Shown piece after piece: positions 1 through 64,000 of a stretch of 64,000 nucleotides of DNA. The notes below the pieces were generated by a model that worked only from the letters and a program-made list of their open reading frames with translations, ran no database searches and was not told the origin of the DNA. The DNA is taken from contig NZ_CP042912.1 in NCBI RefSeq assembly GCF_008087665.1, positions 1,984,001 through 2,048,000 of the forward strand. The letters run 5' to 3'. Both the position numbers and the translations under genes were made by a program. How positions within the stretch are numbered: the stretch's first letter is position 1; each line of letters begins with the position of its first letter. The stretch is from Mariniblastus fucicola (lineage in GTDB: Bacteria; Planctomycetota; Planctomycetia; Pirellulales; Pirellulaceae).

Positions 1-855
1 CATCCCAATCCGTGGTCGATGGACTTTGCGACTTTCAAAAGCCAGATTCGCTGGATGCAGGAAAGCTTCGACCTGATTTCCATGAGCGAAGTCCAGCAAC
101 GGATTGAAAGTGGCTTCAACGATCGGCCTGCCGTCGCGATATCTTTTGACGATGGCTATTCCGAGAATTGCGAAGAAGCCCTGCCGTTTCTGATTTCTGA
201 AAACATTCCGGTGACTTACTTTGTGACGGCGCATCACACGCGCGAGCAAACGCCCTTCCCTCACGACACGGAACGCGGAGCGCCGTTGCCTACCAATTCA
301 GTGGAGTCACTTCGAGCTTTGTCCAACGCCGGAGTCGAAATTGGTGCTCACACGCGAACGCATTTGAATCTTGGATCGACTGAAGATCCACATGTGATCT
401 ATGACGAAGTCGTGACCGCGACGCACGAAATCGAAGACATGATCGGCAAAAAGATCAACTACTTTGCGTTTCCATTTGGCCAATACGACGATCTGAGAGC
501 CAGCGTTTTTCACTTGCTCAAAGAACACGGCTTCAAAGGGGTCTGTTCTGCGTACGGCGGTTGGAATGACATCGGGGGAGACTCCTTTCATATCCAGCGC
601 ATCCACGGCGACCCCAAGTTCTCAAGAATGCGAAACTGGTTGACGTTTGATCCGCGAATTGCAGCCGTCAAACGATTCGACTATTTGCCAGACACGCCTG
701 ATTTCGATTGGGCAAAGTGGCGGCGCGACAATGAACCGCGCCTTGTCTCACAACGACTTTCCTTCCTAAACTCGGCGACCGATCCTTCGGCAATCGAAGA
801 GCCTGATTCTTCTGATTCCCTGCCACAGCAAGCCACAACTCGAGTCCAAAAATGA
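1..855 (+). CDS. Polysaccharide deacetylase (NodB homology domain), 5' partial
   Basis: This is a carbohydrate esterase family 4-type deacetylase that would remove N- or O-acetyl groups from a surface or exported polysaccharide. The reading frame is open to the first base, and the residues before the first ATG (position 19) look like normal family sequence, so the true start lies outside the window. Counting from that ATG, the motif SFDDGY (about residues 42-47) carries the catalytic and metal-binding aspartates. HTRTH (about 111-115) is the HxxxH zinc-binding motif, and FPFGQYDD (about 150) is the third conserved block. The last 30 residues are Ser/Asp/Glu rich and probably disordered. The stop codon overlaps the start of the next gene in ATGA, so it is translationally coupled to the glycosyltransferase and both probably serve one exopolysaccharide pathway. 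Confidence 0.85.
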   Translation, partial: HPNPWSMDFATFKSQIRWMQESFDLISMSEVQQRIESGFNDRPAVAISFDDGYSENCEEALPFLISENIPVTYFVTAHHTREQTPFPHDTERGAPLPTNSVESLRALSNAGVEIGAHTRTHLNLGSTEDPHVIYDEVVTATHEIEDMIGKKINYFAFPFGQYDDLRASVFHLLKEHGFKGVCSAYGGWNDIGGDSFHIQRIHGDPKFSRMRNWLTFDPRIAAVKRFDYLPDTPDFDWAKWRRDNEPRLVSQRLSFLNSATDPSAIEEPDSSDSLPQQATTRVQK

Positions 856-2060
856 ACGATTCCGACACCCGCCCTCTCAATGTCATGTTCGTCATCACCA
901 GCATGCCAGTTGGCGGTGCCGAAACGCTGTTGGTGAATCTGACGCGACGGTTTGACAAGACGCGCATCAAACCGATGATCGGCTGTCTCAAAGAACAGGG
1001 TGTCCTCGGGGACGAACTGGCAAACGAGATTCCGGTTTTCGAGCACTTGATCAATCACAAGTATGACGTTGCGGTCGCCAGAAGGCTGCGAAAGTTGTTT
1101 CGGAAAAACGAAGTCGACGCGGTCGTCACTGTGGGGGCGGGAGACAAAATGTTCTGGGGTCGATTGTCCGCTCGAGGCGCCGGAGTACCTGTAATTTTGT
1201 CGGCGTTGCATTCAACCGGTTGGCCGGACGGAGTCGGACGCCTGAACCGAATGCTGACTTCGATTACGGATGGATTCATCGCAGTTGCCAGGCATCACGC
1301 GGAATTTCTGGTCGAGTTCGAAAAGTTCCCGGAAGGCAAAGTCTTCATGATCCCCAACGGGATCGACACGCTGCGATTCAAAGCGAGTGATTCGTCGCGG
1401 CAGCAATGGCGTCAGAAAGTTGGCATCCCGGAAAACGCACCAACGCTTGGGATTGTCGCAGCGCTGCGACCGGAGAAAAATCATGAGCTGTTCCTTGAGT
1501 GTGCATCGCGAGCCCTGAAGCAGGTTCCAGACGCGCATTTCGTCATTGCCGGAGACGGTCCGGGACGGCCCCAACTTGAATCACTCGCCGACGAAAAATC
1601 GATCGCCGACAACGTGCACTTTCTGGGTTCCGTTTCCGATATCCCTGGCGTGCTGTCGATGTTAGATGTGTTTGCGTTGACCAGCCACAACGAAGCCAGT
1701 CCGGTCTCGATTCTTGAAGCGCTTTCCTGTAATCGCCCGGTCGTCGCAACGGACGTCGGTTCAATCAAGGAGTCAGTGCTTCACGGAGCCACTGGCTATC
1801 TTTGCGAGCCCGGAAATGCCGAAGATGTTTCGTCCCGCTGGATCGAGCTGCTGACCGATCCAGACCTGCGAGAACAGATGGGACGCAAGGGACGAGCTCA
1901 CGTTGTCGACAACAGTTCGCTGGACTCAATGACAGACGGCTACACCGAACTGATTGAGTCGCTCTACCGGCAGAAGAAAAGCACTTGCAGGCGAAGCTCG
2001 TTTTCAAATTCAATTGCCACCTGGGCGGGCTCTGTGTTTCCCGTCACGTCCGCGAATTGA
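852..2060 (+). CDS. Glycosyltransferase, GT4 family (GT-B fold)
   Basis: This 402-residue protein would transfer a sugar from a nucleotide-sugar donor onto a growing glycan at the cytoplasmic face. The N-terminal Rossmann half has the GGAET motif near residue 18, typical of family 1/4 transferases. The C-terminal half has the donor-site region IPNGIDT (about 170), the stretch GIVAALRPEKNH (about 203) and the signature SPVSILEALSCNRPVVATD (about 283-301), whose glutamates correspond to the E-x7-E donor motif. The start ATG overlaps the deacetylase stop by four bases (ATGA), so the two are an operon. The last 25 residues are basic and serine-rich and fall beyond the usual domain end. The acceptor and sugar cannot be told from sequence. 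Confidence 0.88.
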   Translation: MNDSDTRPLNVMFVITSMPVGGAETLLVNLTRRFDKTRIKPMIGCLKEQGVLGDELANEIPVFEHLINHKYDVAVARRLRKLFRKNEVDAVVTVGAGDKMFWGRLSARGAGVPVILSALHSTGWPDGVGRLNRMLTSITDGFIAVARHHAEFLVEFEKFPEGKVFMIPNGIDTLRFKASDSSRQQWRQKVGIPENAPTLGIVAALRPEKNHELFLECASRALKQVPDAHFVIAGDGPGRPQLESLADEKSIADNVHFLGSVSDIPGVLSMLDVFALTSHNEASPVSILEALSCNRPVVATDVGSIKESVLHGATGYLCEPGNAEDVSSRWIELLTDPDLREQMGRKGRAHVVDNSSLDSMTDGYTELIESLYRQKKSTCRRSSFSNSIATWAGSVFPVTSAN

Positions 2061-2303
2061 CTATTAAAATTCTGAGTTGTCAAGCCCGTCTCTGGCGACG
2101 ATTTTGATGCTCGATTTCGCCCTTCTGAAAAGAAATTTCGGGCCTGGTTCCCGCGTTTTGTGGGGTTCCCGGAAAAATGCCAATTGAACTCTTTTACCCG
2201 CAACCATCCTCGCTAGAATCGCACAGTCGTTGATTTGAGTGGCTCTGATTTGGAGCTGCTTGAATCGAATGTTTCCACCGTTTTCAAATGACTGTGAACC
2301 GAT

Positions 2304-3014
2304 TTGAATACCAAAATTGCACAACTTGTTGAAGCTGCTCCGGCAGTGCTTCCTTCTTTGTTGCTTTGTGATTTTGGCAATCTGGTTTCTGAAGTAGAGC
2401 GGTTGGAAAAAGCAGGAGTTGCTGCGTTGCACCTCGACGTTATGGACGGGGTGTTCGTGCCGAACTTTACTTACGGAATGACCATTGTCTCGGCGCTGCG
2501 AAAGCTGACCGACCTGACGTTGGACGTTCACTTGATGATGGTCCATCCGGAAAAATATGTCGACGCGTTTGTCGATGCCGGAGCCGACATCATTACGATT
2601 CACGCCGAAGCCGTTGATGAGGCTGTTCCGGTATTGAATCAGATTCGCGAAAGAGGTGCCGCGGCCGGGATTGCCGTGAATCCGGATACGCCTGTTTCCA
2701 AAATCAAAGATGCTCTCCCGCACGCAGATCTTGTTCTGGTGATGAGCGTCAATGCAGGATTTGGAGGACAGAGTTTTATCGAACCGGTGCTTGAAAAACT
2801 TGGTGAGATTCGCGGTTTGCCTGGTGGGCAAGACGTCATCCTTGAAATGGACGGCGGAATAAATAAATCAACGATCGCCAAATGCGTGGCCGTGGGATGC
2901 CAGCTTTGCGTTGCCGGAAGTGCAGTCTTCAAGACTCCTTTTGAAAATGATTACGGCGCGGCGATCGAGGACCTGATGGGTGAGGTTTCACGTGAAGATT
3001 TACGACAGGGCTGA
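2304..3014 (+). CDS. rpe: Ribulose-phosphate 3-epimerase
   Basis: It interconverts D-ribulose 5-phosphate and D-xylulose 5-phosphate in the pentose phosphate and Calvin pathways. At 236 residues it is close to the usual 220-230. The (beta/alpha)8 signatures are all present: HLDVMDGVFVPNFTYG (about 43-58) with metal-binding His and the first catalytic Asp, DVHLMMVHPEKY (about 73-84), the phosphate-binding MSVNAGFGGQSFI (about 147-159) and the second catalytic Asp in LEMDGGIN (about 181-188). The start is TTG, because no ATG or GTG lies in frame ahead of the conserved N-terminus. Its 3' end overlaps the next gene by 23 to 35 bases depending on that gene's start, so the pair is likely co-translated. 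Confidence 0.95.
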   Translation: MNTKIAQLVEAAPAVLPSLLLCDFGNLVSEVERLEKAGVAALHLDVMDGVFVPNFTYGMTIVSALRKLTDLTLDVHLMMVHPEKYVDAFVDAGADIITIHAEAVDEAVPVLNQIRERGAAAGIAVNPDTPVSKIKDALPHADLVLVMSVNAGFGGQSFIEPVLEKLGEIRGLPGGQDVILEMDGGINKSTIAKCVAVGCQLCVAGSAVFKTPFENDYGAAIEDLMGEVSREDLRQG

Positions 3015-3621
3015 CGGATCAAAGATCCTTTTGGTTCGCCCTGGAGCAACTGAATTTGACGAACAGGGCCGAATTATCGGCACGCTGGACATTCCGCTAA
3101 GCGAACTTGGGCTCGCGCAGGTCGAGGAGCTTGCTGAGTCGTCGGTGGGACTCGACATCAAAGCAGTGCTCAGTTCGCCAAGCCTTGCGGCGCAGCAAAC
3201 GGCTGAGGTGCTTGGAAAAAAACATGGTCGCAAGATCAAAGTCCGAAATGCGCTCCGCAATATTGATATGGGGCTGTGGCAAGGTAAGGAGCTGGAAGAG
3301 CTTCGTGCTAATCAGCCGAAAGTCGCCAGGCAATGGGAGGATCACCCGGAGACGGTTTGTCCGCCAGAAGGTGAATCGATCGAAGACGTGTTGCCACGAG
3401 TGCAGAAGTTACTGTTGAAGTTGCAGAAAAAGCACAGGGCTGGCACGATCGTCATCGTGGTTGCAGATCCGCTGGCCAAGGTGATTGCTTCGTTGTTGAG
3501 TCAGCAGGCGGCACCGGAACCAGAAGCCGCTGCCGCACCAGATAAAGATTCTCCGGTGGAGCATTCTGGATGTGGCAAAATGGATTTGCTGCCGCTAAGC
3601 GTTGAGCTGGCGGATGTTTAG
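2992..3621 (+). CDS. Histidine-phosphatase-fold protein lacking both catalytic histidines
   Basis: The protein (209 residues) has the phosphoglycerate mutase fold but appears catalytically dead. The N-terminal block reads LVRPGATEFDEQGRI where active members have RHG: the phosphorylated histidine is a proline. The second catalytic histidine, normally in a (V/S)HGG-type block, is replaced in IVVADPLAKV. Other features persist, including LDIPLSELGLAQ, SSPSLAAQQTAEVL and MGLWQGKELEEL. The start is uncertain: GTG at 2980 or GTG at 2992; the latter gives the shorter overlap with rpe and is used here. Overlap with rpe suggests a linked, perhaps regulatory, role. The C-terminus is Ala/Glu/Pro rich followed by a short conserved-looking tail. 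A non-enzymatic function is inference. Confidence 0.7.
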   Translation: MKIYDRADGSKILLVRPGATEFDEQGRIIGTLDIPLSELGLAQVEELAESSVGLDIKAVLSSPSLAAQQTAEVLGKKHGRKIKVRNALRNIDMGLWQGKELEELRANQPKVARQWEDHPETVCPPEGESIEDVLPRVQKLLLKLQKKHRAGTIVIVVADPLAKVIASLLSQQAAPEPEAAAAPDKDSPVEHSGCGKMDLLPLSVELADV

Positions 3622-3734
3622 TCCGCAAGTTGCTGCCGCTGAAGGTTAGGGGAGTCGCTCGTGAGCTCGCAGCCGATGGGCTCGTAGTCGATTCCATCGC
3701 GGCGCCGGCCAGCGCCTCGCCGGGATGGTCCGAC

Positions 3735-5540
3735 TTACTCAAGGGCTTCCAGTTCTTCCCAACGCTCAAATTTCTTCGTCAGCTCGGCCTGCATATCCGT
3801 GGCGTCCTGTTGCACTCTCGCGATCTCGGCTTTGTTGCTCTTGTAAAAATCCGGATCGCCCATCTGAGCGTGAAGCTTCTCGATCTGCGACTCAAGAAAT
3901 TCAATCTTCTCAGGCAGCGACTCCAACTCCCGCTTCTCCTTGTAGCTCAGCCGACGCGTTTTCGACGTGTCATCCGTCTTCGTCGAATCAATTCGTTTCT
4001 TCTTCGAAGGAGCCGCGTCTTTGGTTTCTGCGGCTTTCGATTGCCGAACCCAATCGTCGTAGCCGCCAACGTACTCCTTCAGCGTGCCGTTTTCGAACAC
4101 GATCGAACTGGAAACGACATTGTTCAGGAACTGTCGGTCGTGACTCACGATTAAAACCGTGCCATCGAAATCAACCAGCTTACTCTCCAGCAATTCCAAC
4201 GTTTCGGTGTCGAGGTCGTTCGTCGGTTCGTCCATCACGATCACATTGGCAGGCTTCGCAAAAAGCTTAGCCAGCAAAATTCGATTCCGTTCTCCACCGG
4301 AAAGGAATTTTACCTCGGTTCTGGCACGTTGAGGTTCGAACAGAAAGTCTGCCAGGTAGCCCAGAATATGAGTCGGTTTATCGTTGATCAGCAAACGGTC
4401 CGAACCTTCGCCGACGTTGTCGAGCACCGATAGTTCGGGGTCGAGCTGCGATTTTAGCTGGTCGAAGTAGGCGATTTCCAGATTGGTGCCCATCTTGATC
4501 TTGCCGGACGTGGGCGGCAGTTTGCCCAGCATCACTTTCAACAGCGTCGATTTTCCGATGCCATTGCGGCCAATAATCCCGACCTTGTCACCACGCAGGA
4601 TCGACGTCGAGAACTCTTCAAAAACTGGTTTGTCGCCATAGCTGAAGGTGACTTCGTCCAGCTCAATCGTCACGTTGCCGCTTCGTTGCCCCTGTTGAAT
4701 TTTCAGCTTTGAAGTTCCCACCTGGGACCGTCGGTCGCTGCGTTGTTCCCGCATCGCCTTGAGCGCACGAACGCGGCCTTCGTTGCGAGTCCGGCGTGCT
4801 TTGATGCCCTTGCGGATCCAAACTTCTTCTTCGGCCAGCCGTTTGTCGAACAGTGCGTTCTGCTTTTCTTCGGCTTCGATGGCTTCCTGTTTCCGTTTCA
4901 GGAAAGTTTGATAGTCGCAGCTCCAGTCGAAGATTCGTCCGCGATCGATTTCCAGAATTCGCGTCGCCAGTTTCTGCAAAAACGCGCGGTCGTGCGTCAC
5001 GAACAACAACGTCGCCGAGTAATCTTTCAGGAACTCTTCCAGCCATTTGATCGACGGAATATCCAGATGGTTCGTCGGTTCGTCCAACAGCAATACATCG
5101 GGCTCGGAGACGATCGCCTGAGCCAACAATACTCGACGCTTCATCCCTGCAGACAAAGTTTCGAAACGCGAATCGGGATCGAGCTCCATACGTGAAATGA
5201 TTTGCGTCGTACGGGTGTGAGCTTCCCACTCTTCGAGGTCAATTTTCTCGCCAGAGAACGCGGGATCGAAAGCACGTTGAACGATTTCTTCAACCGAGCC
5301 CTTTTCATCGGTTGGCACGTATTGGGAAAGCTGACGGACGCGAACGCCCGGTGCCAAAACGATCTTTCCGGCGTCAGGATCCTGTTGGCCGGAGAGCAGT
5401 TTTAGCAACGTGGTTTTTCCGGCGCCGTTGCGGCCAAGCAGTCCGATTTTCTGGCCGGGTTCGATCACGCAGGAGACTTCGTCCAGCAAAGCGGGACCAC
5501 GGAAACGGATGGTGACGTTGTCGACAGTGATCAGGGGCAT
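3735..5540 (-). CDS. ABC-F family ATPase, Uup-like
   Basis: This soluble protein has two ABC cassettes and no membrane segments, as in the ABC-F family, whose members act on ribosomes (Uup also acts in DNA transposon-excision control). Cassette 1 has Walker A GRNGAGKTTLL (about 36-46), signature LSAGMKRR and Walker B VLLLDEPTNHLD. Cassette 2 has GRNGIGKSTLL, LSGGERNR and VIVMDEPTNDLD. The linker between them is short and highly charged. The C-terminal 90 residues (after about 510) are Lys/Glu rich with heptad-like leucines, matching the coiled-coil C-terminal domain of Uup. At 601 residues it is somewhat shorter than E. coli Uup (635). The first signature has LSAG rather than LSGG. Gene symbol is withheld because ABC-F subfamilies are hard to separate by eye. 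Confidence 0.85.
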   Translation of the reverse strand: MPLITVDNVTIRFRGPALLDEVSCVIEPGQKIGLLGRNGAGKTTLLKLLSGQQDPDAGKIVLAPGVRVRQLSQYVPTDEKGSVEEIVQRAFDPAFSGEKIDLEEWEAHTRTTQIISRMELDPDSRFETLSAGMKRRVLLAQAIVSEPDVLLLDEPTNHLDIPSIKWLEEFLKDYSATLLFVTHDRAFLQKLATRILEIDRGRIFDWSCDYQTFLKRKQEAIEAEEKQNALFDKRLAEEEVWIRKGIKARRTRNEGRVRALKAMREQRSDRRSQVGTSKLKIQQGQRSGNVTIELDEVTFSYGDKPVFEEFSTSILRGDKVGIIGRNGIGKSTLLKVMLGKLPPTSGKIKMGTNLEIAYFDQLKSQLDPELSVLDNVGEGSDRLLINDKPTHILGYLADFLFEPQRARTEVKFLSGGERNRILLAKLFAKPANVIVMDEPTNDLDTETLELLESKLVDFDGTVLIVSHDRQFLNNVVSSSIVFENGTLKEYVGGYDDWVRQSKAAETKDAAPSKKKRIDSTKTDDTSKTRRLSYKEKRELESLPEKIEFLESQIEKLHAQMGDPDFYKSNKAEIARVQQDATDMQAELTKKFERWEELEALE

Positions 5541-5548
5541 GGGGGGCA

Positions 5549-5738
5549 GTTAAAAGTTTACAGTTTAAAGGTTACAGTATTCATCATCGCACTCAGCAAC
5601 GACACCCGAACCGGTCACGCTCGATCGGCGATTGGGCGTCCGACGGCGGCGGAGCGCTGCGTGCGGATCACGGCGAGGCTGTCGAGCGCGGCGATGCGGA
5701 AACGAAGACTGTACACTGTACCCCGTAAACTTTTAACT
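5549..5738. repeat. Intergenic inverted-repeat pair, GTACAG/AAAAGTTTACAG type
   Basis: The gap between the ABC-F gene and the phosphoesterase is bounded by two imperfect inverted arms. The left arm (5549-5580) reads TTAAAAGTTTACAG and onwards; the right arm (5709-5738) reads GTACACTGTA, then CCCC, then GTAAACTTTTAACT. They are reverse complements apart from a few bases. The right arm ends four bases before the phosphoesterase ATG. A second pair of the same kind lies at 9934-10028. Between the arms is GC-rich DNA with no gene. Confidence 0.7.
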
Positions 5739-5742
5739 CCCT

Positions 5743-6249
5743 ATGCAAATCGGACTTATTTCAGACACGCACAGCTACCTCGATCCCAAAGTATTCACCG
5801 CGTTCAAAGACTGTGACGAGATTTGGCACGCGGGTGATTTTGGGACCATGGCCGTGGCGGAAGAGCTGGCAGAGTTTTTGCCGCTCAAGGGCGTTTACGG
5901 GAATATCGATGATCGTGAGATCCGACACGCCTATCCCGAGAATCTTAGGTTTGAGTGTGAGGGCGTTGATATTTTGATGACGCATATCGCGGGCCGCCCT
6001 GGCAGATATCCGGCTCGGGTAAAGCAGCTATTGAAGGAGTCGACTCCGGACGTTTTGATCTGTGGGCACTCGCATATGGTGCATGTGGAAAATGATTTGC
6101 GGCACAGAAAGATGAAGTACATTAATCCTGGTGCGGCCGGACACGAAGGGCATCACGTGATGCGGACGCTGATCAAGCTAAAGTGCGTCAAGGGAAAGCT
6201 GAAGGATATGAAGCTGGTTGAGTTGGGGCCTCGCGGGCGAGCGACGTAA
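5743..6249 (+). CDS. YfcE-type metallophosphoesterase
   Basis: This 168-residue calcineurin-like phosphoesterase belongs to the small MJ0936/YfcE group, which hydrolyse phosphodiesters or phosphomonoesters with two metals. All metal-binding motifs are visible: SDTHSY (residues 7-12, Asp and His), HAGDFG (about 30-35), GNIDDR (about 53-58, Asn), THIAG (about 80-84, His) and GHSHMVH (about 106-112, two His). IINPGA-type block reads YINPGAAG. The length is normal for the family. The ATG follows directly on the right arm of an inverted repeat, so no clear ribosome binding site is visible. It converges on the DUF4159 gene across a hairpin repeat cluster. The natural substrate cannot be inferred. 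Confidence 0.88.
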   Translation: MQIGLISDTHSYLDPKVFTAFKDCDEIWHAGDFGTMAVAEELAEFLPLKGVYGNIDDREIRHAYPENLRFECEGVDILMTHIAGRPGRYPARVKQLLKESTPDVLICGHSHMVHVENDLRHRKMKYINPGAAGHEGHHVMRTLIKLKCVKGKLKDMKLVELGPRGRAT

Positions 6250-6250
6250 G

Positions 6251-6345
6251 AAGTAGGCAAGTCTGTCCCAGACTTGCTTTGATGTGTCAGTCTGGGACAG
6301 ACTGACCTACTAAGGAAGATCAGTCCAAGCGCGGACTGACCTGTC
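6251..6345. repeat. Palindromic repeat cluster, GTAGGCAAGTCTGTCCCAGACTTGC family
   Basis: Three hairpin-forming units lie between two convergent genes. They read AAGTCTGTCCCAGACTT, GTCAGTCTGGGACAGACTGAC and CAGTCCAAGCGCGGACTG, each a near-perfect palindrome, with GTAGG or CCTAC at the flanks. The same family occurs at 13318-13460 and 57825-57965. Placed between convergent stops, it could act as a two-way transcription terminator, although no T-tract follows; that role is inference. Confidence 0.75.
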
Positions 6346-6352
6346 TGGAACA

Positions 6353-8728
6353 TCACTCAACCAGCAAACGATACAGCAACACGTTCACCCCGATCTTTTC
6401 GGCGTCCTCGCGCTTGTACCCATCGCACTGGGAAACCGTCGAGCTCTCCATCGCACAGCTCAAGTCGTGCTGAGAAAACACAACCGCCAGGCGACCGTTG
6501 ATCTCGTGGCCTTCCAGATCAGGCGGGCCCTTAATCTCCTCGAACTTGCCCGTGTCGCCACGTTTCTTGCGAAGCGTCACGCTGTCGATTTTGAACAGGA
6601 ACTTGCGGTTGTTCCAGATCGCATGCTGCGGAGAAATCGGCTTCAGTTGCTCGCCCAGGATCTCCGCCATCTCTTCTCGAAAACTGGCCGTGAAATCTTC
6701 CGACGAACAAATCGAATCGGCAAAGATAAATCCGCCCATCTCCAAATACGTCTTGATCGCAAAACGCTCATCTTCTGTAAAGGAAAACGAATTGCGGCCG
6801 TGCATGAACACGAAAGGATAATCTCCTAGCTGATCCAAATCTGCGGCCACGAACTTCTTCTCGAGGTTCACGGAGTTCCCGCTCTCGGCATACCGTTTTT
6901 GGATGTTTCGCCACGCGTTCGGAGCCTCGTCATACCCGCCGTCGTGGATCAATTTCGGCAGCTCAAGCGAACGATGCATCAGAACCGATTTGGCTTTGCC
7001 TTCCAGTTTTGGGCGATCGCCTTTCTCTTTCAGCTCGCGGCCGGTCGCGTACGTCGTCACGTTGACGCCGACTTTGGTGGCGTACTGTATTTGATCCAGC
7101 AGCTTGTCGAATTTTGGCGCAGAGTTCTTCATTTTCCGCTCGATCCCCGGCCGATCAACGTTCCATAAACAGGCCAGATTTCGCGGACAATAGATCACAC
7201 TGGTTTTACAGCACGCCTGCAACCCAAGCAGCGGTCGTTCGTCGGGTCGATCCAGGCGATAGTGCGAAGTCCACACCGGATGGTTCGCCGGCAGCGGCTC
7301 AAGCGGACTTTCCGGGAAAAGCTCTGCCATCAAATCACGGAACGAGCGATCAAACTCAGCTCGGTCACAGCCTTCGCCCTGGCACGCATCGGCGAACAGG
7401 AATCCACCGTTCTCCAAATAGGTTTTGAGCGAATCTTTCTGAAAGTCCGTCAGCACGAATCCGCTGTTGCCGGACATAAACAGCACGGGCGATTCGAGCA
7501 GATCGTCTGCCGTCGCAGCCGCGCCACGGACTTCCTGCCAGTTAAGTTTTTGATCCCAGGCCTTTTCCAGATTTCGAGTCAGATAATGCACACCTTTCTG
7601 ATGCATATTGTCTTCGTCGGTTTCGAACAGGTACTTACCAATCGCGATTGGGCGTTTTCCTTTGGACAGAAACAACAGCGCCATTGCCGTCGCCACATCC
7701 TTGTTCTCGATCGCACCACCATTCCACGTGCCGCCGTCCATTTGCCAATCCAGCAACCTGGCCGTACCCTCGCGATACCAGTCATGAGCTCCAAAGAATC
7801 GTCGTCCCGAAAGTCGGCCGGCACGTTCGAGAGCGTACAGAAAATAGAAACGCCACTGAACGCCTCGTCCTCCCTTGAGTCGACCAAGTTCAAAGTTGTT
7901 GCCAAGATGATCGGCAGTTTGCTGTTCGTGTCCGACTGACGCGATGTCGCTACAGCACCTGATCCTCACACCGTCAAAGAGCGCGTTCAGGTCCGGGAGG
8001 TTTTCTTCGACAATGATTGACGAAGCCAGGCCCGCTGCCGCCATGCTGCGGCTGTCGCGCTTTCCGCGGCCTGCGTGGTAACTGTAACCGCCATCTTTAA
8101 CGCGACAGTTTTCCCAGTAGTTTTTGGTTCCTTCCCAGACCTTGTCCTCGATCACAGCGCCCATGCGAGACGCTTCGTGGAGCGCCAACAGAGCAAACTG
8201 ACTGTTCGACGAATCCGGAGAACCACTTCCGCCGTTTCTGCCGTAAGCCCAGCCACCGTGCCCTTTGGAGTTGCCTTTTTCCTGAATCTTGATCAGCCAG
8301 TTGACGTCTTCCTGAACTTCTTGCAGATATTTGTTGCCCTCAGGATCCGCTGCGGCCAGGCACATGATTTTGAGCGAAATGAAATAAGTCGTCTTTTGCC
8401 GTTCAGATCGAATCGATTCGATGCCGCGTTGGATCGCCCGCGTGTCAGCCCGATCGGACGCGTTGATCAGAGCCAACGTGCACAGCGCGGTCGTTCCGCC
8501 AGAATAGCTCTGCACATCGACCCAGCCTCCGCTGGCGTTTTGACTTGACTCCAGGGAGTCGATGCCTCTTTTGATCGCGTCGCGAACTTCTGCCGCCGAG
8601 AACTCTCGGCCTTGAGGAGCCGCTCGTCGGTCGCGTCCGAACATGCCTTGAGCGTCAACGTCGGAACTGGCGACCACAAGTGCAAAAAGGCTGGCGGCGA
8701 ATAACGCACTGAGTTTAAATTGATTCAT
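6353..8728 (-). CDS. Secreted DUF4159 protein with terpenoid-cyclase-like repeats
   Basis: A cleavable signal peptide is evident (MNQFKLSALFAASLFALVVA, then SSDVDAQ). Residues about 45-370 contain repeats with the QNASGGWVD, GHGGWAYG and KDGGYSYH patterns of the squalene-hopene cyclase/prenyltransferase alpha-alpha toroid. Two DUF4159 modules follow: FMSGNSGFVLTDFQKDSLK...GGFLFADACQ near 415-450 and FMHGRNSFSFTEDERFAIK...GGFIFADSIC near 645-680. DUF4159 resembles the N-terminal half of a class I glutamine amidotransferase domain. The protein is 791 residues. It is divergent from the MoxR-DUF58-BatA-VWA cluster, and such proteins commonly accompany that cluster, so it probably works with it in the envelope. 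The biochemical function is unknown. Confidence 0.82.
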   Translation of the reverse strand: MNQFKLSALFAASLFALVVASSDVDAQGMFGRDRRAAPQGREFSAAEVRDAIKRGIDSLESSQNASGGWVDVQSYSGGTTALCTLALINASDRADTRAIQRGIESIRSERQKTTYFISLKIMCLAAADPEGNKYLQEVQEDVNWLIKIQEKGNSKGHGGWAYGRNGGSGSPDSSNSQFALLALHEASRMGAVIEDKVWEGTKNYWENCRVKDGGYSYHAGRGKRDSRSMAAAGLASSIIVEENLPDLNALFDGVRIRCCSDIASVGHEQQTADHLGNNFELGRLKGGRGVQWRFYFLYALERAGRLSGRRFFGAHDWYREGTARLLDWQMDGGTWNGGAIENKDVATAMALLFLSKGKRPIAIGKYLFETDEDNMHQKGVHYLTRNLEKAWDQKLNWQEVRGAAATADDLLESPVLFMSGNSGFVLTDFQKDSLKTYLENGGFLFADACQGEGCDRAEFDRSFRDLMAELFPESPLEPLPANHPVWTSHYRLDRPDERPLLGLQACCKTSVIYCPRNLACLWNVDRPGIERKMKNSAPKFDKLLDQIQYATKVGVNVTTYATGRELKEKGDRPKLEGKAKSVLMHRSLELPKLIHDGGYDEAPNAWRNIQKRYAESGNSVNLEKKFVAADLDQLGDYPFVFMHGRNSFSFTEDERFAIKTYLEMGGFIFADSICSSEDFTASFREEMAEILGEQLKPISPQHAIWNNRKFLFKIDSVTLRKKRGDTGKFEEIKGPPDLEGHEINGRLAVVFSQHDLSCAMESSTVSQCDGYKREDAEKIGVNVLLYRLLVE

Positions 8729-8911
8729 CGCAGAACTCCCTGACCCAAGAACCCGTACCTATCATAGAGACTTTTCGGACAAAAAACTCTTTAACGCCGG
8801 TGCGTTGCCCCTTCCGAGGCCGAAATTTACAATAGGATTCATGCGTCGCAAGTATTCTGAGAATTTTGCGGCGAATTTGAGACACATAAGCAGGCCAGGA
8901 TCGGAGTTAGT

Positions 8912-9931
8912 GTGACAGGGAAACAGCGAAGCCTTGGTGATGTGCTGCAGGAGTTCAGTCAGCACCGGAAGCTGATGGAAGAAGAGCTCCATAAGGTCAT
9001 CGTCGGACAAAACGAAGTCATCGAACAGGTCTTCGCAGCCATCTTCACCCGCGGCCACTGCTTGCTCGAAGGCGTTCCCGGGCTGGCCAAGACGTTGATG
9101 GTCAGCACCATCGCCCAGATCCTGGACGTGAACTTCAAGCGGATTCAGTTTACGCCTGACTTGATGCCGTCGGATATCACCGGAACGAATGTGCTGGACG
9201 AAGACGAAGACGGGCGCCGTCAGTTTCGATTTGTCGAAGGCCCGATCTTCACGAACATTTTGCTGGCGGACGAAATCAACCGAACGCCTCCCAAGACTCA
9301 GGCGGCATTGCTGCAGGCGATGCAGGAACGTGAGATCACGATCGGACGCAAGACCTACGATCTGGCTCCGCCGTTTTTCACGATCGCGACTCAGAACCCG
9401 ATCGACCAGGAAGGAACCTATCCGCTTCCTGAAGCCCAGCTTGACCGTTTTATGTTCAATATCAAAGTTGGCTATCCGACGGCGGAAGACGAAGAAAAAA
9501 TTCTGGGGGCAGCAAGTCGCGGTGAGAAGCAGGAAGTCCGCAAAGTCCTTTCGGCGAAGGCGATCGTGAACCTGCAGAAATTGGTGCATTCGGTTGCCGT
9601 CAGTGACTACATCATTCAATACGTGTCACGGTTGGTTCGAGCGACTCGTCCAGGCGACCCGGCAACTCCGACGTTCGTGAAAGAGCTGGTTGATTGGGGC
9701 GCGGGTCCTCGCGCGGGCCAGTTCCTGATCTCGGGTGGAAAAGCGATGGCTGCGATGGAAGGCCGTTTCTCGGTTGCCGTTGAGGACATCCAAAAAGTCG
9801 CGCTTCCGGTTTTGCGTCACCGAGTGAGCACGAATTTCCAGGCACAGGCCGAAGGCATGACGACGGAAGATGTGATCGAGAGGTTGCTGAAGGAGGTCCC
9901 GCCGCCAGAAGTGTCGAAGTTTGAATCGTAA
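8912..9931 (+). CDS. MoxR-family AAA+ ATPase
   Basis: MoxR ATPases act as chaperone-like remodelling factors, usually for VWA-domain partners encoded nearby. This 339-residue protein has Walker A GVPGLAKTLM (about 55-64), a Walker B and sensor region LLADEINRTPPKTQAALLQAMQE split over about 116-138, sensor 1 in IATQNPIDQEGTYPLPEAQ (about 155-173) and an arginine finger region DRFMF. The start is GTG at 8912; no ATG in frame precedes the conserved helix. It is the first gene of a co-directional cluster with DUF58, BatA-like and VWA proteins, and is divergent from the DUF4159 gene, with the 183-bp gap between them presumably carrying both promoters. Confidence 0.93.
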   Translation: MTGKQRSLGDVLQEFSQHRKLMEEELHKVIVGQNEVIEQVFAAIFTRGHCLLEGVPGLAKTLMVSTIAQILDVNFKRIQFTPDLMPSDITGTNVLDEDEDGRRQFRFVEGPIFTNILLADEINRTPPKTQAALLQAMQEREITIGRKTYDLAPPFFTIATQNPIDQEGTYPLPEAQLDRFMFNIKVGYPTAEDEEKILGAASRGEKQEVRKVLSAKAIVNLQKLVHSVAVSDYIIQYVSRLVRATRPGDPATPTFVKELVDWGAGPRAGQFLISGGKAMAAMEGRFSVAVEDIQKVALPVLRHRVSTNFQAQAEGMTTEDVIERLLKEVPPPEVSKFES

Positions 9932-9933
9932 GT

Positions 9934-10028
9934 CGAAAGTGTACAGTTTTCAGGGTACAGGGGATTGGCAGTTATGCCCGAACGCTGTGCAACGATCGAA
10001 CTGTACACTGTACCCTGTGAACTTTTAG
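9934..10028. repeat. Second intergenic inverted-repeat pair of the GTACAG type
   Basis: Left arm (9934-9960) contains GTGTACAGTTTTCAGGGTACAG; the right arm (9999-10028) contains CTGTACACTGTACCCTGTGAACTTTT. The arms are inverted copies with minor differences and match the pair at 5549-5738. As there, the right arm ends just ahead (nine bases) of a start codon, here that of the DUF58 gene, inside what is otherwise an operon. Confidence 0.7.
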
Positions 10029-10037
10029 CTCGCCTTC

Positions 10038-10931
10038 ATGTCCGTCGAAAAGTACCTCAAGCCCGAAGTCATCAACCAGATCAAACGGCTCGATCTGCGC
10101 GCCCAGTTCGTGGTCAAAGGCTTCTTGCACGGTTTGCACGCCAGCCCGTTTCAGGGTTTCAGCGTCGAGTTTAGCGAACACCGAAAGTACTCGCATGGCG
10201 ACGACCTGAAAGATATCGACTGGCAAGTCTACGCAAAGACCGACAAGTATTACGTCCGCAAATTCGAAGCCGAAACGAACATCACAGGCTATCTGGTCAT
10301 GGACCTCAGTAGCTCGATGGGATACACGTTTGAGCAAACGCTGACCAAGTTCGACTACGCGATTTGCCTTGCCGCTGCACTGGCGTACCTGATGACCCAG
10401 CAACAGGATCCGGTTGGGCTGGTCACGTTCAACGATAAGATCCGATCCAGCCTCCCGCCGCGCAGCAAACGCACGCAGCTCTCCAACATTCTTTCGTTGC
10501 TTTCGAAGATCAAACCCGAAGGAACGACGAACTTCAAACACAGCATGGAACAGCTCGCTGCGATGCTCAAAACACGCAGTCTGATCATGGTGTTTTCGGA
10601 CTTTCTGGTTGACGAGCAGGAAACGCTGGACGCGCTCTATCGGATTCGGCACGGCGGCCACGACGTGATTTTGTTCCACGTGCTTGATGAAGCCGAGGTC
10701 ACGTTTCCGTTTCGCGGTCTGTACAAGATGACTGATCCGGAAACCGGCGACGAACTGAAGATCGACGGTGACGGTTTTCGCAGCGACTACCAGAAACGGA
10801 TTCAGGAGTTTCGCGACGGGCTCGCGAAGGAATGTCGCAAGACCGGAATCGACTATGTTCCGATCGATACGAGCATGCAGTTCGACAAAGCGTTGATGGA
10901 ATATTTGCTGTCCCGCAGAGCGAGAGGATAG
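10038..10931 (+). CDS. DUF58 domain protein (VWA-like partner of MoxR)
   Basis: This 297-residue protein has the DUF58 signature FSEHRKYSHGDDLKDIDWQV (about 45-64), followed by a VWA-type segment. LVMDLSSSMGY (about 93-103) carries the DxSxS part of the metal-ion-dependent adhesion site. VFSDFL (about 185) is a further VWA strand. No membrane segment or signal is present, so it is probably cytoplasmic or peripheral. DUF58 proteins are encoded with MoxR ATPases and BatA/B-type membrane proteins across bacteria, exactly as here. The downstream gene starts two bases after its stop, implying translational coupling. Its exact molecular role is not established. Confidence 0.9.
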   Translation: MSVEKYLKPEVINQIKRLDLRAQFVVKGFLHGLHASPFQGFSVEFSEHRKYSHGDDLKDIDWQVYAKTDKYYVRKFEAETNITGYLVMDLSSSMGYTFEQTLTKFDYAICLAAALAYLMTQQQDPVGLVTFNDKIRSSLPPRSKRTQLSNILSLLSKIKPEGTTNFKHSMEQLAAMLKTRSLIMVFSDFLVDEQETLDALYRIRHGGHDVILFHVLDEAEVTFPFRGLYKMTDPETGDELKIDGDGFRSDYQKRIQEFRDGLAKECRKTGIDYVPIDTSMQFDKALMEYLLSRRARG

Positions 10932-10933
10932 CC

Positions 10934-13315
10934 ATGATTTGGGCCAACCTTGCGATGCTGGGAGTCGGTGGCGCGATGCTTTCGGTGCCCGTGCTGATTC
11001 ACTTTCTGATGCAGCCGAAGCCGATCGAAGTCAATTTTCCGGCGCTTCGATTTCTGAAAGAAAAACAGCTGATCAACAGGTCCCGCACGCGGATTCGACA
11101 TCTGTTGTTGTTGCTGTTGCGCTGCATCCTGATCGCACTGCTCGTTTTGGCACTCGCCGGGCCCGCCGTGGCTTCGCAGGAGTTTGGCAAGTGGCTCACC
11201 TTTGGCGGCATTTCGTTCATCGCCGCGCTGCTGGGCATCGTGCTGCTGATGTCGCTGGTTTCCGGCAGCGCAAATCGGCTGCTCAACGGGATCTTTGGAA
11301 CTTTGCTTGCGTTGGCGTTGCTAATGGCGGGCTGGTACGGGCTAAAACTTTTCGACAGCGAAGATGGCGGGCAATTGCTGGGCGACAACGGAGATCCGGT
11401 CGCGGCGTTGTTGGTGCTCGATACGTCGCCGACGATGCAGTACGAGTTGGAAAACGAAACACGTTTGAAGAAAGCCAAATCGATCGCGGCGTGGTTGGTG
11501 AAGCAACTGCCGTCGGGTTCGCAGGTCTGTGTCGCGGCACCCGATGGAGATCGAGCGTTCTTTTCGGTGGATCAGGACGCTGCCTCGCGTCGCATCGAGG
11601 CGTTGGCGACAAGCTACAATTCGAAGACGATTCCGGAGACTCTGGCGGATGCGTTTCCACTGATCGAAGAATCTTCGCTGACGCGAAAAGAAGTCTACGT
11701 GGTGTCCGATTTGACGCGAAAAGGTTGGTCGCCATCTGCCGATCCAGCGATCGACCGATTGATTCAGGACGAAACGATCAGCCTGTTCGTGGTTGATGTT
11801 GGAGTCGACAATCCGGTCGATTTTCGACTCGGTTCGTTGGAATTGTCCGCCCGCCAGATTACTTCCAATGGCCAGCTGAAAGTCAAAGCCGCAGTCAATC
11901 GGCTTGGCGGTGCGGCTCAACGAAATGTGCAGCTCTCGGTCGAAAAACTCGATAAAACCCGGCCCGTGGTCAGCAACGGGCAGACGTTGTTTCCGGAAGA
12001 AAAAGGCTGGGTGCGGACCAACACCGTCGACGTGTTCGAGAACGGGAGCTCCAAGACGGAGTTTCAGTTTCAGGAGAATTTGGAGCCCGGCACTTATCAC
12101 GGCAAAGTCGAAATCGTTGGTGGTGATCCGCTGGCGATTGATGATGACCAGTTTTTCACTTTCGAAGTCAGCACGCCATGGCGAGCGTTGGTTGTGCGGC
12201 CGGCCGGAACCGAATCGAGGCTGTTGGAAAACGTGCTGGCCGTCGGAGGCAGTTTCGAAGGCGAAGTGTTGGACCAGAGCGAACTCGATGGCGTCACAGA
12301 TTTCGAGAAATTCGACGCGATCTTTCTGGTTGATCCCGGACCGATGACGGATGAGTTGTGGATGGCGTTGGAAGACTTCGTCCGCGGCGGCGGAGGATTG
12401 AGCGTGTTCCTTGGCCACAACGCGTCGACGCGGGATGGGTTGCCGGATCCGTCATTCCAAACAGATGCGGCCAGTCGGATCCTGACCGGAAGGCTGTCAA
12501 ATATTTTCCGCTGCCCCGATCGGCTGTTGGAACCTTTTGTCTTGAGCCCGCAAGACTATTCCCATCCGGTGCTGTCGGCGTTTCGGGAAGTCAGTACTTC
12601 GATTCCCTGGTCAAAGTATCCCGTATTCAATTTCTGGGGTTTGGATCGCGAGTTCAATGAAGACTTTCCGACGGTCAATGTTGCTTCGTACAACAACTTC
12701 GAACCCGCAATCATTGAACGCAGAATCGGAGCCGGTCGGGTTCTCGTCATGACGACGCCGGTGGCCGAACCCGTCAATCTGAGAAAACGCAAGAGTTGGA
12801 ATCAGAGGTCGCTTGAGCCGTGGGTTTGGTATGTCGTTGTAAAATCGATGACTCGCTACGTCGTCCAGGCGGATTCGGATGCATTGGAAGTTCGAGTCGG
12901 GCAGGTGGCGTCGCTGAGGAATGACTTGAGCCAGTATCCAGATTCGTGGAACGTGTTTTCACCGGATCCGGAAAAGCCTCCTGCGAGAATTGCGATGGTC
13001 AACAACGCGGTAAGCTACGGCAACACGGACACGCCCGGTCACTATCGGCTTAAAGGAGTTCTCGACGGTCCGGTGCTGCGAGGGTTTTCGGCGAACATCG
13101 ACCCCAAGACCGTTGATCTGACTCGGGTGGTGCCAGAGGAACTCGATAGCGTGCTGGGTGCGGGAAGGTATCAGCTGGCGAAGGGGCAGGAAGAGATCAC
13201 TCGGCAGCAGGGTCAGGCGAGAAAGGGACGCGAGTTTTATCCGCTGTTGATGATGATGATGTTCGCGGCAATCGTAATTGAGTATTTGGTTTCAAACAGG
13301 TTTTACAAAAGTTAG
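10934..13315 (+). CDS. BatA-like membrane protein with VWA domain
   Basis: The ATG at 10934 is chosen because it follows the DUF58 stop by two bases and begins directly with the BatA N-terminal block; an in-frame extension to 10832 would overlap DUF58 by 100 bases. The 793-residue product starts with a membrane segment and the BatA core LSVPVLIHFLMQPKP and FLKEKQLINRSRTRIRHL, then two more hydrophobic helices near 60-80 and 90-150. A VWA-like domain follows, with LLVLDTSPTMQYE (about 155-167) where the MIDAS motif is degenerate (DTSPT). Later come an Ig-like part, a class I glutamine-amidotransferase-like part (EDFVRGGGGLSVFLG near 480) and a C-terminal membrane helix. It is probably an envelope complex component working with MoxR. 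Confidence 0.85.
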   Translation: MIWANLAMLGVGGAMLSVPVLIHFLMQPKPIEVNFPALRFLKEKQLINRSRTRIRHLLLLLLRCILIALLVLALAGPAVASQEFGKWLTFGGISFIAALLGIVLLMSLVSGSANRLLNGIFGTLLALALLMAGWYGLKLFDSEDGGQLLGDNGDPVAALLVLDTSPTMQYELENETRLKKAKSIAAWLVKQLPSGSQVCVAAPDGDRAFFSVDQDAASRRIEALATSYNSKTIPETLADAFPLIEESSLTRKEVYVVSDLTRKGWSPSADPAIDRLIQDETISLFVVDVGVDNPVDFRLGSLELSARQITSNGQLKVKAAVNRLGGAAQRNVQLSVEKLDKTRPVVSNGQTLFPEEKGWVRTNTVDVFENGSSKTEFQFQENLEPGTYHGKVEIVGGDPLAIDDDQFFTFEVSTPWRALVVRPAGTESRLLENVLAVGGSFEGEVLDQSELDGVTDFEKFDAIFLVDPGPMTDELWMALEDFVRGGGGLSVFLGHNASTRDGLPDPSFQTDAASRILTGRLSNIFRCPDRLLEPFVLSPQDYSHPVLSAFREVSTSIPWSKYPVFNFWGLDREFNEDFPTVNVASYNNFEPAIIERRIGAGRVLVMTTPVAEPVNLRKRKSWNQRSLEPWVWYVVVKSMTRYVVQADSDALEVRVGQVASLRNDLSQYPDSWNVFSPDPEKPPARIAMVNNAVSYGNTDTPGHYRLKGVLDGPVLRGFSANIDPKTVDLTRVVPEELDSVLGAGRYQLAKGQEEITRQQGQARKGREFYPLLMMMMFAAIVIEYLVSNRFYKS

Positions 13316-13317
13316 TC

Positions 13318-13460
13318 AGTAGGTCAGTCTGTCCCCGACTGACAGATTTCAAATACGAGTCTGAGACAGCCTCGCCTACTAAAATCAAATACGAGTCTGG
13401 GACAGACTCGCCTACTACAGCCAGAAATCCGATCAATTCCGGGACAGACTTGGCACCTAC
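13318..13460. repeat. Palindromic repeat cluster, GTCAGTCTGTCCCCGACTGAC family
   Basis: Four units lie between the BatA-like and VWA genes: TCAGTCTGTCCCCGACTGA, GAGTCTGAGACAGCCTCGCCTACT, GAGTCTGGGACAGACTCGCCTACT and a partial TTCCGGGACAGACTTGGCACC. They belong to the same family as 6251-6345. They separate co-directional genes of one cluster, so if they attenuate transcription the last gene would be expressed at a different level. Confidence 0.75.
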
Positions 13461-13462
13461 CT

Positions 13463-15766
13463 ATGAACACATTCACACTACAACCTGTCACCAGCATCTG
13501 GATCGTCCTGATCCTGGCAGTTTGCGCGCTGTTGATGATGTTCGTCCGTCCTTCGTTCTCAAAGATTTCGAAAGGGCAACGCCAAACCCTCAACCTGCTC
13601 CGTACCGGAGTCGTGCTGTTGGCGCTGTTGGGATTGCTGCGTCCGGGATGTGTGCAGACCGAAGAAGAACTCCAGTCCGGCGTGCTGCTGTGTTTGCTCG
13701 ACACAAGTCGCAGCATGGAACTGCCGCACGACAAAGATGACTCCACGCGTTGGGACGCCATTGTTGACACGATGCGAAAGAACGAAGGCCGATTCCAACA
13801 GCTTGCGGATAAAAAAATCGACGTCAGGTTTTATGGCTTCGACAACGAAATGGTGCAGCTCGAATTTGACGGCCAGCTCAATCTTCCGTCCAAACCCGAA
13901 GGCGGTGAGACCGATTTGGCGTCGCCGCTGTTTAACAGTTCGCGCGAAACGCGTGGCGAGCGTCTGATCGGAGTCGTCTTGATGTCCGACGGCGTTCCAA
14001 CGGTTTTGAACCCGCCGGTAGAGATCTCGCAAGCGGTGACGCCGTTGGTGAATATGGAAACGCCGCTGTTCAGCATTCCGCTGGGCAGCCCTGCCGATAC
14101 CGGGCAGAGTCGCGATGTGGCAATCACGAACTTTGCCGAACAGCATGTTGTGAATGTGAAGAACCGGCTGATCGCCGAAGCCACCGTTGCGACGCGTGGC
14201 TATCAGGGGCAAGACATTCGCGTCGAGCTGGTGGTGATTGATTCCAGCGGCCGGGAAGAGGTCGTCAACCCGCCAAGAATCGTGACTCCGCAGCGGGCGA
14301 CTCAGGAGATCATCGTTCCGTTCGAGTACAAACCGACGGAACCTGGTGAGTTTCGAATCAAAGTCCGGGCCGTGCCGATGCCGGGCGAAATTGCTTTGCG
14401 AAACAACGAGCTGGACGCGTTTCTAACCGTCAACGACAAAGGGCTGAGCGTCGTTTTGATCGATGGCGGTATGTTGTGGGAGCAGAGCTTCATGCGGCGA
14501 TCGTTGGCCACCGCCGAATTCCTGGACTTGCAGTTTATTCCGATCTATCCGTCGGAGATCGATGCTGGACCGCGCGACGAACTGGTCGAGCTTTTCGAAG
14601 ACGAAACGGTCGACGTCTTTATTCTCAGCAACATTGATTCGCGATTGCTGTACGACGAAGTGCAAAGTCCGCTGGGGCTGAGGGCGCTCAGCGACGCGGT
14701 GACCAAACGCGGAAAAGGCCTGATGATGCTTGGCGGTCCCCACAGCTTTGGACCGGGGCTTTATCATCAAACGCCTCTGGACGATCTTCTGCCAATCAAG
14801 ATGCTGCCAACCGAACGGCAGGATTTTGGGACAGACATCGTGCGGCGTTTTCATATCAGCGGCGAGCTTAAGATGAAGCCTGCGGCGAACCATCCGTTGA
14901 CTCAGTTGGGAGACGACAGCCCTGGTTGGTCCAAGCTGCCACCGCTGGTCGGTGCCAACCGTTTTGCTGGGGTCAAAAAGAACGCTCTGATTCTGCTGGA
15001 GAGCGATGACCAGGCAGCCCATCCGCTGTTGGTCGCATCCATCAACGGCGGTCGCATCCTCGCGTTCGCGGGCGATTCACTTTGGCGATGGAACATGAAG
15101 CGACACGAGGATCAAGCTCGTACGTTCAAGCCTGAGTACGACCAGTTTTGGCGTCAGGCGATTCTGTGGCTGGCCAATTGGGACTCGCGGAATGACGATT
15201 CGATCTCAATTGAGTTTCCTCAGCGTCGTTTTCAGCCCAAAGGTCGCGTTCGATTTGGTGTCAATGCTCAATCGATTACTGGCGAAACGCTGACAGACGT
15301 GATCTACAAAGCCGTGCTGACTCAGCCCGATGGCGAAACGCAACTGGTCGCTGTGACCGATACCGGACCTGGGAACTGGAGCGAAGTCGAACGCGACATG
15401 ATCGCACAGCCCGGAGTCTATCTGCTGGAAGTCGAAGGCCAGCGAAACGGTACCTCGCTGGGAACGGCCCAAAGGCAGTTTGTCGTCGTCGATCGGGACG
15501 TTGAAAAATCAAATCCGGTCGCGGACGTTGAGCGCATGGCGATGCTCGCGAACCAGACTCGTGACTTCGGCGGCAAGCTGATCGGACCGGACGAGCTTTC
15601 CGACGTGCTGGATGCAATGATCAAAGATCCGCCAGTTGAAAAAGTTCAGATTCCGACGAAATGGAAGTTTGGTGAAACGATGTCTCACTCGTTGGGGTTT
15701 TTGATGATATTCGTTGCGCTTCTGGCAACCGAGTGGGTGTTGCGAAAGAAATGGGGCCTGGTTTAG
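13463..15766 (+). CDS. Membrane VWA / glutamine-amidotransferase-like protein
   Basis: This 767-residue membrane protein begins with two hydrophobic helices (about 8-27 and 42-60). A VWA domain follows with an intact MIDAS-type motif CLLDTSRSMELP (about 73-84) and a second conserved aspartate in VVLMSDGVPT (about 172). Two Ig-like segments lie at about 210-320. From about 325 to 540 there is a class I glutamine-amidotransferase-like fold, for example GKGLMMLGGPHSFGPGLY (about 415-432), lacking an obvious catalytic Cys, as in other planctomycete homologues. A terminal membrane helix (about 735-758) is followed by basic residues. It completes the MoxR-DUF58-BatA cluster and is probably part of the same envelope complex. 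Confidence 0.83.
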   Translation: MNTFTLQPVTSIWIVLILAVCALLMMFVRPSFSKISKGQRQTLNLLRTGVVLLALLGLLRPGCVQTEEELQSGVLLCLLDTSRSMELPHDKDDSTRWDAIVDTMRKNEGRFQQLADKKIDVRFYGFDNEMVQLEFDGQLNLPSKPEGGETDLASPLFNSSRETRGERLIGVVLMSDGVPTVLNPPVEISQAVTPLVNMETPLFSIPLGSPADTGQSRDVAITNFAEQHVVNVKNRLIAEATVATRGYQGQDIRVELVVIDSSGREEVVNPPRIVTPQRATQEIIVPFEYKPTEPGEFRIKVRAVPMPGEIALRNNELDAFLTVNDKGLSVVLIDGGMLWEQSFMRRSLATAEFLDLQFIPIYPSEIDAGPRDELVELFEDETVDVFILSNIDSRLLYDEVQSPLGLRALSDAVTKRGKGLMMLGGPHSFGPGLYHQTPLDDLLPIKMLPTERQDFGTDIVRRFHISGELKMKPAANHPLTQLGDDSPGWSKLPPLVGANRFAGVKKNALILLESDDQAAHPLLVASINGGRILAFAGDSLWRWNMKRHEDQARTFKPEYDQFWRQAILWLANWDSRNDDSISIEFPQRRFQPKGRVRFGVNAQSITGETLTDVIYKAVLTQPDGETQLVAVTDTGPGNWSEVERDMIAQPGVYLLEVEGQRNGTSLGTAQRQFVVVDRDVEKSNPVADVERMAMLANQTRDFGGKLIGPDELSDVLDAMIKDPPVEKVQIPTKWKFGETMSHSLGFLMIFVALLATEWVLRKKWGLV

Positions 15767-15814
15767 ATTGACGCGACTGATGCAGTTCGCTGTTCGTTGA
15801 TTGAGGGAGTTTGA

Positions 15815-16456
15815 ATGTCCGAGAATAATCCGTTTGAAAAATCTGTTCAGGATTCCGTTGTGGAAGCCTACGCTCCGGCGCCAACAGGCGCGCCCGGTCC
15901 AAAGTCAATTCCAACCGGAGTGATGGTCGTCGGTATCATCGGACTGCTGTTGGGGTTGCTTGGACTGATGGGGGTATGCATTGGCGGATTCAGTCTGGGG
16001 ATGACCGAAACGTTTGTTAAGTTGATGCCTGGCGAGGACGTTCAGGAAGCGTTTCAGAAGGTGATGGACCTGCAGTTCATCCCAACGCTCATTCAGCTAA
16101 CTCTTTCGCTGATTCTCAGCCCGATGCTGATCGCTGCGTGTATCGGATGTCTGACGCGAAAGGCATGGAGTGGCGGGCTGTTGAAGATTTCGCTGATGGG
16201 AATGATCTTTTCCAGCGTGGTTTCGCTGTTGATTACCGTTTGGCTGATGTTGTTTCACTCAGACACGCTGTTGGCCCCAAGTGTGGCTCAAATGGGCGGC
16301 AACGTCGACGCTGCAAAGCCCGGGTTCTATGTCGGCCAGGCCATTGCGATCGGTTTTGCACTGCTGTATCTCGTGTTTTTCATCTGGGCTTTGATCTATG
16401 CTCGTGGCAAGCGAGCGACGGAGTATTTCGATCGTATCGCAAACGTCACCCGGTAG
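15815..16456 (+). CDS. Four-helix membrane protein of unknown function
   Basis: I do not recognise a family. The 213-residue product starts with a polar, proline-rich cytoplasmic segment (first 35 residues), followed by four hydrophobic stretches at about 36-60, 85-110, 120-150 and 175-200, and a basic C-terminal tail. The layout resembles small polytopic membrane proteins that are common at the ends of planctomycete operons. It lies 48 bases after the VWA gene and in the same direction, with GGGAG ahead of the ATG, so it may be co-transcribed with the MoxR cluster. No catalytic motif is visible. Confidence 0.72.
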   Translation: MSENNPFEKSVQDSVVEAYAPAPTGAPGPKSIPTGVMVVGIIGLLLGLLGLMGVCIGGFSLGMTETFVKLMPGEDVQEAFQKVMDLQFIPTLIQLTLSLILSPMLIAACIGCLTRKAWSGGLLKISLMGMIFSSVVSLLITVWLMLFHSDTLLAPSVAQMGGNVDAAKPGFYVGQAIAIGFALLYLVFFIWALIYARGKRATEYFDRIANVTR

Positions 16457-16574
16457 GTCGAAATTCAATCGCAACGGGCGAACGAGAGCCGGCCGCAAGG
16501 AACTGGCTCACTCGTTTGGTCGCTGAAGCTTCGTGATCGTGTTGCATATCGCTTTCTTCCCCAGCGATGCAGGT

Positions 16575-17384
16575 TTAGCTTTCGATCGCGTTCACGATGG
16601 CTTCAAAATCTTCTTCTTTCAAATTGATCGTGTTGGCCTCGGTTGGAAATGAGCCGCTTTGAACGTCCGCGATGTACTCGCTGAACGCGGCGATCCGTTC
16701 CTGTTGCAGACGGCGATTTTCTGCGCCAAAGTCGCGATACGATTTGGCGTGCCGGGGAATTCGCTCGTCATAGTCGCCAAGGATGTCACAGGAGAACAGA
16801 AACTGGGTGTCGCATCCGCTGCCTGATCCAAGCGACATCAAAATCATGTTCGTGTTCTGTGAAAGATAAGTCCCCAACTGATGCGGCACGACTTCGAGTT
16901 CTGCCGCATAGGCTCCAGCGTTTTCCAGTGCCTTCATCTGCTCAAAAAGTCGCTTGGCCTCGGCAGGTTTTTTGCCAATCGCCCGATAACCGGTCCACGT
17001 CACATGCCGAGGCACCAGTCCGAGATGCCCCACGACGGGAATGCCTTCATCGGCCATCGCTTCGATGATCTTCGGGCTTGACGAGCAGTAAACCGAACTT
17101 GCTCCCAGTTCCAGAGCTTCGAACGCGATTCGGATCGCTTCGTCTGCTGTCGCCATTCCGTGCGGCGTCGCGCAGGAAAGGAAGCTTGTCGGCGCGGCTT
17201 CAACCAAACGCGGGAATCGAAGTTGCGCTTCTGGCGAATCAAAGCTACAGCTCATCAGGTCGACGCCTGCTTCTTCCGCCGCAGCGGCTTCTTCAGGTGA
17301 CTTGACGTGAATATGCGTCAGGCAGCGTTTGCCTTTGAGCTGTTGCAATTCGTAAACGTTGTACTTTTTTCGTGGACGAAGCAT
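16575..17384 (-). CDS. PanB-like (ketopantoate hydroxymethyltransferase / PEP mutase fold) protein
   Basis: PanB makes ketopantoate from ketoisovalerate and methylenetetrahydrofolate for pantothenate synthesis. This 269-residue protein matches in the middle: VVGHLGLVPRHVTWTGY (about 121-137), RLFEQMKALENAGAYAAELE (about 143-162) with the metal-linked Glu in ELEVVP, and CDILGDYDERIPRHAKSY (about 199-216). However, the N-terminal active-site block differs. Where PanB normally has a GDS motif that binds magnesium, this protein has LMSCSFDSPE. The IGIGAG block is replaced by SLGSGSGCDTQ. It is therefore a divergent member that may use another substrate; true PanB activity is uncertain. It stands alone on the minus strand. 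Confidence 0.65.
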   Translation of the reverse strand: MLRPRKKYNVYELQQLKGKRCLTHIHVKSPEEAAAAEEAGVDLMSCSFDSPEAQLRFPRLVEAAPTSFLSCATPHGMATADEAIRIAFEALELGASSVYCSSSPKIIEAMADEGIPVVGHLGLVPRHVTWTGYRAIGKKPAEAKRLFEQMKALENAGAYAAELEVVPHQLGTYLSQNTNMILMSLGSGSGCDTQFLFSCDILGDYDERIPRHAKSYRDFGAENRRLQQERIAAFSEYIADVQSGSFPTEANTINLKEEDFEAIVNAIES

Positions 17385-17733
17385 GGGTGGTCCTGAGAGT
17401 TCTATGTCGTTCGGCCGATTTATCGGCGGCCGTTAACAGAAAGGAGAAAGACTGGAATCAATCTTCACGCCTCTGTTTCGACGGTGATACCACAAGCCAG
17501 TTTCGATGGCAATCGCCGCTCTGCGTTGGTGTTGGGTGACAATGCAGGTGCCACAGAAAAAACAGGAACGTCGTTCCCAAGCGGACGGAGCGATGGATCG
17601 CCCTGCTGTGCGCATTGGTGAAGATTTGTTCCGAGTAGTGTTCCCAATCGTGCTGGGTTTCAACCGGATGACCGAATACCAAGCTGGGTGGATCAAGTTC
17701 TTTGGACAGGTTCTGTTTGTTGTAGGCCGTTTT
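17385..17733. other. Gene-poor gap
   Basis: The stretch from the PanB-like gene start to the first 57-bp repeat shows short open frames on both strands but none with family-like composition, a convincing start or a ribosome binding site. I see no RNA gene or strong hairpin in it. Confidence 0.4.
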
Positions 17734-17790
17734 CAACGGCTCAGCTGTGATGATTCCAAAACACTAATCGGCACTAATCGACACTAATTT
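17734..17790 (+). repeat. 57-bp direct repeat, copy 1 (CACTAATCG-type)
   Basis: The repeat begins CAACGGCTCAGCTGTGATGA and ends in three spaced ACTAATCG-type heptamers (ACACTAATC, GCACTAATC, ACACTAATT). A second copy with three mismatches lies at 18895-18951, in the same orientation. An inverted copy of the heptamer part lies at 19067-19096. The two genes in between form a 1.1-kb segment bounded by direct repeats. Confidence 0.8.
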
Positions 17791-17874
17791 TTTGATGAAC
17801 TCCCTTGTCCCTCTTCAAGCTTGAATTCATACTCAGAAAAGTTGTTGTTTCCAGTTCTAATTGTTTGATAATTA

Positions 17875-18057
17875 ATGAAACGTGTTCTTGGCGCATTCGC
17901 AATCATGGGCGGTCTTGTAGGCCTTGTCGGTGGCATTCTCGGAGTGACTGGGTTCATTGAAATACGGGGCAGACGCGGACCGCTTGGGCTAGTTGCCATT
18001 TCTTGTGTATTTCTCTATGTCGGCTGGAACTGGGTGCAAGACAAAGTTGCACATTAA
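17875..18057 (+). CDS. Small hydrophobic membrane protein
   Basis: This 60-residue product is unrecognised. It has one long glycine-rich hydrophobic helix (about 5-28, with GGLVGLVGGILG), a short basic turn (IRGRRG) and a second hydrophobic stretch (about 36-52), so a two-helix hairpin in the membrane is likely. No ribosome binding site is obvious; the DNA upstream is AT-rich (TTGTTTGATAATTA), which could include a promoter. It lies inside the segment bounded by the 57-bp repeats, together with the secreted protein at 18174. Confidence 0.5.
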   Translation: MKRVLGAFAIMGGLVGLVGGILGVTGFIEIRGRRGPLGLVAISCVFLYVGWNWVQDKVAH

Positions 18058-18173
18058 CGAACTGTTCGAGGATTGCGGGGCAACGATGGGTGAAAGCTTG
18101 TGCCTTTCAATGTTCAGATTTGTCGTTCTTGCTGGGTAATTAGTAATTGTTGCTGTTCGGTTCGCGGAATGTC

Positions 18174-18887
18174 ATGAACAATTTCGTAGTCAGAATTCTG
18201 GTTCTCTTGTTTTGCATCGGCTTGGCCAGAAACGTGGTCGCGCAAGCCGAGACGGAAAACTTCGAGTTGAACATAACAGGTTCGCTCGTGGATAAGCTCG
18301 AACCCAACACGCGAATTTCGGTAGGAACGATTGGGACATCCAGAGAATTCCCTTACGTCGCGATGTCTGCCAGCGTCGAAAGCTTGCCTCTGTACTTGCC
18401 GAAAAAGCACTTTCAGGACCGCTATCTGCGCGTGTCCTTTTACAGCCATACGCAGCAAACGACGATCTTTTCGATGGAAGTAAGCCGAGATTCAATGGAT
18501 AAAGTGCGGCCCATTAAACTGAAGCTTGACAAGCCCAATCCAAATCTGCGGATCATAGCTTGGTGGAAAAGAGTTCGCTACAAGCCTGCTGTTTCCAAAA
18601 GGATGAGCTACGTGGAATTGCCTTACTGGAACAAAGAGATTGGGAAACTGACTTCAGCTCCACAAAAGCCTATGCTGCATGTGGATAATGGTGAGGGCAA
18701 GACGGCGACAATAGAAATGGGTGACTTCTGTATGGGCGACAGGTGGCACGCGACTTTGCCGGACGATTTTGCCCCGACTTCAGCTTCAACAATTACCTAT
18801 ACCGTTGAATACGATTCAGGCGGTTTGTTTGACAGCGTGGCAACAAAATTCGAATACGACTATCGGGTTGGCGTCGATACAGATTGA
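18174..18887 (+). CDS. Secreted protein of unknown function
   Basis: The ATG at 18174 is preferred to an upstream TTG at 18147 because it starts directly with a signal peptide (MNNFVVRILVLLFCIGLARN, then VVAQ, cleavage probably after Ala-Gln or before it). The mature part, about 213 residues, is rich in aromatic and charged residues without cysteines or recognisable motifs; the pattern of alternating residues suggests beta structure. Fewer Ala and more Lys/Ser/Thr than neighbouring housekeeping proteins hint at a different origin. The gene ends eight bases before the second 57-bp repeat, which supports the idea that gene and repeats moved together. Confidence 0.6.
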   Translation: MNNFVVRILVLLFCIGLARNVVAQAETENFELNITGSLVDKLEPNTRISVGTIGTSREFPYVAMSASVESLPLYLPKKHFQDRYLRVSFYSHTQQTTIFSMEVSRDSMDKVRPIKLKLDKPNPNLRIIAWWKRVRYKPAVSKRMSYVELPYWNKEIGKLTSAPQKPMLHVDNGEGKTATIEMGDFCMGDRWHATLPDDFAPTSASTITYTVEYDSGGLFDSVATKFEYDYRVGVDTD

Positions 18888-18894
18888 CGGACAA

Positions 18895-18951
18895 CAACGG
18901 CTCAGCTGTGATGATTCCAAAACACTAATCAGCAACAATCGACACTAATTT
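18895..18951 (+). repeat. 57-bp direct repeat, copy 2
   Basis: This is the second copy of the repeat at 17734-17790, differing at three positions in the heptamer region (AGCAACAATC for GGCACTAATC). It begins eight bases after the stop of the secreted-protein gene. Confidence 0.8.
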
Positions 18952-19066
18952 TCTTCGTCCCGGGTATGTTCGAATAGAAACGCCTGGCGAACTTGGGCCG
19001 GGTTGGAAACAGTCACACGCCTCGCGCCGCGGTAGAATTGCGTTCTCTTTTCATCCTCGCTATTCG

Positions 19067-19096
19067 TATTAGTGTTGATTAGTGCCGATTAGTGTT
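19067..19096 (-). repeat. Inverted copy of the heptamer part of the 57-bp repeat
   Basis: The sequence TATTAGTGTTGATTAGTG, then CCGATTAGTGTT, is the reverse complement of the ACACTAATCGGCACTAATC part of the direct repeat. It lies about 115 bases beyond copy 2 and 140 bases from the tRNA gene. Confidence 0.7.
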
Positions 19097-19238
19097 TCCC
19101 ATCCTTGCTGAATTGCATCTGCTGCCCAAGACGCCACCGCGTTTCGCAAGCGACATTGACGAACGGCCCTTTGCGCTAGGGAAAAACGAGCAGGTCGCGA
19201 CCAGAAATTTGCTCAATGGCAAACGTCGCGAAAAGAAG

Positions 19239-19312
19239 TAGGGCTGGAGGGACTCGAACCCCCGACAAAGGGATTATGAGTCCCCTGCTCTAACCAACTG
19301 AGCTACAGCCCC
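19239..19312 (-). tRNA. tRNA with CAU anticodon (elongator Met or Ile2)
   Basis: Read on the minus strand, the gene starts GGGGCTGTAGCTCAGTTGG and folds into a standard cloverleaf. The acceptor stem is GGGGCTG with CAGCCCT (first pair G-U), the D arm is AGCTCAGTTGGTTAGAGC, and the anticodon stem GGGGA/TCCCT encloses loop CTCATAA with anticodon CAT. The T arm is GGGGGTTCGAGTCCCTC. The discriminator is A, and no CCA is encoded. Both elongator methionine tRNA and the lysidine-modified isoleucine tRNA carry this anticodon and loop; I cannot separate them by eye. It is not an initiator by its A-loop and acceptor form. Confidence 0.93.
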
Positions 19313-19382
19313 GAATCGATGACGGTCGAATTTACACAATTTCCCGCGCTCACGGAAGGCTGCCGTCACGACAGCGGTGACT

Positions 19383-20126
19383 TCACTGCGGATTCAGTCG
19401 CAGGTCAATCAGCAATTCATCGACGGCCTCGACATCACGTGTTTCCGGCAGACTGGAATTCGTAAATGATGCTTCCAGTTTTTGCTCCAACGAATCAAGC
19501 TGGCTCCCGTGGAACTGCCAATCCAGATTGGCCAAACCAACCTTCTCTTCCGTCTTGGCTGCGATCAAATCAGGAATGAAATCCAGTCCCGCACTCTCGT
19601 GAAGCCGACGGATATCGGTCTCGATTCGTCCGCTTTCCATCAGGTGAATGCCGGTGAGCAAAACCCGGTACGCGTAGAGCAGCGATTTGGCTTTCTTGAC
19701 TGACTCCTTCTCCAGCAGCTTTCGTTGCGTGCCGTAGAAACCCCGATAGTGGTGAAAGTGAAATCGTGTGATGCAGCGCCCCGCAATTGGCTTGAGTCGA
19801 TCCAGAAAGTCCTGCCCGCAGACAACCAGCGGTGAAAAAATCTGCTCCAGAACGTAGCCATTGTTCTTGATCAGCAGTCTCAGAAATTTTCCAATCTCGT
19901 GACTGACCAAATCGACTTCGACTCCGTCTTCGATACTTGTACGGTCTATCGTTTCTGTCGGTGTCGCCAGCCGCACCATGTCCCGCAATGGCAGCAGGTG
20001 ACTGCCGCGGAGATCGACGTCGCTGTCTGGCGAAGGAAAGCCATAGATGTGTGCGCCACTGACAGTCACAAACAGCGGATCATGCCCAAGCGAATCGACA
20101 GATGGTTTCCAGTGTTCTGGTGTCAT
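19383..20126 (-). CDS. RlaP-like nucleotidyltransferase, second of a tandem pair
   Basis: This 247-residue protein belongs to the DNA polymerase beta-type nucleotidyltransferase superfamily. The core VSGAHIYGFPSPDSDVDLRG (about 22-41) matches the hG[GS]x9-13Dh[DE] motif, and VEVDLVSHEIGKF (about 70-82) supplies the third acidic residue. The whole length looks like COG3541 (RlaP, formerly called predicted nucleotidyltransferase). That family is linked to RNA ligases in RNA repair, as known from genome context; the substrate is unproven. Its ATG overlaps the stop of the upstream paralogue in ATGA, so the two are co-translated. No RNA ligase gene is present in the neighbourhood, but a tRNA gene lies 70 bases downstream. 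Confidence 0.78.
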   Translation of the reverse strand: MTPEHWKPSVDSLGHDPLFVTVSGAHIYGFPSPDSDVDLRGSHLLPLRDMVRLATPTETIDRTSIEDGVEVDLVSHEIGKFLRLLIKNNGYVLEQIFSPLVVCGQDFLDRLKPIAGRCITRFHFHHYRGFYGTQRKLLEKESVKKAKSLLYAYRVLLTGIHLMESGRIETDIRRLHESAGLDFIPDLIAAKTEEKVGLANLDWQFHGSQLDSLEQKLEASFTNSSLPETRDVEAVDELLIDLRLNPQ

Positions 20127-21082
20127 TTTGGTCTCGAGGAAATCGCTGACTCACGAGCTTCGATCAAAAACTGGTCAACGGTCTTGAAGTTTGGTTGTTC
20201 AGGAAGTTTCGTATGCTCGAACGCATCCGCGAAAGTTTTGTTCAGCTCGATGGCCATCGATTCAATCTGCTCAAAAGAGTACTGACCATTGCGAATCGCC
20301 AAAAGTTCGCTGCGAAATTCGGAAACATCCACCATGATTTCGCCAGTTTTCAGTGCGCCGCTGCCACTGTGAAGCAGTCGAATGAGATGCATCGCATGTT
20401 TGGATTTGTAGGTGCCGTTTTTCTGAAAGCTGTTTCGCATGCGGCGGAACTGACTCAATGCGTAGCCCGAATAGGTTTTGAAAATGTGTCTGGAGAGAAA
20501 CGCTTCTCGCATCTCGCGAAGCCGAATCGCGATAGGGCTGGCTTCCAAAACCATCGGCGTCCACAGCGTTTCGAGAATGTTCGGGTTCGCCTTCAACGCC
20601 AACCTCAAGAACTTTTCCAGCTCCCAGAACACTTCATCAAGCTGCCCGTCGTTGAACTCAAGCTGCTGCGGCACCTCGTACAGCGACCAATGCAGTTCCG
20701 CGGGCGGCAAAAAGATGCCTCGGATATCGTCGTCAGATGATTCGTTCGAAAGCCCAAACGCTTTCGAACCAACCTGGCAGCGATAGATCACGAACGGACG
20801 GTAGGTTTCATGGTTTTTGGAAAGCAACAAATTGTCGATCTCCTGTCGACGCAGCGAAAGCTCGTCAAAAGACGCTTCGACAACCGAGCCGTCGGCAAAC
20901 TGGATCGTGTAAGGTTGGTCGTTGTGCGGAGGGCATTTGGTGACCACGCCCACCGAGCCCGGTTTCTTTTTCACGGCGTCCGGCTCCAAGCCAGTGGCCT
21001 TTGTTGTTTGCAGCACTACCTGCGTTCCGGCCGGGATCACAAAATTGCGTGACACAATGAGCGGCGGTTGGCGATCGGTCAA
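20123..21082 (-). CDS. RlaP-like nucleotidyltransferase with N-terminal beta-barrel-like domain
   Basis: The TTG at 21082 is taken as start because GAGGAG lies at proper distance upstream, and a longer frame to 21316 would run into the neighbouring oxidoreductase gene. The 319-residue product has an N-terminal segment of about 75 residues with short beta-like strands (FVIPAGTQVVLQTT, GSVGVVTK, YTIQFADGSVVEASF), resembling KOW/SH3-like barrels. The nucleotidyltransferase core follows: CQVGSKAFGLSNESSDDDIR (about 108-127), with GS and D-D-D residues, then FWELEKFLRLALKANPNILE. The core is clearly paralogous to the following gene. Fusion of a putative nucleic-acid-binding barrel to the catalytic core suggests an RNA substrate; this is inference. 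Confidence 0.75.
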   Translation of the reverse strand: MTDRQPPLIVSRNFVIPAGTQVVLQTTKATGLEPDAVKKKPGSVGVVTKCPPHNDQPYTIQFADGSVVEASFDELSLRRQEIDNLLLSKNHETYRPFVIYRCQVGSKAFGLSNESSDDDIRGIFLPPAELHWSLYEVPQQLEFNDGQLDEVFWELEKFLRLALKANPNILETLWTPMVLEASPIAIRLREMREAFLSRHIFKTYSGYALSQFRRMRNSFQKNGTYKSKHAMHLIRLLHSGSGALKTGEIMVDVSEFRSELLAIRNGQYSFEQIESMAIELNKTFADAFEHTKLPEQPNFKTVDQFLIEARESAISSRPK

Positions 21083-21174
21083 TTTCTTCTCTCCTCGATT
21101 TTGGACAGACTGATCGGTCGTGGAAAAGCGAACGCAGGCCGGAAGCCTGTACCACCGCCGAGTCTGCGAAGCTT

Positions 21175-22572
21175 CTAGCTGGCCGGGTGAACGTAAGGCT
21201 CGCGCCAATCCCGAGCAAGTTTCATGTTCGCGGCGTCGCTGTTGGTGACTCGATGCGTCACCGGATCCCAATGCAAAGTCTTGCCGACTTCCATCGCAAT
21301 GTTGGCCAGAATGCACGACGCGCTCGAAATGTGACCTTGCTCGATATCCGCGACCGGTTTGCTGCGGTCCTGAATCGAATTCAAAAAGTCCTGCATATGG
21401 CCGCGGATCGCTGACGCCACGTGCAACTCCAACGCCCAGTTGGCTTTGTCTTCTTTGTCCGTCGGATATTTGTCAAGTTCGATCACAGCCTTCGAAGTCA
21501 ACTTCTCGCCACCGCGATGAGGTTCGAACTCGTATCGGTTCACATCCAGCTTCAACGTGCCTTTGTCGCCGTAAATGATCGCCGCCCAAGGATACTCTTT
21601 GTTTGAAGAATGACCCCAGCTACGATGCGTCCACACGACGTTCAGATCGTCGTAGTGGAAGGTTGCCGTCTGCGTATCCGTAATGTTGGCACGGGCTTCG
21701 GTGTCGACCAGAATGCCGCCCGCGCTGCTGATTCGCGACGGCCAACCGAGGTCCAACATCCAACGCGTCAGATCCAGCATGTGGACGCACATGTCGCCCA
21801 CGATTCCGTTTCCGTACTCCATGAACGCTCGCCAGCCGCGGGGGTGCACGATGTCATTGTAAGGCCGCATCGGAGCAGGTCCTGTGTAGGCTTCCCAATC
21901 CAGATGGTCCGGAGCCGGTTTGTCGGGAGCCTGTTCAATCGTTTTTCGATTTCGCATGTGGTAGTAGCAGCAGACCTCCACGTGAGCCACATCGCCGAGC
22001 AATCCGGCATCGACGACTTTCTGTTTGGCTTCGATCAAGTGCGGCGTGCTTCGACGCTGCGTCCCGATCTGCACCACGCGATTGTGTTTCCGTGCCGCGT
22101 CGAGCATCGCTTTGCTTTCCAAAACATCGCAGCCCGTCGGCTTTTGGCAGTAAACATCGGCACCCGATTCGACCGCGGCGATCATCGGCAGCGAGTGCCA
22201 GTGGTCTGGCGTGCCGATGATCACGATGTCGTGCTCAAGCTCTTTGAGTTGGTTTCGATAGTCCGCAAATATCCGCGGGACTTTCTTTGATTTTTGCCGA
22301 GACCCCAACAGCTCAGCGGCCTCTGCTGCCATTTTGGAATCCACGTCGCAAACCGAAACGACGTCCACATCCGCGATATTGAGCAATTGAAGCGTGTCGC
22401 ACTTTCCGTACCAGCCGGAACCGATCAGGCCGACTTTCGGAGGGGCATTGGTCCCTGCGGCGTGAACGTAAGGTGCCAGAGATGCGATTGCCGAACCAGC
22501 GGCTGCCTGTTTGAGAAATGTTCTGCGTTGCACGAAACGACCTTTGTTGGTGGATAGTTTTGCGGTGGACAA
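21175..22572 (-). CDS. Gfo/Idh/MocA-family oxidoreductase, Tat-exported
   Basis: The N-terminus carries a twin-arginine signal, RRTFLKQ (about 16-22), followed by a hydrophobic stretch ending in VHAAG. The NAD(P)-binding Rossmann motif GLIGSGWYGKCD lies at about 49-60, and the family motif VYCQKPTGCD (about 139-148) contains the EKP-equivalent QKP. The glutamine in place of glutamate is seen in some members. The C-terminal alpha/beta domain has HMLDLTRWMLDLG and related blocks. Total length is 465 residues. Tat-exported members of this family are very numerous in planctomycetes and likely act on sugars or inositol derivatives in the periplasm; the substrate is unknown. It is divergent from the M16 protease gene. 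Confidence 0.87.
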   Translation of the reverse strand: MSTAKLSTNKGRFVQRRTFLKQAAAGSAIASLAPYVHAAGTNAPPKVGLIGSGWYGKCDTLQLLNIADVDVVSVCDVDSKMAAEAAELLGSRQKSKKVPRIFADYRNQLKELEHDIVIIGTPDHWHSLPMIAAVESGADVYCQKPTGCDVLESKAMLDAARKHNRVVQIGTQRRSTPHLIEAKQKVVDAGLLGDVAHVEVCCYYHMRNRKTIEQAPDKPAPDHLDWEAYTGPAPMRPYNDIVHPRGWRAFMEYGNGIVGDMCVHMLDLTRWMLDLGWPSRISSAGGILVDTEARANITDTQTATFHYDDLNVVWTHRSWGHSSNKEYPWAAIIYGDKGTLKLDVNRYEFEPHRGGEKLTSKAVIELDKYPTDKEDKANWALELHVASAIRGHMQDFLNSIQDRSKPVADIEQGHISSASCILANIAMEVGKTLHWDPVTHRVTNSDAANMKLARDWREPYVHPAS

Positions 22573-22716
22573 TTTGTGGAAAATCGTCGAAACGATCGGC
22601 GGAGATTATATCACGAATTCAATGCCAAACGCGCCCATGGTGAGGAATGAAACCCATGGGTATCATTTGAGGTAACTATTGATCTGGTCAAATCTTTACT
22701 CCACACAGGAATATTT

Positions 22717-25512
22717 GTGAATCGCATTTTTTACATCGGGACCACGCTGTTGGCGCTGTCAGTGTTCGCACTGCAATCGGCTACGGCGCAGTTGCCCAAA
22801 AAAGTCACCGAGATCGAAGGGATCACGGAATACAAACTGGACAACGGTATCCAGTTGCTGCTGTTCCCCGATGACTCGAAGCCGCAATTTACTGTCAACA
22901 TGACGCTGATGGTTGGCTCTCGCCACGAAGGCTACGGCGAAACCGGGATGGCTCACCTGCTTGAGCACATGCTGTTTCGCGGCACCGAAAAATATCCTGA
23001 CACGCCCAAGTGGCTGAAGGAAAAAGGCGTGTTGAACATGAACGGCACGACGTGGCTCGATCGAACCAACTACTACGAAACGCTTCCGGCGTCCGAAGAG
23101 AACCTTGAGTTCGCTCTCGATATGGAGTCCGACCGTTTGCTCAACAGCACGATTTTGGCCGAACACCTTGCTGCTGAAATGACGATCGTTCGCAACGAGT
23201 TTGAGCGTGGCGAAAACAGCCCGCAACGAATCTTGATGCAGCGTATCGCAGCGAATGCTTTTGAGTGGCACAACTACGGCAAATCCACAATCGGAAACCG
23301 CAGTGACATCGAGCGTGTTCCAATCAGCAACTTGCGTGAGTTTTATCGCAAGTTTTACCAGCCCGACAATCTGATGCTGGTGATTGCCGGAAAGTTCGAT
23401 CAGGACAAAGCGCTTGAGTTGGTCGAGAAGTACTTTGGTTCGCTGAAAATTCCCGATCGCAAACTGCCGAAAACTTACACCGAGGAGCCTGTTCAGGACG
23501 GCGAACGGTTGGTCGTGCTGAAGCGGAACGGCGACGTTCAAATGGCGGGCGCTGCCTATCACGTGCCTGCTGCATCAAGCGACGACTATGCCGCGGTTGA
23601 AGTGTTGGTCAACATTCTTGGCGACGAACCTTCCGGGCCGCTGTACAAGAAACTGGTCAAGACCGAACTGGCGACTAGTGCGTCAACGATGGCGTTCAAG
23701 ACTCATGATCCCGGATTGTTCTACGTTTTCGCAGAGGTTTCCAAGGACAAGGATCTGGAGAAAGCCAAAACCGTCATGCTGGAAACGGTTCAGAATGCTG
23801 CTGACGACATTACAGAAGCCGACGTCCAACGTGCGCTTCGCGGAATCGAAAAACGTCGCGAGCGTCAGTTTGCGAACTCGGAAAGTTTCGCGATCGAGTT
23901 GAGCGAATGGCGATCTTACGGCGACTGGCGGATGTATTTCCTGCATCGCGATCGACTTGAGAAAGTTACTCTCGCGGATGTCAAAGCGGCTGCCAAAGCC
24001 TACCTGAAAACCGACAACCGTACCGTTGGTCTGTTCATTCCGACCAAGGATCCGGATCGTACGACGATTCCTGAGCGAGTCGACATTGCGAAAAAGCTGG
24101 AAGGCTACAAAGGCCGCAAGGCGATGGCCAAAGGTGAAGCTTTCGATCCGACTCCGGCCAACATCGACGCGCGAACCGAGATTGTCAAAATCGCGGACGG
24201 CGTGCAAGTCGCGATGCTGCCGAAAAAAGTTCGTGGCGGACGCGTTGTCCTTTCAGGGACCATGCACTTCGGAACCGAAGATTCGCTCAAAGGTCACGTG
24301 ACTCACAATCGAATCCTCGGACGTCTGATGGGCCGCGGAACCAAACAGCTTTCGTTCCAGGAATACCAGGACAAGCTGGACGAGATCGAAACGTCGCTGA
24401 ACGTCAGTGGCGACACCGGTCAACTTTCGTTTTCGGTTGAGACGAAGGCCGAACGGGTAGGCGAAGCTCTGGACTTGCTCAAAGAAGTCCTGCAGGAACC
24501 GGCACTCGACGCTGACGAGATGGAAGTCCTTCGCAACGAGGGACTGACGGCTTTGGAAAGCACGCTTTCTGATCCGCAGGCTCTGGGTGTCAACGCGATG
24601 CAACGAGCCATGTCTCCGTATCCAGCGGACGACGTTCGCTATGAGAAAACGATCGAGGAATCGATTGAAGCGATGAAGAACGTCAAAGTCGAAGGCGTCC
24701 GTGCGTTCTACGAGCAATTCGTGGGCGGCCAGAATGTCGAAATCGGCGTTGTTGGGCAATTCGATTCTGATGTGGTCCAGGAAAAACTGGCCGCAATCTT
24801 CACCGACTGGAGCACGCAGGAAGCTTACGAGCGGATTGCAACGCCTGCCCCAAATGTTGAAGGTCAACGGATTACGATCAACACGCCGGACAAAAAGAAC
24901 GCGCTCTACATCGGAGCACTTCCTTTGGCGGTCGATGATCAGGACGAGAATTACGAAGCGATGCTGATCGGCAATTACATTCTCGGCGGTGGCCCACTGT
25001 CTTCGCGACTGGCTGACCGTGTTCGGAAAAAGGAAGGCTTGAGCTACGGCGTTGGTTCGCAGTTTGTGGCTGGTTCGCAAGACAAAAGCGGTGCTTTCAT
25101 CGTGTTTGCGATTTCCAATCCGGACAACTCAGAGAAAGTCGTTTCGACGATTGCCGAAGAGATCAACCGGATCATCGAAAGCGGCGTTGAGTCGAAGGAG
25201 ATGAGAAAGGCTCGCAAGAGTTTCTTGCGGACGCGCAAAGGTCGTCGTGCGAACGACAACGCGTTGGCCCAAACCTTGCGAGAGAACCTTGAGCTTGGTC
25301 GCACGATGGAGTTTGCTCAGCAAGGCGACGAAGCCATCGAAGCGTTGACTGAGGAGCAAGTCGAGGCGGCGATCAAGGCGTTGATTACCCCAGAGAAAAT
25401 GGTTGTCGTAACGGCGGGTGATTTCGAGAAGAAGTCCGAATCGGAATCCGAAGCGGAACAGAAAACCGAAGTGAAAGCGGAAGCTGAGGCGGAGCCTGCG
25501 GGAAGCAAGTGA
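22717..25512 (+). CDS. M16-family zinc metallopeptidase, two-domain, secreted
   Basis: A GTG start at 22717 gives a signal peptide (first 24 residues, ending ATAQ). The protein has 931 residues and the pitrilysin-type architecture. The first M16 domain contains the inverted zinc motif GMAHLLEHMLFRGT (about 74-87, HxxEH), and the downstream glutamate lies in VRNEFERGENSP (about 160). The two halves each have an inactive partner domain; the second half (from about 480) lacks HxxEH, as is usual. NNALAQTLRENL-type and RGRRANDNALAQTL blocks lie near the C-terminus, which ends in a 30-residue Glu/Ala/Lys-rich tail. It probably degrades peptides in the periplasm. A rho-independent terminator follows at 25566. 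Confidence 0.92.
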   Translation: MNRIFYIGTTLLALSVFALQSATAQLPKKVTEIEGITEYKLDNGIQLLLFPDDSKPQFTVNMTLMVGSRHEGYGETGMAHLLEHMLFRGTEKYPDTPKWLKEKGVLNMNGTTWLDRTNYYETLPASEENLEFALDMESDRLLNSTILAEHLAAEMTIVRNEFERGENSPQRILMQRIAANAFEWHNYGKSTIGNRSDIERVPISNLREFYRKFYQPDNLMLVIAGKFDQDKALELVEKYFGSLKIPDRKLPKTYTEEPVQDGERLVVLKRNGDVQMAGAAYHVPAASSDDYAAVEVLVNILGDEPSGPLYKKLVKTELATSASTMAFKTHDPGLFYVFAEVSKDKDLEKAKTVMLETVQNAADDITEADVQRALRGIEKRRERQFANSESFAIELSEWRSYGDWRMYFLHRDRLEKVTLADVKAAAKAYLKTDNRTVGLFIPTKDPDRTTIPERVDIAKKLEGYKGRKAMAKGEAFDPTPANIDARTEIVKIADGVQVAMLPKKVRGGRVVLSGTMHFGTEDSLKGHVTHNRILGRLMGRGTKQLSFQEYQDKLDEIETSLNVSGDTGQLSFSVETKAERVGEALDLLKEVLQEPALDADEMEVLRNEGLTALESTLSDPQALGVNAMQRAMSPYPADDVRYEKTIEESIEAMKNVKVEGVRAFYEQFVGGQNVEIGVVGQFDSDVVQEKLAAIFTDWSTQEAYERIATPAPNVEGQRITINTPDKKNALYIGALPLAVDDQDENYEAMLIGNYILGGGPLSSRLADRVRKKEGLSYGVGSQFVAGSQDKSGAFIVFAISNPDNSEKVVSTIAEEINRIIESGVESKEMRKARKSFLRTRKGRRANDNALAQTLRENLELGRTMEFAQQGDEAIEALTEEQVEAAIKALITPEKMVVVTAGDFEKKSESESEAEQKTEVKAEAEAEPAGSK

Positions 25513-25565
25513 TCTTTCCGCGTCCGCGGTCTCAGGACTTCGGGTCGCCACCTTTCAGCAAAACC

Positions 25566-25599
25566 AAAAGCCCGGCGGTTTCGTTCGCCGGGCTTTTTT
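25566..25599 (+). terminator. Rho-independent terminator after the M16 protease gene
   Basis: The sequence AAAAGCCCGGCG, loop GTTTCGTT, CGCCGGGCTTTTTT forms a perfect GC-rich stem of at least eight base pairs followed by a run of six T. It lies 54 bases after the stop. Confidence 0.9.
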
Positions 25600-26197
25600 C
25601 GTACCTGTCGGTGGCATAGGCTTCCAGCCTGTGATCGCGCTACGTCGTGGCTGTCGTCCTTCCAACTTGATCGTCTACGGATACATCTTCACGCGTCGGA
25701 TCCCATCGCCACATGTCGGCTACCATCTCTACAGTCGGCAAGTTTATGCACCGCGTAAGCAAGTTCCAGCAACGCGTTTGGCGTTTTTGCCACCGAGGGC
25801 ACCGAGAACACCGAGCCCGTGTTTCTTCCTCGCCGAATCAATAATTGGGCGCCAAGTTTATGCACCGCGTAAGCAAGTTTCTGTTCCAATACCTCGTTTG
25901 ATCTGGGACTCAGTACTCGGACTGTCAAAGATCCATCCGCCCGCTGTCTCACGATCGGGCCAACTCAGTTTTCTCTGTGCCCTTTGTGATCTCTGTGGCG
26001 AGGGAACGTCCGCAGTCCTTCGCTGCATTTCCGTCCCCTGATAGACTAGGACATCATTCAAGCGGATTCGTAAACCACAACTCCGCTGCGGTCAGTGGAG
26101 ACTCGCGCCGGGTGGTTCGTTTAGTGTTTCAACCGCGAATGCACGCCAATGGACGCGAATCTTGTTTGTCAGGACAACCAATTTCGCCCTGGTACCT
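25600..26197. other. Gene-poor stretch with degenerate repeats
   Basis: No credible gene is seen. A 26-bp direct repeat, AAGTTTATGCACCGCGTAAG with CAAGTT following, occurs at 25740-25765 and 25854-25879. Read on the minus strand both copies give the peptide LAYAVHKL, which resembles the start of GxxExxY-type nuclease-like proteins, so this may be decayed coding DNA. Phrases such as CACCGAGGGCACCGAGAACA and GCGAATGCACGCCAATGGACGCGAAT are low-complexity repeats that recur at 34.5-35.1 kb. This stretch marks the low-coordinate edge of the accessory region. Confidence 0.5.
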
Positions 26198-26226
26198 TCA
26201 CTTTGCTCTGGCACCTTTACTTTGCT
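26188..26226. repeat. 19-bp tandem repeat, GGTACCTTCACTTTGCTCT
   Basis: Two adjacent copies, GGTACCTTCACTTTGCTCT and GGCACCTTTACTTTGCTC, overlap the 3' end of the secreted-protein gene at 26198. The last residues of that protein (EQSKGARAK) are encoded by the repeat, so its natural C-terminus may have been altered. Confidence 0.6.
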
Positions 26227-26719
26227 CAAGCTTTGGTTGAACTCCGCCCCCGAATCCCTTCTTGTAACCACGAGCAGGTTGGACGGTTGATCCGTCCATC
26301 AGAACCACAACCGGGAATGTTGACTGAAACCGACGAAAATCATTTGGACTAAAATAGACAACCCAGAACCAGTGCCCGGAGCTGTCGTCTCGTAGTTTCA
26401 AGGTTGGGGAATTGAGTTGCGCGTCTTTCCCATATGGCTCGAGCTCATCAATCACCTTGCGGGCTGCGGCAAGTGCTTTTCGTGGTGACAGCGGCGGGTG
26501 TTCGTCACTGTCAGTCCAGTTTGGAGTTGCGACGAGCCGAGAAATCTTCAGCGTTGTCACATAGTGTTTTCCATTTGCGTCGGTATTCCAACTGATTTCC
26601 GGAGTGGGCTCTTCGTGCGCCTGCGCACCGGTTTGAGCGACTAAAGCAGGTGGCGCTAAACACGTCGCAACAACGAGCGACAGGATGAGTGCCATTTTCT
26701 GTGTGATTGGCGTGTTCAT
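26198..26719 (-). CDS. Secreted protein of unknown function
   Basis: The 173-residue product has a signal peptide (MNTPITQKMALILSLVVATC, continuing to about residue 29, LVAQ). The mature part contains WNTDANGKHYVTTLKI, a helix-like ALAAARKVIDELEPYG and WFWVVYFSPNDF followed by FPVVVLMDGSTVQP. The pattern suggests a single small alpha/beta domain of about 110 residues. I do not recognise the family. The C-terminal ten residues come from a tandem repeat. It lies on the same strand as the integron cassettes and directly after their lowest attC site, so it may be the last cassette whose own attC has been lost. Confidence 0.62.
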   Translation of the reverse strand: MNTPITQKMALILSLVVATCLAPPALVAQTGAQAHEEPTPEISWNTDANGKHYVTTLKISRLVATPNWTDSDEHPPLSPRKALAAARKVIDELEPYGKDAQLNSPTLKLRDDSSGHWFWVVYFSPNDFRRFQSTFPVVVLMDGSTVQPARGYKKGFGGGVQPKLEQSKGARAK

Positions 26720-26736
26720 GTGGAAATTGCTCAGAG

Positions 26737-26832
26737 CAGAATACGTCAGTGATCACCAAGCCGGAACGATTGATCTAAACATTGAAAACCACGCGCAAGT
26801 CCGGTTTCGCGTGCATCACATTGTTATCTGCG
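26737..26832 (-). other. attC site a
   Basis: Minus-strand ends are GCAGATAACAATGTGATGCA and TTGGTGATCACTGACGTATT. The outer boxes pair (GCAGATAAC with GTATTCTG-like) and CCGG/CCGG inner boxes pair. It lies three bases after the stop of the gene at 26835. Confidence 0.65.
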
Positions 26833-26834
26833 AC

Positions 26835-27314
26835 CTACTCAGGTTTGGGCAGCCATTGGTCGAGGGTTGTGCGTCCAAATCTACACGTCAGAAGCACTGC
26901 CCACTGCGAATCGGCAGCGGGCAAAAAGAGGTCCCGCGAGTCTGAAATACAGAACTTGCCGTTCTGATCCAATCTGCCACATCCGTACGTTGCTGCACCA
27001 GTTCTTGCGTTGCGTTCATCAAGTATTACTCGAAAGAATGCAGGTGATACGAAATACTTTGGAGCCAGGAAGGATAGTTCAAAATAGATATCCAGCTGTT
27101 TGTCGAGTTTGATCTCAACACTTCGGATGATTGCATCACCGTCCATCACAGGTAACACCTCGACGTTTGATTCAACGGTCCGCTCATGAAGTGCGTTGGA
27201 GGCTGCAGCAAAGTTTACGTCGCAAGCCAAGTCTGTCAGAAGCGTCTCGTTCCGAGTACCACACTGCTGGCTTGAACTGTACTTTTCGAGTCTCAGTCTT
27301 GCTGTCTCAGCCAT
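26835..27314 (-). CDS. Integron cassette protein of unknown function
   Basis: This 159-residue protein has no signal peptide or membrane helix. Visible features are a central segment VEIKLDKQLDIYFELSFL that alternates like a beta sheet, a cluster of aromatic residues (PKYFVSPAFFRVILDE) and four cysteines spread through the length. No family is recognised. It fills a cassette bounded by attC a at its 3' end and attC b upstream, with only 38 bases between its start and that site, typical of compact cassettes without an own promoter. Confidence 0.6.
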   Translation of the reverse strand: MAETARLRLEKYSSSQQCGTRNETLLTDLACDVNFAAASNALHERTVESNVEVLPVMDGDAIIRSVEIKLDKQLDIYFELSFLAPKYFVSPAFFRVILDERNARTGAATYGCGRLDQNGKFCISDSRDLFLPAADSQWAVLLTCRFGRTTLDQWLPKPE

Positions 27315-27351
27315 TACATAAATCGGATTCTTGAAGTGTAATCCTCCTGAA

Positions 27352-27492
27352 CAGATAACGCCCGCGTTAACCGAGCGGACTTGAAAATGTGAATTGGTGA
27401 AAATGGAGACGAATGCAATGAGAGCCTGCGGCCATCCGGCGACTGGCCAGACGCAAAGGCATCTCCGCTTCGGCTCAACGATTTGTTATCCC
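27352..27492 (-). other. attC site b (141 bp, superintegron-like)
   Basis: On the minus strand it begins GGGATAACAAATCGTTGAGC and ends GGTTAACGCGGGCGTTATC. R boxes GATAAC/GTTATC and L boxes GTTGAGCCGAAGCGGA/TCCGCTCGGTTAAC pair across the site. It is the clearest attC in the window. Confidence 0.88.
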
Positions 27493-27549
27493 GACAGCAG
27501 TGCGTGAGGCATGCCATTTCCATCATGGCATGCCCCAGCATCATTCTGA

Positions 27550-27837
27550 CTATCCGACCAGAGCTCGCCACCATTCCAGTTCGGTTTTGCCGGCCTTGGT
27601 CATGTGGTAGGTCGTGCTCGCATTTACGCCTTTAGTCTCGATAAACCCGAGTTGCTTGACGCGATGAAGGTACGTGCAGACAGCCCGACGTTCGCATTCC
27701 AGATTCATCCCTTCGTATCCAGCAACAGCGTCGTCCAATGTCATTCCATCAGGGTAATCGCTAAGGATGCCAAGACAGACGACTGTTGGTGCGGACAAAT
27801 TCTTGTAACGTGCAACTTTTTTCATGACCCAACCCAT
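27550..27837 (-). CDS. Small winged-helix protein in a cassette
   Basis: This 95-residue protein looks like a winged helix-turn-helix. VVCLGILSDYPDGMTLDDAV forms the first helices, ERRAVCTYLHRVKQLGFIET the recognition helix and the start of the wing, and STTYHMTKAGKTELEWW the wing and last helix. It resembles PadR/MarR-type domains without an effector domain. ATG at 27825 is an alternative start (four residues shorter). It lies 57 bases from attC b at its 3' end. A regulator or an antitoxin-like role is possible; neither can be shown from sequence. Confidence 0.65.
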   Translation of the reverse strand: MGWVMKKVARYKNLSAPTVVCLGILSDYPDGMTLDDAVAGYEGMNLECERRAVCTYLHRVKQLGFIETKGVNASTTYHMTKAGKTELEWWRALVG

Positions 27838-27874
27838 GGAGTTTAATGTATCGCCGCGGTGCTGCCCGCGGATC

Positions 27875-27945
27875 TGCCTTATAAGCCTACCCGCCTAAAT
27901 GGCCGATGGAAGGCCAATTCATCAAATTGTTATCCGACAAACCAA
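27875..27945 (-). other. attC site c (short form)
   Basis: Minus-strand ends are CGGATAACAATTTGATGAAT and GGCGGGTAGGCTTATAAGG. The inner boxes TTGGCC/GGCCAT pair. It is about 70 bp, at the short end for attC sites, and less canonical at its R'' end than sites b, d, e and g. Confidence 0.55.
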
Positions 27946-28124
27946 AGAAGTTTGGGAAACCAAGTCGGATTTCGATTGGATCACCCCGATTAGCGGGTTG
28001 ACAATTGCAGTTTGCGAGGGGCGGTCACAAACACCCGGCGGCATAGCGGACGATGATCTCATTGCGCCCCCCCCCGATTCGCGCTCAGGTGCATTGTCTA
28101 GTCGCCGATTCGAGGCCCGCATTC

Positions 28125-28922
28125 TCAGTAAGAAGGTGCAGCCATTCGCTCGACTGTGACGTCCATGCGAAGTATCGTCACAGGGTCGCCGAACTGCGTG
28201 TAGATTGCGACATCAGCCGCATCCCGACCGTAGGCGATCGCCACACGTCCTCCTTGCAGGTCGTCTTGTGTTGGGTCAAACGTGTACCACCGCCCTCCGA
28301 CGTAGGCCTCGAACCACGCATGCAAATCCATCGGTTGCAGCTTCTCGAAATACCCCACGACCATGCGCGCCGGAATCGAAAGCGCACGACAACACGCAAT
28401 GCCTAAATGCGCCAGATCTCGGCAAACAGCATGACGCCTCTCATTGACCTCGCACGCACTGATAATCTGCTGTCCCGCCCCGGGTGCGTATTGTGTCGTT
28501 CGGCGAATGTAGTCGACGATTGCAGTGCATTGGTCGTACCCAGGGGCACAACCCGTGGCGATGGAAGCCGCCATCTCGCTGAACCGATCCGATTCGCAGT
28601 ACCGGCTTGGCAGCAGAAACGGAAGCGTGTCGTCAGGCAACTGCTTCACCTCAACAAAGTGAGCCCCAGGGTCAGTATCGGAGTCTTCGGCGGCGTCGAC
28701 ATCGACCGACGTGTGGACGGAGAATCTTCCGGCTGGCGCGACCAACCGCTGACAAAGATTGCCAAACGGGTCGGTGAATTCGACCGCCGGTGTACTGGGC
28801 GTCAGAACGTACTGTTCGCGGCCGATCCACTGCTGCGACCCGCTGCGCGGTCGCAGCATGAACAGGAATGGAGTTGGAACCGGAACGTCGAACTCAAGTA
28901 AACAGGTTGCATGCATCCACAT
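28125..28922 (-). CDS. Transglutaminase-like domain protein in a cassette
   Basis: This 265-residue protein has the transglutaminase-like cysteine protease fold, in the group with an N-terminal beta-sandwich (first 100 residues). The catalytic triad is visible: Cys in [20 protein letters not shown] (about 165-184), His in [19 protein letters not shown] (about 199-217) and Asp in the same segment, FDPTQDD. It lacks a signal peptide, so it may act in the cytoplasm as a peptidase or amide-bond-forming enzyme. About 180 bases separate its stop from attC c. The same strand and the cassette context show mobilisation. A role in defence or in modification of cell-wall peptides are both possible. Confidence 0.82.
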
Positions 28923-28982
28923 GGAAAGCGGTTTCCGTTCTGCAAAAATACTCTGATACGATTAACTGTCACGCAATCCAAG

Positions 28983-29124
28983 CAGGACAACGTCAGTGTT
29001 AACCGAGCGGGCCGTGAAATGTAAATTAGTGAAACTGGAGTCGGATAAAATGGGAGCCTGCGATCATCCGGCGACTGGCCAACCGCGAAGCCATCTCCGC
29101 TTCGGATCAACGTTTTGCTATCCA
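28983..29124 (-). other. attC site d (about 142 bp, superintegron-like)
   Basis: On the minus strand it begins GGATAGCAAAACGTTGATCC and ends GGTTAACACTGACGTTGTCC. It shares most of its internal sequence with sites b, e and g, including CCAGTCGCCGGATG. It overlaps the 3' end of the gene at 29118 by seven bases. Confidence 0.83.
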
Positions 29125-29738
29125 GACGACGGATTGGCAATTTGGATAGGTTCCTCATTCCATTGCGCCCGAATCTGGGATTGAATGTATTGGGCAAAAC
29201 GGTTGAATGTGTCCCAAGAGTTAATGACGGCATCTATCCAGCCATTTTGGCCCCATGCAACGTCAATGTGGTAGACTCTCCGGTCATTGAGATTTAGCAC
29301 AAAAGTGCCGCCGGATCCATCATGCCCGAAGATGAACAGGCTGTTTTCCACAAATGGCCAGTCAGTCTGGGTGTAAACATAATCCAGGTATTCAGGCGTG
29401 ACGGTGTCAAAAGCTGCCAAACAGTAACCGCGTCCACGTGTTGTCATGAACTCATAGATATGTCTGACAGTTTTATCACTGAGAACCAGATTGCGGATAG
29501 AAAGCGGCGCGTCTTCCACAGTGTTCCCAAGTTCGCAATCAAACCTGTCAGCGACGTAGTGCCTGAGTAGAGGCAGTACAGACTCGTTCAATGATGAAAT
29601 TTCAGCAGCGTGCATCCTGACCGCCTGTTGCCTGTGCCATGAGTGAAAAACCATTGCGACTGCAAGACAGGCAAGGACAACCAGCTGGGTCGAAATAGTC
29701 CATTGAAAACGCCAATTATGCATTCGAATTAGCCACAT
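29118..29738 (-). CDS. Membrane-anchored cassette protein of unknown function
   Basis: The start is uncertain: ATG at 29738 (GAGGAG directly abuts it) or ATG at 29723; an extension to 29831 would run into attC site e. The product has one N-terminal hydrophobic helix (STQLVVLACLAVAMVFHSW) followed by a soluble part of about 170 residues, presumably outside the cytoplasmic membrane. The soluble part has FIFGHDGSGGTFVLNLNDRR and VYHIDVAWGQNGWIDAVIN, the style of SMI1/KNR4-like domains, which often occur as immunity proteins or in toxin systems. That relation is only suggested by the pattern. No catalytic motif is evident. Confidence 0.6.
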   Translation of the reverse strand: MWLIRMHNWRFQWTISTQLVVLACLAVAMVFHSWHRQQAVRMHAAEISSLNESVLPLLRHYVADRFDCELGNTVEDAPLSIRNLVLSDKTVRHIYEFMTTRGRGYCLAAFDTVTPEYLDYVYTQTDWPFVENSLFIFGHDGSGGTFVLNLNDRRVYHIDVAWGQNGWIDAVINSWDTFNRFAQYIQSQIRAQWNEEPIQIANPSSG

Positions 29739-29748
29739 CTCCTCACAC

Positions 29749-29890
29749 TGGATAACGCCCGCGTTAACCGATGTGTCGAATAGGTTTGAATTCGTGAAAA
29801 TGGAGACGGATACAATGGGAGGAACGACCATCCGACGACCGGCTAACCCTGACGCTGTGGACGCATCGGTTCAACGCCTTGTTATCCAAC
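29749..29890 (-). other. attC site e (142 bp, superintegron-like)
   Basis: On the minus strand it begins GGATAACAAGGCGTTGAACC and ends CGGTTAACGCGGGCGTTATC. R and L boxes pair fully. It lies about 70 bases after the stop of the gene at 29959. Confidence 0.88.
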
Positions 29891-29958
29891 TCGTCCAGTG
29901 ACTCGTTTCCGATATTCTAGCGACTCAATTTATCTAAGTCGAGCATGTCCCAGGCACG

Positions 29959-30192
29959 CTACGGGATGATTCGCGAGCCACTAATGATTATCGAACCATC
30001 TGCTGATTCCGGCACATGGACGTCAATATCCGCATAGTTTGGAAAGGAGATTTTCTTGCGTCCTTGAAGCTCAATCTGTTCTGTTAGCTCTTGGATTTTG
30101 CGATTCCGCTTTGCCTCACGAGAAGCAAAGAACAGGACAGTGCAAGCTAGCGCAGTAACCCAGAGCAGAGTTGAAATTCGGAATCGGATCAT
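29959..30192 (-). CDS. Small membrane-anchored cassette protein
   Basis: This 77-residue protein begins with a short basic segment and one hydrophobic helix (ISTLLWVTALACTVLFFASR), then a charged helix (NRKIQELTEQIELQGRKK) and a short tail DIDVHVPESADGSIIISGSR. One membrane anchor with an outward or inward coiled segment is likely. It is unrecognised. It lies between attC e and attC f and thus forms one whole cassette with about 82 bases upstream. Confidence 0.58.
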   Translation of the reverse strand: MIRFRISTLLWVTALACTVLFFASREAKRNRKIQELTEQIELQGRKKISFPNYADIDVHVPESADGSIIISGSRIIP

Positions 30193-30274
30193 GATTTATG
30201 CGTCCGTGTGGTTTCATTATCGCGGGCACTGATTGGGCGCGTTCGATCGTGTCGTCCGCGCAATCCAACCAAAG

Positions 30275-30370
30275 GCGGATAACGACCGGGTTCACCGGGC
30301 CGCGGCGAACGACAAAACATTGAAGACCGCGCGGCCCGCGGTACCGTGTGCAACCCTTTGTTATCTGCCG
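30275..30370 (-). other. attC site f (96 bp)
   Basis: On the minus strand it begins CGGCAGATAACAAAGGGTTGC and ends GTGAACCCGGTCGTTATCCG. The L boxes GGGTTGCAC and GTGAACCC pair, and inner GC-rich arms (CGCGGGCCGCGCGG) form a long stem. It overlaps the stop of the gene at 30361. Confidence 0.75.
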
Positions 30371-30930
30371 TTTGCGTGTGCAATCCCGGCGAATCGTTCG
30401 ATTGCGTGGTCGAACTTCTTCGCGTCATTGTAGTAGTCAGGATGTTGTCTGACCAATGACAACACGATCACAAGCGCATTTGCCTGTTGTGGTGTTAACA
30501 AATCTATCCAGCAGTTTCGTGGCGGACGTTTTTCAATGATTCGGTCAATGAATCCGAAATCGTGCTTGTCATTTAGTTCGGCGAGCAGGAACGCAGGGAG
30601 GTGGAAAACGAACCCATGAGCGTCAAAAAACGAAGGCGTGGAGTAATAGCTGTTCAACAAGTCAAGATCAAGTTTTCGCCAATCATTTCGCTCGTCGAGT
30701 TGACGTAGGCGAGTGAGTTCAGTGTCGTCGGCGTAGTCGTCCAATCCATTCGCTTCGTAGATGCCAATGCCATCGCCAAGTCTCACATCGCTAAAAGCAT
30801 CGTTAATGCGGTTCTTTGTGTCCCGCATTTGTGACATCAATTGAAGCCAGTTCTTCCACTGGGAAATCGTCCACAGGTCGTAGTCGTCGTCCTTAAGCTT
30901 CTCGATGAACTCGGCGTCGATGTTGAACAT
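30361..30930 (-). CDS. Cassette protein, DUF6714-like
   Basis: This 189-residue soluble protein has a helical N-terminal half and a C-terminal block DAHGFVFHLPAFLLAELND, followed by WIDLLTPQQANALVIVLSLV and RQHPDYYNDAKKFDHAIERF. The block order (Phe/Pro-rich LPAFL, then LTPQQ) resembles DUF6714, a family of small proteins of unknown function found next to immunity and defence genes; this assignment is from memory and moderate. The gene starts seven bases before attC g and ends at attC f, so it exactly fills its cassette. Confidence 0.62.
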   Translation of the reverse strand: MFNIDAEFIEKLKDDDYDLWTISQWKNWLQLMSQMRDTKNRINDAFSDVRLGDGIGIYEANGLDDYADDTELTRLRQLDERNDWRKLDLDLLNSYYSTPSFFDAHGFVFHLPAFLLAELNDKHDFGFIDRIIEKRPPRNCWIDLLTPQQANALVIVLSLVRQHPDYYNDAKKFDHAIERFAGIAHANGR

Positions 30931-30936
30931 GTTTAA

Positions 30937-31084
30937 GGCAGATAACGTCTGCGTTTACCGAGGCGTCGAAAAGGTTTGAATTCGTGAAAATTGGAGTCGG
31001 ATACAATGGTAGCGAAGCGGACATCCGACGACCAACCAACCCTAACGAAATGGACGCTTCGGTTCAACGCTTTGTGATCCAGAC
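30937..31084 (-). other. attC site g (148 bp, superintegron-like)
   Basis: On the minus strand it begins GGATCACAAAGCGTTGAACC and ends GGTAAACGCAGACGTTATC. The body matches site e closely, including CGTCGGATGTCC and the CACGAATTCAAACC segment. The R'' box has one departure from consensus (GATCAC). Confidence 0.8.
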
Positions 31085-31191
31085 TGCAGGGTCCCATGTA
31101 GGGTCCGCGCGGTCCCATGTAAGGTCCGCGGTACCTTTTCTCGCGGTCGCGCGGTACCTTTTCTCGCGGTCGGTACCTTTTCTCGCGGTCC
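31085..31191. repeat. Tandem repeats in a cassette without a gene
   Basis: Two copies of GGTCCCATGTAGGGTCCGCG (second with AAGG) are followed by three copies of GGTACCTTTTCTCGCGGTC. The units are 18-20 bp and GC-rich, and fill the space between attC g and attC h. No open frame of family-like composition is present, so the cassette appears non-coding or reduced. Confidence 0.7.
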
Positions 31192-31316
31192 AAGGCATGA
31201 CAGGGGAGAAACCGTCAACAATCGATTCGAACAAAACGTTCAAAACTCCCCCCCCGAGACTTGACACGATGCCTCAGATATGTCTTCGTGTGCATCACAT
31301 TGTTGTGTGCCGTCGT
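31192..31316 (-). other. attC site h (degenerate)
   Basis: The minus-strand beginning GGCACACAACAATGTGATGC resembles site a (GCAGATAACAATGTGATGCA). The distal end is GGTTTCTCCCCTGTCATGCC; pairing of GGCACACAAC with GTCATGCC is imperfect. A run of eight C lies inside at 31248-31255. It follows the nuclease gene by ten bases, which supports the call. Confidence 0.5.
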
Positions 31317-31325
31317 GGCATCAGT

Positions 31326-31886
31326 CTAAGGTTTGACGATAAGTATGCATCGCAACGGCTGCCCTCCATAGCTCCTCGGCTCCTCAATTTGCGTCCGCAA
31401 GGTCTCGTTGTCAGGAATGAGCGATTCAGGATCGTAAACAAAGAAAATAATCGTCCGGCAATGTGGGTGGTGGCGATACGTTTCTATATCGTCGTGCATT
31501 TCTTTTGAGATATGACGGCCGTGACTGGCGTCCCGAACATACTTAATCTCAATTACAGTTCGTGCCTGTCTAGAAATAAAGTCTTTGATTGTGTAGCGGT
31601 TAGCGATCCGGTCGGTTGGGCTCTCGGAAATCAGATCATGAATCCAAGGGCGCAACATCAGGTAAACAGCGTCCTGTACGTCTGCCTCGGAATTCAAGTT
31701 CAAAATTGCGCCCGCTGATCTACGAGTGTTCAGATATCGAACGCATATTTGGAATTGATTTAGCGCCGAGACAATTGATTCGGCATCAACACCGGATTGA
31801 TTATCACTGTGAGGTGGATAGCGGCTTCGAATTTCCGTTAATCCAGCACAAAACTCGGCCTGCTGTTCGATCCAATTATTGTCCAT
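31326..31886 (-). CDS. PD-(D/E)XK nuclease, DpnII/MboI-like domain
   Basis: ATG at 31886 overlaps the preceding DUF5343 gene by 11 bases and begins a compact 186-residue protein; a longer frame to 32045 would be embedded in that gene. The catalytic half reads AVYLMLRPWIHDLISESPTD and then RQARTVIEIKYVRDASHG (about 116-133), where IEIKY is the (D/E)XK strand, followed by HDDIETYRHHPHCRTIIFFV, then YDPESLIPD. This order matches the REase_DpnII-MboI-type C-terminal domain found in many defence operons, known for cutting DNA in restriction and abortive systems. No methyltransferase or specificity protein is present, so the partner is more likely the DUF5343 protein. Confidence 0.75.
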   Translation of the reverse strand: MDNNWIEQQAEFCAGLTEIRSRYPPHSDNQSGVDAESIVSALNQFQICVRYLNTRRSAGAILNLNSEADVQDAVYLMLRPWIHDLISESPTDRIANRYTIKDFISRQARTVIEIKYVRDASHGRHISKEMHDDIETYRHHPHCRTIIFFVYDPESLIPDNETLRTQIEEPRSYGGQPLRCILIVKP

Positions 31887-32563
31887 CACGCAGGTCCTCG
31901 TGACGATATATGTACCGTGCGATGTCTTGAATGATTGCCTCGTATTCCCTTGTTGTTTTGTTTTCTGGTAGGTGTATGTGCAGATCAATGTGCATTGCTG
32001 CCGTGGACGTCGCTGAAGAGTTGTTGGCTGTTCTCGATTGAGCATTCAGTTCTGCCACGGCGGGTTGACCAGAATCGGATTCCGTTGAAGGAACACCATC
32101 AAAAGTTGCAAATTCACAAAGCACTTTGAATGTATGGATTTGATCTCTAAGGGTGCTATCGCTGCCGCCAGAATGGATATTGAAAAGACGCTTTAACTCG
32201 ACATCGTCATTGTATGGTTCATGAGTCGATGCAAAAAACTTTGCGTAGGTTGTTTTGACCTGCTCGCCGAGTACTGCTGGGCCAACATTGGGCTGCATGA
32301 AGGCATCGTATATTTCAGTTGGTTGGTTTGAGGAATCGAGCAAGCCGATTTCCTTCAACACTCGAATAATCGAATTCGAGTTACTGCCTCCCAGTTCCCA
32401 CGCAGCGAGAAGGTCATTGTTTACCTTGGGTGGCTTAGGGCGCTCAGGAACCTGCTTGAGGAATTTTCGCAAGGCATTAGGAACCTTGGTGTACGGGAAT
32501 TTCGGCGGTGCAGTGTGCGCAGTTGCCTTTTTCTTTGTTGGTTTCTTTGGTGTTCGTTTCTTA

Positions 32564-33442
32564 GAAGGTGTTTTGAAATTGCTCTGAGTTGAAAAAATCG
32601 CTACAGCCCCGTTTGCATTTAAACCGTAAACGGAAGGAGCCGTAGCGATGAGTATTGAGTATCCCAGCAGTCTCAGTGATGATCAATGGCGATTGCTTCG
32701 TCGTCTGATTCCGCCAGCAAAACTTCGCGGCCGCAAACGAATCGATCGGCGTCAAATTGTCGATGCGATATTGTATTGGTGTCGAACGGGCTGCCAGTGG
32801 CGGTTGCTTCCGGACTGCTTTCCGAATTGGAACACGGTTTATGGAGTTTATCGAGCTTGGCGTATTGATGGGACATGGCAACGCATTCACGATCGTCTTC
32901 GCGAAAAGGTACGCCGCAAAGAAGGCAGGAAGCCAACGCCAACAGCAGCCATCATTGATTCGCAAAGCATTCGCAGTGCTGAAGGAGGAGAATTACGCGG
33001 GTATGACGCGGCGAAACGAATTACCGGACGAAAGCGTCACATCCTGGTGGATACGTTGGGGCTTGTGATGGTCGTTGTTGTCCACTCGGCCGATCTACAA
33101 GACTACGAAGGTGCACATCTTGTTCTTGAAAACATCAGACAGAAGTTTCGTCGGCTTCGAGTCATCTTCGCGGACTCGATTTACGGGCGGGCTGATTTGC
33201 CGGAGTTCCTGAAGCAATGGTATCGTGTCATCTTGCAAACCGTTAAGCGTCCGGTCGAAGCCGAAGGGTTCGTTGTCTTACCCAAGCGATGGATCGTTGA
33301 ACGGACTTTCGCATGGCTTGGAAAATTCAGAAGGCTCTCAAAGGACTATGAAAGACTGACTCAAAACAGCGAAACTGTCATACGAATCGCAATGATTCAA
33401 TTCATGCTAAACAGGCTGGAAAAATAATTTTAAAACACCCTC
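32564..33442 (+). mobile_element. IS5-family insertion sequence, intact, 879 bp
   Basis: The ends are inverted repeats: left GAAGGTGTTTTGAAATT, right (complement) GAGGGTGTTTTAAAATT, 17 bp with two mismatches. TTA is duplicated on both sides (32561-32563 and 33443-33445). One full-length transposase gene fills the element. The intact ends, clean duplication and reading frame imply a recent insertion. Length and structure fit the IS427/IS1031-type groups. Confidence 0.9.
32648..33427 (+). CDS. IS5-family transposase
   Basis: This 259-residue transposase is complete. The N-terminal part WRLLRRLIPPAKLRGRKRID and YWCRTGCQWRLLPDCFPNW is the DUF4096-type domain of IS5 transposases. The DDE catalytic core is visible: first Asp in AAIIDSQSIRS (about 103), second Asp in VIFADSIYGRADL (about 177), and Glu in RWIVERTFAWLGKFRRLSKD (about 218), the last being the IS5 signature. 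It is in a single open frame without a programmed frameshift. It is transcribed opposite to the gene it interrupts. Confidence 0.95.
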   Translation: MSIEYPSSLSDDQWRLLRRLIPPAKLRGRKRIDRRQIVDAILYWCRTGCQWRLLPDCFPNWNTVYGVYRAWRIDGTWQRIHDRLREKVRRKEGRKPTPTAAIIDSQSIRSAEGGELRGYDAAKRITGRKRHILVDTLGLVMVVVVHSADLQDYEGAHLVLENIRQKFRRLRVIFADSIYGRADLPEFLKQWYRVILQTVKRPVEAEGFVVLPKRWIVERTFAWLGKFRRLSKDYERLTQNSETVIRIAMIQFMLNRLEK

Positions 33443-33450
33443 TTAGCCAT

Positions 33451-34244
33451 GCTGTGTATCTATTGGTGTGAATGATTGTGCAAACTGGGTTAGTACGTGT
33501 GGCGAGAGATTAGAGGCACATAACAATAAGGTTAACTGCTACTCAGTAGCAGATAATATTGGATTGGAGGTTTTATCTCCAACACATTTCGATTTTATCT
33601 CCGACTCCGTATGCCTGCAATGACTTGGAGATAGACCGGCGAAGCGAACTTTATAAGCCGTTAAATGCAACTTGGCGGTGGAGTTGTCTGTGAGCCAAAA
33701 TTCCTGCGAGAGACTGATTCAGAAGGTTTCCCTGGCCAGGTAACGCACGTTCCAAACACACCGGGGGTGATCGCGAAAAGCCCACTGGATTGGTTGATGT
33801 AACAGTGAGTGGGGCAGGTATAGCTCAAGCAATTGCCAGCGCGCGGGGTTGCCCTTGAGAAGCGTGGTTGTCAGCATCGCCGACGATTTGCCGGGAACCG
33901 AGACGAGGGCAAGTTGCGTTCCGCTCCTGGCGATGCAGATTGAAGCCGACGGACACAAGGCCGGAGCCGCTGAATGCTTCGTTGAGCTTGTTCGAATTCG
34001 CAGCCTGACTCCCAATGAGTCCGGTCGATCAAATTTCCTGATCAACCAGGTCGTATGTATCCAGTGCGAAGCAAAGCTGTCGTACGACAAACGAACTTTG
34101 CGCCACTACGAAGCTTTATCTTGTCGGTATAGAGTCGCTATGTTCCTTAACCGAACGGCTTCGTGATACGACAACGCCGAATTAGCTCGCGATGAAACGG
34201 CTTCGTCGGGAGTTTTAAATCTTCGATCAAGTACACAGCCGCGT
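33451..34244. other. Gene-poor stretch beyond the cassette array
   Basis: The 5' flank of the DUF5343 gene lies here and should hold its promoter on the minus strand. A hairpin CTGCTAC-TCA-GTAGCAG occurs at 33536-33552. Two overlapping open frames at 33719-34166 on opposite strands show no recognisable sequence and are not called. An attC-like site in the opposite orientation may lie at 33516-33668. No integrase gene or remnant is seen. Confidence 0.5.
33516..33668 (+). other. Possible attC-like site, orientation opposite to the array
   Basis: The ends read GCACATAACAATAAGG and ATAAGCCGTTAAATGC; GCA-TAAC pairs with GTTA-TGC as R boxes would. Inner boxes are weak. The length (153 bp) is within the attC range. 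It could also be an attI-like remnant or chance. Confidence 0.28.
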
Positions 34245-34349
34245 AAACTCACGACGAAGCGGCTTAAACTCACGACGACACGACTAAAACTCACGACGAA
34301 GCCACTAAAACTCACGACGAAGCGGGTAAAACTCACGACGAAGCGATTT
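34245..34349. repeat. 21-bp tandem repeat, five copies
   Basis: The unit AAACTCACGACGAAGCGGCTT is repeated five times without gaps at 34245, 34266, 34287, 34308 and 34329. Positions 1-12 are invariant and changes fall mostly in the last six bases. There are no spacers, so this is a minisatellite. On the minus strand it reads as a Val-Val-Ser-Phe-rich peptide that is unlikely to be a real protein. Confidence 0.85.
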
Positions 34350-34527
34350 CGTCACAAGGTTTAGGCCTTACTTCAGCCGACGTTGCTGTGATTTTCGAAA
34401 TGTCCTACTGGACCACGGATGTTACCCCTCGTTGTGCCTGCAAAATGCTCAAGCTGCCAGAGTTTGCAATGCAGTCGTGAAGGAGATGAATGGAGGAGGG
34501 TTGTGGTGATGGGAGAAGCCAGATGGA
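34350..34527. other. Gene-free spacer
   Basis: No open frame, RNA or hairpin of note is visible between the 21-bp repeats and the first 120-160 bp repeat copy. Confidence 0.4.
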
Positions 34528-35115
34528 CATAGATGAGGTGTATGGATCTGTGGGGCTGAACTGCGGGAGTGGTTGGCCCGCGAATGACGCGAATGGGACG
34601 CGAATTGAATGCAATGACAGGCTGGAAGCCTATCCCACCAAGGGCTTGGACGTCCACGAATCACACGAATCGGCACGAATGAAGATAGGAGCCACGGATG
34701 GCACAGATTGACACTGGTGAGGTGTATGGATCTGTGGGGGTCGAACGGCGGGAGTGGTTGGCCCGCGAATGACGCGAATGGGACGCGAATTGGATGCAAT
34801 GACAGGCTGAAAGCCTATCCCACCAAGGACGTCCACGAATCACACGAATCGGCACGAATGAGAGTTGGGTGGCGGGGGAAGCCACGGGTTGAGGCGGGTG
34901 ACGTCGTGGCCGCATGTGCTTTGCGCCTCTGCCCCTTTGCGTGAGGCATCGGTTGCACTGGATCTGTGCCTATCTGTGTGCATCTGTGGCTTTAAAGATT
35001 GCGCAATTGTTCTGCACGTGAATGGGGCGCGAATTGGATGCAATGACAGGCTGGAAGCCTGTCCCACCCAAGGGCTTGGACATCCACGAATCGCACGAAG
35101 CGGCACGAATGAGAA
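34528..35115. repeat. Three-copy dispersed repeat, 115-170 bp units
   Basis: Copies lie at about 34528-34700, 34707-34870 and 35015-35115. Each contains GACGCGAATGGGACGCGAAT, TGCAATGACAGGCTGGAAGC, CTATCCCACC and CACACGAATCGGCACGAATG in that order, with a few changes. The first two copies also share GAGGTGTATGGATCTGTGGG and GGGAGTGGTTGGCCCGC upstream. Open frames over this stretch are repeats read through and not genes. Fragments of the same phrases occur at 26135-26162. Confidence 0.85.
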
Positions 35116-35222
35116 TTGGGGTGGCCTGTCAAATTGCAAAGGGCCCGCGATTGGACGCGGACCGCATTGCCCAGGCTGTCGATTCAACACGCTTTCGCGA
35201 TCTCGAAGACAGCCGCCCTGCC

Positions 35223-36974
35223 CTACTCGACCAGCGTCACGTGCGACTCAATCCAATCGCCGATTTGTTTCAACGCCTCCGGGTTCCAGGTTTCCTGAAT
35301 CGTGATGTACTCGTTCATCGAACCCGTCTCACACTTTTGAAACAGATGATTAAGGCCCTCGATTGTCACCATTTTAAAATTATCATTGCCGCCCTCGCGA
35401 AGTGCCTTTTCAATCTCAGGCATATTCAGATCGGGTAACACCTGGAGATCCTTTGACCCAATGATGGCCAGGACCGGGCACTTGATCTTTGCAAGCGCCG
35501 GGCGTGGATCGTACTCAATGAAGTTCTTCATCCATTTACCCGCAAGCCGCTTCTTGGCAGACTCGATGGTCGAACCAATCACCTCTTTCGCCAGTTTGCT
35601 TTCTTCCTCAGGCAACCTGTCGAGCAATGCGTCAACTTGCTCTTTCAGTTCAGGATCCTCATAGTCCAACGTGCCTTCGACCGCCCGCGCAACCAGGATG
35701 CGATTCAGCTCAATGCCAATCTCCATCTCAGCCTGCTGCTCCGGTTCCGTCATTTCGACACGCAGCATCGCCTCGGTTTGTGAGTTGATGATCGTTTTCC
35801 CGTCGACACCGGTCGCGGCCATCAAGACGACGAACGCAACATCGTCACGCAACTCGCAAACGATGGGCGCGATCAAGCCGCCTTCACTGTGTCCCGCCAG
35901 GCCAATTTGATTCGCATCGATGCGATCATGAGCCTTGAGGAAATCGACTGCCGCCGAAGCATCGGTCGCAAAGTCCTGCGTCGTGGCACCTTTGAACTTA
36001 CCCGTCGAACTTCCAAACCCGCGATCGTCGTAACGCAACACGGCGATTCCGCGCCGGGAAAGGTAGTCCGCCAAAACCAGAAACGGTTTGTGCTCCATCA
36101 AGGTCTCGTCGCGATCCTGCGGGCCCGATCCGCTGATCAGAATCACGGCCGGATGTTTGCCAGGCGTTTTGGGAATGGTTAGCGTTCCAGCGAGAGTCAG
36201 ATTGTGCTGCTCGTTTTCAAACTTGACAATTTTCGTGTTGTACGGAAACGGCCCCTTCGGTCGCTGCGGTCGATTCTCCCAAACGTTTTCGCTGTCGTAT
36301 TCCGTCGGCTGACGTTTAATCGTCATCGGCAGTTCGCGTCCGCCCTGATTCCAGACCCCGGTCGCTTCATCGCCGGCCTCGTTCAGTTCGCCTTCGTACG
36401 TCAGCTTGATCGGCGGGATTTTAAATGAGATTTTGCCGTCCGCGATCTTCCACGTTCCCGCGAATCCGGTCGCGCCCTCGGTGATGCTGTCAAAGTAACA
36501 TTTCGGATCGTCTGCAGAACTTTCCATGACTCGGAACTGCATCACAGGATTCATGATGCCCATGTTCAGCTTGCCGACCCACGCTTCCTTCAGCGTTTCA
36601 ACCACGGCAGCATTGGTTTCGCCTTTGGTCAACGTTAAAGGAAACTTCTGCCCGGCCTGTTCGAACGTGCCCGAGATCGTTTCCTTCGCTTCATCAAGTT
36701 TGCCGTCGAACTTGGCGCCGAGCTGCATAATCGCGAAAGAAAACGAATCGCCGGATTGTTCAAACTTCGCATCAAACATCGCATTGTTCTGATCAAGGCT
36801 GCGAAGTTTCGCCGTCGGTTTTTCGCCACCTTCGGTGACGTCGAATTCCAGACGAAGCTCCGTCCCGTTGGCATCGAGTGTTCCAGACCACGTCGTCGTC
36901 GTTGCGTCCTGTGCCATCAAATTTGCGGCCAACAGGCAGACTATGGCCACCGTTGATAGAGCGTATCGTTTCAT
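35223..36974 (-). CDS. Secreted alpha/beta hydrolase with N-terminal beta-rich domain
   Basis: ATG at 36974 is chosen because it begins a signal peptide (MKRYALSTVAIVCLLAANLM, then AQ) and follows GGAGACGAACA; a longer frame to 37184 has no such start. The mature protein, about 560 residues, has two related beta-rich repeats (WSGTLDANGTELRLEF and WVGKLNMGIMNPVMQFR) over residues 25-240. The hydrolase domain follows. The nucleophile elbow is LAGHSEGGLIAPI (Ser about 410), the acid is in VLAIIGSKDLQVLPD (about 532) and the histidine in GLNHLFQKC (about 560). It resembles the BAAT/dienelactone-type acyl hydrolases and S9-like peptidases that planctomycetes export. The substrate is unknown. Confidence 0.87.
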   Translation of the reverse strand: MKRYALSTVAIVCLLAANLMAQDATTTTWSGTLDANGTELRLEFDVTEGGEKPTAKLRSLDQNNAMFDAKFEQSGDSFSFAIMQLGAKFDGKLDEAKETISGTFEQAGQKFPLTLTKGETNAAVVETLKEAWVGKLNMGIMNPVMQFRVMESSADDPKCYFDSITEGATGFAGTWKIADGKISFKIPPIKLTYEGELNEAGDEATGVWNQGGRELPMTIKRQPTEYDSENVWENRPQRPKGPFPYNTKIVKFENEQHNLTLAGTLTIPKTPGKHPAVILISGSGPQDRDETLMEHKPFLVLADYLSRRGIAVLRYDDRGFGSSTGKFKGATTQDFATDASAAVDFLKAHDRIDANQIGLAGHSEGGLIAPIVCELRDDVAFVVLMAATGVDGKTIINSQTEAMLRVEMTEPEQQAEMEIGIELNRILVARAVEGTLDYEDPELKEQVDALLDRLPEEESKLAKEVIGSTIESAKKRLAGKWMKNFIEYDPRPALAKIKCPVLAIIGSKDLQVLPDLNMPEIEKALREGGNDNFKMVTIEGLNHLFQKCETGSMNEYITIQETWNPEALKQIGDWIESHVTLVE

Positions 36975-37081
36975 TGTTCGTCTCCGATCGGAATTGCTTT
37001 CGCAGATACTGTTCTGCATTCTTACACCACTTTCGCCGTGCAAGTTTGAATGTTGGCACGAATATTGAAAAATAGTTGTCA

Positions 37082-37109
37082 TTGACAACAAAGGGCGGCG
37101 TGCTATCCT
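37082..37109 (+). promoter_or_regulatory. Sigma70-type promoter
   Basis: TTGACA at 37082-37087, a 16-bp spacer and TATCCT at 37104-37109 form a good promoter directed at the small open frame at 37153 and the MarR-GNAT gene. It lies just upstream of the divergent hydrolase gene, so this gap is a two-way control region. Confidence 0.5.
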
Positions 37110-37152
37110 TCGGGAAGTAGAAACCCATGGTTTTTTATGATTTGGACGAATC

Positions 37153-37362
37153 ATGTTACTTCGGCGATCCTTCTTTTGTATCATTCCGCTCTCTCTTTTC
37201 TGTGCAGGGCTGATGCTGTCAATGCGGTGGTGGATCGCGGATGCTGATCTCAGGCAGACCGTGAACTACTTCATTGTCGCCGCGTGGTGGATTCCGTTTT
37301 CCATTTTCCTTGGAACCGGAAAGTCGTGCTGCAAATCCTCTGGCGAAAAGACTGTCGTTTGA
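37153..37362 (+). CDS. Possible small membrane protein or leader upstream of the MarR-GNAT gene
   Basis: The 69-residue product has a basic start (MLLRRSFF), two hydrophobic helices (about 8-25 and 38-54) and a polar Cys-containing tail. It begins about 44 bases after the promoter at 37082-37109 and ends four bases before the ATG of the regulator gene, so translation could be coupled. It is unrecognised and may not be a real protein. Its position suggests a short upstream frame in the leader. Confidence 0.35.
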   Translation: MLLRRSFFCIIPLSLFCAGLMLSMRWWIADADLRQTVNYFIVAAWWIPFSIFLGTGKSCCKSSGEKTVV

Positions 37363-37366
37363 ACTT

Positions 37367-38296
37367 ATGAGTCGTTCCGAGATCAAGAAGACCATTAACG
37401 AGATCCGCAAGCACTCGCGACAGTTTGCCCGTGAGCTGGATGTGATCAAGGGCGTGTACCTTGGCACCGGATACACGCTGACTCAGTGCCACGTCATGTT
37501 TGAGCTTTCGTCGCGCGGATCGATGGGCCTGATGCAGTTGGCCGAAGTGTTGTTGCTGGACAAATCGAACACCAGTCGCACCGTCAAACAGCTGGTGCAG
37601 AAGGGGGTGTTGAAATCGCGGACTTCTCCGACGGACAGCAGGCAGAAAAGTTTTAGCTTGACTGCGAAAGGCAAGAAGGCACTGGCACAGGTGATCGATC
37701 TGGCCGACGTTCAGGTTGAGTCGGCCATCGACTTGCTTTCCAGCGAAGAGCAGGCGACGGTTATCGAAGGCTTGAAGCTGTATAGCAACGCGCTTCGGAC
37801 CAGTCGCATTCAGTCCGAGTTTCCGATTCGCAAAATCAAGAAAGCGGACAACCCACAGATCGCCCGAGTCATCCGCAGCGTGATGACGGAGTTCGGTGCG
37901 GTGGGAGAGGGTTACTCGATCAACGACGCCGAAGTCGACACAATGTTCGGCAGCTACCGCGGCCAGGGGACGTGCTACTATGTCGTCGTTAAAGATGAAA
38001 AGGTTGTCGGCGGTGCGGGCATCGGGCCGTTGCAGGGCGGCGATGGGGATGTTTGCGAGCTACGCAAAATGTTCTTTATGCCTGAGGCTCGCGGCTGCGG
38101 TTTGGGCAGTAAGCTGTTGCGTTTGCTGTTGGACGAGGCTCGGCGACGTGGTTACCGAAAGTGCTATTTGGAAACGCTGGACCGGATGGAGGCGGCGAAA
38201 TTGCTTTACGAACGCTTCGGGTTTAAGCCTTTGAAACGGGCGATGGGAAACACCGGCCATTGCAGTTGCGACTGTTGGTATCTGCTGGATTTGTAG
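37367..38296 (+). CDS. MarR-GNAT fusion: winged-helix regulator with acetyltransferase domain
   Basis: ATG at 37367 begins the MarR-type helix directly; an in-frame extension to 37274 overlaps the upstream small frame. Residues 1-150 form a MarR winged helix, with SMGLMQLAEVLLLDKSNTSR, TVKQLVQKGVLKSRTSPTDS and RQKSFSLTAKG as recognition helix and wing. Residues 155-309 form a GNAT acetyltransferase. The acetyl-CoA loop is RGCGLGSKLL (about 241-250, Q/RxxGxG/A-like) with LYERFGFKPL near the C-terminus. Such fusions exist in several phyla; the acetylated partner is unknown. The terminal Cys-x-Cys (HCSCDCWYLL) is unusual and might bind a metal or be redox sensitive, which is inference. Confidence 0.88.
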   Translation: MSRSEIKKTINEIRKHSRQFARELDVIKGVYLGTGYTLTQCHVMFELSSRGSMGLMQLAEVLLLDKSNTSRTVKQLVQKGVLKSRTSPTDSRQKSFSLTAKGKKALAQVIDLADVQVESAIDLLSSEEQATVIEGLKLYSNALRTSRIQSEFPIRKIKKADNPQIARVIRSVMTEFGAVGEGYSINDAEVDTMFGSYRGQGTCYYVVVKDEKVVGGAGIGPLQGGDGDVCELRKMFFMPEARGCGLGSKLLRLLLDEARRRGYRKCYLETLDRMEAAKLLYERFGFKPLKRAMGNTGHCSCDCWYLLDL

Positions 38297-38382
38297 GAAG
38301 CCCAGCCCGCGAAATGAAGTGTCGACTGGCGGGAGCGATCGATTCAGGCTCCAATTGAGCCGACGATTTCAGGAAAGCCAAC

Positions 38383-38709
38383 ATGTTCGACTCAGTCACC
38401 GCACAAATGTTATTGCTCAAATGCCAGGGCGACGAAATTTGGTCCGAGGCGACCTGCCGCGCTTCCGGTGTGCCCGATGCGTGGATCGAAGAACTGTGCG
38501 AGAACTATGAGTCCGGTTTTGACTCCGACGCGAATACGATCTACGGCGAAGACGGAAAACTGACCAACCAATATCGTGGCGTATCTGATTTGGTGTTGGC
38601 TCGAAAGCTGGCGGAATTCATCGGTCTGGACTGGAAATCCGCGGTAGCGTTTACTTTTGATCGACGATCCGAAGTCAACGCCATCAAAGAGCTGTTGGAC
38701 GAATTCTAG
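38383..38709 (+). CDS. Small conserved-looking acidic protein
   Basis: This 108-residue soluble protein is predicted to be mostly helical (MFDSVTAQMLLLKCQGDEIW, EELCENYESGFDSD, SDLVLARKLAEFIGLDW). It is acidic, without signal or membrane helix, and has well-spread hydrophobic residues, so it looks like a real folded protein, but I do not recognise the family. It is co-directional with the MarR-GNAT gene, 86 bases downstream. A strong hairpin follows immediately after its stop, which serves the minus-strand gene rather than this one. Confidence 0.6.
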   Translation: MFDSVTAQMLLLKCQGDEIWSEATCRASGVPDAWIEELCENYESGFDSDANTIYGEDGKLTNQYRGVSDLVLARKLAEFIGLDWKSAVAFTFDRRSEVNAIKELLDEF

Positions 38710-38712
38710 GCG

Positions 38713-38751
38713 GACAAAAAAACAGACGGCCAACAAATCGCTGGCCGTCTG
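38713..38751 (-). terminator. Rho-independent terminator for the PEP-CTERM gene
   Basis: On the minus strand, CAGACGGCCA, loop GCGATTTGT, TGGCCGTCTG gives a 10-bp perfect stem followed by seven T in TTTTTTTGTCC. It is read from the minus-strand gene ending at 38787. Read the other way, the stem lacks a T-tract. Confidence 0.9.
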
Positions 38752-38786
38752 CGTCCCATCCATCCGGTGCCCGAAGGCAGCAGTGG

Positions 38787-41700
38787 TTAAGCTTTTCTTC
38801 TGCGTCGAACGACGACACCCAAACCAAGTCCGACCAAACACAAAGCCGCACTTGGCTCTGGAACCGCGCTGGGGCTGAAGTTCGAAAGCACGACTGAGCT
38901 CGACGTGTAGCTCACCATAAACGAGCCTTCGCCGCCCGTGGTCAGCAACATGCCTCCGTCGGCGACGTTCGCAAACTCGCCCATGATTCCGTCGGTGGCC
39001 GTTGCGATCGCAAACGTATCCGTCATCAGTGGATTGAACCCGACCAGCAAATCCACCGCGAGGGCTCCGTCGAGCAAAAGCTCGCCCTGAACCGACAGCA
39101 AGTCGAAGAGAGAATTGCTTTCGAGTTCCGTTTCCAACACAGCCGTCGATCCGAAAATCGTGTCGTCCATCAGCGTCAGGTTTCCTGCAGAACTGCCGGG
39201 AGCCACGACTCCATTGACGACGATGGATCCGTTTTCAACATCGATGAAGCCATTTCCCGTAAGCAGACTGCCCGCATTGCTTACAAGCGATAGGGCTTCG
39301 ACTTCGCTTCCGGCATCGGTGTCGATCGTGCCATTGTTAACCAGTGAATGCACCGAATCAAGTTTGCCGCCACCGCTGGCTCGAAGCGTGCCGTCGTTAC
39401 TGAAAACATTGACACTGGTGCCAACCGGGTCGATCGTCAGAACGCCAGCGTCGGCCTCGATCGTCCCGCCCATTGCGTTCACGATGTCCAGCACGTTGCT
39501 GCCAACGTTGCCTTCCCCGATCACGATCTGGCTGGCGATGTCGAGCGTCGCGCCTGTGGCTCCGTTAATTCTCGCATTGGTCCCGGACAATCGCACCGTA
39601 CCGCCGCCAGTGAACGTCGCCCCGCCCGTTTGGACTTCGATGTCCGTTGCCGCGGTTGTTGCCAGGACTTCCATCGTCCCCGTGTTGTTGATCGTGCCGG
39701 CAACTTCCGTGTCACTATTGTTGAAAGAGCGAAAGCGTCCTTCGGTCGTCAGGTTTTCAAGACGAACGTTCGAGCTTGTGAGCACGTCAATCGTTCCGCT
39801 GCCGATTGATCGAAGCGTACCGCCGACGACATCTGACCCCGTAAGTTCGACTTTCGATCCATCGCCAGCCTCAACGATGCTATTGTTGGTCAGTTCAGTT
39901 GATGTGAATCGAAGCGTTCCGCCATTGGAGGCCTGCAGCATCCCGTTGTTCGTGAATGCGTTCGTTGAATCCGCATCGATGTTGAGTGTCTGGCCACTCA
40001 CGTTGGCGTCGACCAGTCCAGCGGCGGAATTGATAACGCCCATCGTATTCACACCGATCGAGCCTTGACCTTCGACGGTCTGGTCTCCGATGGTCAGCAC
40101 GGTCCCGGAGAGCCCGTCCATCCTGGCATTGGATCCGGAAAGCGTAACGGTGCCTCCGCCAGTCAATGTGGCGTCACCGGTTTGGACTTCGATGCTGGTA
40201 GGGGCCGTAGTCGCCAGGACTTCCATCGTTCCGGTGTTGGTGATCGTCCCCAGAATTTCCGTGTCACTGTTGTTGAACGAACGCATGTTTCCTTCGATCG
40301 TCACGTTTTCCAGCAGCGAATTGGTGCTGGTCAAAATGTCAACGGTTCCGGTGCCCACGGAACGCAACGTGCCACCAGTGATCGACGAGTTGTTGATTTC
40401 GACGCGCGAACCATCCAGTGACTCGATCACATTGCTGTTGGCCATGTCCGTGCCAGAGATTCGAAGAATCCCTCCGTCGGAGGCTCGCAAAGTGCCCTCG
40501 TTAAGAAAGTCGTTGACTTGATCGCTGTCGATGTTCAGAACCCCGCCGCTAACGTTGGCGTCGACCAATCCGCTGGCCGAGTTCACCAAACCGATGACGT
40601 TATGCCCGATCGAACCTTCGCCTTCGATGGTTTGATCTCCGATCGTCAGCACCGATCCGGTGTCTCCATTGATGCCCGCGTTGTTGCCCGAAAGTTTGAC
40701 GACTCCGCCGCCTGTCAAAGTCACATCGCCGGTTTTGATTTCGTAGTCCGTGTCCGCCGTTGTGGCCCGCGATTCCATCATTCCCGTGTTGACGATCGTG
40801 CCCAGCAACTCCGTGTCGCTATTGTTCAGAGAAACGATCGTCCCGTTGTTGGTCAGGCTTTCAAACCTCACGTCGCTGCTGACTTCAACTTCCATCTCGC
40901 CGGTTCCGACCGAGTTGAGGACTCCTCCGGTGATCGTCGAGTAACTGAAGGCTACCACCGAATCTTCTTTTGCCTCGATCAGTCCACCGACGTTGTAGAC
41001 AGTTGATCCGCTAAAGCGAAGCCTGCCTTCGTTGGAAGCTTGCATAACGCCGTCGTTAACAACGCCGTCCACGTTGGTATCAATGTTCAATGTTTGCGAG
41101 GCGACATTGGCATCGATAAGTCCGGCAGAAGAATTGACCAGCCCGATTACGTTGTGGCCAATCGAACCCTGGCCTTCGATCGTGTGGTCGCCGACGGTCA
41201 ACGTGCCCGTGCCGTTGATGCCTGCGTTTGTTCCGCTAAGAGTCACCGATCCACCTCCGGTCAGAGTTGCTCCTCCGGCCTGGACTTCGATGTCGGTGTT
41301 TGCCGTTGTGGCTGCAACCAGAATCGATCCGGTGTTGGTGATCGTGCCCGTGATTTCAGTGTCCGAGTTGTTTTCGGCGACCAATGAGCCGTTGACTGTG
41401 AGGTCCTCAAGCCCGACGTTCGTTGATACGTCGATCGTCAACTGTCCCGAGCCGGCTGACTCCAGCGTGCCTCCCACGAAGGAAGAACTATGCAATCGGA
41501 CTTCCGAACCATCCTGAGCGATTACCTGTCCGCCGGAGTTGTCGACTGCTGAGCCAAGAATACGAAGCACGCCGCTGTTGCTTGCCTGTAGAGTTCCGGA
41601 ATTGACCAGGCCAGATGCGTTGGCGTCAAGTTCCAGAATTTGACCACTGACGTTTGCGTCGATCAATCCATTGGCTTGATTGACAAGTCCGATCGAATTG

Positions 41701-42281
41701 TGACCAATGTTGCCTTCGCCCTGAATCGTTTGGTCGACCACGGTCAGAGTGGAATCGTCGAGGCCGTTGATGCCCGCGTTGCTGCCGCTGAGCGTGATCG
41801 TTCCGCCGCCGTCAAGCGTCGCGCCAAGCGTATCAATTTCGATGTCCGTATTGGCGGTCGTCGCATTGATGTTGATGTTGCCGCTGTTGAATACGTTGTT
41901 CTGAAATTGGAGATCTGAATTGTTCGACATGTTGATCGTGCCGGCATTGTTGAGCGTCGTCGCTGCCGTACCACCAAAGTCAAGATTGATGCTGAAGTTG
42001 GTATCGACGACGCCGTCCGCGGCGACGGTCAGCGAGTTGAGGTCAACGTTTCCGTCAAGCGTCACCGGAGACGGTGCACCCACGATGGCATCGTCGGTGG
42101 CGCCAGTCGGAGCAGCTCCTCCGACCCAGTTGCTTCCGTTGAACCAAAGTTGGTCGCCTCCCGCGTTGTTCCAGGTCTGAGCGCTAGCGGAGGTTCCAAA
42201 CACAGCAAAGACAATGGCTGCGACGCCCGACGCCACAGCGAATTTTGCACTGCGCGTGTTCAACCAGTTGTGAACTTTCAT
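38787..42281 (-). CDS. Large repetitive PEP-CTERM surface protein
   Basis: ATG at 42281 begins a signal peptide (VASGVAAIVFAVFGTSASA cleavage near residue 35); a frame to 42434 lacks one. The 1164-residue protein has about 4.5 repeats of around 182 residues, each with the phrases GDQTIEGEGSIGHNVIGLVN, ANVSGQ, NNSDTEITGTI and TTANTDIEVQ. The sequence is rich in Gly, Asn, Ser and Thr, as in parallel beta-helix adhesins. The C-terminus, VPEPSAALCLVGLGLGVVVR followed by RRRKA, is a PEP-CTERM sorting signal, processed by an exosortase that is not in the window. A cell-surface or matrix role is likely. It is divergent from an ECF sigma factor gene across 190 bases. Confidence 0.87.
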   Translation of the reverse strand: MKVHNWLNTRSAKFAVASGVAAIVFAVFGTSASAQTWNNAGGDQLWFNGSNWVGGAAPTGATDDAIVGAPSPVTLDGNVDLNSLTVAADGVVDTNFSINLDFGGTAATTLNNAGTINMSNNSDLQFQNNVFNSGNININATTANTDIEIDTLGATLDGGGTITLSGSNAGINGLDDSTLTVVDQTIQGEGNIGHNSIGLVNQANGLIDANVSGQILELDANASGLVNSGTLQASNSGVLRILGSAVDNSGGQVIAQDGSEVRLHSSSFVGGTLESAGSGQLTIDVSTNVGLEDLTVNGSLVAENNSDTEITGTITNTGSILVAATTANTDIEVQAGGATLTGGGSVTLSGTNAGINGTGTLTVGDHTIEGQGSIGHNVIGLVNSSAGLIDANVASQTLNIDTNVDGVVNDGVMQASNEGRLRFSGSTVYNVGGLIEAKEDSVVAFSYSTITGGVLNSVGTGEMEVEVSSDVRFESLTNNGTIVSLNNSDTELLGTIVNTGMMESRATTADTDYEIKTGDVTLTGGGVVKLSGNNAGINGDTGSVLTIGDQTIEGEGSIGHNVIGLVNSASGLVDANVSGGVLNIDSDQVNDFLNEGTLRASDGGILRISGTDMANSNVIESLDGSRVEINNSSITGGTLRSVGTGTVDILTSTNSLLENVTIEGNMRSFNNSDTEILGTITNTGTMEVLATTAPTSIEVQTGDATLTGGGTVTLSGSNARMDGLSGTVLTIGDQTVEGQGSIGVNTMGVINSAAGLVDANVSGQTLNIDADSTNAFTNNGMLQASNGGTLRFTSTELTNNSIVEAGDGSKVELTGSDVVGGTLRSIGSGTIDVLTSSNVRLENLTTEGRFRSFNNSDTEVAGTINNTGTMEVLATTAATDIEVQTGGATFTGGGTVRLSGTNARINGATGATLDIASQIVIGEGNVGSNVLDIVNAMGGTIEADAGVLTIDPVGTSVNVFSNDGTLRASGGGKLDSVHSLVNNGTIDTDAGSEVEALSLVSNAGSLLTGNGFIDVENGSIVVNGVVAPGSSAGNLTLMDDTIFGSTAVLETELESNSLFDLLSVQGELLLDGALAVDLLVGFNPLMTDTFAIATATDGIMGEFANVADGGMLLTTGGEGSFMVSYTSSSVVLSNFSPSAVPEPSAALCLVGLGLGVVVRRRRKA

Positions 42282-42469
42282 TTTGTAATCCCATTTGATG
42301 CAGAGAATCGACTGAGGCGTAAAATGCGTCTGCGTCACCCACGCCTGCCGGCGGAAAAGTTTTCCGGGCATGCCAACGAAGACGGAATAACTGACACAAG
42401 CGGGACAAACGATTTCAAATTTTTCTGCGGCCATCGCTGGCGCAGGTTAAACTGAAGTTGTCCCATTTC

Positions 42470-43057
42470 ATGAAAGTGCACTCGATGCTCAGCGACGCAG
42501 AATTCACATCGCTAATGGATAAAGCTCGTTCCGGCGATTCCGAAGCGGCTCAAAAGCTGGTCCAGCTTTATGAACCGGAGATCCGCAGGGCCGCGCGGAT
42601 GCGTTTGACGGATTCCAAATTGCGTCGCATCGTGGACTCGATCGACATCTGCCAATCGGTGTTCGGCAAGTTCTTTGAGACGGCTCAATCGCCGAAGGGC
42701 ATTGATTTGAAGAAGCCTGAACAATTGCTCGGGTTGCTGGTCACGATGACTCGAAACCGCGTTGTTGACGAGCATCGCCATCAAACGGCTCAGAAGCGAA
42801 ATGCTGGCGACGGCGTCGTTGAAGCGGCAGCGAACCTGTTGGTTTCCGACGATCCCGGGCCGAAAACCGAGATTGAAATGAAAGACATGTTGGCCAAAGT
42901 CCGTTCCCGGTTTACTGCCGAAGAGCTGGAAATTGCGGACCTCCGCGGCGAAGGGCTAACATGGGACGAGGTCGCGAAACGGCTGCAGGTTTCGGCTGAC
43001 AGTTGTCGCAAACGGCTCGAACGAGGCATCGAACGCGTTCGTGAAGAGATGAGATAG
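42470..43057 (+). CDS. ECF-type RNA polymerase sigma factor
   Basis: This is an extracytoplasmic-function sigma factor of the planctomycete-expanded type. Region 2 reads ARMRLTDSKLRRIVDSIDIC and SVFGKFFETAQS, and region 4 reads RFTAEELEIADLRGEGLTWD then EVAKRLQVSADSCRKRLERG with its helix-turn-helix. The start is unsettled: TTG 42458, ATG 42470 or ATG 42485; none has a strong ribosome binding site, and the conserved block begins soon after the last. No anti-sigma gene follows. Direct neighbours are the divergent PEP-CTERM gene, and control of that surface protein is a plausible inference from the shared 190-bp gap. Confidence 0.87.
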   Translation: MKVHSMLSDAEFTSLMDKARSGDSEAAQKLVQLYEPEIRRAARMRLTDSKLRRIVDSIDICQSVFGKFFETAQSPKGIDLKKPEQLLGLLVTMTRNRVVDEHRHQTAQKRNAGDGVVEAAANLLVSDDPGPKTEIEMKDMLAKVRSRFTAEELEIADLRGEGLTWDEVAKRLQVSADSCRKRLERGIERVREEMR

Positions 43058-43121
43058 AGGCAATCGAGACTGCAGTGTTCGAAATGGCAATCCGCAACAA
43101 TATGCTGGCTTGGTCGCTCGA

Positions 43122-43769
43122 TTAAAGCTTGCCTTTATCCTTCAGCCACGCGATGACTTGATCCGCCAGCGTTTCCACCGGCAAATCGCCCTGCAGATGA
43201 ATCTCGGGTTTGGCAGGAGCCTCGTAAGGCGCATCGATTCCCGTGAAGCCCTTGATTTCGCCGGCGCGAGCTTTTTTGTACAAGCCCTTGGGGTCACGCT
43301 GTTCGCAAATTTCGATCGGCGTGTCGACGAAGACTTCTACAAATTCGTTTTCTGAACCTTCCGCACCGCCGCGCGTTACCAGATCACGAACTCGGTCGCG
43401 GTCCGCACGGTAGGGGCTAACGAAAGCCGTCAAAGCGATCGTTCCTGACGAGCAAAAGATCTCGGCAACACAGCCGATGCGCCGAATGTTCTCTTCCCGG
43501 TCCTGCGGCCCGAAGCTCAGCCCAAACCGTTTGGCGAATTCGTCGCCGTGAATCGGAGCCAGGATTTCCGGGCTGGCGTTGAGGCCGTGTCGGATGTTGT
43601 CGCCGTCGAGTACGAAGCTGCGGGCTGAAAGTTCGTTCAGTTTTGCATCGACGCAGTTGGCGACGGTGCTTTTGCCGCTACCGCTAAGCCCGGTGAACCA
43701 GACGACGCATCCTCGCGGTCGTGCTACGGAGTGGTCGTGCCAGGTGACGAGTGTTTTTTCTTCGGACAT
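43122..43769 (-). CDS. cysC: Adenylylsulfate kinase
   Basis: CysC phosphorylates adenylylsulfate with ATP to give PAPS in sulfate assimilation and sulfation. This 215-residue protein is complete. It has the P-loop WFTGLSGSGKSTVANCV (about 24-40), the family motif VLDGDNIRHGLN (about 52-63) with the APS-binding residues, then RIGCVAEIFCSSGTIALTAF and SPYRADRDRVRDL, and FVEVFVDTPIEICEQRDPKG. The N-terminal 18 residues and a somewhat longer lid region than in E. coli CysC (201) account for the length. It stands next to the MobA-like gene on the same strand but 141 bases apart. No CysD/CysN gene is in view. Confidence 0.95.
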   Translation of the reverse strand: MSEEKTLVTWHDHSVARPRGCVVWFTGLSGSGKSTVANCVDAKLNELSARSFVLDGDNIRHGLNASPEILAPIHGDEFAKRFGLSFGPQDREENIRRIGCVAEIFCSSGTIALTAFVSPYRADRDRVRDLVTRGGAEGSENEFVEVFVDTPIEICEQRDPKGLYKKARAGEIKGFTGIDAPYEAPAKPEIHLQGDLPVETLADQVIAWLKDKGKL

Positions 43770-43910
43770 GTTGGAGCGTGTTGTGACAGGTGAGATTAAC
43801 GGCGAATGTTGATTTGGAATTTATAGATCATAGTCGAATTGTGGAACGTTGGTTTCCAGCGTTTGTTGCATGTTTTGGGTTGGGCTTGCAGTGGGGCCGC
43901 CGCGAATGCA

Positions 43911-44612
43911 TCACCCGTGTCGCAGCAGTTCCTCGATCGAGGCAGGGCAATCGAGCCCTCGACCACGGAGGAAATCAAGGTACTGGCTGGGAGAGTTCAA
44001 ATTCTTCATCGAATCAAGCTCCGGATCGGCGGCGCGAATCTGCTCCATGTTCACCTGTTGGGTTTTGAGCTCCTTCGCCAGATCGGAAACCCGAAGCTGC
44101 TTTCTCTCGATCATCGCAGCGACTTTTTCCGCCGCGCTGCAGCGGTAAATTGCTGTCATGCCGTAGATTCGATTCGTCGTCATCGGAATCGCGGCTTCGA
44201 CATCCGCCATGTCAGACGCAAGCAACGCGTCCTGCAAAACGTTCAGCACCGCCGGGCAGATCAGCGGCACATCGCAGCTGGTGACAAAAGCCCAGCGGGA
44301 ACATTTGCCAGCCGCTTCCAATCCGACTCGAATCCCTTCCAACGGCCCCGAGTCGTCTCGCTGGTCGACGACCACCGAAAATCGATCGACTCCGATCTGA
44401 TCGCGAATTTTGGTGACTTCTTCGAGCGTACGTTTGCTGGCGGCGGCGATGATCGGACCGTCGACAACGTTCAGAAGTTCACTGACTACGCATTCCAGGA
44501 ACGTGCGATCGCCAAGCGGCAAACGAAATTTGTCGAAACCCATCCGGCTACTCTCGCCGCCGCACAGGACGATGGCTGCGATTTCAAAAGGACGTTCCGA
44601 TTCGTGTGCCAT
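43911..44612 (-). CDS. MobA-like molybdenum cofactor guanylyltransferase
   Basis: ATG at 44612 begins the conserved fold; a frame up to 44699 is not needed. The 233-residue product has the nucleotidyltransferase loop IVLCGGESSRMGFDKFRLPL (about 13-32, with the LxGGxSxRMGxDK motif), the metal-binding FVTSCDVPLI (about 107-116), and IPMTTNRIYGMTAIYRC. MobA attaches GMP to molybdopterin to make Mo-MGD or W-MGD cofactors. The divergent gene beginning 80 bases upstream encodes a subunit of formylmethanofuran dehydrogenase, an enzyme that uses an MGD cofactor in its catalytic subunit, so a functional link is likely. It could also be another MobA-fold cytidylyl or guanylyltransferase. Confidence 0.78.
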   Translation of the reverse strand: MAHESERPFEIAAIVLCGGESSRMGFDKFRLPLGDRTFLECVVSELLNVVDGPIIAAASKRTLEEVTKIRDQIGVDRFSVVVDQRDDSGPLEGIRVGLEAAGKCSRWAFVTSCDVPLICPAVLNVLQDALLASDMADVEAAIPMTTNRIYGMTAIYRCSAAEKVAAMIERKQLRVSDLAKELKTQQVNMEQIRAADPELDSMKNLNSPSQYLDFLRGRGLDCPASIEELLRHG

Positions 44613-44692
44613 AGGTTCCGATTGCGTTTGTGATTCAAAAGCGATTGAGTTAGTTTGGTTGCGAACCCTAAACTTTTTCCGATTGTACTCTG

Positions 44693-45517
44693 ATGCCAAT
44701 CCTGTTCGAACTCAAGTCCAAACCAGGTCTGCCGCTGGACGTGCGAAATTTGGTGCCCGACTCCGTCAAGGAAATGACGCCAACTCAAATTGGAAACCTT
44801 GAGATCGGGCTCGGCAATCGCAGCGTTCCGGTTTCTCAATGGTTTGATGTTTCTGGTGAGTCTGGCGACGCAGAGGTTGTTTTTCAAGGATCGCTGGAGA
44901 ACGTTCACGCGATCGGCCACTCGATGAGCTGTGGAAAAATCGAAGTGCGTGGTTCGACCGGGCGTCACGTTGGAGCATCGATGTCGGGAGGCGAGATTGT
45001 CGTCGACGGCGATGTCTCCGACTATCCTGGCTATGAGATGCAAGGCGGTACCATCGTGGTTCGTGGCGATGCGGGCGATCACGTCGGAGGTTGCTACCCC
45101 GGAGCGAAGTACGGAATGAATCGCGGCGTCATTTTGATCGCCGGTTCGGCTGGCAAGGGATTGGGCTACCGCATGCGACGCGGAACCATTGTTGTGGGCG
45201 GCGATGTAGCTGATCACACCGCGTGGCAGATGCGTGCCGGCACGATCATCGTGTTTGGAAAGTGTTCCGGGTGGGTGGGCGTCGATATGAGACGCGGCAC
45301 GATTATCGTTCAGGAGTCGTTTCCCATGCCGCAGACGTTTGCGGAAGGCCCGCAGGTGGTTGTTCCGGTGGTTGCGATGTTGGACCGGTGGCTTGCTGGA
45401 GTCTGTGATCGCTATGGCATTTCTGTTCCGTCGATTGCGGCGTCATCAGTTCGAACGTGGCACGGTGATGCACTGGCGGGTGGTCGAGGAGAGCTACTTG
45501 TTGCAATGACCCGCTAA
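44693..45517 (+). CDS. Formylmethanofuran dehydrogenase subunit C homologue
   Basis: This 274-residue protein is the FhcC/FmdC type, a right-handed parallel beta-helix with GxxI/V-rich repeats such as GASMSGGEIVVDGDVSDYPG, MQGGTIVVRGDAG, MRRGTIVVGGDVA and MRAGTIIVFGKCSGW. FhcC is a subunit of the formyltransferase/hydrolase complex that handles formyl groups in the tetrahydromethanopterin C1 pathway found in methylotrophs, planctomycetes and archaea. It also resembles the C-terminal domain of glutamate synthase large subunit, but length and N-terminal block suit FhcC. The other subunits (A, B, D) are not in the window. It lies divergently from the MobA-like gene. Confidence 0.88.
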   Translation: MPILFELKSKPGLPLDVRNLVPDSVKEMTPTQIGNLEIGLGNRSVPVSQWFDVSGESGDAEVVFQGSLENVHAIGHSMSCGKIEVRGSTGRHVGASMSGGEIVVDGDVSDYPGYEMQGGTIVVRGDAGDHVGGCYPGAKYGMNRGVILIAGSAGKGLGYRMRRGTIVVGGDVADHTAWQMRAGTIIVFGKCSGWVGVDMRRGTIIVQESFPMPQTFAEGPQVVVPVVAMLDRWLAGVCDRYGISVPSIAASSVRTWHGDALAGGRGELLVAMTR

Positions 45518-45609
45518 GTAGAATGGACAGGTCGCAATAGATTTTGTCGTCAACTATTTTTGTAAACTGTTAACAAACTCAACGTATCCCAAACGAGACG
45601 CTTAAAAGA

Positions 45610-46470
45610 ATGGAAGTTCACACAACGACAGGTAAACAGCGGCTCAATCGATTGCGTCCGCTTTCCGTAGGCTTCGTTATCATCCTGGTTTGCTGTCTCT
45701 CCGCGATCGTTTTCGCTGGAACCGTTGGTTCTGGCGATCGAGCCAACTCGATGCTGCAGGATTATCCCGAGGGTGAGCTTGGCGAAATCGTGAAGCTTGG
45801 CGAGGCGATCGTGATGAACACCGCGGAACATCCGCTTTCGAAACAGTACGTGGGAAACAAGCTCAACTGTACGTCCTGCCATTTGGATGGCGGGCGACAT
45901 GAAACGGCGGCAAGTTTTCTTGGAACGGCCACCGCGTATCCGGCTTGGTCGCCTCGTGAGCAAACGGTCATCACATTGGAAGACCGTGCGTTGAACTGTT
46001 TCATGCGAAGCCAAAACGGGACGCGTCCACCAAACGGTAGCCGCGTTTCAGTCGCGGTGACGACTTACATTACGTGGTTGTCGCAAGGATCAGAATTGAA
46101 GATGAACGGCGAGAAACCGCTGGGCCCGAATCACACGCCGGCGTTGGATCTGGAAGGGATCCAGCCAGATGTGGCACGCGGGGAAGAACTCTACACGGAT
46201 CGGTGTGCTGATTGTCATGGCGATAATGGTGACGAAGAACCGCCTATTTGGGGAGCCGACTCTTACAACGACGGGGCGGGTTTGAGTCGCAATGCGAAAC
46301 TGGCGTCGTGGTTGAAAGTCGCCATGCCTCTCGATGACGCGACGCTGACTGTTCAGGAAGCCTATGACCTCGCTGCTTTCGTCAACAGCCACAAACGTCC
46401 GCACTTCGTTCTGTCAGAACATCTTCCTGACGATGCAAAGTTGGGCGAGTACAACGGTACTGTTAAATAA
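45610..46470 (+). CDS. Dihaem cytochrome c, TsdA-like (thiosulfate dehydrogenase family)
   Basis: A signal anchor (GFVIILVCCLSAIVFAG, about 21-37) sends the protein to the periplasm. Two haem c sites are present: CTSCHLDGGRHETAASF (about 94-110) and CADCHGDNGDEEPP (about 199-212). TsdA-type features follow haem 1: YPAWSPREQTVITLEDRALN, CFMRSQNGTRPPN, and TTYITWLSQGSEL. TsdA oxidises thiosulfate to tetrathionate. The distal haem ligand of TsdA (Cys) is in an equivalent position to a Cys in CFMRSQ, so activity is plausible. It is 286 residues, longer than a single-haem protein and close to TsdA. A sulfur-oxidation or electron-transfer role in the periplasm is inferred. Confidence 0.78.
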   Translation: MEVHTTTGKQRLNRLRPLSVGFVIILVCCLSAIVFAGTVGSGDRANSMLQDYPEGELGEIVKLGEAIVMNTAEHPLSKQYVGNKLNCTSCHLDGGRHETAASFLGTATAYPAWSPREQTVITLEDRALNCFMRSQNGTRPPNGSRVSVAVTTYITWLSQGSELKMNGEKPLGPNHTPALDLEGIQPDVARGEELYTDRCADCHGDNGDEEPPIWGADSYNDGAGLSRNAKLASWLKVAMPLDDATLTVQEAYDLAAFVNSHKRPHFVLSEHLPDDAKLGEYNGTVK

Positions 46471-46496
46471 AAAGGCCGCCTCAAAAGAAGCGGCCT
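46468..46496 (-). terminator. Rho-independent terminator of the thioredoxin gene
   Basis: On the minus strand AGGCCGC, loop TTCTTTTGAG, GCGGCCT is followed by TTTTTATTT. It ends transcription of the selenoprotein candidate, 66 bases after its stop, and lies directly after the stop of the convergent cytochrome gene. Confidence 0.82.
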
Positions 46497-46561
46497 CATG
46501 AATCGGCATGTCGTTCGGGTCTTGCTGTACGCGAATCAACCCGGTGACGCCTTTGAGCGCC

Positions 46562-46996
46562 TTACAACGCCTCGTCAATCATGGCGCGAATTTTCGCTTC
46601 GTCGGCCCCGACGACTCGTCCAACTTCATCGCCGCCCTTGACGACAACCAAAGTTGGCATGAACTCAACTTTAAACTCTGCTGCAACATCTCCGGCTTTG
46701 TCCACGTCTACTGCGACGAACTTGACTTTGCCTTCGTACTCTTTAGCCATCTTCTGAAGCCCCGGCTTCAATGTTTTGCACGGGCCTCACCACACGGCTG
46801 TAAAATCGACCAGCGTAATCTCATTGGCTGCCACAGCGGCCTCAAGCCCGTCAGCGTCGACTTCGTCCAGAACGATTCCGCCATCGACGGCTGAAGCGCC
46901 TTGCGTGTTGCCTTTGCCGGATTCGACAGTCGACTGCTCGCCGCAGCCCACGGCCAGTATCGCCATCAGGCCGATTGAAAAAAATAACGATCTCAT
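46562..46996 (-). CDS. Lipoprotein thioredoxin with in-frame TGA at the active-site Cys (candidate selenoprotein)
   Basis: The frame is one continuous reading from ATG 46996 to the stop at 46562, except for TGA at 46787-46789. Thioredoxins have WCGPC; here it reads Trp-TGA-Gly-Pro-Cys, so TGA sits at the first, nucleophilic Cys (residue 70 of 144). No frameshift is involved. Twenty-two bases after TGA, TGAAGC, loop CGGG, GCTTCA forms a 6-bp hairpin, which matches the bacterial SECIS form (hairpin loop within about 16-37 nt, G among its first loop bases). The N-terminus is a lipoprotein signal (MRSLFFSIGLMAILAVGC, with GC as lipobox end), so it probably works in the periplasm. The rest is normal thioredoxin (VKFVAVDVDKAGDVAAEFKV, then MPTLVV with cis-Pro). 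A nonsense mutation is the alternative. Confidence 0.75.
46756..46775 (-). promoter_or_regulatory. Candidate SECIS hairpin
   Basis: Stem TGAAGC/GCTTCA with loop CGGG, 6 bp, extended by one G-U pair (46754 and 46771), lies inside the coding sequence for Leu-Lys-Pro-Gly-Leu-Gln. The distance from TGA to the loop is 22 nt. Position and loop G content fit the bacterial SECIS consensus. SelB binding itself is not testable here. Confidence 0.6.
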
Positions 46997-47261
46997 TAGT
47001 ACTCCAAAGATATCTTTGCGAATTTGAAAAGTTTGTTGCGTTGAGTCATCTCAAAACGTTCGCGACGCTCTTCAAAACGATCAGCATCGTTTGGGCCGGC
47101 CAGGAAGACACAAAAGTCTCCAGACCACGCTTTGAAACAGGCCTTAGGGTAACAGTACGCCAGGAACAATCGAAGCTGGATTTTGGCTGCTGTGGCTCTC
47201 GATACATTCGGCCAGCAAGCCCTGGTTGGGGCGTCGCAAGAATCTGGAACCGTATGCGACT
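46997..47261. other. Intergenic, divergent promoters for thioredoxin and valS
   Basis: No gene is convincing in this stretch; the small open frames are shadows. No T-box leader or strong hairpin was seen. Confidence 0.4.
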
Positions 47262-47289
47262 TTGCCCAAGTCGCGATTTTGCCTATAAA
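47262..47289 (+). promoter_or_regulatory. Probable sigma70 promoter of valS
   Basis: TTGCCC at 47262-47267 and TATAAA at 47284-47289 are separated by 16 bp. The start of transcription would be near 47296, leaving a leader of about 68 bases. Confidence 0.4.
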
Positions 47290-47363
47290 GTGCAGCTTTA
47301 CTGAACCTTTCTGCGCCCTCAATGCTCCAGCGGGCATGCGATCAACCTCTACCACGAACAAAA

Positions 47364-50300
47364 ATGACCGACCAGGAAATTCCAACACGTTTCGACTTTG
47401 ATTCCGCTGAAGCACGCATCTACGAGATGTGGGAGCAGGGCGGATGGTTTCACGCCGACGAAAACGATGAACGTCCTCCTTACACCGTCGTCATTCCGCC
47501 GCCGAACGTCACCGGAGCACTGCACCTTGGTCACGCGCTCAACAACACACTGCAAGACACGCTGATCCGCATGAAGCGAATGCAGGGCTTCAACGCACTT
47601 TGGATGCCAGGCACCGACCATGCCGGAATCGCAACGCAGGCCCGCGTCGAAAAACGCATCAAGGAAATCGAAGGCGTCACGCGACATGATCTGGGGCGCG
47701 AAAAGCTTGTCGCGCGGATCTGGGACTGGAAAGACCAATACGAAAAACGAATCCTCGGCCAGCTGAAACAAATGGGCTGCAGCTGTGACTGGGAGCGAAC
47801 CCGTTTTACGCTGGACGATCAGTGTGCCACCGCGGTTCGGTACACGTTCCACGACCTGTTCCAAAAAACCAAAATCTATCGCGGCAAACGACTGGTCAAC
47901 TGGGACACGTTCTTGCAGACGACCGTTAGCGACGACGAAGTCTTCAACAAGACCAAGCAGGGCCACTTCTGGCACTTCATGTATCCGGTCATCGACCCCA
48001 AACCTGGCGAGCCGGCTCATATCATTGTCGCGACAACCCGGCCGGAAACGATGCTGGGCGACACCGCGGTTGCTGTTCATCCGGATCCTGCTGCGGCGCT
48101 GAGCAAAGTCGCCTCTGAGTTGAACGACAAGCTCAAGAAATGTTCCACGTCGGAAAAAGAAGGCGTCGAAGAGCAAATCAAAGCCCTCGAACAGCGTCGC
48201 GAATCGATGCTTCCGCAATTGGAACTTTTGCGAGACATGGCCAACGATGGACGAAAGCTCACGTTGCCGCTGCAGAATCGCGAAATCCCATTGGTCTGCG
48301 ACGAGTGGGCGAAGCCGGAGCTTGGTACGGGCTGCGTCAAGATCACGCCGGCTCACGATCCGAATGACTATGAAGTTGGCGTTCGCTGCGATCTGCCGAT
48401 GATCAACATCATGAATGCCGATGGAACGCTCAACGCGGAAGCCGGTGCTTACGTCGGGCTGTCGATGAAGGAAGCTCGCAAGAAAGTCGTCGCCGACCTC
48501 GAAGCGTTGGGCTTGCTCGAGAAAGTCGAAGACCGCGAAATCGAATTGCCGACGTCGGATCGCAGTAAGACTCCGATTGAACCGTATCTCACCGATCAAT
48601 GGTTTGTTCGCATGGATGAACTTGCTCAATCGGCGATGGATGCCGTTTCCGACGGGCGCGTTGCGATCACGCCCGAGCGTTACGGCAAAGGATACCTGTC
48701 GTGGCTTGGTGAGAAACGTGATTGGCCGATTTCACGTCAGCTTTGGTGGGGACATCAGATTCCGGTTTGGTCGATTGGCTGCGAAAGCGAATCGGAAAGC
48801 GAAGAGTTGGTCGAGCAGATTGCGGCGCTCGATTCCTGGGACGCGGAAAACGTTTCGATTCAAGTCGAGCTCTCTGAGGAAACCGACGAGGCCAAACGAA
48901 AGCAGTTGGAACTTCCGTTCGCGACGGTTCACGTTTGCGTGCGTGACGAAAATTCACCGGTCGAATCAGAGCTGGAAACGCTCGGCTTTGTCCGCGAAGA
49001 AGACGTGCTCGATACCTGGTTCAGTTCCGCACTGTGGACGCATTCGACGCTTGGCTGGCCCGAGCAAACGGCTTCGCTCGCAAAGTTTTATCCGACCAGC
49101 ACACTGATCACCTCGCGTGACATCATCACGCTGTGGGTCGCACGGATGGTTTTGATGGGCTTGAACAACATGGGCGAAGTCCCGTTCAAGGACGTGTTCA
49201 TCCATCCGAAGATTCTCGATGCCTACGGCGAAACGATGTCGAAATCGAAAGGCAACGGCATCGACCCGCTGGACATCATCCAGAAATTCGGCGCCGACGC
49301 GCTGCGGTTTGCGATGGCTGATCTGACGACCGACACGCAGGACGTCAAGCTGCCGGTTCAGTTTGAGTGTCCGCATTGTCAGCACGTTTTCGATCAGACC
49401 AAGAAGAATCGCGAACTCCACGTCGTCGAGTGTCCTAACAAGAGTTGCGGCAAGCCATTTTCGACTCAGTGGGCCGAATCCGAAGAAGACAAAGCCCTGC
49501 CAAAAGGAGCGGTCACCAGTGAGCGCTTTGAAAAGTCGCGGAACTTTGTCAACAAGCTATGGAACGCGTCCCGGTTCGCGATGATGAATCTGGAAGGCTA
49601 TCAATCGGCGCCCATCAATGTGGACGACATGACGATCGAAGATCGTTGGTTGATGAGCCGTCTGTACAACGTTTCCAAAAAGGTCACCGAAGCGATGGAC
49701 GGGTTTCGTTACGCCGAAGCCACCGGTGCACTTTACGATTTCGCGTGGAATGACTTCTGTAGTTTCTTCCTGGAAATCGTCAAGGATCGTTTGTCTGACG
49801 ACGCGCGACGTCCGCACGCACAACGAATGCTGGTGCTGGGGCTGGATACGCTGATGCGATTGTTGCATCCCTTCATTCCGTTTTTGACCGAAGAGATCTG
49901 GCAGATTCTTAATCGCATCGCTCCCGACCGCGGTTTGGACGCGTCGACGGCCAGCGATTGTCTGGTCCGGGCAGCCTGGCCGGAGATTGATGCTTCGTTC
50001 GATTCGGCGACGATCGACGCGCAGTTTGCTCACTTCCAAAGTACGCTCGGTGCGATCCGTGAGATTCGTGCGAAGCAGAATTTGGGCGAAAAGAAACCGA
50101 TCAAGTTTTCGATCAAGTGTAGCGATGCGATTCGCGATTCGCTCCAACCGATGGCTTCGTATTTCCAAAGCATGTCCAAAGCCGAGCTGACCGACATTGG
50201 CCCGGCGATCGAGCCTCCTGAAGTCAACGCGACGCTGATCCGCGGCGAGCTTGAGCTTTTCGTTGATCTCGATGGCTTGATCGATAAAGACGCAGAAAAG

Positions 50301-50483
50301 AAACGTCTGGAGAAAGAGAAAGCCAACAAGGAAAAAATGATCGCGGGCAAGAAAGGAAAGCTTTCGTCTGACAAGTTCGTCAACGGAGCTCCTGCCGCGA
50401 TTGTCCAACGCGAACGCGATGGCCTGGCCAAACTCGAAGAAGAACTGGCGGTTGTCAACGCAGCATTGGCGGCTTTGAACTAA
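47364..50483 (+). CDS. valS: Valyl-tRNA synthetase
   Basis: ValS charges tRNA-Val and edits mischarged threonine. ATG at 47364 begins MTDQEIPTRFDFDSAEARIY, as in other ValS, rather than a frame start at 47322. The class I motifs are intact: PPNVTGALHLGHAL (HLGH of HIGH, about 44-57) and MSKSKGNGIDPLDII (KMSKS, about 625-640, with Met-Ser-Lys-Ser). The anticodon-binding and C-terminal coiled-coil parts are present (EKKRLEKEKANKEKMIAGKK). A Cys4-type stretch (CPHCQHVF ... CPNKSCGKPF, about 660-700) is inserted just after the KMSKS region and looks like a zinc ribbon. Total length is 1039 residues, longer than E. coli ValS (951) mainly because of this and an insert around residue 240. Confidence 0.96.
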   Translation: MTDQEIPTRFDFDSAEARIYEMWEQGGWFHADENDERPPYTVVIPPPNVTGALHLGHALNNTLQDTLIRMKRMQGFNALWMPGTDHAGIATQARVEKRIKEIEGVTRHDLGREKLVARIWDWKDQYEKRILGQLKQMGCSCDWERTRFTLDDQCATAVRYTFHDLFQKTKIYRGKRLVNWDTFLQTTVSDDEVFNKTKQGHFWHFMYPVIDPKPGEPAHIIVATTRPETMLGDTAVAVHPDPAAALSKVASELNDKLKKCSTSEKEGVEEQIKALEQRRESMLPQLELLRDMANDGRKLTLPLQNREIPLVCDEWAKPELGTGCVKITPAHDPNDYEVGVRCDLPMINIMNADGTLNAEAGAYVGLSMKEARKKVVADLEALGLLEKVEDREIELPTSDRSKTPIEPYLTDQWFVRMDELAQSAMDAVSDGRVAITPERYGKGYLSWLGEKRDWPISRQLWWGHQIPVWSIGCESESESEELVEQIAALDSWDAENVSIQVELSEETDEAKRKQLELPFATVHVCVRDENSPVESELETLGFVREEDVLDTWFSSALWTHSTLGWPEQTASLAKFYPTSTLITSRDIITLWVARMVLMGLNNMGEVPFKDVFIHPKILDAYGETMSKSKGNGIDPLDIIQKFGADALRFAMADLTTDTQDVKLPVQFECPHCQHVFDQTKKNRELHVVECPNKSCGKPFSTQWAESEEDKALPKGAVTSERFEKSRNFVNKLWNASRFAMMNLEGYQSAPINVDDMTIEDRWLMSRLYNVSKKVTEAMDGFRYAEATGALYDFAWNDFCSFFLEIVKDRLSDDARRPHAQRMLVLGLDTLMRLLHPFIPFLTEEIWQILNRIAPDRGLDASTASDCLVRAAWPEIDASFDSATIDAQFAHFQSTLGAIREIRAKQNLGEKKPIKFSIKCSDAIRDSLQPMASYFQSMSKAELTDIGPAIEPPEVNATLIRGELELFVDLDGLIDKDAEKKRLEKEKANKEKMIAGKKGKLSSDKFVNGAPAAIVQRERDGLAKLEEELAVVNAALAALN

Positions 50484-50579
50484 CAGTCGCGCAAAATGGT
50501 AGAATTGTCGTCTGTTGCCAGAACGCCTAATTTTGCCGACACTATATTTTTAAGACTCACCTTCCACCCCGAATACCGC

Positions 50580-51275
50580 ATGAACGTTCACGCGAAAGGG
50601 CGCAAGCCCAACACTCGCCAGATGATCGTCTTCGGCCTGCTTGCCGTTGCCGTCGTCTACCACTTCAGTCGCCCGACTCTCGAAAAGTGGTTCAACACTT
50701 CGCTTCCGTCGATCGTTCAGGACGACAATCGTCAGGCGAACAACGCCAGCGACGACAATGAGCGCGACTACACCGCCAGCCTGCCAGATTCCGACGCGAA
50801 CAGTGGAAGCAGTTCGAGCAAGAAAAAAGAATCGAACGATACGCGAGTCCGTGACACGCCAGCCAACAACAATCTGAGCCCGGGGCAGGCGGCGAGAAAT
50901 TGGTTGCAGGACATCGGCCGAAATCAGTACAAATCGCCAGCAGGCCTGGTCTACGGTGGCGGTCGTGAGCATCGTGTTGATCATGTTTTGAGGCACTGCA
51001 AAGACGATCCGTCAAAGCCGACTCACGGAGTGTTCGTTGGCGACGCGGTTGAGGTCATGAAGATGGTGGATGAAGCGTACGAATTGGCCAAGTCTGGATC
51101 CCGGAAATCTGACTCGGAAAAATCGGGTGACAAGATGACCTATACGGTCTCGATGGATCGCGTCGTCGGGCACACCGGCGGAAGGAAAGCAAAACGCAGC
51201 GGTCGAAAAGAACTGCGTCGCATCAAACTGGTGCTTGCGGACAACCGCGTCATCACGGCGTTTCCAACCAACTAG
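50580..51275 (+). CDS. Membrane-anchored protein of unknown function
   Basis: ATG at 50580 begins a short basic stretch and a single hydrophobic helix (QMIVFGLLAVAVVYHF) and is preferred to the longer frame at 50496. A disordered linker follows, with many Asn, Asp, Ser and Lys (residues about 40-95). The last 140 residues contain YKSPAGLVYGGGREHRVDHV, HCKDDPSKPTHGVFVG and KLVLADNRVITAFPT, probably an alpha/beta fold. The mix of anchor, linker and soluble domain suggests the soluble part faces the periplasm. I do not recognise it. It follows valS by 97 bases and may share its transcript. Confidence 0.65.
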   Translation: MNVHAKGRKPNTRQMIVFGLLAVAVVYHFSRPTLEKWFNTSLPSIVQDDNRQANNASDDNERDYTASLPDSDANSGSSSSKKKESNDTRVRDTPANNNLSPGQAARNWLQDIGRNQYKSPAGLVYGGGREHRVDHVLRHCKDDPSKPTHGVFVGDAVEVMKMVDEAYELAKSGSRKSDSEKSGDKMTYTVSMDRVVGHTGGRKAKRSGRKELRRIKLVLADNRVITAFPTN

Positions 51276-51301
51276 AAAACGATTGATGTGGTGGACGCGT
51301 T

Positions 51302-51556
51302 ATGGGTAACTTTGTTCTCTATTCGATCATCGGATCAGTTGTTCTGACGCTGCTGTTGAATCTGTTGCCGATGCTGTTTCCAAACTTCGCAGCCAACACA
51401 ATGCGCAAGCTGGAACAATCGGCTCGTCAAACGATCGATCAGCACGAAGACAACAATCGGCCACGCGTGAAAGTGTTCTTTCCGTGGAAAGCCATGCTGA
51501 TCGGTTCGGTCATTCTGACGATCCTTGTCAACCTTGTTCGAATGTTTGCGGGCTAA
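51302..51556 (+). CDS. Small two-helix membrane protein
   Basis: This 84-residue product has two hydrophobic helices (VLYSIIGSVVLTLLLNLLPM, and KAMLIGSVILTILVNLVRMF) joined by a hydrophilic loop with many Arg, Gln and Asn. It resembles the DUF6677-like and other planctomycete short membrane proteins, but no family is certain. It follows the previous gene by 26 bases and precedes the ligase gene by 23 bases, making a likely transcription unit of three. Confidence 0.6.
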   Translation: MGNFVLYSIIGSVVLTLLLNLLPMLFPNFAANTMRKLEQSARQTIDQHEDNNRPRVKVFFPWKAMLIGSVILTILVNLVRMFAG

Positions 51557-51579
51557 CCAGTACCAGTTACGCCATCGCC

Positions 51580-52314
51580 ATGAAACTGCTCGACCTCACC
51601 CTCTCTCCCGTGCTCAACTTGTCGCTGGACGATGCGTTGATCGAATCAGCCGAAGCCGCCGACTCCCATTCGGAAGTCTTGCGACTTTGGGAACCCGAGT
51701 CGCCCATGGTTGTGATTGGCCGAAGTTCCCCGCTGGAGAAAGAAATCAACATCGCTCATTGTCACGCGAACGACGTCCCCGTCTTTCGCCGGATCAGTGG
51801 AGGCCAATCAATCGTCACTGGTCCGGGATGTTTGATGTACGCTGTGCTGCTCGACTATCGCAAGCGACCTGAATTGAGGATGCTCGATCAAGCTCATGAT
51901 TTCGCCATCCGGCAATTGGCTGGGGCGTTGAGCCGGGTCGGAATCGAGACTGAAATGAAAGGGACTTGCGATCTGACGTTTAAAGGACGCAAATTTTCAG
52001 GCAATGCACTTCGCTGCAAACGCAACTGGTTTCTCTATCACGGAACAATCATCCTCGACGATTTTGACCTCGATCTGATTTCGAGTTGTCTTGGTGAACC
52101 CAACCGTCAGCCGGACTATCGGCACGGTCGATCGCATGAGAGCTTTGTGACTTCCATTCCCGCGTCGGCCACGGACGTCAAATCTGCCTTGGTCAAACAA
52201 TGGTCTGCAACGGAACGTTTTGATTCGGAGCCTCTTGCTCAAGCGGCAGCACTGGCCGAGAAACTTGCGGCTGAAAAATATGCTGATCCGGATTGGCTTA
52301 GTAAAGTTCCCTAG
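51580..52314 (+). CDS. Lipoate-protein ligase A-like protein (BPL/LplA/LipB family)
   Basis: ATG at 51580 begins the conserved N-terminus; a frame at 51484 would overlap the previous gene. The 244-residue product has the family's strand order: RLWEPESPMVVIGRSSPL (about 34-51), then VFRRISGGQSIVTGPGCL (about 68-85), where the RRxSGG motif binds the lipoyl-AMP, and GTCDLTFKGRKFSGNALRCK (about 126-145), with the catalytic lysine in FKGRKFSGNA. It probably transfers or loads lipoyl (or octanoyl) groups onto E2 or GcvH proteins. Without a separate adenylating C-terminal domain it could also be a LipM/LipL-type octanoyltransferase. Confidence 0.87.
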   Translation: MKLLDLTLSPVLNLSLDDALIESAEAADSHSEVLRLWEPESPMVVIGRSSPLEKEINIAHCHANDVPVFRRISGGQSIVTGPGCLMYAVLLDYRKRPELRMLDQAHDFAIRQLAGALSRVGIETEMKGTCDLTFKGRKFSGNALRCKRNWFLYHGTIILDDFDLDLISSCLGEPNRQPDYRHGRSHESFVTSIPASATDVKSALVKQWSATERFDSEPLAQAAALAEKLAAEKYADPDWLSKVP

Positions 52315-52536
52315 TCCTGACGCCGCAGCGAAGTGTCAAACTTTACCGACTGGGTAAACTCGACCGTCTACTGCTATCAATTGTGACGGTTTTTTCGGCC
52401 AATCGTTTGAACTATGCCGCATTTTCGACAACACTGATCGAATTATGCTGGAATCGGCGCTTCGAATTGTGGAGTCGTTCGAATCGGCTGCATAAGATTG
52501 AATCGAAGGTCTGACTTGAGAACCAACGAGCTACCC

Positions 52537-54339
52537 ATGCGCCCGAACATGATCCTGAAATTTCTGTTTTCCGTCGCGGCACTCCCGACGATGCTGACCT
52601 GCGCACATGCTCAGTCCACGCCGGCTGGATGCGTTCAGTGGAAAACCTATACCGATACGGTTTGGGTCGAGCAGCCTGTGACCGAGAATCGCGTCGTCAG
52701 CGAAACGTCATACGAAGTCAAAGAAATCACCAAGTCGCGTCCGCGTTGGATTTCTGAGCAGCGTGAACGCACCGTCACCGAAGAAAAACCCGTTGAGCAG
52801 ACCAGCGAACGGATCGTCACTCGCACCGTTCGCAAGCCTGTCACGACCACCAAGTCGCGCATCAAGACTCGCGTCGAAGAATCTTACGAAGACGTCACCG
52901 AGATGCGAGACGAAACTTACACCGTTCGCAAACCGGTTGTCGAAACCGTCATTGAGAAAAAAGAAGTCCGTGTTCGCAAGCCCGTTACTCGTCGGGTTGT
53001 CGAAAAAGAAAACGTCACCGTCTACCGTCCGGTGGAAACGACCGAAACGAAAATGGTTCCTGGTGCACTGGTTGTTCCGGGCTACACCGGTGGTGCACGG
53101 ACGCGGATGAAGTGGCTTCCGCGTGGCTACTACGGCGACCCGTACACGGGCCAGCCTGTTTGGCGGCGTCCCGGATTGCACTGGGTAAACGAACCCAACT
53201 ACGGTCAAAACGCTGTCCCGGTCGTCGTTCCTCAGCAGCAATCGACTGTCAATCTCGTGCCGCAAACGATTGTCGAAGAAAAACCTGTGGATGTGACCAC
53301 GTACGTCGACGAATACGAAACACTCGAAACGCCGGTGACGCGAGAACGCATCGTTGAAGAGACTCGCACGCGAAAGGTGCCTTACACGGTCCGCATTCCG
53401 AAACGAAAAATCATCGAGGAAGAAATCCCATACACCGAAACAACCTACGTCGACGAAACCATCACGGAACGAGTTCCCTACACTGAAACGGTGATGAAAA
53501 CGGTGACGCGTCGCGAACCGTACACGCAGATCAAGGAAAGTTGGGAAGACTATACGGAAACCATTCGTGTTCCGAAAACGACGACCAAGCGAGTGCCATA
53601 TGTGACGACCTATCGCGTTCCCTACAAGGTCGAAGTCCGTGTTCCCTGTGATGCCAACGGCCGACCGGTTGCCCGTGGCCAGCAGGTTCCCGGAACTCAT
53701 CGGCTGCATCCGGCGTGGGAGAGCATGATGACGAAAGTCGTTGGTGCGGATTCGATTCGCGAAACGAGCGAAAGGTCGGGGACCAGCGTTCTTGACCGCG
53801 GCGATTCGCCAGCCCGATTTGATGTGCCGGGAAGCGTCGAAGCGCCTGCGTCGGCGTCAAGCGTTATGGCGTCCGAGGTCCGCTCTGAACGCGAACCGCT
53901 TGGTGAGGCTCCACAGAACCTCCAGTTTGAAAACCGAAGCAATCCGGTTTCGCTGAGCGAGACGTCTCGACGCCTGAAAACGATTGGCCAGCCAAAAGCA
54001 GAACCCACGGTTGCTCAACCGCCCGAGACGGAAGCCTCCAAGGAGATGGCTCGACGGATCAAAGAACGTTTTCGCAAGCTTGGTATTGGGACAGATACTG
54101 AAACTGCCAGTCCGGAAAGCGTGGAGACCGTCGAGACTTCTGCGGACGAATCCGCGCGTGATCTCAAAGTCGACTTACCACCGCCGGCGCGGGCCACGTT
54201 CCAGCCAGAGCCCCTTACGGTCGATGTTGACGTTCCTGCGGCAGCCAGCCAACCGGCGATAGAAGAGCCGGATGCGGAAAATTCGGATGATGATACAATC
54301 GAGCGAGACGTGAAGCTGTCACGTCCAAGCCGAACGTAA
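52537..54339 (+). CDS. YTV-domain secreted protein
   Basis: The start at 52537 (ATG) leads into a signal peptide (MILKFLFSVAALPTMLTCAH, then AQS); an upstream TTG at 52498 is possible. The protein has 600 residues. The mature part consists of beta-strand-like repeats: first RKPVTTTKSRIKTRVEE, ETYTVRKPVVETVIEKK, then in the middle VPYTVRIPKRKI, IPYTETTYVDE, VPYTETVMKTV, EPYTQIKE and VPYVTTYRVPYKVEV. This is the planctomycete-specific YTV repeat described for cell-surface proteins. The last 180 residues are Pro, Ser and Glu rich, hence disordered. It likely forms part of the cell envelope. A single Cys in the mature part (LTCAH is in the signal) is not typical of cross-linked YTV proteins. Confidence 0.82.
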   Translation: MRPNMILKFLFSVAALPTMLTCAHAQSTPAGCVQWKTYTDTVWVEQPVTENRVVSETSYEVKEITKSRPRWISEQRERTVTEEKPVEQTSERIVTRTVRKPVTTTKSRIKTRVEESYEDVTEMRDETYTVRKPVVETVIEKKEVRVRKPVTRRVVEKENVTVYRPVETTETKMVPGALVVPGYTGGARTRMKWLPRGYYGDPYTGQPVWRRPGLHWVNEPNYGQNAVPVVVPQQQSTVNLVPQTIVEEKPVDVTTYVDEYETLETPVTRERIVEETRTRKVPYTVRIPKRKIIEEEIPYTETTYVDETITERVPYTETVMKTVTRREPYTQIKESWEDYTETIRVPKTTTKRVPYVTTYRVPYKVEVRVPCDANGRPVARGQQVPGTHRLHPAWESMMTKVVGADSIRETSERSGTSVLDRGDSPARFDVPGSVEAPASASSVMASEVRSEREPLGEAPQNLQFENRSNPVSLSETSRRLKTIGQPKAEPTVAQPPETEASKEMARRIKERFRKLGIGTDTETASPESVETVETSADESARDLKVDLPPPARATFQPEPLTVDVDVPAAASQPAIEEPDAENSDDDTIERDVKLSRPSRT

Positions 54340-54363
54340 CTTCTTCCAACGTCCGAAAATTCG

Positions 54364-55554
54364 ATGCCAAATATTGCCTCGCACGCGAAAGAACTGCCTG
54401 CGTCTCCAATTCGTAAACTGATGCCGTTCGCCGATGCCGCCAGGGCCGCGGGGAAACATGTCTTTCATTTGAACATAGGCCAACCCGACATTGCGACTCC
54501 ACCCGCTTTCTTCGACGCGGTTCGCGACGCCGACCTCGAAGTCCTGGCTTACAGTCCTTCTGCTGGAATTGCTCCGCTGCGGCAAAAGATCGTCGACTAC
54601 TACGGTCGAATCGGCACGACGATTTCGGTTGACAACGTATTGGTCACCACCGGAGCATCAGAAGCCTTGCAGTTCGTGCTCAATGCGATCCTCGATCCCG
54701 GCGACGAAGTCATCGTCATGGAACCGTTTTACGCGAACTATCTTTCGTTCTGTTTGCAGAACCTTGGCACCATCGTGCCGGTTACAACTTCGGTTGATGA
54801 CAACTTTGCCTTGCCATCGGTCGCGGCATTCGAAGAAAAAATCTCTGCAAAGACGCGTGCGATCATGATCTGCAACCCGTCGAATCCGACCGGAGTTTGC
54901 TACGACGCGTCGACGCTGCATCAGCTGGAGCAGATTGCGAAAAAGCACAATCTGTTTTTGATCACCGACGAAGTCTATCGCGAATTCATCTACGGAGACA
55001 CAAAACCGCCGTCTGCTTTGACGCTTGAGGGAATGGAAGAGCACGTCATCGTTATCGACTCGATTTCAAAACGCTTCTCAGCTTGCGGAGCCCGAATCGG
55101 TTGCATGGTGACGCGAAACCAGGAAGTCTTCGACACGACCTTGAAGATGGCTCAGGCCAGACTCTCGCCGCCAACGTTTGGCCAGCTGGGAGCCGCAGCG
55201 GTCTACGACCTTCCGGACTCCTACTACGACGGCGTGGTCACAGAATATTCCGCTCGTCGGGACCTGCTCAAGGCTTCGCTGGACCGAATGGAAGGCGTCA
55301 CCTGTCCGGACATCAATGGAGCGTTTTATGCCATGGTCCGGTTGCCCGTCGAGGACGCCGAAGATTTCTGCCGCTGGATGCTGGAGTCCTTCGACCACCA
55401 CGGCGCCACCGTAATGATGGCTCCGGGGGCTGGTTTTTATGCAACCGAAGGGTTGGGGAAGAACGAAGTCCGGATCGCGTACGTGCTTAACGAAATCGAT
55501 TTGGGGAAAGCGATGGCTTGTTTGAGCGAAGGCTTGAAGGCGTACAACTCATGA
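54364..55554 (+). CDS. PLP-dependent aminotransferase, class I fold (AspC-like)
   Basis: This 396-residue enzyme is a fold type I aminotransferase of the AspC/ArAT group. The glycine-rich entry NIGQPDIATPP (about 38-48), VTTGASEALQFVLNAI (about 97-112), the cofactor-binding aspartate region ICNPSNPTGVCYD (about 173-185), and SISKRFSACGARIGCM (about 235-250, in which the Lys makes the Schiff base) are all present. The Arg for substrate carboxylate lies in KNEVRIAYV near 370. Its stop overlaps the ATG of the isochorismatase-like gene by four bases. The pair may act in one amino-acid catabolic step, but the substrate is uncertain. Confidence 0.9.
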   Translation: MPNIASHAKELPASPIRKLMPFADAARAAGKHVFHLNIGQPDIATPPAFFDAVRDADLEVLAYSPSAGIAPLRQKIVDYYGRIGTTISVDNVLVTTGASEALQFVLNAILDPGDEVIVMEPFYANYLSFCLQNLGTIVPVTTSVDDNFALPSVAAFEEKISAKTRAIMICNPSNPTGVCYDASTLHQLEQIAKKHNLFLITDEVYREFIYGDTKPPSALTLEGMEEHVIVIDSISKRFSACGARIGCMVTRNQEVFDTTLKMAQARLSPPTFGQLGAAAVYDLPDSYYDGVVTEYSARRDLLKASLDRMEGVTCPDINGAFYAMVRLPVEDAEDFCRWMLESFDHHGATVMMAPGAGFYATEGLGKNEVRIAYVLNEIDLGKAMACLSEGLKAYNS

Positions 55555-56108
55555 ATTTTCGCAGCCCTCACCTGCTCTGCCGCAAATCGAGCGCCTTGCT
55601 GGTCGTCGATATTCAGCAGAAGCTCATCCCCGCGATTGAGTCCGCTGATCTTGTCGTCGCGAAAACGCAGAAGCTGATTAATGCCGCGAAAGTGCTGGGC
55701 GTGCCGTTCCTCGTGTCCGAACAGTATCCTCGCGGGCTGGGCAACACGACCGAAGATTTGGACATTTCCGGAGCGGCGATCGTCGAGGACAAAGCCATGT
55801 TCAGCTGTCGCGAATGCGATTCGATCATGGGTTTTCTTGCCGATAACGCGATCCAGACCGTGCTGGTATGCGGCATCGAGGCTCACGTTTGCGTTGCCCA
55901 GACAGCTTTTGACCTGATGGCCAGCGGGTTCAACGTCCACGTGGCTGTCGACGCGATCGGGTCGCGAAACCGCGTGGACCGGGAAGCTGCTGTCTCGCGG
56001 ATGAATCTTCACGGAATCGCAACGACGTCCGCAGAGGCGGCTATTTTCGAGTGGTGCGAAACGTCAACGGCAGCTGAATTCAAACAGATCAGCGAACTGG
56101 TGAAATAA
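55551..56108 (+). CDS. Isochorismatase-like cysteine hydrolase
   Basis: This 185-residue protein begins at ATG 55551 within the stop of the aminotransferase (ATGA overlap). It has the cysteine-hydrolase fold motifs: LLVVDIQQKLIP (about 17-28, catalytic Asp), the conserved Lys in VEDKAMFSC (about 83), and GIEAHVCVAQTAFDLM (about 113-128, catalytic Cys after a cis-peptide). The group includes nicotinamidases, YcaC-type and isochorismatases; residues that fix nicotinamidase zinc (D-x-H) are absent, so a non-nicotinamidase hydrolase is likely. Coupling to an aminotransferase suggests the two handle a common small metabolite. Confidence 0.87.
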   Translation: MNFRSPHLLCRKSSALLVVDIQQKLIPAIESADLVVAKTQKLINAAKVLGVPFLVSEQYPRGLGNTTEDLDISGAAIVEDKAMFSCRECDSIMGFLADNAIQTVLVCGIEAHVCVAQTAFDLMASGFNVHVAVDAIGSRNRVDREAAVSRMNLHGIATTSAEAAIFEWCETSTAAEFKQISELVK

Positions 56109-56283
56109 CCCGAACTCCCGGGTATTTAAGATTCGAATTGTTCCTGTCGCGTGATTTGGTGGCCTTCCAGGAAGGGTTCTTCATGGCGTAAACTGTGTGA
56201 TTGGACGGTAAGGGCCAATTTTGAATCGGCCTGCCGGACCAACAAAACGCATAATTCAGCCAGGACGCTGATCGGGAGAAAAA

Positions 56284-57819
56284 GTGAGTAACATCGACGA
56301 CTATTTTGGTGGTAGCAAGAAACGCAAAGTCGAACCAATCGACGAAGATGTAGACGTTTCAGACGACGCCAATGAATCTACGTCGGATGAAAAGCCGAAA
56401 GCAGGAAACTGGGATTTCCTCGCAAACATGTTTGGAATTGCAGGCGGAAAGAAAAAGGAATCTGGTTCGGATGATCCGTCGGACGCCGTTGCAGATGCTT
56501 CCGACGACGACGCTGACTTCGAAGACGCCGATGGCTATGACGCTGACGGTGCCGAAGAAGCAGATTTCGATGATGTCGCCGCCGAAGAAGATGACTACGA
56601 CGAAGACGATGGCTACGACGATGAATTCGATGACGATTCAGATGAGGCATCTGACGATGAGGAATCTGACTTCGAGGACGATGTTCCTGATTCCAATCCG
56701 GCTCCTGTGTCTGCTGTCGTTGTCGAAGATCCGGTTAAGGCGCTCGAGGAAGTTGCCAACGCCCCCGCGGAAGACAAGGCTGACCTGCTGACTCAAATTT
56801 TTAGCGCTGGATTTGGTAGTTCAGCTGTGGTTGAGGAAGACGCGGACGAAGTCGACGAAGTTGCCGCTGAGAGTTCCGACGTTGCGGATTCAGCCGAGCC
56901 CGAATCAGAATCGCGTGGTAAACGCCGGCCGCGCCGTCGCGGTGGTCGAAACCGTGGTGAGCGGAAAGAAAAAGTTGTCGCAGAAGAAACCGTTGAGGCG
57001 GATGCGGACGTCGACGACGAGAACTTCGTCGAGTTTGAAATTGAAGAATTGGATACTTCTCCGATCGATGAAAAGGAAGCGGCGAATCGTGGCAGATCAC
57101 GTCGTCGGCGTGGAGGGCGTGGCAGGAGCGGTCGCGACGAGAAAGAAGACAGTCGTCCGTCCCGGTCTTCGCGTTCGAAACCGAAGCCTCGAGACAACGA
57201 TGAGTTTGATGATGTCGTCGAAGAGGAAGTCGTCGCAGAAGATCTGGATCCGCGAGATGTAGATCCGCGTGACGAAAGTGCTGATGACGAAGGTCGCTCG
57301 CCTCGACGCCGCAGTCGTGGAAGAAGCCGTGGTGGTCGCGGTCGTGGTGGTCGAGGACGCGAACGCAATCAGGATGACGCTGTCGTCGCTGAAGATATTG
57401 ATCGTGGTCCGGAAGCACAGGATCGGGATGAAGAAACCGAAGTTAAAAAGCCGCGTCGCAGTCGTGGCGGCCGCGGTCGAGGACGTGGGCGATCGCGCGA
57501 CGATGAAAACGCAGAAGTCAGCTCTCATTCCGACGATGCTCCTCGCAAGGGGCGTCGTCCGCGTCGCGATTGGGATAAGGAGACTGGTAGTGAAGACGGT
57601 GTCGATGATGCGGTTGAAGCGGAAAAGCGTCAGGGCCGCATTCCGACCTGGAAAGATGCCATCGGCGGTTTGATTGAAACCAACATCAAGGCTCATTCCT
57701 CATCGCGTTCATCTCGTGGCGGACGTGGCCGATCACGTTCTGGCGGTGGCGGAAGCGACGATCGATCACGCGGCAGAGGTCGCGGTGGCCGAGGTCGCGG
57801 AAAAAGCGATTCAAGATAG
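56284..57819 (+). CDS. Acidic/RG-rich disordered protein, RNA-binding-like
   Basis: GTG at 56284 follows a GGGAGAAAAA region, a good ribosome binding site. The 511-residue protein has no folded domain I recognise. Residues 1-170 are extremely acidic (Asp/Glu runs such as FEDADGYDADGAEEADF). Residues about 200-410 alternate basic RG stretches (RRPRRRGGRNRGERKEK, RSRRRRGGRGRSGRDEKE) with acidic ones. The end has RSSRGGRGRSRSGGGG, and GRGRGGRGRGKSDSR, i.e. an RGG box. Only a short segment, WKDAIGGLIETNIKAH (about 455-470), looks structured. Eukaryotic RGG-type proteins bind RNA and undergo phase separation; the same is an attractive inference here. A link to RNase E-like acidic/RG scaffolds is also possible. 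Confidence 0.8.
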   Translation: MSNIDDYFGGSKKRKVEPIDEDVDVSDDANESTSDEKPKAGNWDFLANMFGIAGGKKKESGSDDPSDAVADASDDDADFEDADGYDADGAEEADFDDVAAEEDDYDEDDGYDDEFDDDSDEASDDEESDFEDDVPDSNPAPVSAVVVEDPVKALEEVANAPAEDKADLLTQIFSAGFGSSAVVEEDADEVDEVAAESSDVADSAEPESESRGKRRPRRRGGRNRGERKEKVVAEETVEADADVDDENFVEFEIEELDTSPIDEKEAANRGRSRRRRGGRGRSGRDEKEDSRPSRSSRSKPKPRDNDEFDDVVEEEVVAEDLDPRDVDPRDESADDEGRSPRRRSRGRSRGGRGRGGRGRERNQDDAVVAEDIDRGPEAQDRDEETEVKKPRRSRGGRGRGRGRSRDDENAEVSSHSDDAPRKGRRPRRDWDKETGSEDGVDDAVEAEKRQGRIPTWKDAIGGLIETNIKAHSSSRSSRGGRGRSRSGGGGSDDRSRGRGRGGRGRGKSDSR

Positions 57820-57824
57820 TGGCA

Positions 57825-57965
57825 TTTAGTAGGTCAGCCTGTCTCAGGCTGACTTGCAAGTGTCGGCCATCAAGTAGGTAAGTCTGTACCAGACTTACAC
57901 ACAATTGTCGGATTTGAAGTAGGTAAGTCTGTCCCAGACTTGCACGCCACCGTCATCAAGTAGCT
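57825..57965. repeat. Palindromic repeat cluster, GTAGGTAAGTCTGTCCCAGACTTGC family
   Basis: Three units at the end of the RG-rich gene read GTAGGTCAGCCTGTCTCAGGCTGAC, GTAGGTAAGTCTGTACCAGACTTAC and GTAGGTAAGTCTGTCCCAGACTTGC, each preceded by an AAGTAGG-type phrase. A fourth, degenerate unit GTAGCTGATCTATCACAGATCGATC follows. They lie between two convergent genes. Compare 6251-6345 and 13318-13460. Confidence 0.85.
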
Positions 57966-58141
57966 GATCTATCACAGATCGATCAAGCAATTCCCTCGCC
58001 TTCGGAACACTCGAAGGTGAGGCTGCTGGACATCGCATGGCGTATCAATTCGCGTGCGCTCTTGCGTTTGCCAAGCACGTTCCTCCACCACATCCATTTC
58101 TGCCGCAACGGTCCAGGCAGAAATCCAGTTCTGGTTCCCGG

Positions 58142-59194
58142 CTACGATCGCTCAGCCATCTTGGCGAAACGGTAGTGCGACACAAACCATTCGTTGCCTT
58201 CATTGAAGCCGAACAGTTCGCTGCAAGCCAGGTGGAACATCCGCCAACGGTTGAACCATCGCCTCGCCTCTTTCTTGCCATAGTTCGATATCAGAACTGG
58301 CATGATCTCCTGGCGATTTGCGTCCATCTGCTTCAACCACGCTTCGCAGGTTTTCTGGTAGTGCGTTCCGTCCCAGGTCCAATGCTCTTCCACCGAAAGG
58401 TGGTCGTTGAAGCGGCCGAGAAAATCTGCGGCCGGCATGATTCCGCCACTGAAAAAATGTCGGCTCATCCAATCATCGTCTCCACGGTCGACGAACTCGT
58501 ACGTCAGCTCTTTGTGGCAAAAAATGTGAACAAACAACTTCCCATTCGGCTTCAGCCAGCCAGAAATTCGCTTGAGCAGTTCTGAGTGGTTTCGCATGTG
58601 TTCGAACATTTCGACGGACACAACGCGATCGAAATCCTCATCGATATCGAACTCGTTCATGTCGCACGTCAGCACGCTGACTCGATCAGCCACGCCACGT
58701 TCGGCCGCCAAGGCTGTGATGTACTCACGTTGCGACGCAGAATTGGAAACCGCCGTGATTTTTGAATTCGGATACTTCGCCGCCATCCACAGGGTCAGCG
58801 AACCCCAGCCACAGCCCAGCTCCAGAATCGATTGGCCATCGACCAATTCCGCGTTGTCGCAGGTTGCCTGAAGCGCCGCAGACTCAGCCTCTTCCAACGT
58901 GCGGCACGCGTCGTCCCAGAAACAGCTGGAGTACTTGCGATGAGGCCCGAGCATCAATCCGTACAACTCTGCCGGGACTTCGTAATGTTGCTCGTTGGCT
59001 TTCTCTGGAACCAAAGCAACAGGACCATCTGAGAATTCGCGAGCCAGTTCAACTGACGCCGCCTCGTTGGCTTCAACGCTACCGCGATCCGCTGCAGCAA
59101 GTCGCTTTTGCAAAAGGCCGCGAATCCCGCGCCGTGTAAAAGCGTCCGGGATGAAACCAAGTTCGCATGCGTTAATCAGAGTTTTAGTGAGCAT
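58142..59194 (-). CDS. CFA-synthase-like SAM-dependent methyltransferase
   Basis: This 350-residue enzyme has the class I SAM fold typical of cyclopropane-fatty-acid synthases. YEVPAELYGLMLGPHRKYSS (about 70-89), SCFWDDACRTLEEAESA, then LELGCGWGSLTLWMA (motif I, about 123-137) and ITAVSNSASQREYI (about 146-159) match that family; RVVSVEMFEHMRNH (about 193) is motif post-I. It modifies membrane lipids (cyclopropane or methylated chains) or alternatively methylates a natural product, as in coclaurine-type N-methyltransferases. Residues such as YQKTCEAWLKQMDANR at the C-terminal part are common to both. A lipid substrate is the more probable. Confidence 0.85.
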   Translation of the reverse strand: MLTKTLINACELGFIPDAFTRRGIRGLLQKRLAAADRGSVEANEAASVELAREFSDGPVALVPEKANEQHYEVPAELYGLMLGPHRKYSSCFWDDACRTLEEAESAALQATCDNAELVDGQSILELGCGWGSLTLWMAAKYPNSKITAVSNSASQREYITALAAERGVADRVSVLTCDMNEFDIDEDFDRVVSVEMFEHMRNHSELLKRISGWLKPNGKLFVHIFCHKELTYEFVDRGDDDWMSRHFFSGGIMPAADFLGRFNDHLSVEEHWTWDGTHYQKTCEAWLKQMDANRQEIMPVLISNYGKKEARRWFNRWRMFHLACSELFGFNEGNEWFVSHYRFAKMAERS

Positions 59195-59258
59195 CCGGAT
59201 TCAGGCAGGAATTCTGCGAAGGTAACTTGATCGAGCGAAGCAAAAGGCAGGGCATAAT

Positions 59259-59278
59259 TCAGCTATAATTATAGCTGA
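59259..59278. promoter_or_regulatory. 20-bp perfect palindrome, probable operator
   Basis: TCAGCTATAATTATAGCTGA is an exact palindrome 34 bases upstream of the YaiI-like ATG at 59313 and between two divergent genes (minus-strand methyltransferase, plus-strand YaiI). A dimeric regulator could bind here and control one or both. TATAAT in the middle is also a -10-like sequence, so it could overlap a promoter. Confidence 0.5.
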
Positions 59279-59312
59279 TTTGGAAATTACCGATATTGGA
59301 CAGCATACAAAC

Positions 59313-59795
59313 ATGGCCGACCATTTTGGCGCTACGATCTGGATTGACGCGGATGCCTGTCCGGGAGATATCAAAGAAGTCATCTATCGCGCTTCCAAAC
59401 GGCTGAAGATTAAGGTAGTTCTGGTTGCCAATCAGTCAATCTGGACGCCTGAGTCAAACCTGATCACGTCCATCACGGTACGCGACGGAGCCGATATCGC
59501 CGATAACACGATTGTTGAAAAAATGAGCCCAGAAGACATTGTTGTCACGGGTGACATTCCTTTGGCAGCTCGGGTTGTCGAAAAAGGCGGAATCGCAATC
59601 GGGACTCGGGGTGAACTGTTCGACGAAGGCTCCATCCAAAGTCGGCTGGCGACGAGAAACCTGATGGAGCAGTTTCGGGCTGCAGGTATGGAGACGAAAG
59701 GACCGAAACCGATGAGCCAGAAAGACGTTCAGGCTTTCGCGAATCAGCTGGATCGACTGCTCACGACGCTCGAGCAGGCCAAATCAGACGAGTAG
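59313..59795 (+). CDS. UPF0178 (YaiI/YqxD) family protein
   Basis: ATG at 59313 is chosen because it begins just ahead of the conserved start TIWIDADACPGDIKEVIYRA; a longer frame starts at TTG 59280. The 160-residue protein has the family blocks WIDADACP (about 10-17), VLVANQSI (about 40-47), TVRDGADIADNTIVEKM (about 57-73), and VVTGDIPLAARVVEKGGIAIG (about 76). It resembles PIN-like nucleases by fold (DUF188). No function is established for this widespread family. It lies downstream of a perfect palindrome, the likely operator. Confidence 0.9.
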   Translation: MADHFGATIWIDADACPGDIKEVIYRASKRLKIKVVLVANQSIWTPESNLITSITVRDGADIADNTIVEKMSPEDIVVTGDIPLAARVVEKGGIAIGTRGELFDEGSIQSRLATRNLMEQFRAAGMETKGPKPMSQKDVQAFANQLDRLLTTLEQAKSDE

Positions 59796-59914
59796 CGAAG
59801 CGGCCCACGACGATGGCGGTACCAAGCTGGCTGAGCAGCAATCCGTGGAAGATCTTGAAGGGCAAACTGTGGCAAGCTACGGAAATCGCAGGACGCAATT
59901 TTCTCGGCTGTCGT

Positions 59915-60880
59915 TCAATCTGAGAATGGATCGACGACTGCTTTTTTCATTTTGACAACAGCCGGTTTCTCGAATGGCATTTTCCGTACTCGAAAGCCCA
60001 TGCTCCGAAACAGGAATAGTTGAACCATCAGAACGACGGACGCGGTAAGCAAACCAAGGAACAAGTTTCCGGATCCCGCGACGAGCAGCGGGAGTCGTGA
60101 AAAATCCGCCAGCCATATCCCGATCGCCGGTATGACGAAGTAAATGACTGCAACCAACGTTAACACGATGCCGAATGTTTTTGTCGATGTCTCTCGCATC
60201 AGCCAGAACGCCGGCAGCAGGAAAAAGGTCCCGATGGCGATTCCCGCGAACGCCCCGATCGTTCCCAGTCCAATTCCTGCCTCGTTGTTCCAATTTCCGA
60301 ACAAGGTCGGAGCCGTGAACGTCACCGCCGCGATGCATATCAGAACTAGCCAGTCGGTCCGACGCTGAGCCTGCGAAATGGTTTGTGTGTTGCTTCCCTG
60401 GTCCGCCGTCCATCCGCGATACGCGCGCATCAGCAACGGTGCGATCGTCGCACCAAATCCGGCAATCGCAACCAGCAGCATCAGCAACGCCAGTTCCTGC
60501 AACACATAGGGAAGAAAGCGACCTGACGAAATGAGGTTTTTGAATAGCAAGGACGTCACGACGAAAGCGCACGTCGCGAAAAGCAGCAGCACAAGAAACG
60601 CAAGTCGCCAGCTAAGTCGTTTTGGCGACCACGCGAATACGAAAGAGATCATCACTGGCAGTGACAGTGACGTGCCGATTAGCATCGCCGAAAGATAGCG
60701 GTAGTCCACTGCGACAGAAAATGAGCCAATGCCAATCACCGGTGGAAAGGCTTGCCGCAAGAGTAGCGCAGGCGCGGACAATAGCTGTATCACGATCATG
60801 GCGACGCAAAATCGTTGCGCGACCCAGCGATTTTTCGTCGTCCTCGCAGTGTCCGTCAGATGATTTGCTTCTGGTTCCAT
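59915..60880 (-). CDS. Polytopic membrane protein of unknown function
   Basis: ATG at 60880 begins MEPEANHLTDTARTTKNRWV, followed by hydrophobic segments; a frame to 61237 would overlap the thioesterase gene. The 321-residue product has about eight membrane helices (for example AQRFCVAMIVIQLLSAPALL, LSWRLAFLVLLLFATCAFVV, LIGTSLSLPVMISFVFA) with basic loops. No transporter signature is recognised. It ends with a basic tail (RVRKMPFEKPAVVKMKKAVV). It lies 29 bases downstream of the thioesterase, in the same direction. Confidence 0.72.
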   Translation of the reverse strand: MEPEANHLTDTARTTKNRWVAQRFCVAMIVIQLLSAPALLLRQAFPPVIGIGSFSVAVDYRYLSAMLIGTSLSLPVMISFVFAWSPKRLSWRLAFLVLLLFATCAFVVTSLLFKNLISSGRFLPYVLQELALLMLLVAIAGFGATIAPLLMRAYRGWTADQGSNTQTISQAQRRTDWLVLICIAAVTFTAPTLFGNWNNEAGIGLGTIGAFAGIAIGTFFLLPAFWLMRETSTKTFGIVLTLVAVIYFVIPAIGIWLADFSRLPLLVAGSGNLFLGLLTASVVLMVQLFLFRSMGFRVRKMPFEKPAVVKMKKAVVDPFSD

Positions 60881-60909
60881 CGCAGCATTGTGGCAGACCA
60901 AAAAGTGGT

Positions 60910-61383
60910 TTACCAGCGATGCCAGGCCGGATGTCCTTCCTTCACCGCCACGAATACTCCGGATCCTGTGGCTGTGACCTTGTCTTCGGCAATCAGCTCG
61001 GCTTCTGTCCGAGCCCAGCGATCTGAAGACTCGACAACTCGAGCGATCAGTCGGACCGGATTGCCAATCGGAGTCGGAGCTTTGAACTTGACCGTAAACT
61101 CGGAGGTCACTGAACACGGCGGCTTCGTGGCACCTGACGTTTCCATCAAATGCCACGCTGCCGTCCAATTCATGTGACAATCTAAAAGTGCACCAATGAT
61201 GCCGCCGTTGAGCATGCCTTCGAATGCCTGATGCCATTCTTTAGGCTGGAATTCTGCCACCACCCGGTCCTCGTCAACGAAACTCTTGATTTGGAGTCCA
61301 TTGGGGTTCGCGGGGCCGCAACCAAAGCAGATAAGCTCGGGAGCGAATCGGTCCTGCAGACTTACCGTTTCAGGCATACTCAT
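60910..61383 (-). CDS. PaaI-like hotdog-fold thioesterase
   Basis: This 157-residue protein has the hotdog fold of PaaI/YigI-type thioesterases. CFGCGPANPNGLQIK (about 19-33) is the typical PaaI-type opening, WHQAFEGMLNGGIIGALLD (about 50-68) contains the central helix with the acidic catalytic residue (Asp in LLD, or Glu), and VKFKAPTPIGNPVRLIAR (about 98-115) is the next block. It probably hydrolyses acyl-CoA thioesters; the acyl chain is unknown. An RHH-type gene lies upstream in the same direction with a 21-base gap, and a membrane protein gene downstream. Confidence 0.86.
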   Translation of the reverse strand: MSMPETVSLQDRFAPELICFGCGPANPNGLQIKSFVDEDRVVAEFQPKEWHQAFEGMLNGGIIGALLDCHMNWTAAWHLMETSGATKPPCSVTSEFTVKFKAPTPIGNPVRLIARVVESSDRWARTEAELIAEDKVTATGSGVFVAVKEGHPAWHRW

Positions 61384-61404
61384 TCTCGGATCCAGGTGCC
61401 AGTG

Positions 61405-61944
61405 TTACTCGCCCTGACCATAGGTGGAGCGAAAGTTGGTAGCTGCCGGGGCTGGAGTCCGTGCAGGCTGCTGTGGAATCGGCGAAGTCTGCTGGCGGAA
61501 TACCGGCGTGCTTGGCATCGAGGAAGTGGATGTTCCGACGCTCGCTGCGGCGTTTTCGCTTTCGGCCAGAACCTGAAGCAGCTTGCTGATGCAAAGCTTG
61601 TTCATGCTGGTGCGATGGTCATCGGCTTCCTTCTTCAGGGCCTCATGCAGGCTTTCCGGGAGGCGGACCGTGATCACCCGAGTTGCCTCATCTTTGCCGC
61701 CGCCGCGAACTTTGGCTGTTCGCAAGCTGGCGACCATGGTCTGGATTTCGCCGTAAGCTGGCGATTGCTCGAACTTCAGGAAATCGTCCTGTCCTGGGAA
61801 CACGCTTCTGGCGGCTCCGTTTACACCCAGTGTCTCCCTGAAAAATGTTACCCAGTCTGGACGCCGTTGATACAGATCCTTAGCGACCTGAAGAATCTTT
61901 TGACAGCGAACAGTGAAACCTTCCTGTGTCATGGGCTCATTCAT
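61405..61944 (-). CDS. Ribbon-helix-helix DNA-binding protein
   Basis: ATG at 61944 is preferred to one at 62034 because the first 30 residues of the longer frame are unusual. The 179-residue protein has an N-terminal helix part (VRCQKILQVAKDLYQRRPDW) followed by an RHH core: RVITVRLPESLHEALKKEAD and DHRTSMNKLCISKLL (about 88-122). The C-terminal 50 residues are Ser/Thr/Pro/Ala rich and disordered. RHH proteins of this kind act as transcription repressors or as antitoxins (HicB-type). No toxin gene is adjacent; the downstream gene is a thioesterase. Confidence 0.78.
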   Translation of the reverse strand: MNEPMTQEGFTVRCQKILQVAKDLYQRRPDWVTFFRETLGVNGAARSVFPGQDDFLKFEQSPAYGEIQTMVASLRTAKVRGGGKDEATRVITVRLPESLHEALKKEADDHRTSMNKLCISKLLQVLAESENAAASVGTSTSSMPSTPVFRQQTSPIPQQPARTPAPAATNFRSTYGQGE

Positions 61945-62362
61945 ATGAGGCTCCCTCCGAAACGAATTGCGATGAATTGGATGCCGAAAGTCCATGTCCT
62001 TCGGCTTGTCACATCCATCATTCGAGAAGGGCAAGCACTTTTTCTGATGTCGCTAATATGCCAGCACTTATGTCGAAATCACGAATCTGCAAATAAGCGA
62101 TGCACTGCTGCGTAAAAAATGCGCATCGATAGCCTGCTTAACTATTGGGCAGCGGGCGTAGTGACATTTCCAGAATGTCCTTCTTCTCGCTTTTCTGGAG
62201 ATTGTTCGGATTTGGCTCAAGAAACGGTGTTTTCGCCTGTTTTCAGGTCGAATATTGATTCACCGTGTTGGGAGCAAAGAAAGGTGGCCACTGGCCTGTC
62301 GACAATTGTAGTCAAGCACAGGCCAGGGCGTGTTCACCTTCGATGAGTAAAACTTATCCTGC
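61945..62362. other. Gene-free gap
   Basis: No gene, RNA or strong hairpin is seen between the RHH gene start and the end of the TIM-barrel gene. The promoter of the RHH gene should lie at 61945-62050. Confidence 0.4.
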
Positions 62363-63307
62363 CTAACCGGCCAGTTCGTCGCGGCATTTTTCCAGCAACT
62401 GGCGGGTCTTTGTAATGCCTTCTTTGGCTTCGCCTTGGCCTTCGAATTCGATGCCAACGTAACCACGGTAGCCGGCGTCGTAGACGATTTGCATGATCTT
62501 GCGGAAATCGATGTCGACTTCGTTGCCTTCGGCGTCAAATTTGTATGCCTTGGCGCTGACAGCTTTCGCGAACGGCATCAGAGCAGCCATACCGATATAT
62601 CGATCGTAGTAGTTGCCTTTTTTGCCGTTCCGAGGCCACTCGATCCAGAAATTGCCAAAGTCCGGAAGCGTGCCGCAGTTGTCGAGGTCGACTTTGCGGA
62701 TCACTTGAGCCAGCCATTGGCCGTTCGAAGACAGACCGCCGTGGTTTTCGACGATCACGTTGATGTCGTGCTGGGCAGCGAACTCACTCAAACTTCTCAG
62801 CCCATCGGCCGCACGTTCGGCTTGTTCCTGATACGTTCCGCCTGACGCCGCGTTGACGCGAATCGAGTGGCAGCCCATATGTTTTGCGGCTGTGACCCAT
62901 TTATAGTGATTCTCAACCGCCTTTTTGCGTGCTGCGTCGTCCGGATTTCCAAGCTGGCCTTCGCCGTCGACCATGATTAGCAACGACTTAACGCCGTTAT
63001 CGTCGCATCGCTTGATCATTTGGTCCAAATACGCCGTGTCTTCGGCTTTGTCTTTGAAGAACTGATTGACGTATTCAATCGCGTTGATTCCAAGGTCTTT
63101 GGCGGTTTTGGCGAACTCGAGGTTGTCCATTTTGCCTCCGCGAAGTTCGCGGTTGAGCGACCACTGAGCCAGCGAAATTTTGAATGGAGGCTCATCAGCT
63201 GGCTTATTGATCGCAGCAAATGTCGAGGTAGCCGGTGCGGCAAGCGTCAGGGCTGCTGCTGCCGATGTTGCCGCGAGAAAGTCGCGACGATTGAGTGGAT
63301 TGGTCAT
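62363..63307 (-). CDS. Tat-exported sugar phosphate isomerase/epimerase-like TIM barrel
   Basis: The protein (314 residues) starts with a twin-arginine signal: NRRDFLAATSAAAALTLAAP (about 6-25), then an Ala/Thr stretch to about residue 31. The barrel is of the AP endonuclease 2/xylose isomerase-like type: ISLAQWSLNRELRGG (about 44-58), IEYVNQFFKDKAEDTAY, LIMVDGEGQLG, GCHSIRVNAASGG, VIVENHGGLSSNG (metal-binding Glu and His), CGTLPDFGNFW (Asp) and GYVGIEFEGQG (Glu). It acts on sugars or sugar derivatives in the periplasm, as many planctomycete homologues are thought to. The exact substrate is unknown. Confidence 0.87.
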   Translation of the reverse strand: MTNPLNRRDFLAATSAAAALTLAAPATSTFAAINKPADEPPFKISLAQWSLNRELRGGKMDNLEFAKTAKDLGINAIEYVNQFFKDKAEDTAYLDQMIKRCDDNGVKSLLIMVDGEGQLGNPDDAARKKAVENHYKWVTAAKHMGCHSIRVNAASGGTYQEQAERAADGLRSLSEFAAQHDINVIVENHGGLSSNGQWLAQVIRKVDLDNCGTLPDFGNFWIEWPRNGKKGNYYDRYIGMAALMPFAKAVSAKAYKFDAEGNEVDIDFRKIMQIVYDAGYRGYVGIEFEGQGEAKEGITKTRQLLEKCRDELAG

Positions 63308-63388
63308 TGGTTCTCCTGTGTTAAAAGTTCTCAGCGTGGCTCTATCATATACGGCGGGTCACAAATCTGAAAATACAGGGAACGACAT

Positions 63389-64000
63389 ATGCCAAAAACC
63401 GCAGTTTCTTTCGAAGACGTCCAGTCGGCGCATGAAGTCGTCGCCAAGTTTGCTCATCGTACTCCGATTTGGACGTGCGAAACGCTCGATCGGATCAGCG
63501 GTATGCAGCTGTTTTTTAAGTGCGAGAATTTTCAGAAAAGTGGAGCTTTCAAGTTTCGCGGCGCGATCACGGCGGTCAGTCGCCTGTCAGATGCGGAAAA
63601 GCAAAATGGTGTCGTGACGCACAGTTCCGGAAATCACGCTGCGGCTTTGACTCGCGCCGCGGCGATCAATGGCGTCGAAGCACATATCGTGATGCCAGAG
63701 AATTCTTCGAAAATCAAAATCGCTGCGGTTGAGGAATACGGCGGGAGGGTCACGCTTTGTAAACCTACGCTCGAGTCGCGCGAATCGACCGCGGAACTGG
63801 TTCGTCAGAAAACCGGAGCCACTTTGATTCCGCCTTTTAATCATCCTGATGTAATCGCCGGACAGGGGACGTGCGCGAAAGAGCTGTTTGAAGATGTTGA
63901 GTCGCTCGACGCCATCGTGGTTCCAATCGGAGGCGGCGGTTTGATGTCGGGTTCTTGCCTGGCCGCGGCGGCAATGTCGCCCTCAACCAGAATCATCGGC
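63389..64000 (+). CDS. Threonine dehydratase / serine racemase family protein, 3' partial
   Basis: ATG at 63389 begins MPKTAVSFEDVQSAHEVVAK and stays open to the last base of the window (204 codons), so the gene continues outside. The fold type II PLP enzyme core is clear: ENFQKSGAFKFRGAITAV (about 47-64, with Lys in GAFKFRG binding the cofactor), HSSGNHAAALTRAA (about 78-91), and the phosphate-binding glycine loop VPIGGGGLMSGS (about 178-189). Substrates are serine or threonine; deamination or racemisation cannot be told apart here. It is co-directional with nothing in view and divergent from the epimerase-like gene. Confidence 0.92.
   Translation, partial: MPKTAVSFEDVQSAHEVVAKFAHRTPIWTCETLDRISGMQLFFKCENFQKSGAFKFRGAITAVSRLSDAEKQNGVVTHSSGNHAAALTRAAAINGVEAHIVMPENSSKIKIAAVEEYGGRVTLCKPTLESRESTAELVRQKTGATLIPPFNHPDVIAGQGTCAKELFEDVESLDAIVVPIGGGGLMSGSCLAAAAMSPSTRIIG

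Follow-up and report, generated by a model that had tools for sequence, protein, structure and literature searches.

The thioredoxin lipoprotein locus

The window (the whole 64,000-nucleotide stretch of Mariniblastus fucicola DNA that was analysed, and to which plain coordinates refer) carries on its minus strand, from 46996 to 46562, a single reading frame of 144 codons followed by TAA. Its sole internal stop is a TGA at 46789-46787; reading this codon as selenocysteine (Sec, U) gives the active site WUGPC and a predicted protein of 144 residues, MRSLFFSIGLMAILAVGC...FTAVWUGPCKTLKPGLQ...EAL. The first-pass annotation had described one continuous thioredoxin frame in which a TGA occupies the place of the first WCGPC cysteine, and this is what is found, the strand, which was not stated there, being the minus strand; translation of 46562-46996 on the plus strand is meaningless. 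The features of the locus, all on the minus strand, are as follows.

46562..46996, minus: gene for a predicted thioredoxin lipoprotein, 144 residues, predicted Sec at position 70, TAA end (sequence, Pfam)
46943..46996, minus: predicted lipoprotein signal peptide, ...LAVG-C18 (sequence, fit to a lipobox pattern)
46787..46789, minus: in-frame TGA, putative Sec70, in place of the first Cys of WCGPC (sequence; same codon in the orthologue from genome G013)
46778..46780, minus: codon of the putative resolving Cys73 of UGPC (sequence)
46754..46771, minus: SECIS-like hairpin TTGAAGC-CGGG-GCTTCAG (rigid-stem scan; G013 differs only at the last base)
46574..46852, minus: thioredoxin domain, residues 49-141 (Pfam)
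47002..47005, minus: GGAG, Shine-Dalgarno-like, 5' of the ATG (by eye)
46472..46497, minus: intrinsic terminator-like stem-loop between convergent genes (11 pairs, T-rich tail)

The Pfam Thioredoxin family (PF00085) matches residues 49-141 with an E value of 4.6e-27 and 94.5 bits (cut-off 23.5), and the predicted protein has both the UxxC motif and the cis-Pro region (MPT, residues 113-115). The predicted thioredoxin fold is settled by the Pfam and PDB sequence matches. The score against the thioredoxin equivalog TIGR01068 (91.1 bits) lies below the curated cut-off of 96.8, and the predicted product is therefore not filed as a housekeeping thioredoxin. Its amino terminus (...LAVG-C18), like that of the G013 orthologue (...LALG-C), fits a lipobox pattern, and the thioredoxin is probably membrane-anchored.

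The terminator claimed in the first-pass annotation is present as the stem at 46497-46472 of the minus strand. No sigma-70-like promoter was detected at 46400-47350, and an Rfam search of both strands of 46000-47500 returned three matches, none of them near its gathering score. The convergent gene (45610-46470, plus strand) contains two CxxCH motifs (CTSCH and CADCH) and appears by eye to encode a c-type cytochrome. Elsewhere in the window, at 38787-42434 on the minus strand, is a gene for a repetitive protein of 1215 residues with, by eye, a PEP-CTERM-like tail at its end.

Selenocysteine machinery of the host

The M. fucicola genome analysed (G000; 6,570,840 bases in one contig, C1) contains selB (355.7 bits), selA (555.4 bits) and selD (265.1 bits), each above its curated cut-off, and a tRNA-Sec at C1:3476450-3476545 that scores 70.1 bits (gathering score 47), the second-best match in the genome reaching 41.3. 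ARAGORN assigns the same tRNA as SeC with anticodon TCA. The first-pass annotation had let its reading depend on selA, selB and selC, and selA, selB, selD and tRNA-Sec are all present. Among 14 known control genomes, matches above the cut-off were obtained for selB in two, selA in one, selD in two and tRNA-Sec in five; since 5/14 controls pass with tRNA-Sec compared with 1/14 with selA, the tRNA-Sec cut-off alone is not strict. A tRNA-Sec above this cut-off was detected in 24 of the 28 genomes of the genus and was absent from G004, G022, G024 and G027, the assemblies of which are 71-88% complete.

Conservation of the TGA codon in a second genome

One clear orthologue of the window gene was found among 60 genomes searched, at G013:C6:43487-43903 in a member of the same genus. 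The two genes are 55-57% identical, and the orthologue likewise possesses a single internal stop, which is again TGA and falls on the equivalent codon, giving WUPPC. Identical residues number 47 of the 74 aligned after the Sec codon and 34 of the 65 before it. For the part after the TGA, NG86 gives a dN of 0.295 and a dS of 1.12 (ratio ∼0.26), and YN00 gives 0.335 and 0.699 (ratio 0.48); since dN is lower than dS and residues are retained, the coding part past the TGA is evidently under purifying selection. By eye, the gene neighbourhood differs between the two genomes.

The gene has a narrow distribution: of the 28 genomes of the genus, two have it. Searches of 241 family genomes (E values up to 1e-16) and of a phylum sample of 392 genomes (E values up to 1e-20) yielded no additional copy with a TGA. 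In a wider contig scan, in which one of the two patterns required Cys in WC[GP]PC and the own and near genomes were possibly left out, no clear orthologue was seen among the best 80 of at least 431 relatives (31-52% identity over the best segment).

Such rarity could be expected of a decaying gene, and a single TGC to TGA change would be enough to kill a thioredoxin gene. However, a pseudogene produced by a recent mutation of this kind is highly improbable given that G013 shares the TGA, that the frame past it is open and constrained in both genes, and that the Sec pathway of the host is complete. The stop-containing gene is almost certainly intact, and the same three observations support the selenocysteine reading put forward in the first-pass annotation.

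The downstream hairpin

The hairpin at 46771-46754 of the minus strand consists of 7 pairs, the outermost U-G, closed by the loop CGGG, with the stem starting 15 nt and the loop 22 nt after the TGA. The first-pass annotation had placed a 6-bp hairpin with this loop 22 nt after the TGA; the loop and its distance are as described, but the stem begins earlier and is one pair longer. The bacterial SECIS rules in the available excerpts of PMC13188914 specify a loop of 3-9 nt, a stem of 4-16 bp, a loop located 16-37 nt from the UGA, a G among the first two loop bases and an MFE of -7.5 or lower. In loop size (4), stem length (7), position of the G (second in the loop) and spacing (22), the window hairpin is within these limits, but the energy of the rigid core, -6.4 kcal/mol in the window gene and -6.7 in G013, is short of the published -7.5. 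The SECIS-type scan proposed in the first-pass annotation is thus favourable for spacing, stem length and loop G and unfavourable for energy when the core alone is considered. The whole-structure energy of the region varies with the stretch that is folded; in free folding of 48 nt from the TGA, the window gene favours another helix (-16.0), and G013 forms the proposed hairpin.

At least 17 bases of the hairpin core, TTGAAGCCGGGGCTTCA, are the same in both genes. Within the hairpin stretch, 5 of the 6 identical residues also share their codon, compared with 15 of 36 after the hairpin and 15 of 32 before the TGA, all of these being small numbers. Under rigid-stem SECIS rules, an equally or more stable hairpin follows 127 of the 2309 TGAs in the window (5.5%), and among 4000 synonymous recodings per peptide, as good a hairpin arose in 31 with the window gene, in 235 with the G013 orthologue and in 187 with the TrxA of the window's genome. 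Because of these chance rates, the hairpin by itself constitutes weak, supporting evidence. For the hairpins of six candidate genes of this genome (the DsbD gene not included), the combined background p by Fisher's method is 3e-4. On the plus strand, the hairpin (46755-46770) also scores as terminator-like, probably just as a result of palindromy.

Other candidate selenoprotein genes in the genome

Internal stops are present in 5 of the 23 PF00085 matches in G000, one of which (C1:3976112) is under the Pfam cut-off, and in 4 of the 29 PF00578 matches; every one of these stops is TGA, and no in-frame internal TAA or TAG was detected among the matches to either family. Two genes are common to both lists, such that the union comprises seven thioredoxin-fold genes with a TGA in UxxC, which is a minimum in that PF00085 and PF00578 alone were scanned. 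With the TGA given as U, the seven candidates are:

46562..46996, minus strand: window lipoprotein, WUGPC
G000:C1:3650757-3651077 (L051, 1965-2285): TrxA, cytoplasmic type, SUGPC
C1:5525986: AhpC/TSA-family candidate, WUGPC
C1:345447 (L197): AhpC/TSA-family candidate, peroxiredoxin-like, GULAC
C1:5688146: AhpC/TSA-family candidate, WUPYC
C1:3976040: AhpC/TSA-family candidate, WUPSC
G000:C1:3425789-3426799, minus strand (L201, 2290-3300; listed at C1:3425933): DsbD-like carrier, WUAVC

The four AhpC/TSA-family genes (L196, L197, L198 and L199) thus each have an in-frame TGA within UxxC. As judged from alignments with PDB chains and from the TrxA relatives, Sec corresponds to the first Cys of CxxC in six of the seven genes; the PDB-chain alignments place it there in L196, L198 and the DsbD-like protein, and at the Cys of WCGPC in L199. 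Both L196 and L199 match TlpA/ResA-like PDB chains, and L199 needs a long start to agree with a lipobox pattern. L197 was rejected as a case of Sec for Cys, since the best-matching peroxiredoxin has Thr at this position and Cys three places on (TxxC); the UxxC type that it represents is listed for Prx-like selenoproteins in the available text of PMC2398784 and PMC1088965. A further gene, G219, was rejected as a candidate, the TGA listed for it being upstream of its start.

The pattern across these families bears on whether the UGA of the window gene is a true or leaky stop, which would yield mainly a 69-residue fragment or a readthrough product with another amino acid. Bacterial Sec insertion is frequently incomplete and the energy of the window hairpin is modest, both of which fit termination; TGA nevertheless recurs in the UxxC of seven thioredoxin-fold genes, TAA and TAG are absent from all matches to the two families scanned, and Cys forms stand in for Sec at the same codon among relatives, leaving this explanation with very little probability.

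The DsbD-like carrier

DsbD-type carriers supply electrons outside the cytoplasm in bacteria, and their C-terminal domain is, by DsbD topology, periplasmic. The TGA of the DsbD-like carrier gene takes the place of the first Cys of the C-terminal WCxxC, in a thioredoxin-like domain. A search with the genome's own DsbD fragment (E values up to 1e-30) gave 25 matches in 23 of the 28 genus genomes, 21 of which (in 20 genomes) contain one TGA, always at the same UxxC codon; G013 has the Sec type. Hairpins were scored for 17 of the 21 TGA-type genes and all reached -4.4 or better, with loops 23-25 nt from the TGA, compared with -1.7, +3.3 and, in two cases, no hairpin for the four Cys forms. M. fucicola itself also has a Cys DsbD (L225, C1:1197431). 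TGA-type DsbD genes occur without tRNA-Sec above the cut-off in G004, G024 and G027 (80, 71 and 88% complete), which is most simply ascribed to incomplete assembly.

The carrier fragment (P0004) scores 135.6 bits with NF045694 (seleno_TsoB) and 97.2 bits with the DsbD model PRK00293, far under the respective cut-offs of 805 and 330, the query being a fragment. TsoB, a rhodanese/DsbD fusion-like selenoprotein that is named in NCBIfam and in the available part of PMC13188914, resembles the carrier described here in having Sec in a DsbD-like protein. The carrier is a proposed partner of the window thioredoxin and distinct from it.

Sec-type TrxA and its relatives

Sec-type TrxA with UGPC or UPPC was detected in at least 15 of the 28 genomes of the genus (G000, G001, G002, G003, G006, G007, G008, G015, G016, G017, G018, G019, G020, G023 and G025) and also in G100 and G101, which belong to another genus. 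Cys forms from G009, G013 and G014, together with the M. fucicola paralogue (L200, active site CPPC), are nested among the Sec forms, indicating exchange of TGA and TGC at this codon. The comparison of homologues suggested in the first-pass annotation has therefore given TGA at the same codon in G013 and both TGA and TGC in TrxA-type relatives. A TAA listed for the M. fucicola paralogue was dismissed as an internal stop, being its terminal one.

Removal of repeats from 17 Sec rows leaves 11 distinct ones, of which 7 have the TrxA hairpin stem paired throughout, as does none of 18 Cys rows; at least four of the five stem pairs are kept in 10 of 11 Sec rows and 5 of 18 Cys rows. This contrast partly reflects relatedness and protein sequence, because the four Cys rows nearest to the Sec rows retain three or four pairs and most others differ in peptide. 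A two-sided change, from G-C to A-T, is found in the hairpin of G100 and G101. The hairpins of G001, G002 and G006 reach just -1.1 kcal/mol, and for the Sec-TrxA of G015 the rigid rules give no hairpin at all. The TrxA hairpin mostly has the loop GGTC and lies in a different register from that of the window gene.

In a tree of 60 rows, built from few columns and with many weak forks, the lipoprotein pair is separate from the Sec rows of TrxA, and the starred branches of the tree require the Sec label to change at least three times. It is plausible that Sec was gained separately in the lipoprotein, a reading that rests on long branches. Single-base sequencing or assembly errors do occur, but as the source of the window TGA such an error is the least credible explanation of all, given TGA at the corresponding codon of the window gene in G013, of TrxA in 16 other genomes and of DsbD in 19 other genomes of the genus.

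Relation to known selenoproteins

Thioredoxin selenoproteins of the UxxC type have been described in bacteria, with seven sequences of the PF00085 family in the available text of PMC1794560 and 11 Sargasso sequences in that of PMC1088965; excerpts of PMC2398784 and PMC13188914 also include the family, the latter citing a biochemical paper from 2015. The window gene shares with these the thioredoxin fold and a UxxC with Sec for the first Cys, but differs in having a lipoprotein signal and a predicted extracytoplasmic location. In the available portions of these sources, Sec thioredoxins are discussed with no mention of lipoproteins in PMC2398784 and PMC13188914, and none of the periplasm or of secretion in PMC1088965. 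The Sec-TrxA of the genus (G000:C1:3650757 and relatives) is similar to the window gene in its UGPC or UPPC site, in the downstream hairpin present in most members and in its occurrence in the same genome, but it is without a signal peptide, has its hairpin in another register and falls on a separate branch of the weakly resolved tree. Within the same phylum, the available text of PMC4807772 reports a complete Sec machinery and several redox selenoproteins in planctomycetes P1 and P2, and discusses formate dehydrogenase and FmdB as selenoproteins. A literature search found no paper joining Mariniblastus with seleno- terms. Sec thioredoxins and planctomycete selenoproteins were thus already known, and the window gene adds, with high confidence in its being a selenoprotein gene, a new Sec thioredoxin. 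The context is less expected, in that Sec appears to be present in TrxA of the cytoplasm, in a DsbD-like carrier and in exported proteins alike.

Proposed mechanism and wider implications

An intact frame interrupted by TGA, Sec machinery in the same genome, one orthologue in which the TGA, the hairpin core and the frame are kept, and other Sec-type genes are observed. The window gene very probably encodes a selenoprotein, as far as can be judged from sequence. It is proposed that SelB, with Sec-tRNA(UCA), would recognize the hairpin located just 3' of the UGA, such that Sec is inserted at position 70 to generate a UGPC active site, and that the thioredoxin would then be exported and, if lipidated as predicted, anchored outside the cytoplasm. 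It most likely serves as a thiol-disulfide reductase in which, by analogy with thioredoxin chemistry, Sec70 would attack a disulfide and Cys73 resolve the intermediate. At its predicted extracytoplasmic location the thioredoxin would need an electron source, and a DsbD-type carrier in the membrane may recharge it; one such carrier of this genome is itself a candidate Sec protein.

An extension of this model would be a thiol relay that spans the cytoplasmic membrane and uses selenium, from Sec-TrxA to Sec-DsbD and on to exported Sec proteins, operating beside Cys counterparts in M. fucicola and in much of its genus; its exported end would include the window lipoprotein together with one or two proteins of TlpA-like type. 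We regard such a relay as tentative and rather unlikely, its prospects being reduced by the Cys forms of DsbD (L225) and TrxA (L200) in M. fucicola and by the Cys TrxA of G013, the other genome with the Sec lipoprotein. Were it to exist, several successive hand-overs would use Sec, and the flow of reductant to the cell surface would be partly selenium-dependent.

Interpreted with the standard code, the window gene and six others would be cut at their TGA codons. With the TGA read as Sec, the redox network has Sec at some steps and Cys at others, within the same and neighbouring genomes, and both the gain and loss of Sec at a catalytic Cys and its benefit to extracytoplasmic thiol reduction become questions that can be tested within a single organism and its genus.
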